DNA of 41,408 bases, from NCBI GenBank assembly GCA_021413925.1, contig JAIOPL010000015.1:1-41408 (forward strand). The letters are read 5' to 3'. The position numbers and the translations under genes were made by a program. Under the pieces are notes generated by a model. It searched no databases. It was not told the DNA's origin and saw only the letters and a program-made list of their open reading frames with translations. Of the stretch, positions 1 through 41,408 are shown piece by piece. Each line of letters starts with the position of its first letter. Within the stretch, counting starts at the first letter, position 1. This stretch comes from Verrucomicrobiota bacterium (GTDB taxonomy: Bacteria; Verrucomicrobiota; Verrucomicrobiia; Chthoniobacterales; UBA6821).

Positions 1-167
1 GTGCCGACGGAATAGGTTTCTCCCATCTTGATCTGGCCTGCCGGATCCGTGGGGTCCTTCTTTTCCTGTGAGGCACAACCGCAGAGAAAAAGGATAACTA
101 CGAGACCTAGGGTTCCAAGGGTTCCAAGGGGTCCCAGGGAAGCGAGTTTTGGGAACGATCCATTCAT
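1..167 (-). CDS. Lipoprotein, N-terminal part (runs off window)
   Basis: This is the beginning of a minus-strand gene whose remainder lies before position 1. From an ATG at 167-165 it reads MNGSFPKLASLGPLGTLG, then a hydrophobic stretch ending in L-C-G-C, then CASQEKKDPTDPAGQIKMGE. The basic start, hydrophobic core and Leu-Cys-Gly-Cys lipobox are a type II (lipoprotein) signal peptide, so the mature protein should be lipid-anchored at the cysteine. The P-L-G-T-L-G-T-L-G part comes from a small tandem repeat of GGTTCCAAG in the DNA. The part after the signal is too short to assign a family. Signal type is well supported, function is unknown. Confidence 0.7.
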   Translation of the reverse strand, partial: MNGSFPKLASLGPLGTLGTLGLVVILFLCGCASQEKKDPTDPAGQIKMGETYSVG

Positions 168-252
168 GAGGCCATTTAGCTTCGGGGAGTCCGAAATGTA
201 TACTTGAAAACTCCGATCGTCTCTCCCCCGGAGGGGGGATTTATTATTGAAA

Positions 253-608
253 TGGTGGAGGCGAGGGGAGTCGAACCCCTGTCCCCGGAACTTATCAGGC
301 ACCCGTCCACATGCTTGACCGCACTTTGAATTTAAGGGGTCGGCCACGGTGCGGCGCGCTGCTTTCCCCCGATCGACCACGAAATCGATTCACCCCCCGG
401 CGCGGTCTTTCCGCCTGAGAGCCAGCCTACTGGCGTCGCCTTCACACTTAGTAGGCGTCAGTGTGTCAGCGTCACAGCCTTAGGCTGCGAGAGCTAGATT
501 TTCGTAATCTGCGTTTAGTTTTTTTGACTCGATTTTTTACGAGGCCAACGAATCATCCTCGGCATGCAGAATGCGTAATGAGCTTCGAGTCGAAACCAGT
601 ACGCCCCC
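253..608 (-). ncRNA. ssrA: Transfer-messenger RNA (tmRNA)
   Basis: tmRNA rescues ribosomes stalled on broken mRNAs and adds a degradation tag. The 5' end at 608 begins GGGGGCGTACTGGTTTCGAC, and the 3' end at 253 finishes GACTCCCCTCGCCTCCACCA. GGGGGCG pairs with CGCCUCC to make the tRNA-like acceptor stem, and CCA is encoded. The tag reading frame lies at 512-480: after the usual UAAAC resume context it reads GCA GAT TAC GAA AAT CTA GCT CTC GCA GCC TAA, giving ADYENLALAA (compare ANDENYALAA in E. coli). Length is 356 nt, normal for a one-piece tmRNA. Between tag and 3' end are G+C-rich pseudoknot-like segments. Certain. Confidence 0.97.
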
Positions 609-615
609 TATGAGG

Positions 616-621
616 ATTTAA
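616..621 (-). promoter_or_regulatory. Putative -10 box of ssrA
   Basis: Read on the minus strand the hexamer is TTAAAT, ending 7 nt before the first G of the mature tmRNA, which is the right distance for a sigma70 -10 box. No good -35 is seen at 16-18 nt; the nearest is TTGCGA about 21 nt upstream. Inference from spacing only. Confidence 0.35.
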
Positions 622-652
622 TTTGGCGCAGGGGAGGCTCATTCGCAAGAGA

Positions 653-675
653 CATTTCAGCCGAAGGCTGAAATG
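653..675. repeat. Perfect 10-bp inverted repeat (hairpin)
   Basis: CATTTCAGCC (653-662), a 3-nt GAA spacer and GGCTGAAATG (666-675) form a perfect hairpin. It lies downstream of the minus-strand DUF4870 gene and just upstream of ssrA. There is no T-run on either side, so a classical intrinsic terminator is not supported, but a transcript-end stabilising or attenuating role is possible. Confidence 0.6.
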
Positions 676-740
676 GGGTATGGGTAATAGGGCATTGGTA
701 ATCGGGGCAGGACACCCACCATTACCTACTCCCAATATCC
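676..740. repeat. Heptad-phased inverted repeat
   Basis: The plus strand reads GGGTATG GGTAATA GGGCATT GGTAATC GGGGCAG (676-710), each block starting with GG at exact 7-nt steps. The following 713-740, read on the minus strand, is GGATATT GGGAGTA GGTAATG GTGGGTG, phased the same way. The two arms are imperfect inverted copies, so the transcript could fold into a long hairpin. Similar phased tracts occur at 1229-1262, 8264-8284, 14690-14777, 21961-22099 and 40239-40268. Function unknown. Confidence 0.55.
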
Positions 741-746
741 TTTTCC

Positions 747-1160
747 CTATCTTAGGAAGCTGATCGTGTAGGGATAGCGATAGCTCTCGCCGTTGCTGGT
801 CTTCACTGCGGCGATGATGATGCAGGCTAGCCAGACGATGAGTACGATTGGCAGGATCAGGAAGCCGATTAGCACGAAGCAGAGAGCTCCCGCGATCAGG
901 CTGTAGATCGTGTAGGAGATCTGAAAATTGAGCACCTCCTTGCCGGTCGAATCGATCTCCGGGCTGTCGGCCCGTTTAACTAGCCAGATCACCAGCGGTA
1001 CCACGATATGGGCTAGTGCGAAGCTCAGGATCAGTCCCGAGAGGCCCGAGAGATGGAGACCTATGCACCAGGAGCGGGCGGATTCCGAGGAAGAGGCGGG
1101 GTCCGTCTGGATGGTCGGTCGAGAGTTTTCCGGACGGTTCAGTGGAGGGGGCGTGTCCAT
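747..1160 (-). CDS. DUF4870-type small membrane protein
   Basis: A 137-residue protein with a proline-rich cytoplasmic start (about residues 1-27) and three to four hydrophobic segments at roughly 31-60, 82-105 and 103-120. The stretch KEVLNFQISYTIY between the first and second membrane segments is the hallmark of the DUF4870 family, small integral membrane proteins of unknown role found widely in bacteria. Length fits the family. It is divergent from fabF, with about 170 bp between the two starts, and stands alone on its strand. Family assignment is by remembered motif; function is not known. Confidence 0.85.
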   Translation of the reverse strand: MDTPPPLNRPENSRPTIQTDPASSSESARSWCIGLHLSGLSGLILSFALAHIVVPLVIWLVKRADSPEIDSTGKEVLNFQISYTIYSLIAGALCFVLIGFLILPIVLIVWLACIIIAAVKTSNGESYRYPYTISFLR

Positions 1161-1228
1161 GGATCAAAGAGACATCCGATACGCCCGTTTCGCAAGGCAC
1201 AAGTTGACCCATGCTTGGATGGGGGAGC

Positions 1229-1262
1229 CCCTTTCATCCCTAATAATTCATCCCTCATCCTT
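1229..1262. repeat. Heptad-phased tract upstream of fabF
   Basis: On the minus strand the sequence reads GGATGAG GGATGAA TTATTAG GGATGAA, a 7-nt phased purine-rich run in the DUF4870-fabF intergenic gap. It belongs to the same class as the tract at 676-740 but I see no inverted partner here. Confidence 0.4.
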
Positions 1263-1331
1263 TTTCCATGGTTGCCAAGGGTGTCCCACTTAGGTTGACT
1301 ATCTGAACGCCTTTTTTGGCCAATCTTTTCT

Positions 1332-2579
1332 ATGAGCGAACGCAGAGTTGTCATCACCGGTATCGGAGTTATCAGTCCAGTGGGTTCGGACCTCGATACC
1401 TTCTGGAAGAACCTCATTGAAGGCCGGTCCGGCATCACACGCTACGAGAATTTCGACTCGACCGGATTCGATTGCCTGATTGCTGGCGAAGTGAAGGGAT
1501 TTGAGCCGACCAACTGGTTCAAAACACCGAAGGATGCGCGTCGAGCCGATCGTTTTGCACAGTTCGCCATGGCCGGAACCAGACTGGCGCTGGATGATTC
1601 CGGACTCGATCTCGAGACGATCGACAAGGAACGTTTTGGAGTCATCGTGGGAAGCGGCATCGGGGGGTTCCAGAGCCTTGAGACCGAGGCGCGCAGGCTC
1701 GTAGAGAAGGGGCCGACCAAGCTCTCCCCTTTCACCATTCCGATGATCATTAGCAATATGGCCAGCGGCCTCATCTCCATGGAGTACGGCTTTAGCGGCC
1801 CGAACATGGCGATCGTCACCGCCTGCGCAACGGCTAATAATTCTGTCGGAGAGGCCTGGCGTATCATCAAGTTCGGCGACGCCGACGCCTTCGTCGCAGG
1901 TGGAGCCGAGGCGACCATCACACCGCTCGGTGTGGCCGGATTCTCCTGCATGCGTGCTCTGAGCACCCGGAACGATGACCCCCAGAAGGCCTCCCGTCCC
2001 TTTGACAAGGATCGTGATGGATTCGTCATGAGCGAGGGAGCAGGTATCGTTATTCTCGAGGAGCTCGAGCATGCGAAGAAGCGCGGCGCGCGGATTTACT
2101 GCGAACTTGTTGGCTATGGCGCCACTGCGGATGCCTACCACATGACCGCCCCACGACCCGAGGGAGAGGGAGCTAGCCGGTGCATGCAGATCGCGATGAA
2201 GCACGCCAAGGTCACTCCGGAAGAGGTAGACTACATCAACGCCCATGGCACCTCCACGCCGATCGGCGACATCTGCGAGACCAAGGCGATCAAGGATGCC
2301 TTCGGTGCCCAGGCTTACAAGGTACCTATTAGCTCCACCAAGTCTGTTACGGGTCACCTTCTGGGTGCGGCTGGCGGTATTGAGCTTGCCGCGTGCGCCC
2401 TCGCCATGCGCGACGGGATCGTCCCTCCCACCATCAATCTCGACAATCCCGAACCCGAGTGCGATCTCGACTACGTCCCGCACAAGGCACGCGAGGTCAA
2501 GGTCAAGGTGGCCCTCAGCAACTCCTTCGGCTTCGGCGGTCATAACTCCTCCGTTGTGATTCGCGAGTTCGAAGGATAA
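1332..2579 (+). CDS. fabF: Beta-ketoacyl-ACP synthase II
   Basis: FabF condenses malonyl-ACP with a growing acyl-ACP in type II fatty acid synthesis in the cytoplasm. The 415-residue protein is full length for the family. The catalytic triad is visible: Cys165 in IVTACATANNSVGEA, His305 in NAHGTSTPIGD and His342 in KSVTGHLLGAAGG, with Lys337 just before it. The residues after the nucleophile (A-T-A-N-N) differ from the common A-T-G/S-T-H form. The start ATG follows a T-rich leader without a strong Shine-Dalgarno. No acpP lies next to it; the partner fabI is about 3.7 kb away on the other strand. The FKBP gene follows 20 bp downstream and may be co-transcribed. Confidence 0.96.
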   Translation: MSERRVVITGIGVISPVGSDLDTFWKNLIEGRSGITRYENFDSTGFDCLIAGEVKGFEPTNWFKTPKDARRADRFAQFAMAGTRLALDDSGLDLETIDKERFGVIVGSGIGGFQSLETEARRLVEKGPTKLSPFTIPMIISNMASGLISMEYGFSGPNMAIVTACATANNSVGEAWRIIKFGDADAFVAGGAEATITPLGVAGFSCMRALSTRNDDPQKASRPFDKDRDGFVMSEGAGIVILEELEHAKKRGARIYCELVGYGATADAYHMTAPRPEGEGASRCMQIAMKHAKVTPEEVDYINAHGTSTPIGDICETKAIKDAFGAQAYKVPISSTKSVTGHLLGAAGGIELAACALAMRDGIVPPTINLDNPEPECDLDYVPHKAREVKVKVALSNSFGFGGHNSSVVIREFEG

Positions 2580-2599
2580 TTGGCTAACACGCTTTTCCC

Positions 2600-3103
2600 A
2601 TGAGCCGATCTTTCAAATTCCTTACCGTGGCTCTTTATCTGTCGATTGCCGTGGTAGCAACCATCACCCTCACCAACACAATGATTATGGCCCAAGAAAC
2701 TTCCTCCAGCTCATCCTCCAACCTCGCCAAGGGCCAGGCATTCCTCAAAGAGAACGCCACCAAGCCCGGTGTGCACACCACTCCGAGCGGTCTCCAGTAT
2801 AAGGTCATCACCGAAGGTCACGGCAAGAGCCCCAAGGCCACCGATACCGTCCTTGTTCACTATCGCGGTACCACGATCGACGGCACCGAGTTCGACAGCT
2901 CCTACAAGCGGAACGAGCCCATCTCTTTCCCTCTGAACGGCGTCATTCCAGGCTGGACCGAGGGTGTCCAGCTCATGAAGGAAGGCGGCAAACTCCAGCT
3001 CTTCATTCCGTCAAATCTCGCCTATGGATCGCGCGGTGCGGGTGGAGTCATACCTCCAGACGCGACGCTCATCTTCGACATCGAACTTCTCAAAGTTCAG
3101 TAG
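2600..3103 (+). CDS. Exported FKBP-type peptidyl-prolyl isomerase
   Basis: Catalyses cis-trans isomerisation of proline peptide bonds, presumably helping envelope proteins fold. Residues 1-31 form a signal peptide (hydrophobic run ending near I-M-A-Q), followed by a serine-rich linker. The FKBP fold covers about residues 60-167. The signature stretch VHYRGTTIDGTEFDSSYKR, then VIPGWTEGVQLMKEGGK and IPSNLAYGSRGAG, matches the FkpA/Mip class, and the C-terminal strand ends LIFDIELLKVQ. At 167 residues it lacks the long N-terminal dimerisation helix of full FkpA, so it is a short exported version. Export is inferred from the signal peptide. Confidence 0.9.
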   Translation: MSRSFKFLTVALYLSIAVVATITLTNTMIMAQETSSSSSSNLAKGQAFLKENATKPGVHTTPSGLQYKVITEGHGKSPKATDTVLVHYRGTTIDGTEFDSSYKRNEPISFPLNGVIPGWTEGVQLMKEGGKLQLFIPSNLAYGSRGAGGVIPPDATLIFDIELLKVQ

Positions 3104-3147
3104 GGCCTTGGGTGGTAGGCCGATGGGATAAGCTTAAAGAGCTGCAG

Positions 3148-3180
3148 TTGACACTGATCCAGCGTGCACTACGGTAGTGC
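3148..3180 (+). promoter_or_regulatory. vapBC promoter with overlapping operator palindrome
   Basis: A consensus -35 TTGACA (3148-3153) is followed after 16 nt by TACGGT (3170-3175). The -10 sits in a perfect palindrome GCACTAC-G-GTAGTGC (3166-3180). A start site about 7 nt after the -10 falls at or next to the ATG at 3183, so the mRNA would be nearly leaderless. A palindrome over the -10 is the usual place for antitoxin autorepression. Positions are seen; function is inferred. Confidence 0.6.
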
Positions 3181-3182
3181 AA

Positions 3183-3407
3183 ATGAGAAATATCACGCTG
3201 AGCGCCAGTGAGGAGGTGATCGAGAGGGCCCGAGCTATGGCCCGTGAACATCACACCACTCTAAACCAGATGTTCCGAGATTGGCTTCAGACCGTAGATC
3301 ACGGTAGAAAGCGGATCGGAGGGTATCGTGGTTTCATGCAGCGTATCAGCGGAAGGGTTGAAGTGGGGGGGCGCAAGTTCACCCGCGAGGAGATGAATGA
3401 GCGCTGA
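3183..3407 (+). CDS. VapB-like ribbon-helix-helix antitoxin
   Basis: A 74-residue protein starting MRNITLSASEEVIERARAMA, then a segment that fits strand-helix-helix (HTTLNQMFRDWLQTV), and a basic C-terminal tail (RKFTREEMNER). This is typical of antitoxins that bind DNA as dimers and neutralise a PIN-domain ribonuclease with the tail. A GTG at 3177 would add two codons but lies inside the operator palindrome, so the ATG at 3183 is preferred. Its end overlaps the toxin start by 11 bp, indicating translational coupling. Family is judged from context and shape; the exact antitoxin class is uncertain. Confidence 0.8.
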   Translation: MRNITLSASEEVIERARAMAREHHTTLNQMFRDWLQTVDHGRKRIGGYRGFMQRISGRVEVGGRKFTREEMNER

Positions 3408-3819
3408 TTTTTTCCTCGATACGAACATTCTGGTCTATTCGTTCGACGATGGGGAACCGGCAAAACGAGACAAGGCTCGGGAGCTGATAGAGCAGGCCTT
3501 GGAAACGCGGCGAGGTGCAATCAGTTGGCAGGTCGTTCAGGAGTTCCTGAACGTCGCCCTTCATAAGTGGCATAAGCCGATGACCCCTGCCGATTCGAGG
3601 GAATATCTTCAGACAGTTCTGAATCCGCTCTGCGCGGTTTATCCGTCCACCGAGATCTGGTCGGCATCGCTACGGATCGCCGAGGAGAGCCAATACCGTT
3701 TCTATGACAGCCTCATCGTCGCCGCGGCCATCCAAAGCGGTGCGACGATTATCTATTCCGAGGATCTCCAGCACGGGCGCCAGTTCGGCACACTGGAAAT
3801 CCGCAATCCCTTCTGCTGA
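3397..3819 (+). CDS. vapC: VapC-like PIN-domain ribonuclease toxin
   Basis: A 140-residue PIN-domain protein. The acidic metal-binding residues are visible: Asp8 in FFLDTNILVYSFD, Glu49 in VVQEFLNV, Asp104 in YRFYDSLIVAAA, and the Ser-Glu-Asp around residue 121-123. VapC toxins cut tRNA or rRNA and are inhibited by the protein made from the gene in front. It overlaps the antitoxin by 11 bp, so the two form one operon. No downstream T-run terminator is seen; a triple-hairpin repeat follows 41 bp after the stop codon. Toxin activity and RNA target are inferred from the family. Confidence 0.9.
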   Translation: MSADFFLDTNILVYSFDDGEPAKRDKARELIEQALETRRGAISWQVVQEFLNVALHKWHKPMTPADSREYLQTVLNPLCAVYPSTEIWSASLRIAEESQYRFYDSLIVAAAIQSGATIIYSEDLQHGRQFGTLEIRNPFC

Positions 3820-3860
3820 TCTGTCTTGAGAGCTATTTTTTAACCTAACAGTCTAATAGT

Positions 3861-3956
3861 ATTGACGCCACTGCCCTCTCGGGAAGCAGTGGCGCCCTGC
3901 GGGCTACGACTTCCTCGTAGTCTACCGCGCATCATCCCAGATGCTTGGTTCAGCCT
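3861..3956. repeat. Triple-hairpin repeat, copy A
   Basis: Three hairpins in a row followed by a conserved tail. Hairpin 1 pairs CGCCACTGC (3866-3874) with GCAGTGGCG (3886-3894). Hairpin 2 pairs CTACGA (3904-3909) with TCGTAG (3915-3920). Hairpin 3 pairs GCATC (3929-3933) with GATGC (3940-3944), loop 6 nt. The tail is TTGGTTCAGCCT (3945-3956). Copy B at 5445-5538 has the same order, the same hairpin-3 geometry and the same tail but different, compensating stem sequences. The copies are direct repeats flanking the FAD oxidase gene. Confidence 0.75.
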
Positions 3957-3970
3957 AACAGCCTTTCAAA

Positions 3971-5446
3971 TCAGACAAACTTTCCGGGGTTCAGGATGTC
4001 TTTCGGATCGACGGCGGATTTGATCCGCTTGTGCAGGTCACGGAGTTCAGGAGAGGTTGCCTCGTTCCACCAGCGTTTCTTGGCCAGGCCGATGCCGTGC
4101 TCTCCGGTGATCGCTCCTCCCCACTTGATGACCTGGGTAAAGAGAGCGTCGAGGACCCCTTCGATCTCCTTGGGACGCTTGGCCTGCTGTTCCTTGGAGA
4201 CCATGACATTCACATGGATGTTGCCGTCCCCGGCGTGACCGAAGCAGGCGATCGGGAAGCCGGTCTTTTTCTGCAGTTTCTCCGCGAAAGCGATGAGGTC
4301 GACGAGGCGTCCGCGTGGGACGGCGATATCCTCGTTGAGCTTGGTGAGGCCGGTGGCCTTGAGCGAGGCAGAGAAGGCACGGCGTAGGGCCCAGATCCGT
4401 TCGCAGCGCTCGGGGGAAGTGGCGAGTTCCACCTCGAGGGCTTTGTTCTTTGTAAGGAGGGCCTTAAGAGCCTTTCCTTCGCTGAGGACACTAGCCTTCT
4501 GGCCGTCGAGTTCGACAAGCAGGTGAGCCTTGCCGGGAGGGATGAAGGTTCCCTTCAAATCCCCCGTTACTTCTTTTGGGGCGTTGCGGGCTGACTGGAG
4601 GGTGAAGCTATCGGCCACCTCCATGGCGCAGGGGAGGTAGCCGGCCTTGAAGATCGCCTGCACGGCGGCTGCTGCATCGCGCATCGATCCGAATCCGGCG
4701 GAAAGGGTCACGCGGGCGGGAGGCAAGGGAAGGAGTCGCAGGGTCGCCTCGGTGATGACTCCGAGCATTCCCTCGGAGCCGACGAACATTCCGACAAGGT
4801 CAAAGCCGGTCTTGTTCTTGTGGGTGCGTCCACCGACCCGGATGAGGGTGCCGTCGGCGAGGGCAACCTGAAGTCCTAGCACATAGGGACGGGTGACGCC
4901 GTACTTGAGGCAACGGGGACCCCCTGCATTGGTGGCAATATTGCCGCCAAGGGAGCAGTCCTTGTAGCTCTGAGGATCGGGCGGGTAGAAGAGCCCTTTT
5001 TTGATAACCTCCGTCTGAAGCACTCCCGTAATGACATTCGGCTCTACGACGGCGACGAAGTCCTCTCCGTTGATCTCCCGGATGCGGTTCATCCGGTGCA
5101 TGCTCATGAGAATGCCTCCCCGCACAGGAACGCATCCGCCGACATAGCCATGGCCAGCGCCGCGTGTGGTCACGGGGATGTCGTGCTTATTCGCATAGCC
5201 GAGCACTGCGGCGACCTCCTTGGCGTTTCCAGGTGCAACAGCGATCTCGGGAAGAGCCGAGGCAAACCACTTGTCCCTGCCGAGTTCGGCTAGACGCTCA
5301 GGATTAATGATGACCCCGGCCTTGGTCGGGATGAGTTTGCGGAGATCCCGCTCGAGAGAAGGATGAGATTTGAAACGTGAAGCCTGATGAGGTGAGGAGG
5401 GAATACGTTTATTGGATCCCTTCTTTTTCTTTTCAGGTTTCAACAT
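3971..5446 (-). CDS. GlcD-type FAD-linked oxidase
   Basis: An FAD-dependent 2-hydroxyacid dehydrogenase of the D-lactate dehydrogenase/glycolate oxidase (GlcD) family. The N-terminal half is the PCMH-type FAD domain: VTTRGAGHGYVGGCVPVRGG, then GLFYPPDPQSYKDCSLGGN and the glycine/asparagine stretch IATNAGGPRCLKYG. The C-terminal domain carries ACFGHAGDGNIHVNVM and GAITGEHGIGLAKK, the usual flavin and substrate histidines. The frame is open up to 5551, but the first 35 codons of that longer form are encoded by triple-hairpin repeat B, so the ATG at 5446 (MLKPEKKKKGSN) is the more likely start; this form has 491 residues. It lies right after fabI on the same strand. Substrate (D-lactate or glycolate) cannot be told. 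Confidence 0.9.
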   Translation of the reverse strand: MLKPEKKKKGSNKRIPSSPHQASRFKSHPSLERDLRKLIPTKAGVIINPERLAELGRDKWFASALPEIAVAPGNAKEVAAVLGYANKHDIPVTTRGAGHGYVGGCVPVRGGILMSMHRMNRIREINGEDFVAVVEPNVITGVLQTEVIKKGLFYPPDPQSYKDCSLGGNIATNAGGPRCLKYGVTRPYVLGLQVALADGTLIRVGGRTHKNKTGFDLVGMFVGSEGMLGVITEATLRLLPLPPARVTLSAGFGSMRDAAAAVQAIFKAGYLPCAMEVADSFTLQSARNAPKEVTGDLKGTFIPPGKAHLLVELDGQKASVLSEGKALKALLTKNKALEVELATSPERCERIWALRRAFSASLKATGLTKLNEDIAVPRGRLVDLIAFAEKLQKKTGFPIACFGHAGDGNIHVNVMVSKEQQAKRPKEIEGVLDALFTQVIKWGGAITGEHGIGLAKKRWWNEATSPELRDLHKRIKSAVDPKDILNPGKFV

Positions 5447-5538
5447 TGATGGCACTTGCCTCCCGGCAAGCCGTGCCACCGCTGACGGGCTGCCTTCGGC
5501 AGTCTTCCGCGTCGCTTCCCTGCGACTTGGTTCAGCCT
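5445..5538. repeat. Triple-hairpin repeat, copy B
   Basis: Same plan and orientation as copy A at 3861-3956. Hairpin 1: GGCAC...GTGCC with inner TTGCC/GGCAA (5451-5477). Hairpin 2: CTGCC (5490-5494) with GGCAG (5498-5502). Hairpin 3: GTCGC (5511-5515) with GCGAC (5522-5526), loop 6 nt. Tail TTGGTTCAGCCT (5527-5538). It lies between the fabI stop codon and the preferred start of the FAD oxidase, inside the open frame of the latter. Confidence 0.75.
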
Positions 5539-5553
5539 TCAGGTTTTTCAAAC

Positions 5554-6330
5554 TTACATCCCCATGATTTCGTAGCCGCCGTCGACATAGATCACTTGGC
5601 CGGTGATGCCGCTGCCACCATCGCTGGCTAGGAAGACGCCGGTCTGGCCGAGTTCCTCACCGGTGCAGGTGCGGCGTAGAGGAGCATGCTCCTCGTAGTG
5701 CTTGATCATGGTGCCGAGGCCGGAGACGCCGCGGGCGGCTAGGGTATTCATCGGGCCGGCGCTGATGCAATTCACGCGGATCTTCTTGGTGCCGAGATCG
5801 TAGGCAAGGTAGCGGGTGCTGGCTTCCAGCGAGGCCTTGGCGACGCCCATCACGTTGTAGTGAGGGACGACCTTGACGGATCCGTAGTAGCTCATGGCGG
5901 TGATGCTTCCACCGTCGGTCATGAGGGGGGCGGCTTCGCGGGAGAGGGCGACAAGCGAGTAGGCGCTGATGTCGTGGGCCCTCATGTAGGCGTCGCGGCT
6001 GGTGGAGAGGAAATCCCCCTCCAGGGCCTCCTTCGGAGCGAAGGCAACGGAGTGGAGTAGCAGATCAAGCTTCGGGGTAACCTCGCGGACTTTGCCGAAG
6101 AAGGTGGTGATCTCCGCATCACTTGAGACGTCACAAGGCTGGAGGAAGGTGTCGGCGCCAAACTCAGAGACGAGTTCCTCGACGTTTTCCTTCAGGCGTT
6201 CTCCCTGATAGTTGAAGAGGAGGGTGGCTCCGGCCTGCTTCCAGGCCTTGGCAATGTGCCATGCGATGCTGCGTTTGTTGGCGACGCCGAAAACGACGCC
6301 GACTTTACCTGCGAGGGATCCGTTACTCAT
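5554..6330 (-). CDS. fabI: Enoyl-ACP reductase (NADH)
   Basis: Catalyses the last reduction of each fatty acid elongation cycle. The 258-residue short-chain dehydrogenase-like protein has the FabI cofactor motif GVANKRSIAWHIAKAW in place of the usual TGxxxGxG, the LLHSVAFAPK strand, and the catalytic Tyr158-x6-Lys165 pair in SVKVVPHYNVMGVAK with the additional Tyr148. The end (SGITGQVIYVDGGYEIMGM) is family-typical. It is the target class of triclosan and related inhibitors. It is the first gene of a two-gene minus-strand unit with the FAD oxidase; the xer recombinase gene lies upstream, 135 bp away. Confidence 0.96.
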   Translation of the reverse strand: MSNGSLAGKVGVVFGVANKRSIAWHIAKAWKQAGATLLFNYQGERLKENVEELVSEFGADTFLQPCDVSSDAEITTFFGKVREVTPKLDLLLHSVAFAPKEALEGDFLSTSRDAYMRAHDISAYSLVALSREAAPLMTDGGSITAMSYYGSVKVVPHYNVMGVAKASLEASTRYLAYDLGTKKIRVNCISAGPMNTLAARGVSGLGTMIKHYEEHAPLRRTCTGEELGQTGVFLASDGGSGITGQVIYVDGGYEIMGM

Positions 6331-6424
6331 CCCACTAGGAAGCCTTCTCTATCCCCCTCCTGTCACGCAAAAACCTTGCGGAAAAAATGTGAAATTGTCT
6401 TCTTGGCCGCGGACGCGAACTTTT

Positions 6425-6475
6425 CCACCCCAATCCCTTTCATCCCCTTCATCTCTGTGAATTCATTAACCTCTG
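6425..6475. repeat. Nonamer-phased intergenic tract
   Basis: Read on the minus strand the xer-fabI gap contains ATGAAGGGG ATGAAAGGG ATTGGGG preceded by TTCACAGAG, a 9-nt phased purine-rich run. A closely related run is found at about 18505-18560 (ATGAAGGAG ATTAAAGGG ATGGGG, also preceded by TTCACAG). Function unknown. Confidence 0.45.
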
Positions 6476-7353
6476 GGATGAAATTTCCTGTGGACCGACT
6501 TGAGTTGGCTCCGATCGACCTGGGTGTAGATTTGCGTCGTGGCGATGGAGGCATGGCCGAGCATCTCCTGGATGATTCGAAGATCGGCGCCGCCGGCGAG
6601 TAGATGGGTGGCGAAGGAGTGTCGCAACTGATGAGGGTGGACGGCCTCCTCGATACCGACGATCTTCGCATAATGTCGGACCAGTTGCCAGATACGTGCC
6701 GGTGTGAGTTTGTGCCCCCTCACGGAGAGAAAGATTTCCCCACCAGATTTCGACGACACAAGCTTGGGACGAGCATTACTCAGATAGAATTTCAGAGCTG
6801 TGAGTGCGGATCGACCGACAGGAATCAACCGTGTCTTGCTCCCTTTCCCGGTGACCCGAATAACGCCGCCTTCCTCATCGAGATTCTCCAAGCGGACGCT
6901 ACAGGCCTCGGCGATGCGCAGGCCGCAGGCATAGAGAAGCTCCAGAAGTGCCCTGTCGCGGATTTCCAGAGGAGTCTCTCCCGCAGGGGCTGCGACCAGT
7001 TTGGCCATGTTGATTTGAGAGAGTGGTTGAGGGAGCGTCTGGGGTAGGCGTGGCAGGGGTAGCTTCTCGGCGGGATCGCTTCCGATGCGGCTACGTGCGG
7101 TGAGAAATCGAAAGAAGATCCGCAGGGCGACGGCCTCAAGCTTGATCGAGGTGGCGGAGAGCCCTCGTTTCTTCTCCGCAATCAGGAACTCGGAGAGGAG
7201 GAGAGGGGTGACGGCCGCTACGGATTCAATCCCTCGACCAGTAGCCCAAGCGACAAAGCGTTCCAGCGAGGCGCGGGTCGAGAGTTGATAGTTGGTCGAG
7301 AGACCTCTCTCTGTCGCCAGATAAAGCAGGAAGCTGTCGATGCACTCCTGCAT
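6466..7353 (-). CDS. xerD: XerC/XerD-type tyrosine recombinase
   Basis: A 295-residue site-specific recombinase of the Xer type, which resolves chromosome dimers at dif with a partner recombinase. The N-terminal SAM-like DNA-binding domain covers about residues 1-95. The catalytic residues are in place: Arg in YACGLRIAEAC, Lys in TGKGSKTRLIP, His-x2-Arg in HPHQLRHSFATHLL, His in MLGHASIATTQ and the nucleophile Tyr in IYTQVD. Size and order are those of chromosomal XerC/D, not of phage integrases, and the neighbours are housekeeping genes. It starts 8 bp after purC on the same strand, so the two are probably co-transcribed. Whether it is XerC or XerD cannot be decided here. Confidence 0.92.
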   Translation of the reverse strand: MQECIDSFLLYLATERGLSTNYQLSTRASLERFVAWATGRGIESVAAVTPLLLSEFLIAEKKRGLSATSIKLEAVALRIFFRFLTARSRIGSDPAEKLPLPRLPQTLPQPLSQINMAKLVAAPAGETPLEIRDRALLELLYACGLRIAEACSVRLENLDEEGGVIRVTGKGSKTRLIPVGRSALTALKFYLSNARPKLVSSKSGGEIFLSVRGHKLTPARIWQLVRHYAKIVGIEEAVHPHQLRHSFATHLLAGGADLRIIQEMLGHASIATTQIYTQVDRSQLKSVHRKFHPRG

Positions 7354-7361
7354 CTCGGTGA

Positions 7362-8252
7362 TCAGGAAACGGAGGCGGGATTCGGTGCCGTCAGCCGGGT
7401 GAGGGCCTCGTGGTACTTTTCCGCGGTCTTAGCGACAATCTCTGCAGGAAGTTCGGGAGCGGGCGGTTGCTTGTCCCAGCCGCAGTTCTCGAGCCAGTCT
7501 CGAACGAACTGCTTATCGAAGCTTGGAGGACTGCCGCCGGATTTGTATTGGTCGGCTGGCCAGAAGCGTGAGGAGTCAGGCGTCATGCACTCGTCGATCA
7601 GGATGATCTCGCCGTCATGGATGCCAAACTCGAACTTCGTGTCGGCGATGATGATGCCGCGGGAGGCGGCGTAGGCACGCCCATGCCGGTAGAGATCGAG
7701 GCTCATCTGCTTCACCCTCAGGGCGACTTCGTCACCTAGCAAAGCACGGCACTGGGACCAGGTGATTGGCTCGTCATGTCCCTCCTCGGCCTTGGTGCTC
7801 GGAGTGAAGAGATCTTCGGGGAGGCGGTCGGACTGTTGTAGGCCCGCTGGCATCGCATAGCCACCCACCGTGCCCTCCTTCTGGTATTCCTTCCATCCGG
7901 AGCCGGCGACATAGCCGCGCACAACGCACTCGACGGGAAGCGGCTTCGCCTTCTTCGCGATCATCGAGCGACCGCGCAGGATGTCGGCATACGGCTTCAA
8001 CTCCGGGGGAAAGGCCGAGACCTCGGTCTCGATCATATGATTGGGAATGAAATCGAGGCGATGAAACCAGAAGGTCGAGAGTTTGTTCAGCACCTCTCCC
8101 TTGCCCGGGATGGCGTTTGGCAGAATGCAGTCGAAAGCGGAAATGCGGTCTGTGGCTACCAGCAGGAGGTTCTCTCCAAGGTCGAAGACCTCGCGGACTT
8201 TGCCGCTGCGGAGTTTCGTGATGCCGGGCAGATCGCAGGTGAGAAGATCCAT
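7362..8252 (-). CDS. purC: SAICAR synthetase
   Basis: Phosphoribosylaminoimidazole-succinocarboxamide synthase joins CAIR and aspartate with ATP in purine synthesis. The product from the ATG at 8252 has 296 residues, similar to the longer (yeast-type) PurC proteins. Visible motifs: GITKLRSGKVREVFDLG (ATP-binding start), TDRISAFDCILPNAIPGKG, VECVVRGYVAGSGWKEY, IADTKFEFGI and LIDECMTPDSSRFWP. The frame is open 42 codons further upstream, but that part shows no similarity and runs through a heptad-phased tract (8264-8284), so the later start is preferred. It precedes the xer gene by 8 bp. Confidence 0.95.
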   Translation of the reverse strand: MDLLTCDLPGITKLRSGKVREVFDLGENLLLVATDRISAFDCILPNAIPGKGEVLNKLSTFWFHRLDFIPNHMIETEVSAFPPELKPYADILRGRSMIAKKAKPLPVECVVRGYVAGSGWKEYQKEGTVGGYAMPAGLQQSDRLPEDLFTPSTKAEEGHDEPITWSQCRALLGDEVALRVKQMSLDLYRHGRAYAASRGIIIADTKFEFGIHDGEIILIDECMTPDSSRFWPADQYKSGGSPPSFDKQFVRDWLENCGWDKQPPAPELPAEIVAKTAEKYHEALTRLTAPNPASVS

Positions 8253-8263
8253 AAGGAAAAGAC

Positions 8264-8284
8264 GAATGATGAATGAGGAATGAT
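8264..8284. repeat. Heptad repeat upstream of purC
   Basis: Three exact-phase heptamers on the plus strand: GAATGAT GAATGAG GAATGAT. They sit 12 bp before the purC start codon, in its 5' leader. Same class as the tract at 676-740. Confidence 0.5.
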
Positions 8285-8393
8285 GGCTCAGACAAGAGAG
8301 GAAAGTAACCGGGGCTACGCCTTGTCCCTTTTCGGGAGATAAGGGTCTTGAGGGATTTTCAATTTCTTGGTGACCCAATTGCCATTTGCCCGA

Positions 8394-9503
8394 CTACAGC
8401 TTCACTCCGAAGCGCTCGCCCTTTTTCGCATCAAGAGCAAAGGCTGTAAGTAGTTCGGCAGTCTGCTTGAGGTCCGAATACTGGATCATCTCCACAGGGG
8501 AATGCATATAACGGTTCGGGACGCCGATGGAGACGGCTGGGATGCCTCCCTTCTGCTTGAAGATCGCGTCTGCATCGGTGCCACTCCACCGCGGGTTCAC
8601 CTCTACTTGCAGTGGGATTTTGGAGTGTTCCCCCACCTTGCGGAGCCGTGCGTTCACGACGGGATGATTCACGCTTCCAAGACTGATCACGGGCCCCTTA
8701 CCCATCACGACCTCCCCGTGCTTTGTCTTGGAGCAATTGGGAATGTCGGTGGCATGGGTCACATCAACCACGAGAGCCACATTGGGATGGACGGTGTAGC
8801 CTGCCATGGAGGCTCCGTAGAGACCGTTCTCCTCTTGGATTGTGGAAACGGCGACAAGCTTTGCTTGGAGATTTTTCTTTTTCAGCGAGGCAAGGCGCAG
8901 ACCTTCGGCTGCGGCCCAGGCTCCGATCCTGTTGTCGCAACCTCGTGCCGCGAAGCGTCCTCCCGCCAATTCCTGGAACTCCGCCGAGTAGGTGACGGCA
9001 TCGCCGATGGAGACAAGTTTCTCTGCCTCTTTTCGTGAGGAGGCGCCGATGTCGATGTGCATGGCGTGTATTTCGGGAACCTTATTGCGGTCATCGGGCT
9101 CCTGAAGATGGATGGCGAGAAGTCCGGTAACTCCCGGCACGGAACCCTTTGCGCCGTGAACCGTGACGCGTTGGCCTCGGATCAATCCTTTGTCCACGCC
9201 GCCGATGCCCTTGAAGTAGAGAAACCCTTCCTCCGTGATGTGCGAGACCATCAGTCCCAGCTCATCGACATGGCCGCTGATCAGGATCGTTGGATCTCCC
9301 TTCCCTGAGCCTGGATTCAGCGTAGCGTAGGCATTGCCGTAGGAATCGATCTCCACCGAATCTGCAAACTGGCTCACGTAATCCACCCAGACCTTCTGCC
9401 CTTTGGTTTCGAAACCCGAGGGGGAGGGTGTATTGAGCAGTTTCTTAAGAAAGGCATAGGGAGCCCCGAGGACGTCGGGTGAGTTTTTAGCAGTGGATTT
9501 CAT
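8394..9503 (-). CDS. M42-family metallopeptidase
   Basis: A cytoplasmic two-metal aminopeptidase or deblocking peptidase of the M42 (glutamyl aminopeptidase/FrvX) family, 369 residues from the ATG at 9503. The metal ligands and base are visible in order: His in LISGHVDELGLMV, Asp in ARGCDNRIGAW, the Glu-Glu pair in STIQEENGLYGAS, Asp in VVDVTHATDIPN and a final His in RYMHSPVEMIQ. The open frame extends 31 codons upstream, but the extra part is not family-like. It is transcribed away from the HAD gene. Such enzymes often form large shells that process peptides; the substrate is unknown. Confidence 0.92.
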   Translation of the reverse strand: MKSTAKNSPDVLGAPYAFLKKLLNTPSPSGFETKGQKVWVDYVSQFADSVEIDSYGNAYATLNPGSGKGDPTILISGHVDELGLMVSHITEEGFLYFKGIGGVDKGLIRGQRVTVHGAKGSVPGVTGLLAIHLQEPDDRNKVPEIHAMHIDIGASSRKEAEKLVSIGDAVTYSAEFQELAGGRFAARGCDNRIGAWAAAEGLRLASLKKKNLQAKLVAVSTIQEENGLYGASMAGYTVHPNVALVVDVTHATDIPNCSKTKHGEVVMGKGPVISLGSVNHPVVNARLRKVGEHSKIPLQVEVNPRWSGTDADAIFKQKGGIPAVSIGVPNRYMHSPVEMIQYSDLKQTAELLTAFALDAKKGERFGVKL

Positions 9504-9669
9504 GACATAACCCTGAAGCTTCCCGTACGATGGCTGAAGAAAAATCGGCCCGAAATTGATATCCGCCAAATAAAAGCGAGGAATCCTGCGGGTCAAGTAA
9601 TGGGGAAAAAGTACCTAAGAGGTCTTTTTTCTCGTTCAAGATGTTTGTTGCAGGCAATGATCCCTTCTT

Positions 9670-10461
9670 ATGGCAATTCGCGCCCTTCTCTTTGATCTGG
9701 ATGATACGCTGGCCGTCGACGAGGCGGTCTCTCACGAAACCTTTGCCCATGTCGCGGCTGTGGCCTCCGCTCGTTTCGAAGCCGAACCCACACGTTTTGC
9801 GACCGACTCCATGGCGATCGCACGATCACTCTGGGCAGAGGGAGGGAGCCGTCCTTTCTGTCGCTCGATTGGGATTAGCGCCTTCGAGTGTCTCTGGGGA
9901 GGCTTCGCCGGCGATTCCCCAGAGCTGACGGCGTTGAGGGATTGGGCGACCGCTTACCGTGTCGAGGTGTTTGCTAAGTCACTCACCGCCCAAGGAAGGA
10001 TTGCCTCGGAGGATGCCGCCGTGATGCTTTCCCTGGAATTTGCTGCCACCCGCCGAGCCCGTCAGCGGTTGCTGCCGGGTGCACGCGAACTGATGACTGA
10101 GCTCGCTACTTTCTACAAGCTCGCCCTCCTGACCAATGGCGCCCCCGATCTGCAGCGCGAGAAGATCGCTGCCTCGGGGCTGGAATCCTTTTTCCAGGCC
10201 ATCGTGGTCTCCGGCGAGCATGGCATTGGAAAGCCTAAGCCCGAAATTTTTCATCACCTGCTTAGCGAACTCGGGGTTTCACCCGACGAGGCGGTGATGG
10301 TCGGCAATAGCCTGGAGCGCGATATTGCCGGAGCCCGAAACGCGGGCATCCGCTCGATCTGGATCCGGGTTCCCGGTTCCGAGGAGCAGGCGGAGGTCAC
10401 TCCGGACCACACCATCACGAACCTTGCGGAAATTCCGGCAATTTTAAAAGAACTCGTCTAG
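9670..10461 (+). CDS. HAD-superfamily hydrolase (YjjG-like)
   Basis: A 263-residue haloacid dehalogenase-type phosphatase. Motif I is FDLDDTLA with nucleophile Asp9 and Asp11; motif II is ALLTNGAP; motif III lysine is in GIGKPKPEIFHHLL; motif IV is VMVGNSLERDIAGARNAG. The helical cap lies between motifs I and II (about residues 20-120), as in the YjjG/YfnB nucleotidase and phosphoglycolate phosphatase group. The substrate cannot be read from sequence. It stands alone between the divergent M42 peptidase gene and bamA. Confidence 0.88.
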   Translation: MAIRALLFDLDDTLAVDEAVSHETFAHVAAVASARFEAEPTRFATDSMAIARSLWAEGGSRPFCRSIGISAFECLWGGFAGDSPELTALRDWATAYRVEVFAKSLTAQGRIASEDAAVMLSLEFAATRRARQRLLPGARELMTELATFYKLALLTNGAPDLQREKIAASGLESFFQAIVVSGEHGIGKPKPEIFHHLLSELGVSPDEAVMVGNSLERDIAGARNAGIRSIWIRVPGSEEQAEVTPDHTITNLAEIPAILKELV

Positions 10462-10600
10462 CCATTCCTTAGACATTTGAGAAATAGCGACTTGACCATA
10501 GTACCCCCCTCCCTCATCTAATGGCGGGCTCTTGCCATCACCTAGGCGTCTCTTTCTTCTGATTTTCCATAATTTATCCCCAATCGATCACTAACGATCC

Positions 10601-13012
10601 ATGAAGTTCCTTCGTCTTTTCTGGTTTGCACGACTTTTGGTTGTGACGATTTTGGTGTTTTTGCCGGGAGCACGTTTGGATGCCCAAGTTCCCGGTCAGG
10701 CTCCGTTGATTCAGGAGATCAATGTCCAGTTCGTAGGACCGACCACGCTCAGCAAGCAACGTGTCTTGGACAATCTGGCGACCAAGCCGGGGGCGCTTTA
10801 TAACGATCGTCTTGTCGAGGAGGATATCAAGTCTCTCTACGCCACGGGTCAGGTCTCCAACGCCCGTATTTTCGCAGAACCGACCAGCGGGGGACTGAAG
10901 GTTACCGTCCTTCTCCAGGGGCGGGCTACCGTGGGGGAGGTGATTATCGAGGGGGCGGAGGCCATTCCCAACACGAAGATCCGCAAGGAAATCGCGACCA
11001 AGCCGGGCGAGCCCCTCAGCGACGAGCGGCTCAACGATGACCGCCAGAAGATTCTGAAGCTTTACGAGGACAAGAATTACACCGACGTGAAGGTCGATAC
11101 GAAGTCCACGGAGCTTCCCGACAAGAAGATGAAGGTAGCCTTCCTGATCAACGAAGGACCGAAGCTCGTCATTCGCCGCATCTCCTTCACCGGAAATGAT
11201 TCCGTCCTTCCGAAGGATCTGATGAAGGTCATGAAAACCAAGACGGCCAACCTGCTTTCCTTTCTGACCAAGGCGGGTCGCCTTACCCCATCTCAGATGG
11301 ACGAGGATAAGGAGGCGATTCGCGCTCTCTACCAGAACAAGGGATTTGCAGACATGCGTATTTCTGATGTCCAGACCACGCCGCTGCTTAACGGCAAGGG
11401 TGTCGATCTGGTGATTTCCATATCCGAGGGAACGCAGTACCGGGTCAACAAGCTTGCCATCGATGGTGCCACCATCGTGGCTCCAGCTGATCTGGTTCGC
11501 TACCTTAAGATGAGGACCGGATCCCTCTACACGCCGGAAGGTATGGGTGCTGATCTTAAGAAAATCCGCGATTACTACGGTTCACGAGGCTATGTCGACA
11601 TGGTCGCCCAACCGCAGATCACACCCGCTGGCCAAGGACAGATCGATCTCACGTACCGCGTAGATGAAGGAGTTCAGTCGTACGTGAATCTGATCAATGT
11701 TCAGGGTAATACGAAGACCAAGGACAAAGTCATCCGCCGCGAATTGGCCGTCCAACCCGGAGGGATCTTCGACACCACGCTGGTCGACGTCAGCAAGACT
11801 CGGTTGATGAATCTCAATTACTTTTCGAAGGTCGACACAGTCCCTGTCGACACCTTGGTTCCGGGCCGCAAGGATCTCGATGTCATCGTCGAAGAGAAAA
11901 AGACCGGATCTTTCAATTTCGGAGCCGGCTTCAGCTCCATCGATAGTTTGGTTGGATTTGCCGAAATGCAGCAGTCCAACTTCGACCTCTTCAACTGGCC
12001 CAACTTCACCGGTGCCGGGCAGCGTTTCCGTATCCGCGGCCAGTACGGTCTGCAGCGTCAGGATTTCACCCTGTCACTCACCGAGCCATGGTTCATGGGG
12101 TACAAGGTCTCCGTGGGCGGCGAGTTTTACTACCATGCCGCCACCTTCCTGAGTCCTGTCTACAGCCAGTCGAACCTCGGCGGAGCGCTTCAAGCCCGCA
12201 AGGCACTGACTCCCTTCACTGCGCTGCGCGGAGAATACCGACTTGAGAATATCAACATAAACAATTTAACAGGCAATTACGGAAACGGTCAGGGGGTGAC
12301 TCCGCAACAGCAGCAACAGGGGGCCATACAGAATGCCGCCAACAACTCCCCCTACACCAAGAGTTGCATCTTACTCGGGATTGATTTTGATAACCGAGAC
12401 AGTCTCTTCCTTACCCGCAAGGGGCAGTCGATTAACCTGACCGGATTCGTGGCAGGAGGCGGGCTTGGCGGAACGGTTCAGGATTACGGCATCTCGCTCG
12501 ATGCCAAGAAATACTTTCCCCTTCCGTGGGACATGATTCTCCTCACAAAGGGTTCCGTGGGTGTTGTGAATACTTGGGGAAGTGGCACTCAGGGGACAAA
12601 TACTCCACCAATCTTCGACGAACTCTACCTTGGTGGTGCCAATGACATGCGCGGCTTCGTCTTCAGAGGTGTTGGTCCCAAGGATTTTTACGGAAATCCT
12701 GTCGGCGGCAGCACCTCGGTCTATGGAACCGCAGAGTTGACCTTTCCGATCATCCCGCGTCTTCGAGGAGCGATCTTTACAGATTGGGGTTATGTAAACG
12801 CCAATTCGTGGGATATCAACCCACAGTCCGTTACCGCCACTGCAAATGGGCAATCTTACACTTCCGGCGGACTGAACGGCGACGTCGGTATCGGAGCCCG
12901 TATCGACTTGCCGATTGGACCGATCCGTGTCGACTGGGGTTATCCAGTCATGACCGACTCATGGAATAGGACAAGCGGCCAGTTCCAATTTAATGTTGGC
13001 TACACCTTCTAG
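10601..13012 (+). CDS. bamA: Outer-membrane assembly factor BamA
   Basis: BamA is the core of the machine that inserts beta-barrel proteins into the outer membrane. The 803-residue protein has a signal peptide (1-29, ending L-D-A-Q), five repeated POTRA domains (about 35-440, each with a pattern such as VTVLLQGRATVGEVIIEG) and a C-terminal 16-strand barrel (about 445-803). The barrel carries the conserved loop motif LGGANDMRGFVFRGVGP, the equivalent of the V/IRGF lock, and ends in an aromatic residue (NVGYTF) as expected for an outer membrane signal. A glutamine-rich insertion (VTPQQQQQGA) lies in one barrel loop. It begins the block bamA-ompH-lpxD, the classical envelope gene order. Confidence 0.95.
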   Translation: MKFLRLFWFARLLVVTILVFLPGARLDAQVPGQAPLIQEINVQFVGPTTLSKQRVLDNLATKPGALYNDRLVEEDIKSLYATGQVSNARIFAEPTSGGLKVTVLLQGRATVGEVIIEGAEAIPNTKIRKEIATKPGEPLSDERLNDDRQKILKLYEDKNYTDVKVDTKSTELPDKKMKVAFLINEGPKLVIRRISFTGNDSVLPKDLMKVMKTKTANLLSFLTKAGRLTPSQMDEDKEAIRALYQNKGFADMRISDVQTTPLLNGKGVDLVISISEGTQYRVNKLAIDGATIVAPADLVRYLKMRTGSLYTPEGMGADLKKIRDYYGSRGYVDMVAQPQITPAGQGQIDLTYRVDEGVQSYVNLINVQGNTKTKDKVIRRELAVQPGGIFDTTLVDVSKTRLMNLNYFSKVDTVPVDTLVPGRKDLDVIVEEKKTGSFNFGAGFSSIDSLVGFAEMQQSNFDLFNWPNFTGAGQRFRIRGQYGLQRQDFTLSLTEPWFMGYKVSVGGEFYYHAATFLSPVYSQSNLGGALQARKALTPFTALRGEYRLENININNLTGNYGNGQGVTPQQQQQGAIQNAANNSPYTKSCILLGIDFDNRDSLFLTRKGQSINLTGFVAGGGLGGTVQDYGISLDAKKYFPLPWDMILLTKGSVGVVNTWGSGTQGTNTPPIFDELYLGGANDMRGFVFRGVGPKDFYGNPVGGSTSVYGTAELTFPIIPRLRGAIFTDWGYVNANSWDINPQSVTATANGQSYTSGGLNGDVGIGARIDLPIGPIRVDWGYPVMTDSWNRTSGQFQFNVGYTF

Positions 13013-13052
13013 TGTTGGCTATAACTGAAACTCAATTCCCAACCCAATCTTC

Positions 13053-13649
13053 ATGACATCCATCACCCGTATCTCTTTGCTCGCGGCACTTTTCGTTCTT
13101 GGTGGTGCGGGTTTCGCCAACGCACAGGTCAAGTTCGGTACAGTCGACATGAACCGTGTCTTCAGCGAGTATTACAAGACTAAGGATGCTCAGACCAAGT
13201 ATGCCGATGCCGAGAAGGCAGCTAATGACGACCTGAATGGACGCGTGGAAACCCTCAAGGCCAGCATGAAGGATATCAGTCAGCTGAATACCGACATCCA
13301 GAAACCCGACCTGGCCAAAGATGATGCTGATGCCAAGAAGAAGGATCTGCAGACCAAGGTGGCTGCCGCCCGCGCACTCGACAAGGAGATTGCCGACTAT
13401 CGCAGCTCCAAGCAGAAGGGACTTCAGGACCAGTTCCTCCGTATGCGCAAGGACATCGTCGACGACATCATGAAGACCGTGAACGATCTCGTGAAAGCCA
13501 AGGGCTATGACATCGTCTTTGATAAGTCCGGGCTGAGCGCTGGTGCCGTGCCTGTTGTTCTCTATTCCCGGGATGATCTCGATTTCAGTCAGGATGTGAT
13601 CACGGCACTGAACAAGAACGCTCCGGCCAAGGCAGCCGCAGCCAAATAA
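13053..13649 (+). CDS. OmpH/Skp-family periplasmic chaperone
   Basis: A 198-residue exported protein of the OmpH/Skp family, which holds unfolded outer-membrane proteins on the way to BamA. It has a signal peptide (residues 1-25, ending FANAQ), the family start VKFGTVDMNRVFSEYYKT, a long charged coiled-coil region (about 45-140, rich in Lys, Asp and Ala) and the closing strand GYDIVFDKSGLSAGAVPVVLYS. The end is alanine/lysine-rich (APAKAAAAK). It lies 40 bp after bamA and 33 bp before lpxD. Family is clear; substrate range is inferred. Confidence 0.92.
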   Translation: MTSITRISLLAALFVLGGAGFANAQVKFGTVDMNRVFSEYYKTKDAQTKYADAEKAANDDLNGRVETLKASMKDISQLNTDIQKPDLAKDDADAKKKDLQTKVAAARALDKEIADYRSSKQKGLQDQFLRMRKDIVDDIMKTVNDLVKAKGYDIVFDKSGLSAGAVPVVLYSRDDLDFSQDVITALNKNAPAKAAAAK

Positions 13650-13682
13650 TCCAGCAACCCCGTTGACTCGCCTCACTCTCCC

Positions 13683-14696
13683 ATGAGACTGCTGGAATTA
13701 GCAGCGCTCGCGGGATTCGAGGCCCCAACCGGTTCGGGCGACTTGGAAATCACAGGTGTTGCTTCCTTGCAGGAGGCTCGCCCGGGTGACATCACTTTCT
13801 TCGGAAATCCCCGCTATCTGGCCCAACTCCGTCTCAGCAAGGCTAGTGCAGTTTTCGTTCCTCTGGAGTTCGGTGGGGAGATCGGGCCGGTACTACTGAA
13901 GGTTGAGAATCCCTCCGGGGCCTTTGCCTCCGTGGTGGCAGCCTTCGCGCCACCCGAAGTGGCGGCTGAACCAGGTATCCATCCTTCTGCCGTCGTCTCT
14001 CCTTCCGCACGACTTGGGGAACGGGTTTCCGTGGGACCTCAGGCCGTGATCGGGGAGTCAGCTGTGATTGGTTCCGGTTCCGTGATTGGAGCTGGATGCC
14101 TCATCGGCAGTGAGGTGCATCTCGGTGAGGGATGTCATTTACATCCCGGAGCGATCATCCGCGAGCGTTGCATTCTGGGCAACCGCGTCATTCTTCAACC
14201 GGGTGCAGTCATCGGATCGTGTGGATTCGGCTACGAGTTCAAGGAGGGACGCCATGTTAAGATTCCTCAGACCGGCATTGTTGAGATCGGTGATGACGTC
14301 GAGATCGGGGCCAATACCACCGTCGACCGCGCCCGCTTCGGACGCACCGTCATCGGCGAGGGGAGCAAGATCGATAATCTGGTACAGATCGCCCACAATG
14401 TGCAGATCGGTTCTCACACCATCATCTGCTCCCAAGTCGGGATCTCTGGCAGCACGCTGATCGGGTCTTATGTCACTCTCGCCGGGCAGGTCGGCCTCGC
14501 CGGGCATATCGAAATCGGTGATAAGGCCGTGCTGGGAGCCAAGGCCGGTGTCTCCAAGAACGTCCCAGCGGGCTCGATGTTGATCGGCGCCCCTGCAAAG
14601 CCGATGAAAGAGTTCAAGCAGACAAACTTCTATATTTCCCAGCTTCACAAACTCTACGATAGGGTTAAGGAGCTCGAAAAGTTGGTGCAAAAGTAA
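13683..14696 (+). CDS. lpxD: UDP-3-O-acylglucosamine N-acyltransferase
   Basis: LpxD adds the second acyl chain in lipid A synthesis, so the organism should make lipid A-type LPS. The 337-residue protein has the N-terminal uridine-binding domain (about 1-95, with [20 protein letters not shown]) and a left-handed beta-helix of hexapeptide repeats (about 100-300). The catalytic histidine is in [20 protein letters not shown], followed by [19 protein letters not shown] and the C-terminal helix ending [15 protein letters not shown]. It closes the envelope block; its stop codon lies inside an inverted repeat (14690-14777). Confidence 0.96.
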
Positions 14697-14777
14697 AAGG
14701 TGAAAAAGTGGGAAGGTTTTCCCCGGTACGCCCAGTGTTATCAGTTGGAACCTTCGACTTTTCCACTTTCGTACTTT
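14690..14777. repeat. Long imperfect inverted repeat between lpxD and gyrA
   Basis: The left arm (14690-14718, AAAGTAAAAGGTGAAAAAGT then GGGAAGGTT) and the reverse complement of the right arm (14747-14777, AAAGTACGAAAGTGGAAAAG then TCGAAGGTTCC) match over about 29-31 nt with few mismatches. The left arm also matches 40239-40268 at about 26 of 30 positions. T residues recur every 7-8 nt in an otherwise purine-rich strand. The lpxD stop lies in the left arm. A terminator role is possible but there is no T-run after the hairpin. Confidence 0.65.
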
Positions 14778-14844
14778 CCCCCCACTGCTTAGCTCCTATA
14801 TATTGTGCGGACTCAATCTCAAACCACCCCTTAGGCCCAATACC

Positions 14845-17421
<2,577 letters not shown>

Positions 17422-17527
17422 GTCTTTTAGCGTGGGACAGCGTTGCTGCTCGGTCGGCGTAGGGCTACTAAGCCCTCCCTCGCTCGCCTAGCCCCGCATT
17501 CAAACTTCCAAGCCTTTTACAGAAATA

Positions 17528-17608
17528 GCGGGTTCGAATTCCGCCAACCCGAGTCTCGGTTTTTTCCGAGGACTCCTTCGCTCTGAAGAGGTTCCAGAGG
17601 GATGGAGG
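17528..17608. repeat. T-arm-flanked hairpin repeat, copy 1
   Basis: An 81-bp unit. It starts GCGGG TTCGAAT TCCGC, which folds like a tRNA T-arm, continues CAACCCGAGTCTCG, has a variable middle that can form a small hairpin (CTTC...GAAG) and ends TTCCAGAGGGATGGAGG. Copy 2 at 18176-18256 is also exactly 81 bp, with the same flanks and a different middle hairpin. Upstream, between gyrA and this unit, is a further hairpin AGGGCT-ACTA-AGCCCT (17461-17476). Confidence 0.6.
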
Positions 17609-17658
17609 GAAAACTGCTTTTCCGAATACACTACGAAATCCCTACCTCGCTAGGTTTA

Positions 17659-18033
17659 TCACTGCGGGAACAGGACGCTCCAAGGAATAACAAGCGGATA
17701 GAAAATCACGATGAGCAGGAATGAGACTGCAATTCCCCAGTGTATTTCTTTTCGAGAGTCAGCATTTCTCAAACGTGGAAGGACATAGAAAACTAGCCAG
17801 ACAGTCTTATAGATGACTTGGAGAAGAAGAATTGGCGCAAAGACAATGGGGTGAAACAACCCTGCGATTGAGCAAACAAGAATAGCTGTCCACAGGGATC
17901 CAGTGATTGTTCGCCAACCAGGGCTCTCAGGAAAATGTCCTCTGGATATTGGCAACAATCCAGTCAGCGATCCAAGCGCCACAGGAACAAGAATTGCTAT
18001 ATTGGCAAAATATGGGATCAGCAGGAGGTTCAT
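17659..18033 (-). CDS. Four-helix membrane protein, unknown function
   Basis: A 124-residue hydrophobic protein from the ATG at 18033 (MNLLLIPYFANIAILVPVAL); an earlier in-frame ATG at 18057 would add 8 residues. Four hydrophobic segments are seen, at roughly 3-25, 45-62, 63-85 and 100-120, joined by short polar loops (SRGHFPESPGWRTITG; LPRLRNADSRKEIHWG). I do not recognise the family. The gene stands alone between two direct copies of an 81-bp repeat and its DNA is less GC-rich than the neighbouring core genes, so it may be a small acquired insert. Confidence 0.6.
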   Translation of the reverse strand: MNLLLIPYFANIAILVPVALGSLTGLLPISRGHFPESPGWRTITGSLWTAILVCSIAGLFHPIVFAPILLLQVIYKTVWLVFYVLPRLRNADSRKEIHWGIAVSFLLIVIFYPLVIPWSVLFPQ

Positions 18034-18175
18034 TGGATTATCTTGCCAAGAACCCACGAAGAATCAAATCGCTATGGATTCACTACAGCATGAGGTGAAA
18101 GAATCTGTGAGATTGAACGAAAGTCCGTAGACTCACTGAGAATGGGGCTTCGCAGTTCAATGAGTTAGAGGCATT

Positions 18176-18256
18176 TGGGGTTCGAATCCCGCTAACCCGA
18201 GTCTCGCCATCCTCTTCTACCGCCATCGGGTAGAAGGGTTTCCAGAGGGATGGAGG
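18176..18256. repeat. T-arm-flanked hairpin repeat, copy 2
   Basis: Direct repeat of the unit at 17528-17608: TGGGG TTCGAAT CCCGC, then TAACCCGAGTCTCG, a middle hairpin CTTCTACC-GCCATC-GGTAGAAG type stem, and TTCCAGAGGGATGGAGG. Flanks are nearly identical between copies (25 and 17 nt) while the middle differs in sequence but again forms a hairpin. The D-arm-like GTTCAATGAGTTAGAGG just upstream makes a degraded tRNA origin conceivable. Confidence 0.6.
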
Positions 18257-18612
18257 AGGGCTGGTGCTTCCTCAAAATCCCGGTGCCCCTTTTTTAGAAA
18301 AGGGCGGGCTCCTAGCCCTGCATCTAAAATCCCAGCACCCTGGTAGAAGTGGTGCTGCTGGTTCGTCATTCGAGGTCGATTGCTTAGGATATGAAAAAAG
18401 AAGCTGCTCCGGGGCGTGGATGGCGTTGATGTCGTCGGGAAGATTCCTTTCGTAAATGATTAGGTTCCTTCACTGGGTCGAAGGGGATGCATGGGATAAT
18501 CTGAATCCTTAAAATCTCCCCATCCCTTTAATCTCCTTCATGCCTGTGAATTTTTACATGCACATCTTCGCCTCCGCGCGAGATTATGTGTGCTGCTGAT
18601 TCCAATCAGGGC
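18257..18612. other. Gene-free, hairpin-rich intergenic stretch
   Basis: No convincing gene on either strand. It contains hairpins CCCTTTT-TTAG-AAAAGGG (18287-18304), GGGCT-CCT-AGCCC (18306-18318) and CAGCACC...GGTGCTG (18333-18339/18351-18357), then a 9-nt phased purine-rich run on the minus strand at about 18505-18560 that resembles 6425-6475. It separates the lone four-helix membrane protein from the terminator of the rpsR operon. Confidence 0.5.
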
Positions 18613-18651
18613 ACAAAAAAGCCGCTCCAACCATCGGCATGAGCGGCTTTT
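18613..18651 (-). terminator. Intrinsic terminator of the rpmG-rpsR unit
   Basis: On the minus strand GCCGCTC (18647-18641) pairs with GAGCGGC (18627-18621), loop 13 nt, followed directly by TTTTTT. The other flank is also AAAAGAAAA, so it could work from both sides. It lies 23 bp after the rpsR stop codon. Confidence 0.85.
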
Positions 18652-18673
18652 CTTTTGGAAGGAAATCTTTCCG

Positions 18674-18916
18674 TTACTTCATCAGGAGAGCGGCGCGTGA
18701 GCGCTTGATCTCGCGGGTGATCTTGCGGTGCAGGTGTGCGGCAAGGCCGGTCATACGACGGGGAAGGATCTTACCGGCCTCGGTGGTGAACTTGCGAAGG
18801 AGGTCGGGGTTCTTAAAGTCGATTGCGTCTGTGGAGACGTCGAGGCGACGGCGGGGCATGCATCGGTTGGCGCGGCGGAAGTTGCGGCTGCGCTGTTCTG
18901 TCTTTGGTGTGCTCAT
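18674..18916 (-). CDS. rpsR: Ribosomal protein bS18
   Basis: An 80-residue small-subunit protein that binds 16S rRNA together with bS6. The conserved core is visible: IDFKNPDLLRKFTTEAGKILPRRMTGLAAHLHRKITREIKRSRAALLM. Length is normal. The gene follows rpmG by 27 bp on the minus strand and is closed by a strong terminator. The usual bS6/ssb neighbours are not present here; rpmG and a DksA-like gene replace them. Confidence 0.97.
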   Translation of the reverse strand: MSTPKTEQRSRNFRRANRCMPRRRLDVSTDAIDFKNPDLLRKFTTEAGKILPRRMTGLAAHLHRKITREIKRSRAALLMK

Positions 18917-18943
18917 GTTGGAGAGTGGGTTGAAAGAGGCCGT

Positions 18944-19117
18944 TTACTTGGTCTCGCGATGGAGTGTATGGCGCTTGAGATTTGGATTGTACTTCTTTTT
19001 CTCAAGTCGGCCCGGAGTATTGAGGCTCTTCTTGTTGCGGGTCGTGATGTAGCGGGAGACGGGCTTGCCTTCGGCAACCGCTTCGGTGCACTCAATGATG
19101 ATGATGTCGCGTGGCAT
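18944..19117 (-). CDS. rpmG: Ribosomal protein bL33
   Basis: A 57-residue protein read from the ATG at 19117: it starts [13 protein letters not shown] and continues [20 protein letters not shown], ending [11 protein letters not shown]. This is the bL33 pattern (Y-x-T-x-x-N-K then K-L-E-x-x-K-Y-x-P-x-L-x-x-H). It has one cysteine only, so it is the zinc-free form, not the four-cysteine form. It lies between the DksA-like gene (27 bp upstream) and rpsR (27 bp downstream). Confidence 0.95.
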
Positions 19118-19144
19118 AAAACAGGGATTGTGGATTGGGTCGGT

Positions 19145-20005
19145 TTAGCTGGTTTCGGTGGTGTCGTCCTCTTCGCTCTCGGACTCTTCTTCAGTCAGTC
19201 CGAACAATGAGGTGATCTGGGGACGAGCACTGTTATGGTGCTGGTTTTTCTCCAAACCTGCCTGGCAATCCACCGTGTAACGGGTGAAAGGCAGAGCCTC
19301 GAGTCGCTCGTGTTTGATCGGCTTTTGGCAGAGATCGCAGACTCCGTAACTTCCATCTTCGACTCTTTTGAGGGCCTCGTCAATCTCGTAAAGCGATCCC
19401 TGTTCCTTGGAGAGCATGCTGAGGGCGAAGTCGCGGTCGTAGGCATCGCTACCGGCATCGGCCTGATGCATGCCGAAGGCGGAGGTCTCGGTGCCGGCGT
19501 GCAGGTTGTCTCGGGCAACTCCTCTCATGGCGTCAAGGAGGGTGTCCTTGAGTTCGAGGAGACGCTGACGCTGCTTGGTCAGGAAAGGGGTGAGTTTTAG
19601 GTTCTTGTTGACCTTGGGCTTGATAACAAATTGCTGGGCCAGAACGCGCTCATTGGAAGAGACGGGTGCCTTGGACTTGGAGGACTTCGCTTTACTCTTA
19701 ACCGAGGGAGCCTTGGAAAGTGTGATCGCCGGTTTCGCAACTTTTTTGGGAGCTGCTTTTTGGAGGGCGGGTTTGGAAATCTTGGAAACCATCTTCGCTG
19801 CGGCTTTCTTGGCAAGCGGCTTTTTGGCTGAGGGCTTTGTGGGCTTGATGACCTTTGGGGCAGGTTTCTTGGCGACTGCTTTGGCAGGAGCTTTCTTGAG
19901 CGCTTTCACGGCCTTAGCTGCTGGTTTTGCAGCCTTCACGGAAGCTTTCTTCGGTGCGGCGGCTTTCTTGGCCGGGGCCTTTTTAGCAGGTTTTTTGGAT
20001 GCCAT
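19145..20005 (-). CDS. DksA/TraR zinc-finger protein with histone-H1-like tail
   Basis: A 286-residue two-part protein. Residues 1 to about 115 are almost only Lys, Ala, Pro and Ser in repeats such as AKKAPAKKAAAPKK and VKALKKAPAKAVAKKPAP, like the C-terminal tail of histone H1 and bacterial H1-like proteins, so it should bind DNA or RNA nonspecifically. Residues about 140-255 are DksA-like: a coiled coil with an acidic tip (ADAGSDAYDRDFALSML) and a zinc-finger segment YGVCDLCQKPIKHERLEALPF. DksA binds RNA polymerase in the secondary channel and tunes rRNA promoters with ppGpp. Here three of four zinc cysteines are present (223, 226, 247); the position of the other is Thr244. The C-terminus is acidic (EEESESEEDD). 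It leads an operon with rpmG and rpsR. The combined role is inferred. Confidence 0.85.
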   Translation of the reverse strand: MASKKPAKKAPAKKAAAPKKASVKAAKPAAKAVKALKKAPAKAVAKKPAPKVIKPTKPSAKKPLAKKAAAKMVSKISKPALQKAAPKKVAKPAITLSKAPSVKSKAKSSKSKAPVSSNERVLAQQFVIKPKVNKNLKLTPFLTKQRQRLLELKDTLLDAMRGVARDNLHAGTETSAFGMHQADAGSDAYDRDFALSMLSKEQGSLYEIDEALKRVEDGSYGVCDLCQKPIKHERLEALPFTRYTVDCQAGLEKNQHHNSARPQITSLFGLTEEESESEEDDTTETS

Positions 20006-20122
20006 AACGGGATCGGATGAGTGTGTCTGTTTGGTGTTGGGGGAAAATAGGGGAGGGGCTTGTTATAGCTCACCACGAGATCTCGCAAGAGAAATCTTTT
20101 AGGAAACTTGATCCTTCCACTT

Positions 20123-20602
20123 TCAGAAGATGATCCGCCCAGCAACCAGGAAGGCCAGAAGTCCCAGTCGGATGCTCCAGAGAATGGTGCGGATCCAGTT
20201 TGTCGAGACGAGAAGCTCCATGGCCTTGGCGTCGGGGCGTTGTTCCAAGAGATGGTGCAGGGGTACCTGAATCAGGAAAGTGCTTGCCCAGATCAGAGCA
20301 AGGCAGCCGAACGACCAGAGATAGAGAGGGGTGAGTCCTATCGCTATCGGTAGTTTTTCACCCGAAGCAACGGAGAGAAGCAGGAGGGCAATCGCGGTTC
20401 CCAACTCGACCAGCATCAAGGGGGCCACCACGAAACCGGTCCTGATGGTATGAGACTGCTCGTACGCGACGAATCCCTCCGCGGGTACTTTCAAAAACAG
20501 GGGATAATGGACGATCTGAACGAACCAGATGATCCCGGTCATCATCGCCGTCGCAAGGATCTGGGTTAGCAAAAGAGTGCGCGGGGTAAGGGGCTCAATC
20601 AT
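20123..20602 (-). CDS. Conserved four-helix membrane protein
   Basis: A 159-residue integral membrane protein with four hydrophobic segments at about 8-30, 52-75, 82-112 and 138-158. Polar conserved-looking features are WFVQIVHYPLF at the end of helix 1, YEQSHTIRTGFVVAPLMLVELGTA leading into helix 2, and the C-terminal VSTNWIRTILWSIRLGLL. I recall similar small membrane proteins with a Q-x-V-H-Y-P-L-F motif annotated only as hypothetical; no function can be given. It is divergent from hisS and lies about 120 bp upstream of the DksA-like gene on the same strand. Confidence 0.75.
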   Translation of the reverse strand: MIEPLTPRTLLLTQILATAMMTGIIWFVQIVHYPLFLKVPAEGFVAYEQSHTIRTGFVVAPLMLVELGTAIALLLLSVASGEKLPIAIGLTPLYLWSFGCLALIWASTFLIQVPLHHLLEQRPDAKAMELLVSTNWIRTILWSIRLGLLAFLVAGRIIF

Positions 20603-20711
20603 GACGAGGGAATCTTAAACGAAGTGATCGGGTATTGTAGAGAGGAGATGTCTGTCCTAGCGTATTTGACTCGCTCCCGGCTCGCGTATAACGAACTGCA
20701 TTCCCATTCCC

Positions 20712-21983
20712 ATGAAACCTCTTCCCGGCTTCCGAGACCTCTTTCCTGAGGATTTTGCGCGTCGGAACTATCTGGTAGGCAAATGGCGTGAGGCAGCCCG
20801 CCGGTACGGATTCGTCGAGTTCGATGGTCCGACACTGGAATCGGCCGAGCTCTATCGGAAGAAAAACAGCGGCGGCGAGATCCTGGGACAGCTGTATGAG
20901 TTCATTGACAAGGGGGAACGCGCCGTGGCCCTTCGCCCCGAGGTGACGCCGACCCTGGCCCGGATGATCGCGGCGCGGCACCGTGATTTTCCAAAGCCGA
21001 TGCGATGGTTCAATGTCGGCACCTGCTTTCGCTACGAGCGTCAGCAGCGGGGGCGCCTGCGAGAGTTCCTTCAGTTCAACTGCGACCTTGTGGGAGACGC
21101 CACTTCCGCGGCCGACGCCGAAGTGATTTCCCTGCTTATCGATTTGCTCCGTTCCTTCGGTCTGGGACCTGAGGATTTTGCCATCCGTCTGAGCGACCGC
21201 TCCGCATGGCATGATTTCATGACCCTGCATGGAGTGGAGAAGGAAAGGGCCGGTGAGTTCCTAACTATCGTCGACCGGATGGAAAAGATGCCCCCCGAGA
21301 AGACCGAGGAACTGCTTGCTCCCTTCGGCGTCACGTCGGCCACTCTGCAGGAGTTCATTGCCCGCGCAGAGATCCCTGTGCTGGCTCCCCTGTTGGCCGA
21401 TCTGGAAGCCCGCGGGCTACGAGACTATGTGCGCCCTGACCTCGGGGTGGTGCGCGGACTCGCCTACTATACGGGAGTCGTCTTTGAAGCCTTCGCGCTA
21501 CGGGCCGGGCTGCGCGCTATCGCCGGCGGTGGCCGCTACGACCGCCTGCTTGCGGATCTAAGCGACGGATCGGCCGATCTGCCGGCCGTGGGGTTCGGCG
21601 TCGGAGATGCCGTCCTGCTGGAGCTTCTCAACGAATGCCCTGCCGCCAAGGCGCAGGAGGAAGCGGCTCTCAAAGCCGATGCGCCGGTCCAAATCTATCT
21701 CGTGATCGCCGACGAGACCCATCGCTCCAACGCTCTGTTCCTGGCCCAACAACTACGCAGCGAGGGTTGGCGGGTCGGTTTCCCGCTGGTCCAGGAAAAA
21801 GTCGGCAAGCAGTTTGGATCGGCCGAGACCCTTGGCGCTTCCCATGCCGTCGTGATCGGTGCCGAATGGCCTGAGGTCAAGGTGAAGCGCCTCTCCGACC
21901 GCATGGAGCAGGAGCTCGATCATGCAACTCTTGGCGTCTGGCTAAGCGAAGAGGAAGGTCGAAACCTGAAACTTGAAACCTGA
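20712..21983 (+). CDS. hisS: Histidyl-tRNA synthetase
   Basis: Charges tRNA-His. The 423-residue class II synthetase has motif 1 near residues 40-60, motif 2 FRYERQQRGRLREFLQFN with the catalytic Arg, the ATP/histidine loop ALRPEVTPTLARM, the HisA motif LGVVRGLAYYTGVVFEAF and motif 3 AIAGGGRYDRLL, followed by a C-terminal anticodon-binding domain (about 330-415). The last codons (GRNLKLET) are encoded by a heptad repeat, so the natural end may have been extended slightly by that repeat. aspS follows on the same strand after 137 bp, the common hisS-aspS order. Confidence 0.96.
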   Translation: MKPLPGFRDLFPEDFARRNYLVGKWREAARRYGFVEFDGPTLESAELYRKKNSGGEILGQLYEFIDKGERAVALRPEVTPTLARMIAARHRDFPKPMRWFNVGTCFRYERQQRGRLREFLQFNCDLVGDATSAADAEVISLLIDLLRSFGLGPEDFAIRLSDRSAWHDFMTLHGVEKERAGEFLTIVDRMEKMPPEKTEELLAPFGVTSATLQEFIARAEIPVLAPLLADLEARGLRDYVRPDLGVVRGLAYYTGVVFEAFALRAGLRAIAGGGRYDRLLADLSDGSADLPAVGFGVGDAVLLELLNECPAAKAQEEAALKADAPVQIYLVIADETHRSNALFLAQQLRSEGWRVGFPLVQEKVGKQFGSAETLGASHAVVIGAEWPEVKVKRLSDRMEQELDHATLGVWLSEEEGRNLKLET

Positions 21984-22099
21984 AGGTCGCACAATCGAAG
22001 GGTTCTGCAGCCAGATAGAAGATCGTTCAAAAACACAAAATGATAAAAATTTGATTCCCGAGCATTGAATCCTTTTTCAGGTTTCAGGTTTCAGCTTTC
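21961..22099. repeat. Exact heptad repeats in inverted orientation between hisS and aspS
   Basis: The left arm reads GAAACCT GAAACTT GAAACCT GAA (21961-21984) and covers the hisS stop codon. The right arm (22076-22099) read on the minus strand is GAAAGCT GAAACCT GAAACCT GAA. The arms match at 22 of 24 positions and both have a strict 7-nt period. The 91 nt between them is AT-rich and has no gene. Confidence 0.7.
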
Positions 22100-22120
22100 A
22101 TCCCTCTCTTTACTTTTCCC

Positions 22121-23950
22121 ATGCACTACCGTGACTGCCTCTGTGGCGCCCTGCGCCCTTCCGATATTGGACGCGATCTTACCCTGAGTGGTTGGGTCGC
22201 TTCACGCCGCGACCATGGAGGCGTTATCTTCATCGACCTACGCGATCGCGACGGCATCACCCAGGTGGTCTTCCGGCCCGAGGTCCACGCGGAGGCTGCC
22301 GCAGCTGCACACAGTCTTCGTTCCGAGGATGTGATCACTGTCACGGGCCATGTTACTGCCCGTCTGGCCGGCACCGAGAATCCAAAGCTCCCGACCGGTG
22401 CTGTGGAACTGGTCGCCAGCACCCTCACTGTGTTGAACCGCTCAGAGGTCCCTCCCTTCCCGATGGATGAGCGCATCGCAAACGAGGATCTGCGCCTGAC
22501 CCATCGCTTCCTTGACCTGCGCCGTCCGGCGATGGCGGCGAACCTCCGCCTCCGTCATCGTATCACCAAGTCGATCCGCGATGTCCTCGATACGGAGGGC
22601 TTCTGGGAGATCGAGACGCCGATTCTCTCCAAGAGCACCCCGGAAGGAGCTCGCGACTTCCTTGTTCCCTCGCGGCTAACGCCCGGAGCCTTCTATGCGC
22701 TGCCGCAGGCTCCCCAGCAGTACAAACAGCTTCTGATGGTTGGAGGCGTCGACAAGTACTTCCAGATCGCACGCTGCTTCCGCGACGAGGATCTGCGTGC
22801 TGACCGCCAACCAGAGTTCACCCAGGTCGATATCGAGGCCTCCTTCGTGAAAGCGCAGGATCTTCAGGATCTCATTGAGAAAATGTTCCAGCGGATCTTC
22901 CGTGAGTCGCGAGGAGTAGAGATTCCCGTGCCTTTTCCCCGCATGACCTATGCCGACGCGATGAACCGCTATGGCAGTGACAAGCCCGACACCCGCTTCG
23001 GCATGGAGATCGTGGATGTCGGAGACATTTTCGCCCAGAGCCAGTTCAAGGTCTTCCGGGGTGCCCTCGATTCCGGTGGTGTCGTGAAGGCGATGAATGC
23101 CAAGGGGTTCGCCAGCATCACCACCGGCCAGATTGAGGAGCTCACCGAGCTGGCCAAGTCAGCCGGAGCGAAGGGTCTCGCCTTCATCAAGGTCGAGAAT
23201 GGTGAGTGGAAGTCCCCGATCGTAAAATTCTTCAGCGAGGAGGAGAAAGCCGCTCTTTCCATCCGTCTCGACATGCAGGAAGGGGATCTTGTCCTCTTCG
23301 GCGCCGACGCATGGGAGACTGCCTGTACTGTACTCGGGCGTGTCCGCCTGCGAGTAGCCGAAGTCCAGAAGCTCACAAGTGATCCTAATCAACTCAACTT
23401 CCTCTGGGTCGTCGACTTCCCGATGCTCGCCTTCAATGCCGAGGAGAACAAGTGGAACGCCGTCCACCATCCCTTCACACGTCCCAAGGCCGAGGATCGC
23501 GACCTGCTCAAGGATCCCTCGAAGCTCGGAGAGATCCGTGCCGAGGCCTATGATATCGTGCTCAATGGGGTTGAGATCGGCGGCGGAAGTATTCGTATCC
23601 ATGAGGGAGATCTCCAGGCAGAGACCTTCTCCGTACTCGGTATCAATGATGTGGAGCAAGAGGAGCTCTTTGGCCATCTCCTGCGTGCCTTCCGCCATGG
23701 AGCGCCTCCGCATGGTGGCATCGCGCTCGGTCTGGATCGCCTTGTGGCACTCATCGCGGGTGAAGAATCGATCCGCGAAGTCATCGCCTTCCCGAAGAAC
23801 AACCGCGGCGCCGAACTCCTCACCGGATCGCCGGCTCCCGCCGAGATGAAGCAGCTCCGCGAGCTCCATATCTCTTCGACAGTGAAGCCAAAGGTGGCCG
23901 GTGTTTCTGGAGCACCTAACGCAGGCGCTATCGTTCCTCCCTCAGCCTAA
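22121..23950 (+). CDS. aspS: Aspartyl-tRNA synthetase
   Basis: Charges tRNA-Asp (or tRNA-Asp and tRNA-Asn if non-discriminating). The 609-residue bacterial-type class II enzyme has an N-terminal OB-fold anticodon domain (about 1-105), motif 2 FQIARCFRDEDLRADRQPEFTQ, the AMP/aspartate loop with LPQAPQQYKQLLMVGG, the GAD insertion domain (about 290-410) and motif 3 GIALGLDRLVALIAG followed by EVIAFPKNNRGAELLTG. Length is normal. The C-terminal tail is Ala/Pro-rich. It is followed after 22 bp by apaG. Confidence 0.97.
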   Translation: MHYRDCLCGALRPSDIGRDLTLSGWVASRRDHGGVIFIDLRDRDGITQVVFRPEVHAEAAAAAHSLRSEDVITVTGHVTARLAGTENPKLPTGAVELVASTLTVLNRSEVPPFPMDERIANEDLRLTHRFLDLRRPAMAANLRLRHRITKSIRDVLDTEGFWEIETPILSKSTPEGARDFLVPSRLTPGAFYALPQAPQQYKQLLMVGGVDKYFQIARCFRDEDLRADRQPEFTQVDIEASFVKAQDLQDLIEKMFQRIFRESRGVEIPVPFPRMTYADAMNRYGSDKPDTRFGMEIVDVGDIFAQSQFKVFRGALDSGGVVKAMNAKGFASITTGQIEELTELAKSAGAKGLAFIKVENGEWKSPIVKFFSEEEKAALSIRLDMQEGDLVLFGADAWETACTVLGRVRLRVAEVQKLTSDPNQLNFLWVVDFPMLAFNAEENKWNAVHHPFTRPKAEDRDLLKDPSKLGEIRAEAYDIVLNGVEIGGGSIRIHEGDLQAETFSVLGINDVEQEELFGHLLRAFRHGAPPHGGIALGLDRLVALIAGEESIREVIAFPKNNRGAELLTGSPAPAEMKQLRELHISSTVKPKVAGVSGAPNAGAIVPPSA

Positions 23951-23972
23951 CCGCGAAAGGGAGCACCTATTA

Positions 23973-24350
23973 ATGCAGCCTCAGCTCCTCCCGGGTTTCG
24001 AGGCGACAGTTGATCGGGTCATTTATGCCCCCGAGCTTCCGGCACCACCTGATCAACCGCATCCCTTTGTCTACTACATTACGATTCACAACCGGAGCGA
24101 CCAGACCATCATGGTGAAGGGGCGCAAGTGGGTCGTTCGCAGCGAGGATGGTCATGTCACGGCCTTCGAGGGAGACGGTGTGGTTGGTTGCTTTCCACGA
24201 CTCGAGCCGGGCGAACATTTTTCGTACAATAGCTACCATACCACGGCGGGTCGCTCCTTGGCTGAGGGATCCTATCTGGCAATGACGGAAGAAGGAAATG
24301 CGGTCGTGGCAAGGATCCCTGCCTTCGAACTCGTCCCACCCGGGGAATAA
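23973..24350 (+). CDS. apaG: ApaG-domain protein
   Basis: A 125-residue single-domain protein of the ApaG (DUF525) family, an immunoglobulin-like fold also found in F-box proteins, with unclear biochemical role. Family marks are YYITIHNRSDQTIMVKGRKWVV, then FEGDGVVGCFPRLEPGEHFSYNSYH and LAEGSYLAMTEEGN. The ATG at 23973 follows a GGGAG ribosome-binding site; the frame opens earlier (23901) but that part overlaps aspS. The product fits the usual ApaG length exactly. Likely co-transcribed with aspS. Confidence 0.93.
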   Translation: MQPQLLPGFEATVDRVIYAPELPAPPDQPHPFVYYITIHNRSDQTIMVKGRKWVVRSEDGHVTAFEGDGVVGCFPRLEPGEHFSYNSYHTTAGRSLAEGSYLAMTEEGNAVVARIPAFELVPPGE

Positions 24351-24396
24351 TTCCTCTATTTAAGGTTTTATCCGTGGTAACTTCGGCACAACCCTG

Positions 24397-26538
24397 ATGC
24401 GCGCTGCCTTTCATCACACTCATGAGTACGGAGGATTCCGGCTGCGTTACGGACATGCCCTTCCTTACGGGGCGAGTCATGTGCCGGGCGGGGTGAATTT
24501 CTCGATCTACTCCTCCCACGCCACCTCCTGCACGCTTGTGCTCTTCCGCAAAGGGGAGTCCGCTCCCTATGCGGAAATCCCTTTCCCCCCTGAGTGTAAG
24601 ATCGGCGATGTGTACACCATGATTGTCTACGATCTGGACTACGAAGAGACAGAATACGGCTTCCGGATGGAGGGACCCTATGATCCGAAGGCCGGAAACC
24701 TTTTCGATCCGAAGCGAATTTTGCTCGATCCCTATGCTCGTGAAATCGGTGGACGCGACGTCTGGCTCTCCCAGCCTCCCGAAGAGGAGGTCTATCCGCA
24801 CCGGGCACGGATGCCCTACGAGGATTTCGACTGGGGGCATGACCGTCCGATCAATTTACCCGTTCAGGATCTGGTGATCTACGAGATGCATGTGCGCGGG
24901 TTCACTCGCCATCCCTCCTCTGGTGTCAGGCATCCGGGAACCTACGAGGGGATCATTGAGAAAATCCCCTACCTCCAGTCAATCGGCGTGAATTGCGTGG
25001 AGTTGATGCCAGTTTTCGAGTTCGACGAGTACGAGAACAAACGGATCAATCCCGAGACCGGCAACCGTCTTTGTAACTACTGGGGATATAGTACTGTCGG
25101 TTTCTATGCGCCGAAGAGCGGATATGCGGCGACCGGTCACCACGGAAACCAGGTCTCCGAGTTCAAGGGCATGATCAAGGCGCTCCATGCCGCCGGCATC
25201 TCCGTGATCCTCGACGTGGTCTTCAATCACACTGCCGAGGGAGATTTGCGCGGGCCTACGATCTCCTTCCGGGGTATCGACAATCAGACCTATTACATGC
25301 TCAACCCGGACGGGAGCTACGCGAACTACACCGGCTGCGGCAACACACTGAACTGCAATCACCCTGTGGTCCGCTCCTTCGTGCTCGATTGCCTGCACTA
25401 CTGGGTCTCCGAGTTCCATATCGACGGGTTCCGCTTCGATCTTGCCTCTGTGCTGGGACGCGATCGCAACGGCCATCCTCTGGCCAATCCTCCCCTGCTC
25501 GAGGCTCTGGCCCTTGACCCTATCCTGGCGGGCTGCGATCTCATTGCCGAGGCTTGGGATGCAGGCGGACTCTACCAGGTCGGGAACTTCCCCTCCTATG
25601 GGCGATGGATGGAATGGAACGGCCATTTCCGCGACGCGGCGCGACGTTTCCTGAAAGGGGATTCGGGCGTTGCTGGCGAGATGGTGCAGTGCATCTTGGG
25701 TTCCCCTAGTCTCTACGCATCCTCTGGCAGGAAGCCTACCGCTTCCGTGAATTTCCTGACCTGCCATGACGGCTTCACTCTACGCGATCTCTTCACGTAC
25801 AATGACAAGCACAACCTGGCCAACGGAGAGGAAAACCGCGACGGGGCGAATGATAACAACTGCTGGAACTGTGGAGTCGAAGGGGAAACCGACGATCCCG
25901 AGGTGAATGCCCTGCGCGCACGATTCCAGCGCAACGCCATGGCTTTGCTCTTCCTGAGCCAGGGGGTGCCAATGCTTTCCATGGGTGATGAACTGGGCCG
26001 CACCCAAAACGGTAACAATAACGCCTACTGCCACGACGAGGAGTGGAACTGGCTCGACTGGACTCAGGAGCAAGAGGGAGGGGAAGCCTTGGGACTAAAG
26101 CGTTTTGTAGGCCTGATGGCCGATTTTCGTCGTCAGCATAGCCAGCTGCACAGGACGGAATTTTTTACAGGCATGGATGTTCAGGGATGTGGCTATCCCG
26201 ACATCGGTTGGCATGGGGTGAAGCCGCGACAGCCTGACTGGGGTTCTGACAGCCGATCGGTCGCTTTCATGATCGCCGGAAAAATGGATGAATCCTACGG
26301 CCCGGAGACTGACTTCATCTATGCCGCCTTTAACATGTGGCACGAACCCCTTTCCTACGGGCTGCCGAAGCTGCCCTCCGGAATGCGATGGAGTCTTGTG
26401 GTTGACACGGCCCGGCCCTCGCCAGACGACTTTTATGAGCCTGGCTCCGAACAACTCATCGCCGATCAGTCCACTATCACCCTAACCGAGCGCTCTGTGA
26501 TCGTCCTGATCGGGAACAGATCAGGACGGTTGGGGTAG
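24397..26538 (+). CDS. glgX: Glycogen debranching enzyme (isoamylase type)
   Basis: Hydrolyses alpha-1,6 branches of glycogen. The 713-residue GH13 enzyme has an N-terminal CBM48-like beta domain (about 10-110), then the TIM barrel. Catalytic regions: DVVFNHTAEGD, the nucleophile Asp in GFRFDLASVLGRD, the acid Glu in LIAEAWDAGGLY and the stabiliser Asp in FLTCHDGFTLRDL. The block MLSMGDELGRTQNGNNNAYC is diagnostic for GlgX/TreX. Full length. The last codons contain a 9-bp hairpin (GTCCTGATC/GATCAGGAC, 26503-26527) just before the stop. It is the last core gene before tRNA-Glu and the mobile region. Confidence 0.95.
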   Translation: MRAAFHHTHEYGGFRLRYGHALPYGASHVPGGVNFSIYSSHATSCTLVLFRKGESAPYAEIPFPPECKIGDVYTMIVYDLDYEETEYGFRMEGPYDPKAGNLFDPKRILLDPYAREIGGRDVWLSQPPEEEVYPHRARMPYEDFDWGHDRPINLPVQDLVIYEMHVRGFTRHPSSGVRHPGTYEGIIEKIPYLQSIGVNCVELMPVFEFDEYENKRINPETGNRLCNYWGYSTVGFYAPKSGYAATGHHGNQVSEFKGMIKALHAAGISVILDVVFNHTAEGDLRGPTISFRGIDNQTYYMLNPDGSYANYTGCGNTLNCNHPVVRSFVLDCLHYWVSEFHIDGFRFDLASVLGRDRNGHPLANPPLLEALALDPILAGCDLIAEAWDAGGLYQVGNFPSYGRWMEWNGHFRDAARRFLKGDSGVAGEMVQCILGSPSLYASSGRKPTASVNFLTCHDGFTLRDLFTYNDKHNLANGEENRDGANDNNCWNCGVEGETDDPEVNALRARFQRNAMALLFLSQGVPMLSMGDELGRTQNGNNNAYCHDEEWNWLDWTQEQEGGEALGLKRFVGLMADFRRQHSQLHRTEFFTGMDVQGCGYPDIGWHGVKPRQPDWGSDSRSVAFMIAGKMDESYGPETDFIYAAFNMWHEPLSYGLPKLPSGMRWSLVVDTARPSPDDFYEPGSEQLIADQSTITLTERSVIVLIGNRSGRLG

Positions 26539-26563
26539 GCTTGCTGATAACTTTGCTTGAAAT

Positions 26564-26587
26564 AATGCCTGCTTAAGGCATTTTCTT
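26564..26587 (+). terminator. Intrinsic terminator after glgX
   Basis: AATGCCT (26564-26570), loop GCTTA, AGGCATT (26576-26582) and then TTCTT. A compact 7-bp stem with a short T-rich tail, 25 bp after the glgX stop and 15 bp before tRNA-Glu. Confidence 0.6.
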
Positions 26588-26601
26588 CCCTCCCACTATG
26601 A

Positions 26602-26677
26602 CACCCTATCGTCCAGTGGCCTAGGACACTCCCCTTTCACGGGAGTAACACGGGTTCGAATCCCGTTAGGGTGGCCA
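26602..26677 (+). tRNA. tRNA-Glu (UUC)
   Basis: A complete cloverleaf: acceptor CACCCTA (26602-26608) with TAGGGTG (26667-26673), discriminator G, encoded CCA (26675-26677). The anticodon arm is CTCCC-CTTTCAC-GGGAG with anticodon TTC, and the T-arm is CGGGT-TCGAATC-CCG with the standard loop. It reads glutamate codons. A mobilisation gene cluster follows directly; I looked for a second copy of the tRNA 3' end at the other side of that cluster and saw none. Confidence 0.95.
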
Positions 26678-26767
26678 CTTCAAAAAGTGGCCTAATCGCC
26701 TCTGAAAGTAGATAAATAGAGGCTTCGTGGCCTATCAGCCCTCGCAATTCGTTTTTGCGGATCTTTG

Positions 26768-26820
26768 CAGTTCTTGCGGTTAATTTGTCCTGTTTGTCCT
26801 GCAAATCCAACCCCACCTCC
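26768..26820. repeat. Nonamer-phased tract downstream of tRNA-Glu
   Basis: On the minus strand the stretch reads in 9-nt steps GATTTGCAG GACAAACAG GACAAATTA ACCGCAAGA ACTGCAAAG ATCCGCAAA. Similar A/G-rich nonamer runs lie at 6425-6475 and 18505-18560. The rest of 26678-26923 shows no gene I can support. Confidence 0.45.
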
Positions 26821-26923
26821 ATTCCGTGAGAGAGAGTCTCTTCAGTCATCAAAATCACCCCCTTTGAAATGTTGCTCCCAACCGGGAGCACCAAGTTCGT
26901 TTTTTTCGTGCAGGGTGCTGCGG

Positions 26924-27244
26924 ATGAACACACCCCAACCACCCGAAAACGACATCCATAACGCCGATACTCGGCACCCCGTTGACCACATCGAACCCCT
27001 GCCCGAGGGAGGAGACGATAGCATCGAGCGCATCTGCGAAGTGCTCGGCAGAACCTTTGAATGGGTCGCCGAGGCGGACGATGCGTCCGAGAAAGGACTC
27101 CGTGCCGCTGTGGTGCTCTACTGCGTCCGTTCCGACTTGGTCGGAAAGGAAAACCTAGAGGATCTCGCATTCTCCCTCCATTACACCGAGAGCGAGGTTG
27201 AGGAACTCGTCCTCAACTTCAGCCACGCCATCAACTGGAGGTAA
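26924..27244 (+). CDS. Small protein of the mobile module, possible HTH
   Basis: A 106-residue acidic protein from the ATG at 26924 (MNTPQPPENDIHNADTRHP). The frame opens 53 codons earlier, but that upstream part runs through the nonamer-phased tract and is not protein-like. The C-terminal part NLEDLAFSLHYTESEVEELVLNF has the spacing of a helix-turn-helix, so a DNA-binding role in controlling the module is conceivable. No family recognised. It is the first of four tightly packed genes leading to ardC (2 bp to the next). Confidence 0.6.
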   Translation: MNTPQPPENDIHNADTRHPVDHIEPLPEGGDDSIERICEVLGRTFEWVAEADDASEKGLRAAVVLYCVRSDLVGKENLEDLAFSLHYTESEVEELVLNFSHAINWR

Positions 27245-27246
27245 CC

Positions 27247-27510
27247 GTGGAGGAATCCCTCCCCAACTTCATCCACGGAGCGATTTATCGCGCCAAGGGA
27301 GGGATTCCACACTCCTCGGCATCCAACTCTCGTTTCAACTGCTTCACCCCAGCCTCTAAGACGACCCCTCCAGAGGCCTACGTCGCCGACTGCTGGGTTT
27401 GCGATGCCTTCGGAAGGGTAGACCCAGGTCTGAGCATCTCGCCCGTTCCTGTGCGCAGGGAGGACCTCGGAAAGATCATCAACACCCTGGGCCATAGCCA
27501 AGGGATCTAA
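27247..27510 (+). CDS. Small hypothetical protein
   Basis: An 87-residue protein with a GTG start, 2 bp after the preceding gene. It begins MEESLPNFIHGAIYRAKGGI and has cysteines in CFTPASKTTPPEAYVADCWVCDAFG, where a C-x2-C pair might bind metal. No family recognised. Tight packing between two other small genes supports it as real. Confidence 0.5.
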   Translation: MEESLPNFIHGAIYRAKGGIPHSSASNSRFNCFTPASKTTPPEAYVADCWVCDAFGRVDPGLSISPVPVRREDLGKIINTLGHSQGI

Positions 27511-27513
27511 ACC

Positions 27514-27729
27514 ATGCTCCATCTGGAACCCCAAGAATTCTACCCCCTGATTCTGGAGGATTACTTCTTCAGCCAGGTGGATCGTGGAACTCCCCCCGAG
27601 GAGACGGCGCTCTTTACCGGCAACTTTGAGGGAGAAGACCTTCCGTCAGCTGTGGGGCGCCGCTTCGGTCTCTCCGAACATGAAGCGATCATCCACCTGG
27701 TGCATGCACGCGAGGAAGTGATCCTGTGA
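27514..27729 (+). CDS. Small hypothetical protein upstream of ardC
   Basis: A 71-residue acidic protein (MLHLEPQEFYPLILEDYFF to HAREEVIL). It overlaps the ardC start by 4 bp (GTGA), which implies translational coupling. Small acidic proteins next to antirestriction genes can be DNA mimics or regulators, but nothing in the sequence proves that. No family recognised. Confidence 0.6.
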   Translation: MLHLEPQEFYPLILEDYFFSQVDRGTPPEETALFTGNFEGEDLPSAVGRRFGLSEHEAIIHLVHAREEVIL

Positions 27730-28691
27730 GCAAGGACATCTACCAGATTATCACCGAGCGGTTCATCGAACAGCTCAAGAAAGGAACCGTCCCATGGCAG
27801 AAGCCCTGGGCGGGAGTCCAGAACATCGTCTCCAAGAAACCCTACCGAGGGATCAATTCCCTCATCTTGGGTGGGAGCGAGTTCCAGTCTGCCTACTGGC
27901 TGACCTTCAAGCAGGCCCACGACCTTGGTGGAAATATCAAGAAGGGTGAAAAGGCCACACCCGTCATCTACTACAAGCTCTTCGAGAAACGGGATGACCA
28001 CGGAAACATGATCCTGGGGAGCAATGGACGCCCCACTCGGATCCCCTTCATCCGCTGGAGCAATGCCTTCAATCTCGACCAGACCGAGGGGATCGAAGCC
28101 CCGGCTCAGACAATCGTCCAGAACCCCCTCCAACCTCTCGAAAGGGCAGCTAAAATCGTTGAGGGGGCCAAAATCTGTCCGATCTACCACACCGGATTTG
28201 TGGCTGCCTATTCCCCGGCAGAGGACTCGATCCGAATGCCGGCTCAAAAGACCTTCCGCAGCAGCGAGGCCTACTACCAGACCCTCTTCCATGAGATGAC
28301 GCACTCCACGGGTCATTCCTCCCGGCTCGACCGGGAGGGAATCACCCTGCCGGTGAAGTTCGGATCGGAGCGATACTCCAAGGAGGAGTTGATCGCAGAG
28401 CTGGGGGCCTCCTTCCTCTCGAACGAGGCGGGGATCCTGAACCAAGTTCAGTTCGATAATTCAGCTGCCTACTTGGGCTCCTGGATCGAGAAGTTCCAGA
28501 ATGATCCAAAGATGATCTTCACAGCTTCTTCACAGGCTCAGAGGAGTACAGATTTCATCCTCGGGATCGAGCAGAAGGAGTCCCTTGGGGAATCGCAGTC
28601 TCCGGCAGGTCTGGCAGCCCCCAAACCCGAAGAAGTCCTAGCCCAAAAAACCCTGGGCCAGATGTCCCTGCGGAAAGGCCTCCATCTATGA
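27726..28691 (+). CDS. ardC: ArdC-type antirestriction protein with zincin domain
   Basis: A 321-residue protein of the ArdC/DUF1738 family, carried by conjugative and mobilisable elements. The N-terminal single-stranded DNA-binding domain (about 1-130) shows the family pattern GTVPWQKPWAG, PYRGINSLILGG and HDLGGNIKKGEKATPVIYYK. The C-terminal metallopeptidase domain has His189-Glu190-x2-His193 in LFHEMTHSTGH and a likely third ligand Glu in EELIAELGASFL. ArdC proteins protect incoming single-stranded DNA from restriction during conjugative entry. GTG start, coupled to the gene before. It marks the cluster as transfer DNA. Confidence 0.92.
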   Translation: MSKDIYQIITERFIEQLKKGTVPWQKPWAGVQNIVSKKPYRGINSLILGGSEFQSAYWLTFKQAHDLGGNIKKGEKATPVIYYKLFEKRDDHGNMILGSNGRPTRIPFIRWSNAFNLDQTEGIEAPAQTIVQNPLQPLERAAKIVEGAKICPIYHTGFVAAYSPAEDSIRMPAQKTFRSSEAYYQTLFHEMTHSTGHSSRLDREGITLPVKFGSERYSKEELIAELGASFLSNEAGILNQVQFDNSAAYLGSWIEKFQNDPKMIFTASSQAQRSTDFILGIEQKESLGESQSPAGLAAPKPEEVLAQKTLGQMSLRKGLHL

Positions 28692-29100
28692 CAACCAACC
28701 CCATGTATCCACATCCCCATCACGCTCATTGGCCGGAGTCAGCCGCTGCGCTTTTGGCACTGGGTTCCGCTGAAGCTTTCACCCGGTGCCAGCCTCCTCC
28801 GTCCAATCAGCTCACCATGCAAAAAGACCTGCTTTCCACCCGCCCTTTACCGTCAGTCGTAGGCTTCACCGTCCTTCTTCCGGCAATCGGCTCCTTACCC
28901 CATGCCAACCCATTCGATTTGGCACCTTGGAGCGACCGGATTTTGACCCGCTCCTTGGGCACTTTTCCCGGTTCAAATGTAACAGAGCAAAGTGATTTTT
29001 CCGGGAAAAACCACAGCTCCGCTTTTGCTGCGCAAAAAACTTGTTCCTGCGCGTGTCGGGCACGCTTCGGAATCCACCCGGCAATTCACCAAAACTGACC
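28692..29100. other. Gene-poor stretch with candidate oriT
   Basis: About 400 bp between ardC and the relaxase operon. An open frame of 136 codons exists (28688-29098) but its product is low-complexity and resembles nothing, so it is not called. Three inverted repeats cluster at the right end: TTTTTCC-G-GGAAAAA (28996-29010), TTTTGC-TGC-GCAAAA (29023-29037) and GCGTG-TCGGG-CACGC (29051-29065). Inverted repeats directly in front of a relaxosome auxiliary gene and relaxase are the normal position of an origin of transfer. The nick site cannot be identified. Confidence 0.4.
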
Positions 29101-29331
29101 ATGCCTGCCATCAGCGTTCCCGGCACACGCCGTGTTGAAATGACCCTCTCTCCCGATGGGATCAGGAGACTCAAAGCACTCCAAAAAATGCTCGGGTTTG
29201 CGAAGCGAAGCGAGGTTATGGAGGCCCTGCTTTTCAAGGCGGCAGTGGAGCAAAAGATCGATCCGGATTTGAGTGCCCGGCTTGAGCAAAAGATCGACTA
29301 TCTCATCGATCGAATCGATCTGGTCACATGA
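29101..29331 (+). CDS. Ribbon-helix-helix relaxosome auxiliary protein (MobC-like)
   Basis: A 76-residue protein from the ATG at 29101 (MPAISVPGTRRVEMTLSPDG). Residues 12-50 fit a ribbon-helix-helix fold: a beta strand RRVEMTLS, then IRRLKALQKMLGF and RSEVMEALLFKAA. The tail ARLEQKIDYLIDRIDLV may be a coiled-coil. Its stop overlaps the relaxase start by 4 bp. Small RHH proteins in this position bind oriT and help the relaxase. Role inferred from position and fold. Confidence 0.7.
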   Translation: MPAISVPGTRRVEMTLSPDGIRRLKALQKMLGFAKRSEVMEALLFKAAVEQKIDPDLSARLEQKIDYLIDRIDLVT

Positions 29332-30470
29332 AGGATGGGATGATCTTTCCGTTCAAAAAGACGTGGAGATCGCGTCTGGATCTGGAGTATCTCGACGAGA
29401 CTTCTGGGCGTAAAATCGAGGCCAGAATGGCTCAATCCCAGTCTGAAGATCAGGCGGATCACACTGCAGTTGGCAAGAAGCTCAAGCAGTTCACCGACTA
29501 CGCCTCCAAGGAGACTTTGGGCCAGGTACATGCGGGGGGATTCCTCCATCACAGGATTGTTTTGAACCCCGACGGCAGTCAGACCTCACCCTTTGCCTTG
29601 AGTAATGCCGAGAGAAAAAAGCGGATCTGTGATGCCTGGATGGAGCACTTGCAGAAGTTCAAAACCTCCTCTTCCAACCCCGTGATCCAGCATCGGTTGG
29701 TCTTCACGATGTCAGAGGCTTTTCATGACAAGTTGGTGGAGGCAGGTATCAATCCCGACATCGTTCTCCGTAGCTCCCTCAAGACGGTTTTGAACCGTTT
29801 TCAACAGCGGTTTCATCCGAAGGACTCGATTGGATACGCCTACGGCCTTCATCACGATACGGACAACCTCCACGCCCATGTGGCCATCTGTCCTCGTACA
29901 GCAAAGGGGATCTATGTCGGCGTCAGCATGTCGCGCTCCCGTGAGTCGGGAAACAAGAACCAGATGACCTATCTGATGCGCTCTTTTGCGCGCGAAAACC
30001 GTCGCTGGGACAAGCTCCTTGCCGATCCCGAGAAGCTCAAAGCAATCCTCGAGAAGCGTCTCGATGCCGACAAGATTTCCAGCTTTCCGAAGATCTCTCC
30101 GAAGCAGATGGAGGCCTTGGATCTGGACCAATCCCTCTACGCAACGCGTCTCCGCCATACGTACCGGAGCATTCAGGAAGTGGAGGCCTCGCTGATGAAA
30201 AAGCGGCAGGCCCATCGAACTGTTCGGATCCTCCGCCGTCTTCCTCGCCTCCTTGGGAGGAGGAAACCGATGCCGGTTCGAACCATCGAGAAGGTTGCAC
30301 GAGCAGTTGAGAAATACTCCCTGCGCGAGATGCAAACCCTCCTCTACCGGATGAAGCAATCCTACCGGGAGGATTATCAGATCTACTGCCAGCACTACGG
30401 ATTCCCAACCAACAACCAAACCCAAAACCAGACCCATGGCCATCACAGGACCCAATCGCAAAGAATCTGA
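29328..30470 (+). CDS. HUH relaxase (mobilisation nuclease)
   Basis: A 380-residue putative relaxase that would nick oriT and pilot the strand to the recipient. The metal-binding HUH signature is clear: His175-x-Asp177 then x4 and His182-x-His184 in YGLHHDTDNLHAHVAI. Relaxases normally carry the catalytic Tyr before this motif; candidates are Tyr58 (QFTDYASKE) and Tyr21, but none is in an obvious family context. Residues 120-170 (HRLVFTMSEAFHDKLVEAG) resemble the core beta-alpha fold. The C-terminal third is basic and helical. The protein is short for MOBP/MOBQ relaxases and lacks a primase or helicase part. Coupled to the RHH gene; the next small gene overlaps it by 35 bp. Confidence 0.8.
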   Translation: MKDGMIFPFKKTWRSRLDLEYLDETSGRKIEARMAQSQSEDQADHTAVGKKLKQFTDYASKETLGQVHAGGFLHHRIVLNPDGSQTSPFALSNAERKKRICDAWMEHLQKFKTSSSNPVIQHRLVFTMSEAFHDKLVEAGINPDIVLRSSLKTVLNRFQQRFHPKDSIGYAYGLHHDTDNLHAHVAICPRTAKGIYVGVSMSRSRESGNKNQMTYLMRSFARENRRWDKLLADPEKLKAILEKRLDADKISSFPKISPKQMEALDLDQSLYATRLRHTYRSIQEVEASLMKKRQAHRTVRILRRLPRLLGRRKPMPVRTIEKVARAVEKYSLREMQTLLYRMKQSYREDYQIYCQHYGFPTNNQTQNQTHGHHRTQSQRI

Positions 30471-30684
30471 TCATGTCATCTATTCTGAACACGTCATCTG
30501 TGAAGGATTCGTATTCAAACCCTCGCACGTCGATGCGTTCTACCACCAAGCGCTCAACGAAGCTGCCGGAGTCACGACGGTGAAGTTCAAGTCCTACTCC
30601 CAGGATGTGAAGGATTCGGAAATGAAGCTTTTCAACTATCTGGTGAACCGCTTTTCCCCAACGCCCCCAGATGAACCTTGCTGA
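30436..30684 (+). CDS. Small overlapping hypothetical protein
   Basis: An 82-residue protein (MAITGPNRKESDHVIYSEHV to FSPTPPDEPC) overlapping the relaxase end by 35 bp and the coupling-protein start by 14 bp. It looks like an alpha/beta protein with no membrane segment. No family recognised. Overlap at both ends is consistent with a coupled transfer operon. Confidence 0.55.
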   Translation: MAITGPNRKESDHVIYSEHVICEGFVFKPSHVDAFYHQALNEAAGVTTVKFKSYSQDVKDSEMKLFNYLVNRFSPTPPDEPC

Positions 30685-32185
30685 CCTGATCATCTTTTCC
30701 CTCAGCATCGTCGGGGCTATCGCAGGACACTTCCTGCTCATTGCTCCCTACTCGTGGCTGGTCGTCTCCCTCTGCGCTCTCTTCGGAGCATGGAGCCTCT
30801 TTGGGGAATCCCATGCTGGGAATGTGGTGGTCCGGTTGGGTGGACTCTCCTGGTCGATGGAGGATTTTGTCCGGGGATGGCTCATCACAGGAAGAACCGG
30901 ATCGGGAAAAACCCAGTCCGGAATCAACACCATCACCTTCCAGATCTTCCAGAACGTGAAGAACTGGGGCGGCATCTGCCTCGATCAGAAAGGGCTCTAC
31001 TGGGATATCCTTGTCCGGATGTCCGCCCACTTCGGGAGGAGTGAGGATCTGATCCTTCTGCAAACTCGTCCTGATGGTGAAAGCGTCCTTTGGAGGTCTC
31101 CCTACAGCATCAATCTCACGGGTAATCCCGATGTCCCGGCTTCCACCTATGCCAAGGTCATCGTCGATACGGCTCTTTCTCTAAGCGGGGGACGTGGAGG
31201 CAACCCTTTCTTCCCGATTCGTGCTCAGTTGGCCATCCAGACCGCCTTCGAGATCCTCAGACATTTAGAGAGTTATGTGACCATCCCGAACATCCACCGA
31301 CTCCTGCTCAATGCCACCGATGCCAACAAGACTTTGGCTATACTGGAGAAGCGGAGTGATCAGCGATCCCGGGAATTGATGGCCTCCTTAAAGAGCTACC
31401 TTGATCAGCCTCCTGAGCAATTGGGAGGAGTTCAGGGAACACTCAGCACCTATTTGGAGTTCTTCCTCAACCCCGAGATTGCCGAAGTCTTCTGTGCGGA
31501 GGATCCGACCTTTTCAGTCTCGGAGATCGACCGGGGCAAGATCGTCTGCCTTGCAATGCCTCAGAAGTTCCAGACCGAGCGCCTCTACATCAATACGATC
31601 CTGAAGCTCTCCTACTACTTCCATGCGCTCAGCCGCTTCGACAAGACGGCTGAGGAGCGGGAGAAAGATAACCTTCTGATTCTCTTTGCTGACGAGGGAC
31701 AGGAGATCATCACCGGGGCCGAGTCGGCCTTTGCCGATCACCGAGCGGCAGGTGTCATCCGTGAGGCTAGGGCCACTATTGTCTTGGCTACCCAAGCCTA
31801 CACCTCGCTACTTGGATCGCTCGATAAGCGCTATGCCGATGTCCTGATGCTGAACCTCAGTAACGAGTTAATTTTCACGGTGGCAAACCATGATTCCGCC
31901 CAGATTGCTTCCAAGAGTATCGGAGAGAGGGAGATCACTGAAAAATCCTGGGGGTGGTCCGCAGGGAAGCGTTCCTACAACTACCAGACCCGGATCAAGC
32001 CATGGCTGGAAGCCTTCCGGTTGAGAAAGCTTCCGCGCTTTACGGCGATTGTTTGCCACTGCGAGAAGCCTTACAGGAAGCGGCTCCTGCCTCCCATCAC
32101 TCCTGAGGGCAGCTACCCCACTTGGTTCACCCAGTTGCGGCCAGACTATGCCCTGCGCCAGTGGTTCCAGCGTCTGACTTCTTGA
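30671..32185 (+). CDS. VirD4/TraG-type coupling ATPase
   Basis: A 504-residue type IV coupling protein that links the relaxosome to a mating pore. Two N-terminal membrane helices (about 5-24 and 27-45) precede the ATPase domain. Walker A is GRTGSGKT (residues 74-81) and Walker B is NLLILFADEGQE (about 333-344). The family trait of a flexible all-alpha domain lies between them (about 170-280). The block VIREARATIVLATQAYTSL is typical of TraG/TraD proteins. No pore genes (VirB) are present in the window, so the element would need a helper. The start overlaps the gene before. Confidence 0.88.
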   Translation: MNLADLIIFSLSIVGAIAGHFLLIAPYSWLVVSLCALFGAWSLFGESHAGNVVVRLGGLSWSMEDFVRGWLITGRTGSGKTQSGINTITFQIFQNVKNWGGICLDQKGLYWDILVRMSAHFGRSEDLILLQTRPDGESVLWRSPYSINLTGNPDVPASTYAKVIVDTALSLSGGRGGNPFFPIRAQLAIQTAFEILRHLESYVTIPNIHRLLLNATDANKTLAILEKRSDQRSRELMASLKSYLDQPPEQLGGVQGTLSTYLEFFLNPEIAEVFCAEDPTFSVSEIDRGKIVCLAMPQKFQTERLYINTILKLSYYFHALSRFDKTAEEREKDNLLILFADEGQEIITGAESAFADHRAAGVIREARATIVLATQAYTSLLGSLDKRYADVLMLNLSNELIFTVANHDSAQIASKSIGEREITEKSWGWSAGKRSYNYQTRIKPWLEAFRLRKLPRFTAIVCHCEKPYRKRLLPPITPEGSYPTWFTQLRPDYALRQWFQRLTS

Positions 32186-32201
32186 TACCCCGATACCTTT
32201 G

Positions 32202-33116
32202 ATGACCGATCCAACCCTCATTCAGAAACTCTCCGGCTTGGAGGGATACCTTTCCTCTAAAATCAAGGGACAGAGCCATGTCATCCCCAGAGTTTGCTCC
32301 GTCTTGGAGAGGGGAGAGCTTGGACTCCAGCCTCCTGAGAAGCCTTTGGGATCGTTCTTATTCCTGGGGCCTACCGGCGTGGGAAAGACCGAACTGACCT
32401 TGGAGTTCTCAAGATACCTTTTCGGTGAGGGAGAGATCCATCGCTTCGACATGTCGGAGTTTCAGCATCTCGACAGCGTGAAGCTCTTTCTTGGAGATGA
32501 ATCCGGCCACCCAGGACGATTGGGCAAGGTACTTGCAGAGAACAGCAAGGGCGTCCTCCTCTTCGATGAAATCGAGAAGGCTCACCGGTTGATCTGGGAT
32601 CTCTTCCTCCAGATGCTTGATGCTGCTCGGATTACCCTAGCAGATCATCAGACCCATGATCTGAGCGGATTCTTTATTGTCTGCACCAGCAACATTGGCT
32701 CCCAGCAGTTGCTCCGACCGACCCGATTGCCCTTTGCGACCTTGGAGCGGGCTGTCTTATCGGAACTTCACCGCCATTTCCGGCCAGAGCTGATCGGGAG
32801 GTTTGATGAGAAGATCGTCTTTAGACCCCTATCTTCGGAGACCCAGCGCGTGATTGCCCGTTTGGTCATCAACGAGGAGTTGGCGAGGTTCCGCGAGAAG
32901 GGCTTTGATCTCAGCCTCTCAGACGAAGCCGTGGAGTTCCTTGTCAGGAAGGGGATTCATCGCACTTTGGGTGCTCGTCCGATGAAACGGACTACTCAGA
33001 AATATATTGGCGATGCGATCCGGATGGCTCTGAGGAGTGGAGAAGGGGTGAGTGGAGTGGTTGGGGTTGGTGCTGAAGGGGATTTACTGAGTGTCGACAG
33101 TCTGCCTGTTAAGTAA
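32202..33116 (+). CDS. Single-domain ClpB/ClpA-like AAA+ ATPase
   Basis: A 304-residue protein equal to the D2 ATPase of Hsp100 chaperones. Walker A is GPTGVGKT (56-63), Walker B is VLLFDEIEKAH (Asp122-Glu123), sensor 1 is IVCTSNIGS, the Arg finger region is ELIGRFDEKIVF, and the sensor 2 domain follows (RTLGARPMKRTTQKYI). It lacks the N-domain, D1 and middle domain. Where ClpB has the aromatic pore loop G-Y-V-G, this has KLFLGDESGHPGRLGK, so the substrate-gripping tyrosine is missing. It starts 16 bp after the coupling protein; TTG at 32199 is an alternative. A ClpB-like ATPase in a transfer operon is unusual; it may remodel the relaxosome. Confidence 0.85.
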   Translation: MTDPTLIQKLSGLEGYLSSKIKGQSHVIPRVCSVLERGELGLQPPEKPLGSFLFLGPTGVGKTELTLEFSRYLFGEGEIHRFDMSEFQHLDSVKLFLGDESGHPGRLGKVLAENSKGVLLFDEIEKAHRLIWDLFLQMLDAARITLADHQTHDLSGFFIVCTSNIGSQQLLRPTRLPFATLERAVLSELHRHFRPELIGRFDEKIVFRPLSSETQRVIARLVINEELARFREKGFDLSLSDEAVEFLVRKGIHRTLGARPMKRTTQKYIGDAIRMALRSGEGVSGVVGVGAEGDLLSVDSLPVK

Positions 33117-33130
33117 TTCAGATGTTTTTA

Positions 33131-33158
33131 TTGTCAAAGCAGTTAAATGACTTACCTT
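33131..33158 (+). promoter_or_regulatory. Putative promoter of the lone RHH gene
   Basis: TTGTCA (33131-33136), 16-nt spacer, TACCTT (33153-33158). A start 7 nt later falls on the ATG at 33165, so the transcript would be leaderless. Same -35/-10 style and spacing as the vapBC promoter at 3148-3175. Inference from pattern. Confidence 0.4.
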
Positions 33159-33164
33159 GCGGGT

Positions 33165-33338
33165 ATGCCTAAAAAACGCGATGGAATTATGACGGTGAGG
33201 ATCGCGACGGATGAGAAGGATGTCCTTCAGAAAATAGCGGATATTGCCGATGTGACCCTCAGCGACGTGGTGGTCCGAGCGGTCAGGGATTTCATCGAAG
33301 CCCATCCGATTCCTCCGAAGAAAAAGCCGAAAGCTTAA
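33165..33338 (+). CDS. Ribbon-helix-helix DNA-binding protein
   Basis: A 57-residue protein from the ATG at 33165 (MPKKRDGIMTVRIATDEKDV). Strand IMTVRIAT, helix EKDVLQKIADIAD and helix LSDVVVRAVRDFIEAH fit the CopG/Arc fold, with basic ends (PKKKPKA). It could be the regulator of the mobilisation module or a lone antitoxin; no toxin is adjacent. It has its own promoter. Confidence 0.7.
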   Translation: MPKKRDGIMTVRIATDEKDVLQKIADIADVTLSDVVVRAVRDFIEAHPIPPKKKPKA

Positions 33339-33523
33339 ATAGCTTCAACGGACAGAGGCTAAGTACCGGTTTTCAAGGGAGGGGCGCTGGAGTTTCCCGT
33401 CAAGATGAGAAAGCATCGCACCTTGGGATCGAGAATCTGAGAAGGGAAACTTGCTACGACAACAATCCTATCGATCCATGATCAGAAGACCGTATCGTTC
33501 AAGGCGAGTGCGATTACTGATAA

Positions 33524-33664
33524 TTAAATCTCCCGCATCCGTCTGAACTCCACGCTCTGGCGGCGAGAGCACTCCACGGGAGGGTGATTGCCGACGGTAA
33601 GGACGACATATCCCTCAGCACTCTCTGATACCCTGGAGACTTCCCGCAGGTTCACCGCCGTTGC
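33524..33664 (-). pseudogene. 3'-terminal fragment of a lytTR response-regulator gene
   Basis: This 141-bp stretch ends in a stop codon at 33524 and encodes, on the minus strand, TAVNLREVSRVSESAEGYVV followed by the LytTR end (...RRQSVEFRRMREI). It aligns without gaps with the end of the intact gene at 39530-39670: about 12 of 139 bases differ (91 percent identity), and only one residue changes (Arg for Lys). Homology stops sharply at 33664. So it is a fragment of a diverged copy of that gene, not a random similarity. See the findings for its role as a possible attachment scar. Confidence 0.85.
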
Positions 33665-34067
33665 AATTAACGAGCGGGGCCTGGACGACTTGGGGACGGG
33701 TGACCACTACGGGCTGCTGGACATAGACCGGTTGCTCAACGATTACCGGGGCCGGAGCCACATATGTAGGGCGGGAGATCGCGGCGGCGGCAGATAGCCC
33801 AAAGAGTGTCCATCCGAGGCCATTCGGCACTCCAGTGCCTAGCCAGCCACCGCGATTACAGTTTTCCGACAAACCGCCGCACTGCGGCTGGTAATAACCC
33901 CTGCCTCCCCCGCCCCCGTAGGAACCTCCATAACCATAAGGATTGGCGTGAAGCATCGAGGAGGGCACCCCAAGGGTAAGGAGTGTTGCCAGGATCAATG
34001 TGAACCCCCCGATGCGAGTGCGTGAGATGTGGAGGTGATTGTTGGCGATTTGGGATGGCGATTGCAT
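33615..34067 (-). CDS. Exported glycine-rich protein with replaced C-terminus
   Basis: A 150-residue exported protein. Residues 18-41 are a signal peptide (GGFTLILATLLTLGVPSSML then H-A-N), then a Gly/Tyr-rich stretch (NPYGYGGSYGGGGGRGYYQP), a hydrophobic segment (LGWTLFGLSAAAA) and a Val/Pro-rich repeat region (VIVEQPVYVQQPVVVTRPQV). The last 17 or so residues are read out of frame from the lytTR fragment at 33524-33664, so the true 3' end was lost or replaced by recombination at 33664. No family recognised; low-complexity surface or matrix proteins have this look. Confidence 0.55.
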   Translation of the reverse strand: MQSPSQIANNHLHISRTRIGGFTLILATLLTLGVPSSMLHANPYGYGGSYGGGGGRGYYQPQCGGLSENCNRGGWLGTGVPNGLGWTLFGLSAAAAISRPTYVAPAPVIVEQPVYVQQPVVVTRPQVVQAPLVNCNGGEPAGSLQGIREC

Positions 34068-34086
34068 GAGTCAGCTCTACGCCCAT

Positions 34087-34432
34087 TTACGCATTCCTGA
34101 CAACCCCCTCCGACCCATAGAGGCTCTGTTTATCTTATCCTAGAGCCGATGAATGGTCCCAAGAACCGTTCATGTATGAAAATGACCATTGGCAGAAAAA
34201 GCGCTGATTGAACCCTGGCTGGCCGAAAATTTACCGTTCGAGCAAAAAGTGCGATCGAAAGGACTGAATCAGCTTGTAGGGCATGAGAGGGAGAGATACT
34301 TCATCTTGCTGTGAAAGTCAGAACCAGCGGATACTACGTGAAAAAACACGTCCAGGACCTCACCAAAGGCAAACAAACCCCCAACCTCCTAAGGTGTGAA
34401 TGTTGAAGAAGACTTAACCCTCAGTTCCACAA
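34087..34432. other. Intergenic stretch without clear genes
   Basis: No supported gene. It contains an inverted repeat ATGAATGGT...ACCGTTCAT (34149-34157/34165-34173, one mismatch) that might end transcription, and an open stretch around 34311-34407 with a GTG start reading VKVRTSGYYVKKHVQDL, too short and family-less to call. Composition changes from GC-rich on the left to AT-rich at about 34430. Confidence 0.4.
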
Positions 34433-34912
34433 ATGAGAAAATCAAAACCGACTCAGGCAAAAAAAGGAAATGTAGCAAAAGCCGATAGCTACGCTGAGGC
34501 TTTTAAAAGAATAGATCATGCGATCAAATCAGGATTTTACATTGAAGCTCTTGCAATCCAAGAAGCAATCATATCAGACCGACTAAACTCTTATATTAAC
34601 TTCAGTAATCCTGATTTTTTTAAAAATCATAGGAGTTTTGGTCAGTTAGTACGAGAGTGGAGAAAACAAATTCCAGAAGATAGAAAAGATGAAGTGAAAA
34701 TAAATTTGCCAGTGGCAGTTGATGCATGGCGAGGTTTACGTAATGAGGCAGTACACGGGATTGTAAAATCAAAACCTGGAGCGCCTACTAAAAACGTAAA
34801 CCATTTTCTTGATGAAGCCCAAACAGCAGCATTGGTTGGAAGAGATTTAGCAAGAGTTGTTTGTCAATGGCATAAGAATGAAAAAAGAAAGTCAACAAAG
34901 AAAAATAAATAA
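34433..34912 (+). CDS. HEPN-like protein
   Basis: A 159-residue mostly helical protein, AT-rich in codon use, with a lysine-rich start and end. The segment YIEALAIQEAIISDRLNSYI followed by AWRGLRNEAVHGIVKSK matches the HEPN fold: two long helices and an Arg103-Asn-x3-His108 motif (R-x4-H, with Asn after the Arg), which is the RNase active site in toxin and defence HEPN proteins. It could be an RNA-cutting effector, though some HEPN proteins are inactive. It lies 8 bp before the TPR-CHAT gene and shares its odd composition, so both probably arrived together. Confidence 0.6.
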   Translation: MRKSKPTQAKKGNVAKADSYAEAFKRIDHAIKSGFYIEALAIQEAIISDRLNSYINFSNPDFFKNHRSFGQLVREWRKQIPEDRKDEVKINLPVAVDAWRGLRNEAVHGIVKSKPGAPTKNVNHFLDEAQTAALVGRDLARVVCQWHKNEKRKSTKKNK

Positions 34913-34920
34913 AACTTTAT

Positions 34921-37900
34921 ATGAAACGATTCTTTATTATTTTAGTGGCGCTTACCACGAGTTGCTTAACAGCCAAACCCTCTAATCAACAAGAGGAATT
35001 TGAGTCAGCATTGAAGAAAGGATCACAGTTTTTTAAAGAAGGAAAATACAAAGAGGCACTACCTTATTTTGAGAAGTTTCTCCATATGTGTGAAAAGGGA
35101 TTTGGTGAAAATGATAATTATACGTTTGCCGCCCTGACTTTATTAGGTAGTGATTATAAGCAATTAGGAGATTATAAAAAAGCCCTGCAGATGCACGAAA
35201 GAGCTTATAATATAACAAAAAAAACCCATATTGAAAGTGCTCAGGTTAGTCAATTGTTGCTTATGACTGCTGAAGATCTCAGAGCACTTGACCAAATGAA
35301 AAGGGCTCTAGAAATAGATGAGGAAGCTTTAAATATGTTCCGCAAAGAACCAGGTGGCGAGATGAGTAGAGATACCGCATCAGCTTTAAATGCCCTATCA
35401 ATTGACTATTTAAATATTGATAATAATAAAGCAATTGAGTGTGGAAAACAGGCAATTCAGATCTATCAGAAAGTTTTAAATGAAAATGATCCGGCAATTA
35501 TTACGTCGTATAGCAATCTTGGGATGGCTTATGATCAAAGTAGTGATTATGAAAATGCATTAATGTGTCACCAAAAAGCTTTGGTTATTGGAGAAAAATG
35601 CTGGGGTACAGATAATCCAAATCTAGCTAAAGTTATATCGAAGATGGCTGATTGTTTCGAAAATCTGGGTGACTATAAAAAAGCAACATCCGCATGGGAA
35701 AGGGCTATTGATATTAGCGAGCGCTCCTTAGGAAAAGAACATGCTGATACTGCCATTAATATCTGCGGGATGGCTAACTACTTTAGCCATATAGGCGATT
35801 ATTCCCGTGCACTTCCTCTCTTCAAAAGAGCCCTCTCTATAACGGAAAACACCTTGGGTAAGGACTCCTTACAAGGTGCTTACATTCTAGAAAGTATGTC
35901 TTCTTGCTACGGGCATACGGATCCGTCTACGGCAATAGATTTACAAAAAAGGGTTATTGAAATACGTCAAAAGGGCTTTGGTTCGGATGATCCCCACACA
36001 ATCAGTGCTTGGGCAGGACTTGGTGCACAATATCTGAATAAAGGCGAGCCTCAAGAGGCTCTCTCATATTTAGAAAAAAGTTATAATGGCTGTCTAAAGA
36101 TCTTTGGGGATGATAATCCACACACGTTGGATTCTCTCAGTGTGATGGGGCACGTCTATCTCACAACTACAAACTATGCAAAAGCAGAGCCTATCTTTGA
36201 AAAAGGGCTTTCTTATCATTTAAATCATAGTGGGATCAATAGCGAACCTGTCTCTCGAGCTACACGAAATCTCGCGGAAGTCTATGCTTTAGAGAAAAAG
36301 ACTGAGAAAGCGAATGAACTTACGAAAAAATGGGTTGATTCAATCCAGAACCAATTAAATCTAATGTTAACTCTTGGCGAGTCTCAACGGCTAGCCTGGG
36401 CTGCTAAAAACCTAAAGTTTTCACTCCCTGTTGCAGCTCTCCCTACCGATCAACTCCACCAGTTGATCCTCAGGTGGAAGGGAATCGTCCTCGATTCCAT
36501 TGTAGAGGATCAAAAGCATAACAAGCTGATTGGTGCCACTGAAAATGGCAAAAAAACATTGAGTGATATTCAATTGCTAAAGAATCAAATTGCTAAGTTA
36601 GCAACATCTTCAAGTAAAGATGATGATGGTAAAATCGAGTCGCTGAGACAGCAAATTGATAATCTTGAATCCTCTCTGGCCAAGAACTTCGACAATCGAG
36701 TGCGTGATGGATCTCGAATGACCATCGATCAACTTAAAAATGTCCTAGCTCCAGATGAGTCACTTATCAATATCGTCAGTTATGGCGAGCTTGGCAGTAT
36801 TGCGACAACTCCACCTTGCTACGGTGTTTCAGTAGTAAACCATAATGGCAATCCAATATGGATTCCTGTTGAAGAGGGTGCGGAAATCAAGGTCGCTGTG
36901 GAATCATATAGGAAGGCTATTGCCAATGGGGACGAGACTTCTTTAAAAACCCAGATTCAGATTCTTTCTGAAAAACTCTGGAAACCCATAGCCGCATCAT
37001 TACCGCCTACCACCAAGAAGCTCTTTATTAGCGCTGATGGGCAATTGAACTTTCTCTCATTTGCTACCCTTCTCGATGAGAAGGGTAAGTTTCTGTGTGA
37101 GGACTATCAAATTGCTTATGTTGGGACTGGCCGAGATCTGATGCGGCCTGCAAAGCCTGTGGATATGAAGACCATGGTGATTTATGCAAACCCGCTCTTT
37201 GCCTCGGATGATGCATCGAAGGTTGCGACTCTAGACACAAACGCCACACCTGCACTTGGGATGCGGGCGCTGGAATTAGCCGAATTTGCCAAAGTTCAAC
37301 TTCCACAACTCCCCGGTACTGAAAAGGAATCGGAGATCATATCTCAGATAGCCAAGGATGCTCTGTGGACGAATGATATGCATCTAGGTCCAGATGCCTC
37401 TAAGAAGGGACTAATGGCTATGAAAGCACCTGCTGTATTGCACTTGGCCACCCATGGATTCTTTCTTGGAGGCGATGGAGGTGGCGGTGAGGGGGAGCGT
37501 GGAATGAACGTAGTAGGTGCAGTTGATGTGTCACCTAAAGAAAGTGCTGAAAATAAACCTCAGCCCTTAAAGGGTATCAGTCCGATGCGCCAGAGCGGCT
37601 TGGCTCTTACTGGTGGACAATCGACTCTTCAGGCATGGGGACGGGGCGAGTTCCCCGATCCCTCTAACGACGGCATTTTAACTGCGGAGGAAGTGGCGGG
37701 ACTCGATCTTAATGGCACCTGGTTGGTGACTCTTTCAGCATGTGAAACAGGTGTTGGTCAGGTCCAGTCGGGCGAGGGGGTATTCGGTCTCCGTAGGGCC
37801 TTTATGATGGCAGGAGCTCAGAATCTTCTGATGACTCTCTGGCCCGTGAGTGATGAGACGACGCCAAAGATCATGGCGGATTTCTACAAGAAAGCTCTGG

Positions 37901-38178
37901 CTATAGGTGATGCTGCGGGATCCTTTTCAGATGTTCAGAGGGATTGGTTGGTAAAGCTACGCAACGAAAAGGGTCTCCTTGCCGCCGTTCGTGATGCTGG
38001 TCCCTTTGCGATGGTTGTCATGGCGAATCCAACTCTGGGAAAGACTGCTCCAGCCAGCCAAACAGTGGCTCCGCCATCTCCCGTATCGACTGAGGCCACC
38101 CCTGCAGCACAACCATCGCCATCACCCACTCCAGCCCAGGCAGTTAAAGAAATGCCGACTCTCAAAAAGGCCGCGTAA
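34921..38178 (+). CDS. Secreted or anchored TPR-CHAT caspase-like protease
   Basis: A 1085-residue protein. Residues 1-18 form a signal peptide (MKRFFIILVALTTSCLTA); the cysteine could suggest a lipoprotein, but the lipobox is not canonical. Residues about 25-450 are tandem TPR repeats of the kinesin-light-chain type (YKQLGDYKKALQMHERA and similar units of about 42 residues). A charged coiled coil lies at about 530-620. The CHAT protease domain covers about 650-1020, with catalytic His845 (LHLATHGFF) and Cys941 (TLSACETGVG). The tail is Pro/Thr/Ala-rich. CHAT domains are caspase-like peptidases, some used in programmed cell death and defence. The first 1.5 kb is AT-rich, the CHAT half much more GC-rich, so the gene looks mosaic. 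Confidence 0.85.
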   Translation: MKRFFIILVALTTSCLTAKPSNQQEEFESALKKGSQFFKEGKYKEALPYFEKFLHMCEKGFGENDNYTFAALTLLGSDYKQLGDYKKALQMHERAYNITKKTHIESAQVSQLLLMTAEDLRALDQMKRALEIDEEALNMFRKEPGGEMSRDTASALNALSIDYLNIDNNKAIECGKQAIQIYQKVLNENDPAIITSYSNLGMAYDQSSDYENALMCHQKALVIGEKCWGTDNPNLAKVISKMADCFENLGDYKKATSAWERAIDISERSLGKEHADTAINICGMANYFSHIGDYSRALPLFKRALSITENTLGKDSLQGAYILESMSSCYGHTDPSTAIDLQKRVIEIRQKGFGSDDPHTISAWAGLGAQYLNKGEPQEALSYLEKSYNGCLKIFGDDNPHTLDSLSVMGHVYLTTTNYAKAEPIFEKGLSYHLNHSGINSEPVSRATRNLAEVYALEKKTEKANELTKKWVDSIQNQLNLMLTLGESQRLAWAAKNLKFSLPVAALPTDQLHQLILRWKGIVLDSIVEDQKHNKLIGATENGKKTLSDIQLLKNQIAKLATSSSKDDDGKIESLRQQIDNLESSLAKNFDNRVRDGSRMTIDQLKNVLAPDESLINIVSYGELGSIATTPPCYGVSVVNHNGNPIWIPVEEGAEIKVAVESYRKAIANGDETSLKTQIQILSEKLWKPIAASLPPTTKKLFISADGQLNFLSFATLLDEKGKFLCEDYQIAYVGTGRDLMRPAKPVDMKTMVIYANPLFASDDASKVATLDTNATPALGMRALELAEFAKVQLPQLPGTEKESEIISQIAKDALWTNDMHLGPDASKKGLMAMKAPAVLHLATHGFFLGGDGGGGEGERGMNVVGAVDVSPKESAENKPQPLKGISPMRQSGLALTGGQSTLQAWGRGEFPDPSNDGILTAEEVAGLDLNGTWLVTLSACETGVGQVQSGEGVFGLRRAFMMAGAQNLLMTLWPVSDETTPKIMADFYKKALAIGDAAGSFSDVQRDWLVKLRNEKGLLAAVRDAGPFAMVVMANPTLGKTAPASQTVAPPSPVSTEATPAAQPSPSPTPAQAVKEMPTLKKAA

Positions 38179-38179
38179 C

Positions 38180-38233
38180 TCAAATCTCCCGCATCTGCCT
38201 GAACTCAACACTTTGGCGGCGGGAGAGTTCGAC
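38180..38233 (-). pseudogene. Second 3'-terminal fragment of a lytTR gene
   Basis: A 54-bp fragment on the minus strand, 1 bp after the CHAT stop codon. It encodes VELSRRQSVEFRQMREI and a TGA stop, matching the end of the intact LytTR regulator (VECSRRQSVEFRRMREI). Homology ends at about 38233. Same orientation as the fragment at 33524-33664 and the intact gene at 39530. Confidence 0.8.
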
Positions 38234-38302
38234 TATGAGTGGCCACAGATCGGGCGGCGACAACCTCGAGGAAGACTTCTCGCTGGGATCGCCGGGGAAG
38301 AA

Positions 38303-38330
38303 TGAAGTGATTCGGCTTTGAATCACTTCA
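38303..38330. terminator. Bidirectional hairpin between CHAT and nucleotidyltransferase genes
   Basis: TGAAGTGATTC (38303-38313) and GAATCACTTCA (38320-38330) form a perfect 11-bp stem with a 6-nt loop GGCTTT. It lies between two converging genes and covers the stop codon of the minus-strand one. No T-run follows, so strength as a terminator is uncertain. Confidence 0.5.
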
Positions 38331-38870
38331 TCCCGGGAAGTCTTCGACCTTCTTTCCGGTGGCGATAAGGAAGTTCCTTTCCAGCTTTTCCCTTAAATCA
38401 GGATCATCGCATTGGGTGATGAGTTGAGCCACTTGCCCCTGATTCGCAAGCCTGAGCCGGAAGATTTCCTTGGCCCACTCGAAGTCTTTTTCACGTCCTG
38501 CCGCAAGTTTCGAATACACGGCATCATGAGGATGGAGAAATGTGATCTCCACATCGCAAAGTTCCGGATGAACGATGATCTTTTTACGGTTTTTCCAATC
38601 CTTGGGCAGCATGGCGGCGTCCTCCGTGACTCCGTGGCCAAAATACCCATGGGTGTCGTGAAACGGGGAAAGCTCTCCGAGAGAGCCATCCACCTCAATG
38701 GCTAATTGATAGTCGGAAAATGCCAGATCGACCTCAAAGGAGGCGGTGAGGGATCTCGGTGCGTCGGGGTAGGCCCCCAGGATCGACTGAGATCCGATGA
38801 TGAAGAAGAGCCTAGCGCCAGTTGATCCGTGAGCGGCACGGATGACGTGAAACACGTCGTTAAGCCGCAT
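38328..38870 (-). CDS. Nucleotidyltransferase-like protein (DUF6036-like)
   Basis: A 180-residue protein. The N-terminal stretch ARLFFIIGSQSILGAYPDAP followed by ASFEVDLAFSD has the shape of a minimal nucleotidyltransferase (Gly-Ser motif, then Asp on a strand), as in the DUF6036 and AbiEii-like groups. The rest (HDTHGYFGHGVTEDAAMLP; FLHPHDAVYSKLAAGREKDF) resembles DUF6036 proteins, where K-L-x-A-G-R-x-K-D is frequent. Such enzymes pair with a small protein in type IV-like toxin-antitoxin or abortive-infection modules. It overlaps the preceding small gene by 11 bp, so the pair is coupled. Activity and target are inferred. Confidence 0.7.
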   Translation of the reverse strand: MRLNDVFHVIRAAHGSTGARLFFIIGSQSILGAYPDAPRSLTASFEVDLAFSDYQLAIEVDGSLGELSPFHDTHGYFGHGVTEDAAMLPKDWKNRKKIIVHPELCDVEITFLHPHDAVYSKLAAGREKDFEWAKEIFRLRLANQGQVAQLITQCDDPDLREKLERNFLIATGKKVEDFPG

Positions 38871-39177
38871 ATTTCCGGATGATCGTTATCCTCTCCGAAT
38901 CACTCAGGATACCTGTGAAGGGTGAGGAGTGCCGCAGTCGGATCGCATGCTCTCCGGGGTCTGAAAGGAGCCCGGCAATGTGCTCGGCATTTTTTGTCAG
39001 AAGCAGCCGTTCCCATTCGTCATTCAGGGAGCAGGTGACACCCTGATTTTTCCACCGTTTTAGGGTTTTCAAGGCGCGCGAAATCACACCGCCAGGATTC
39101 TCCAGGAGACGATCCCGGATCAAACCGTGCATGGCCAAGCACCGAAGATCGAGGTCTTGATGGGTGACTGTTTTCAT
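38860..39177 (-). CDS. Small partner of the nucleotidyltransferase
   Basis: A 105-residue protein from the ATG at 39177 (MKTVTHQDLDLRCLAMHGLI). An earlier ATG at 39219 would lie in the -35 box, so the later start is chosen. It is helical and basic in the middle (ISRALKTLKRWKNQGVTCSLNDEWERLLL) and could be an antitoxin or DNA-binding partner. It overlaps the nucleotidyltransferase by 11 bp. No family recognised. The order small gene first, enzyme second, with overlap, is that of toxin-antitoxin operons. Confidence 0.65.
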   Translation of the reverse strand: MKTVTHQDLDLRCLAMHGLIRDRLLENPGGVISRALKTLKRWKNQGVTCSLNDEWERLLLTKNAEHIAGLLSDPGEHAIRLRHSSPFTGILSDSERITIIRKYAA

Positions 39178-39190
39178 TGAGAACCACTCA

Positions 39191-39219
39191 ATATTAGATC
39201 GTTTATGGGAAATATTCAA
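39191..39219 (-). promoter_or_regulatory. Strong promoter of the nucleotidyltransferase pair
   Basis: On the minus strand TTGAAT (39219-39214), a 17-nt spacer and TAATAT (39196-39191), close to the sigma70 consensus. A start site about 7 nt later (39184) leaves a leader of only some 7 nt before the ATG at 39177. Two AATATT blocks flank the spacer and could be operator half sites. Confidence 0.7.
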
Positions 39220-39530
39220 ATCCTTCCAGAGGTTTCCTCTACTACAGTTTACAGGTGAGGCTTATGTCAGCGCATGGCCTTTGACCACTTCTTCGGGCGC
39301 GAGGCTTTCCAGAAGCGCTCCGCATCCGTTTCGTCCGAGGCGATCCATCGCTTCATCTGAATCAAGGAGATGCTCCTGATCTTGGGATTAGAAGCATCCT
39401 TCTTCGGGCGGCACGTGTTTTTCATGACAACAAAACTCTCAATCCATTTCAGTTTCCTGAGTTTTTGATGCACCGGCTGCGAAGCAAAGGCCAGGCAAGC
39501 AATTCCAGACTAATGATCACCATCTTCTCT
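39220..39530. other. Gap between the nucleotidyltransferase pair and lytTR
   Basis: No supported gene. A 68-codon open frame on the minus strand (39267-39473) reads MHQKLRKLKWIESFVVMKNT and is basic and Trp-rich, but has no recognisable family and may be a remnant. The stretch ends at the stop codon of the intact lytTR gene. Confidence 0.3.
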
Positions 39531-40234
39531 CAAATCTCCCGCATCCTTCTGAACTCAACGCTTTGGCGTCGCGAGCACTCCACGGGAGGGTGATTCCCGA
39601 CGGTGAGGACGACATATCCCTCAGCGCTCTCGGAGACCTTGGAGACTTCCCGTAGGTTCACCGCCGTTGCCCGGTTGGCCCGGAAGAAGATTGTCTCATC
39701 GAAGCGCCTCAGGACGCTGCCCAAGGTGCCGTTGATTGTGATTCGTTCATTGGCCAGGATGAGCTTCGTGTAAGCCCCCACAGACTCAAGGATTTGGATG
39801 TCACCGATTCGGATGTAGTGGTTCTTGGAGTTGTCCCGGAAGAGGACTTTCTCCTCTGCGCCGAGGCGCGGTTCCTCGCTGAGAGATCCCCCTGCAATAC
39901 GGCTTAGTGTCTCCATCAGTTGCTTGGGATCAACTGGCTTGAGCAGATAGTCGGTGGCCCGCACTCGGAATGCACGCACGGCATGCTCCTGATGGGCGGT
40001 GATGAAGACGACGGGAATGCCCTGAGCAGGAAGTTTCTCCAGGAGGTCGAATCCCTGTGTTCCCCCGCGCATCTCGATGTCGAGCAGGAGGACATCGGGG
40101 CGCTCCGCAATGATGAGCTTCAGCGCCTGATCCACAGAGGAGGCTTCCCTGACCTGCTTGAGGCCGATCTCGGCAAGCGCTTCCTTGATGCCGCGTCTTG
40201 CGGGTGGTTCGTCGTCAACGATGAGGATATTCAT
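39530..40234 (-). CDS. LytTR-family response regulator
   Basis: A 234-residue response regulator. The receiver domain (1-115) has the acidic pocket Asp7/Asp8 in MNILIVDDEPPARRG, phospho-acceptor Asp52 in VLLLDIEMRGG and the conserved Lys in DYLLKPVDPKQ. The C-terminal LytTR DNA-binding domain (about 135-234) shows KNHYIRIGDIQILESVGAYT and ECSRRQSVEFRRMREI. It is activated by the histidine kinase encoded upstream and usually controls few target operons. Copies of its last codons appear at 33524 and 38180. A short repeat sits between it and the kinase gene (gap 56 bp). Confidence 0.95.
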   Translation of the reverse strand: MNILIVDDEPPARRGIKEALAEIGLKQVREASSVDQALKLIIAERPDVLLLDIEMRGGTQGFDLLEKLPAQGIPVVFITAHQEHAVRAFRVRATDYLLKPVDPKQLMETLSRIAGGSLSEEPRLGAEEKVLFRDNSKNHYIRIGDIQILESVGAYTKLILANERITINGTLGSVLRRFDETIFFRANRATAVNLREVSKVSESAEGYVVLTVGNHPPVECSRRQSVEFRRMREI

Positions 40235-40238
40235 TTGA

Positions 40239-40268
40239 AAAAGTAAAAGGTGGGAAAGTTAGAAGGTT
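40239..40268. repeat. Dispersed purine-rich repeat between kinase and regulator genes
   Basis: AAAAGTAAAAGGTGGGAAAG followed by TTAGAAGGTT, about 26 of 30 bases identical to the left arm of the inverted repeat at 14690-14718. It occupies half of the 56-bp gap between the kinase stop and the regulator start, in the expected ribosome-binding region of the regulator. Confidence 0.6.
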
Positions 40269-40290
40269 AAAAGTGGTGGTAAGTGAGGCT

Positions 40291-41408
40291 TTAGCTTCTT
40301 GGTACTCGCAATGAGGTCGTGACTTTGCCACATGGGGTGGCTGCGAAGTTCAGTTCGGCTCGATCACCCCACGTCTCCCTGATCCGAGTACGAACACTGG
40401 AGAGTCCTACGCCTTCCTTCCACGAGGAGGGATCGGTGCCCGGCTGGGCTAGGTTGGTGATCGTGACGGCAAGCCAATCTCCCGAGGCTGTTGCGGTAAC
40501 GGATACACTACCCGTCCCCTCGAGGACTCCGTGTTTTACGGCATTCTCGACCAGAGGCTGGATGGTCATGGGTGCCACGGGGAATTCCTCGGCTGATCCA
40601 TCCACGTGGATCTCTGTCTCGAGTCCCTCCTCGAATCTCATTTTCTGAAGCTCCAGATAGCTTCGGATGATCTCCATCTCTTTGCTCAGAGGGATGCGGC
40701 TTTCCTTGGCTGTATCAAGCGAGGTGCGTAGCAGGCGGGAGAGCGAGAGGATACCACCTCGGGCACTACTCGGATCGCTCCCAATGAGAGAATGAATGGC
40801 ATTGAGACTATTAAAGAGGAAGTGCGGGTGGATTTGGGCCTTGATCCGTTCTAAATCGGCCTCCCGCACGAGGGCTTCCTCCCGCAGGGTGGTCTCCCTC
40901 TTGTGGGCCTCGGATCCTACCCCGAGAAGCAGCCCCGTAGTGGTCAGGATGGCTATATAGACCTCATACTGCCAGAGACCCGAAAGCATGGAAACGGAGG
41001 CAAAGGGACCCATGCCCCTACTTGTGTAAGCGACCGCTATGGTGATGATGCCCAGGATAGCCGCGGCAGCAGCTGGCAGTCCCCGTGTCAGTGCTGTCCA
41101 GACTAGGAATGGGAAGGGGAGGTAGGCTAGAACGGCGATCGTCTTGCCGGCAGAGCCCGACGGAGTCCCGAAGGCGATCCATGCGGCAATCAGGCAGCAG
41201 GAGACAGGAAGGATGGCTTGGTAGACTCCCGAGCTACTCCTCCAGCGGAAGCGGCCTTCAGCAACCATGAGCAAAGTCGGTGCCAGGATGATCGTGCCGG
41301 CCGTATTGGCACAACCGTAGAGCCATCCAACGGAAAGGAATACGCCTGAAGGCATGGCCTTCGCTGAGATCAGGAGCAGTGCTGTCCAGAAGCCTGTTGC
41401 CATCATGG
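40291..41408 (-). CDS. LytS-type sensor histidine kinase (5' end may be outside window)
   Basis: A membrane sensor kinase of the His_kinase (LytS/YehU) class that would phosphorylate the LytTR regulator. The visible N-terminal part has at least six hydrophobic segments (about residues 1-165) and resembles a MASE1-type sensor (SVGWLYGCANTAGTIILAPT). The kinase core has the phospho-acceptor region AQIHPHFLFNSLNAIHSL with His, and an ATP-binding domain with TIQPLVENAVKHGV and GVGLSSVRTRI. The frame is open to the last base of the window; an ATG at 41406 exists but the gene probably begins further out. Together with the regulator it forms a two-component operon. Confidence 0.9.
   Translation of the reverse strand, partial: MMATGFWTALLLISAKAMPSGVFLSVGWLYGCANTAGTIILAPTLLMVAEGRFRWRSSSGVYQAILPVSCCLIAAWIAFGTPSGSAGKTIAVLAYLPFPFLVWTALTRGLPAAAAAILGIITIAVAYTSRGMGPFASVSMLSGLWQYEVYIAILTTTGLLLGVGSEAHKRETTLREEALVREADLERIKAQIHPHFLFNSLNAIHSLIGSDPSSARGGILSLSRLLRTSLDTAKESRIPLSKEMEIIRSYLELQKMRFEEGLETEIHVDGSAEEFPVAPMTIQPLVENAVKHGVLEGTGSVSVTATASGDWLAVTITNLAQPGTDPSSWKEGVGLSSVRTRIRETWGDRAELNFAATPCGKVTTSLRVPRS

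What the first reader, a model, noticed from the sequence alone, without database searches (positions are those of the whole stretch)
3861..5538. Two triple-hairpin repeats with covarying stems flank the FAD oxidase gene
Seen: copies A (3861-3956) and B (5445-5538) share AGTCT-CCGCG and TTGGTTCAGCCT blocks and a three-hairpin order. Stem sequences differ but pair in both: hairpin 3 is GCATC/GATGC in A and GTCGC/GCGAC in B with identical 5-bp stem and 6-nt loop, so three base pairs changed on both sides. Hairpins 1 and 2 behave the same way. Covariation means the folded form (RNA or single-stranded DNA) is under selection. Known: REP/BIME elements moved by RAYT transposases and some structured RNAs look like this. 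The family here is not one I recognise.
Basis: seen in the sequence. Interest (0 to 1): 0.75.

Follow-up and report, generated by a model that had tools for sequence, protein, structure and literature searches.

The report
Mobile four-hairpin intergenic DNA repeat
The two hairpin-rich stretches beside this gene are copies of a roughly 87-base mobile DNA element, present in about 40 copies in this lake bacterium's genome, that inserts cleanly without duplicating its target; its folded shape appears to matter for moving rather than for the neighbouring gene, and the enzyme that moves it was not found.

Summary
Copies A (3862-3948) and B (5446-5530) belong to a dispersed family: 41 strong copies in this 2.4-Mb genome and 3-76 copies in 14 of 15 other members of the genus, but none in the sister genus with this model. 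A pattern scan of 84,980 species hit almost only Spartobacteria/Chthoniobacterales MAGs. Covariation is overwhelming: 26 of 31 pairs change on both sides, 0/500 shuffles. There is no Rfam match.

The link to the FAD-oxidase gene is incidental: both sites are empty in most relatives. Empty sites show precise insertion with no duplication, in front of TTC.

Covariation does not mean in-place RNA selection. Helices show no clear G-U excess (42 G·T, 64 A·C), orthologous copies lose pairs without compensation (0 compensated, 14 broken), and gene orientation is mixed.

Best reading: a non-autonomous mini-element recognised as folded single-stranded DNA, IS200/IS605- or REP-like in behaviour. No cognate transposase was found, so membership is not claimed.

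The parts
3862..3948 (+). Copy A of the element (TTGACGCC...GATGCTTGG)
   Evidence: 99.7 bits with model R1; empty in G001 and G008, occupied in G005
3866..3894 (+). Copy A hairpin 1 (with 3' bulge; loop TCTC)
   Evidence: fold; pair counts
3894..3904 (+). Copy A hairpin 1b GCCC/TGC/GGGC, competing with the foot of hairpin 2
   Evidence: sequence; helix 3 (91.5% of cells paired)
3904..3920 (+). Copy A hairpin 2 (CTACGA/TCGTAG)
   Evidence: fold; 7 of 7 pairs covary across the family
3925..3948 (+). Copy A hairpin 3 (CCGC-GCATC-ATCCCA-GATGC-TTGG, conserved C/T mismatch)
   Evidence: fold; 9 of 10 pairs covary across the family
3949..3956 (+). Target-site DNA TTCAGCCT right of copy A, not part of the element
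   Evidence: TTCAGCC present in the empty G014 site; G001 and G008 carry close variants
5446..5530 (+). Copy B of the element (TTGATGGC...CGACTTGG)
   Evidence: 81.9 bits with R1; occupied in G000 and G006, empty in G009, G010, G011, G012
5450..5478 (+). Copy B hairpin 1 (loop TCCC)
   Evidence: fold
5490..5502 (+). Copy B hairpin 2 (CTGCC/GGCAG)
   Evidence: fold
5507..5530 (+). Copy B hairpin 3 (CCGC-GTCGC-TTCCCT-GCGAC-TTGG)
   Evidence: fold
5531..5538 (+). Target-site DNA TTCAGCCT right of copy B, not part of the element
   Evidence: present in empty G009 and G012 sites
3971..5446 (-). FAD-linked oxidase gene between the copies; the ATG at 5446 is made by the insertion junction
   Evidence: PF02913 and PF01565; most orthologues align only from residue 11-30 of this frame

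Best explanation
A non-autonomous mobile mini-element of about 87 bp that moves as folded single-stranded DNA. SHOWN: dispersed family; four adjacent covarying hairpins; precise insertion without target duplication or loss (the boundary is ambiguous by a shared TT), in front of TTC and often inside 7-8-bp tandem tracts; pairs decay after insertion. INFERRED: the active strand is the complement of the + strand, 5'-..GAA^CCAAG-[H3]-[H2]-[H1b]-[H1]-GTCAA^-3'. An enzyme supplied in trans recognises the hairpins, cuts at the two feet and pastes the strand behind a GAA-ending target, as HUH Y1 transposases of IS200/IS605 or REP systems do. Stems are free to change while the shape must hold for the next move, so lineages of mobile copies differ by paired changes and settled copies rot. 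The enzyme is unknown. Confidence: mobile element about 0.95; fold acts in mobility rather than in place about 0.75; HUH-type single-strand mechanism about 0.45.
For: Copy number and distribution. Occupied and empty alleles at both window sites and gap-free joined flanks at further insertions, some into other repeat families. TTC right of the element in most of 83 copies, TTCA in 44. Covariation beats every shuffle and every slid control. No RNA-like G-U excess. In orthologous insertions 14 pair-breaking, 2 G-U and 0 compensated changes (with one pair set aside as separate insertions and one as an internal duplication). Mixed gene orientation. Complement strand folds better in about 104 of 125 copies with DNA parameters and 108 with RNA parameters. 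IS608 also inserts without duplication and its right cleavage site is TCAA (PMC5934647), the same as this element's end on that strand. Two identical copies with different flanks suggest recent movement.
Against: No cognate transposase: Y1_Tnp found in only 2 of 16 genus genomes; the own-genome gene is surrounded by a different repeat and no element was found beside it. The bias relative to GC skew, expected for lagging-strand insertion, is weak (Wilcoxon p 0.03, sign test p 0.16). No invariant guide tetranucleotide was found. The shared TT at both ends would equally fit recombination with a 2-bp core. A four-base match to the IS608 site could be chance.
Confidence: 0.5

Rival explanations
1. 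Mobile mini-element moved by a site-specific recombinase or IS110-like enzyme through a double-stranded circle with a TT core; hairpins serve as binding sites or as a small guide RNA.
For: TT is shared at both boundaries and target, and exact head-to-tail junctions CTTGG|TTGACGG occur.
Against: No inverted core-type repeats at the ends; loops are only about 4 nt, too short for the guide loops of known bridge RNAs (own knowledge). No enzyme of these kinds was searched for.
Confidence: 0.2
2. A REP family proper whose RAYT was lost from most genomes; expansion happened earlier.
For: Intergenic, many copies, structured, no target duplication; CGTC-type REPs also lack a dedicated transposase (PMC3733652). 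The two genomes with Y1_Tnp hits, G006 and G000, have high copy numbers.
Against: Length 87 bp with four hairpins against 20-40 bp with one; neighbours mostly head-to-tail (32 direct, 7 inverted), unlike BIMEs/REPINs; GTAG before hairpin 2 in only some copies; no RAYT with cognate copies among the loci fetched from six genomes of other genera, though not all hits were fetched.
Confidence: 0.2
3. A structured RNA (regulator, terminator or small RNA) that spread and is selected in place.
For: Very strong covariation, stable RNA folds, GNRA-like GGGA loops on the complement strand.
Against: No clear G-U excess, uncompensated decay between species, mixed orientation to genes, empty in most relatives, no Rfam match.
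Confidence: 0.07
4. Pairing is kept by mutation, not selection: template switching during replication rewrites one stem arm from the other.
For: Two-sided changes with few intermediates; such template switching is documented for RNA hairpins (PMC8794818). Fully compatible with the best explanation.
Against: Orthologous copies show uncompensated decay, not repair; conserved loops, mismatch and bulge need another cause.
Confidence: 0.2

Closest known systems
REP / BIME / REPIN elements moved by RAYT (TnpA-REP)
   Same: Short, intergenic, many copies, palindromic with stem subfamilies keeping complementarity (PMC2817692, PMC3733652); imperfect stems; no target duplication.
   Different: REPs are 20-40 bp single hairpins with a GTAG/GTGG or CGTC foot, often in inverted pairs and with a flanking RAYT; this is 87 bp, four hairpins, mostly head-to-tail, no cognate RAYT found.
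IS200/IS605 ends (IS608) and their non-autonomous derivatives
   Same: Precise insertion without duplication beside a short target; imperfect hairpins near both ends; right end TCAA as in IS608 (PMC5934647).
   Different: No tnpA/tnpB, no autonomous partner found, guide sequences not identified, extra hairpins between the ends.
Integron attC sites
   Same: Structure kept while stem sequence varies; conserved unpaired bases (own knowledge of attC).
   Different: attC is one long hairpin whose two ends pair; here the ends lie in separate hairpins and do not pair. Not a member.

Membership tests
REP/RAYT | 20-40 bp single hairpin with GT[AG]G at its 5' foot | tested here: not met
   87 bp, four hairpins; GTAG before hairpin 2 on the complement strand in copy A, GAAG in copy B, so no invariant tag
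REP/RAYT | RAYT gene flanked by cognate copies | tested here: not met
   Y1_Tnp in 2 of 16 genus genomes; own gene surrounded by CCCAACGGG...CCCGTTGG repeats; R1/R2 find no family copy beside it or the G006 genes; only a short element-like fragment upstream of one G006 gene
REP/RAYT | Inverted pairs (BIME/REPIN) | tested here: not met
   32 direct and 7 inverted neighbours under 400 bp (includes weak matches and regions chosen for clusters)
REP/RAYT | High copy number, intergenic | tested here: met
   gene calls behind the context are rough
IS200/IS605-derived mini-element | Insertion without target duplication beside a fixed short target | tested here: met
IS200/IS605-derived mini-element | Subterminal hairpins and recognisable cleavage sites/guides | tested here: inconclusive
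   Hairpins met; GAA^ and TCAA^ ends suggestive; guides not identified
IS200/IS605-derived mini-element | Autonomous partner with tnpA sharing its ends | tested here: not met
   incomplete MAGs and diverged enzymes could hide one
IS200/IS605-derived mini-element | Orientation bias relative to replication | tested here: inconclusive
   weak GC-skew bias
DDE-type MITE | Terminal inverted repeats and target duplication | tested here: not met
   ends TTGACG / CTTGG are not inverted repeats; no duplication beyond the ambiguous TT
Integron attC | One hairpin whose terminal R boxes pair with each other | tested here: not met
   folds and pair counts put the two ends in separate hairpins
Rfam RNA family | Covariance-model match | tested here: not met

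The most novel reading that the evidence does not exclude
A new kind of mobile mini-element: a chain of four hairpins, defined by shape more than by sequence, that inserts cleanly before TTC in tandem-repeat tracts and is moved by an enzyme that is neither a RAYT nor a known IS200/IS605 transposase.
Probability: 0.25. Interest if true: 0.75.

Novelty: new variant of a known kind. Interest (0 to 1): 0.52.

Why it matters
It gives a clean case in which strong covariation marks a mobile DNA rather than a cis-acting RNA, a caution for RNA discovery by comparative genomics. With 3-76 copies per genome and both occupied and empty sites across related species, it also makes testable how structured mini-elements move without a visible transposase, an open question for REP-like DNA.

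Tried and rejected
Rfam at gathering and loose thresholds: nothing relevant. RAYT as the mover: no cognate pair. IS91-type Y2 transposase: no hit, but the control did not ring, so uninformative. Recurrent gene near copies: mostly orthologous neighbourhoods; the PF05635 four-helix gene recurs but looks like a shared hotspot. Phages, plasmids, viral contigs: no match. attC and DDE MITE: rejected on end structure. Target duplication of 7 bp: tandem tracts suggested it, but empty sites already hold the tract. Literature: no description of this family found in the papers searched.

Full report
WHAT IS THERE. The window lies in a 2.4-Mb, 95.5% complete genome of 32 contigs. Copy A (3862-3948) sits between a PIN-domain gene and the end of an FAD-linked oxidase gene; copy B (5446-5530) sits between that gene and an enoyl-ACP-reductase-like gene. 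Both fold better than shuffles.

A FAMILY. BLAST with copy A found 21 places in the genome; a covariance model from 11 copies found 41 matches above 45 bits plus a tail at 19-35 bits that includes a diverged second subfamily ending in GTATT. The mean pairwise identity of the 41 is 73%, nearest neighbours 72-100%. In the genus, 15 of 16 genomes have copies (3 to 76); the sister genus has none with this model, and a handful of weak matches occur in other families of the order. With a broader model one sister-genus genome gives a single match, one genome of another family gives 13, and one of the class gives 1, out of 289 across the phylum. These distant relatives keep the layout with quite different stems; as the models favour that layout, this is suggestive rather than proven homology.

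STRUCTURE. On 47 own-genome and 58 relative sequences, 90-92% of cells pair; 26 of 31 pairs show changes on both sides; no shuffle of 500 reaches any observed measure, and slid structures score at most about a sixth of the observed covariation. The alignments were fitted to the structure, which inflates absolute values but hardly a contrast of this size. Constant features are the TCCC-type loops of hairpins 1 and 3, a bulge in hairpin 1, and a G-T plus C/T mismatch at the foot of hairpin 3.

MOBILITY. Orthologous FAD-oxidase loci in the genus show copy B in G000 and G006 but not in G009, G010, G011 and G012, and copy A in G000 and G005 but not in G001 and G008. Removing the element and joining its flanks aligns without gaps to empty sites at these two loci and at several further insertions, including insertions into other repeat families (some of those comparisons are to paralogous repeats). 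So nothing is duplicated or lost; only a TT shared by both ends leaves the boundary open by two bases. The base run after the element is TTC in most of 83 copies. Flanks are richer in 7-8-bp periodicity than other ORF-free DNA (19% against 7% above the cut, p about 1e-8). Copies also occur head-to-tail with exact junctions.

WHERE SELECTION ACTS. If the fold worked as RNA in place, G-U should exceed A-C in helices; outside two special pairs the counts are 42 and 64 on the + strand, a mild lean to the other strand at most. Orthologous insertions differ by 14 pair-breaking, 2 G-U and no compensated changes once one case of separate insertions (L108/L206) and one internal duplication are set aside; three of those comparisons share one locus, so the sample is small. 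Orientation to neighbouring genes is mixed (15, 8, 13, 8), on rough gene calls. I conclude that shape matters while copies move, or that arms are rewritten by template switching (PMC8794818), not that each copy serves its locus.

MECHANISM. Clean insertion beside a short target, hairpins at both ends, better folding of the complement strand and the TCAA end shared with IS608 point to single-strand cut-and-paste by an HUH Y1 enzyme in trans. That step is inferred. The genome's one Y1 hit is surrounded by its own, different repeat; only 2 of 16 genus genomes have a Y1 hit; and elements were not found beside the Y1 genes fetched from other genomes, apart from one weak match at 27.6 bits whose sequence does not resemble the family. 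I therefore say it works like an IS200/IS605 or REP element and do not file it as one.

VERDICT. A real, apparently undescribed, genus-level family of mobile mini-elements.

Noticed in passing
flanks of many copies, e.g. L147, L151, L078; window 3840-3860 and 3949-3965: Intergenic DNA of this genus holds many degenerate 7-8-bp tandem tracts (TCGACCT, AGTCTAAC, TTCAACCC, TTTCAGG), similar in style to cyanobacterial STRRs; origin unknown.
   Followed up: partly
L150 (G000:C6:174500-179500): The genome's only Y1-type transposase gene is surrounded by a separate palindromic repeat, CCCAACGGGTTCAYCCCGTTGGAGCGCAAGTTC, likely its own REP family.
   Followed up: partly
window 17448-17530: Member of another repeat family (GTAGGGCTACTA...GCCTAGCCCCGCATTCAAACTTCCAAGCC) in which some four-hairpin elements in relatives are inserted.
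   Followed up: no
L221 (G000:C1:131558-131869), L223 (G000:C4:101416-101712): Two of six PF05635 four-helix-bundle genes of the genome lie within 60 bp of a copy; association or shared hotspot not settled.
   Followed up: partly
window 5444-5446: The ATG of the FAD-oxidase frame is created by the copy B junction and is absent from empty alleles, so the native start is probably further inside the gene.
   Followed up: partly
L198 (G006:C53:11000-17040): Cluster of ten or more nested and tandem copies in 6 kb, with elements inserted into one another.
   Followed up: partly
L117, L118: Two contigs titled Akkermansiaceae MAG16 carry copies with the same score as copies in MAG15 of the same study; probably mis-binned.
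   Followed up: no
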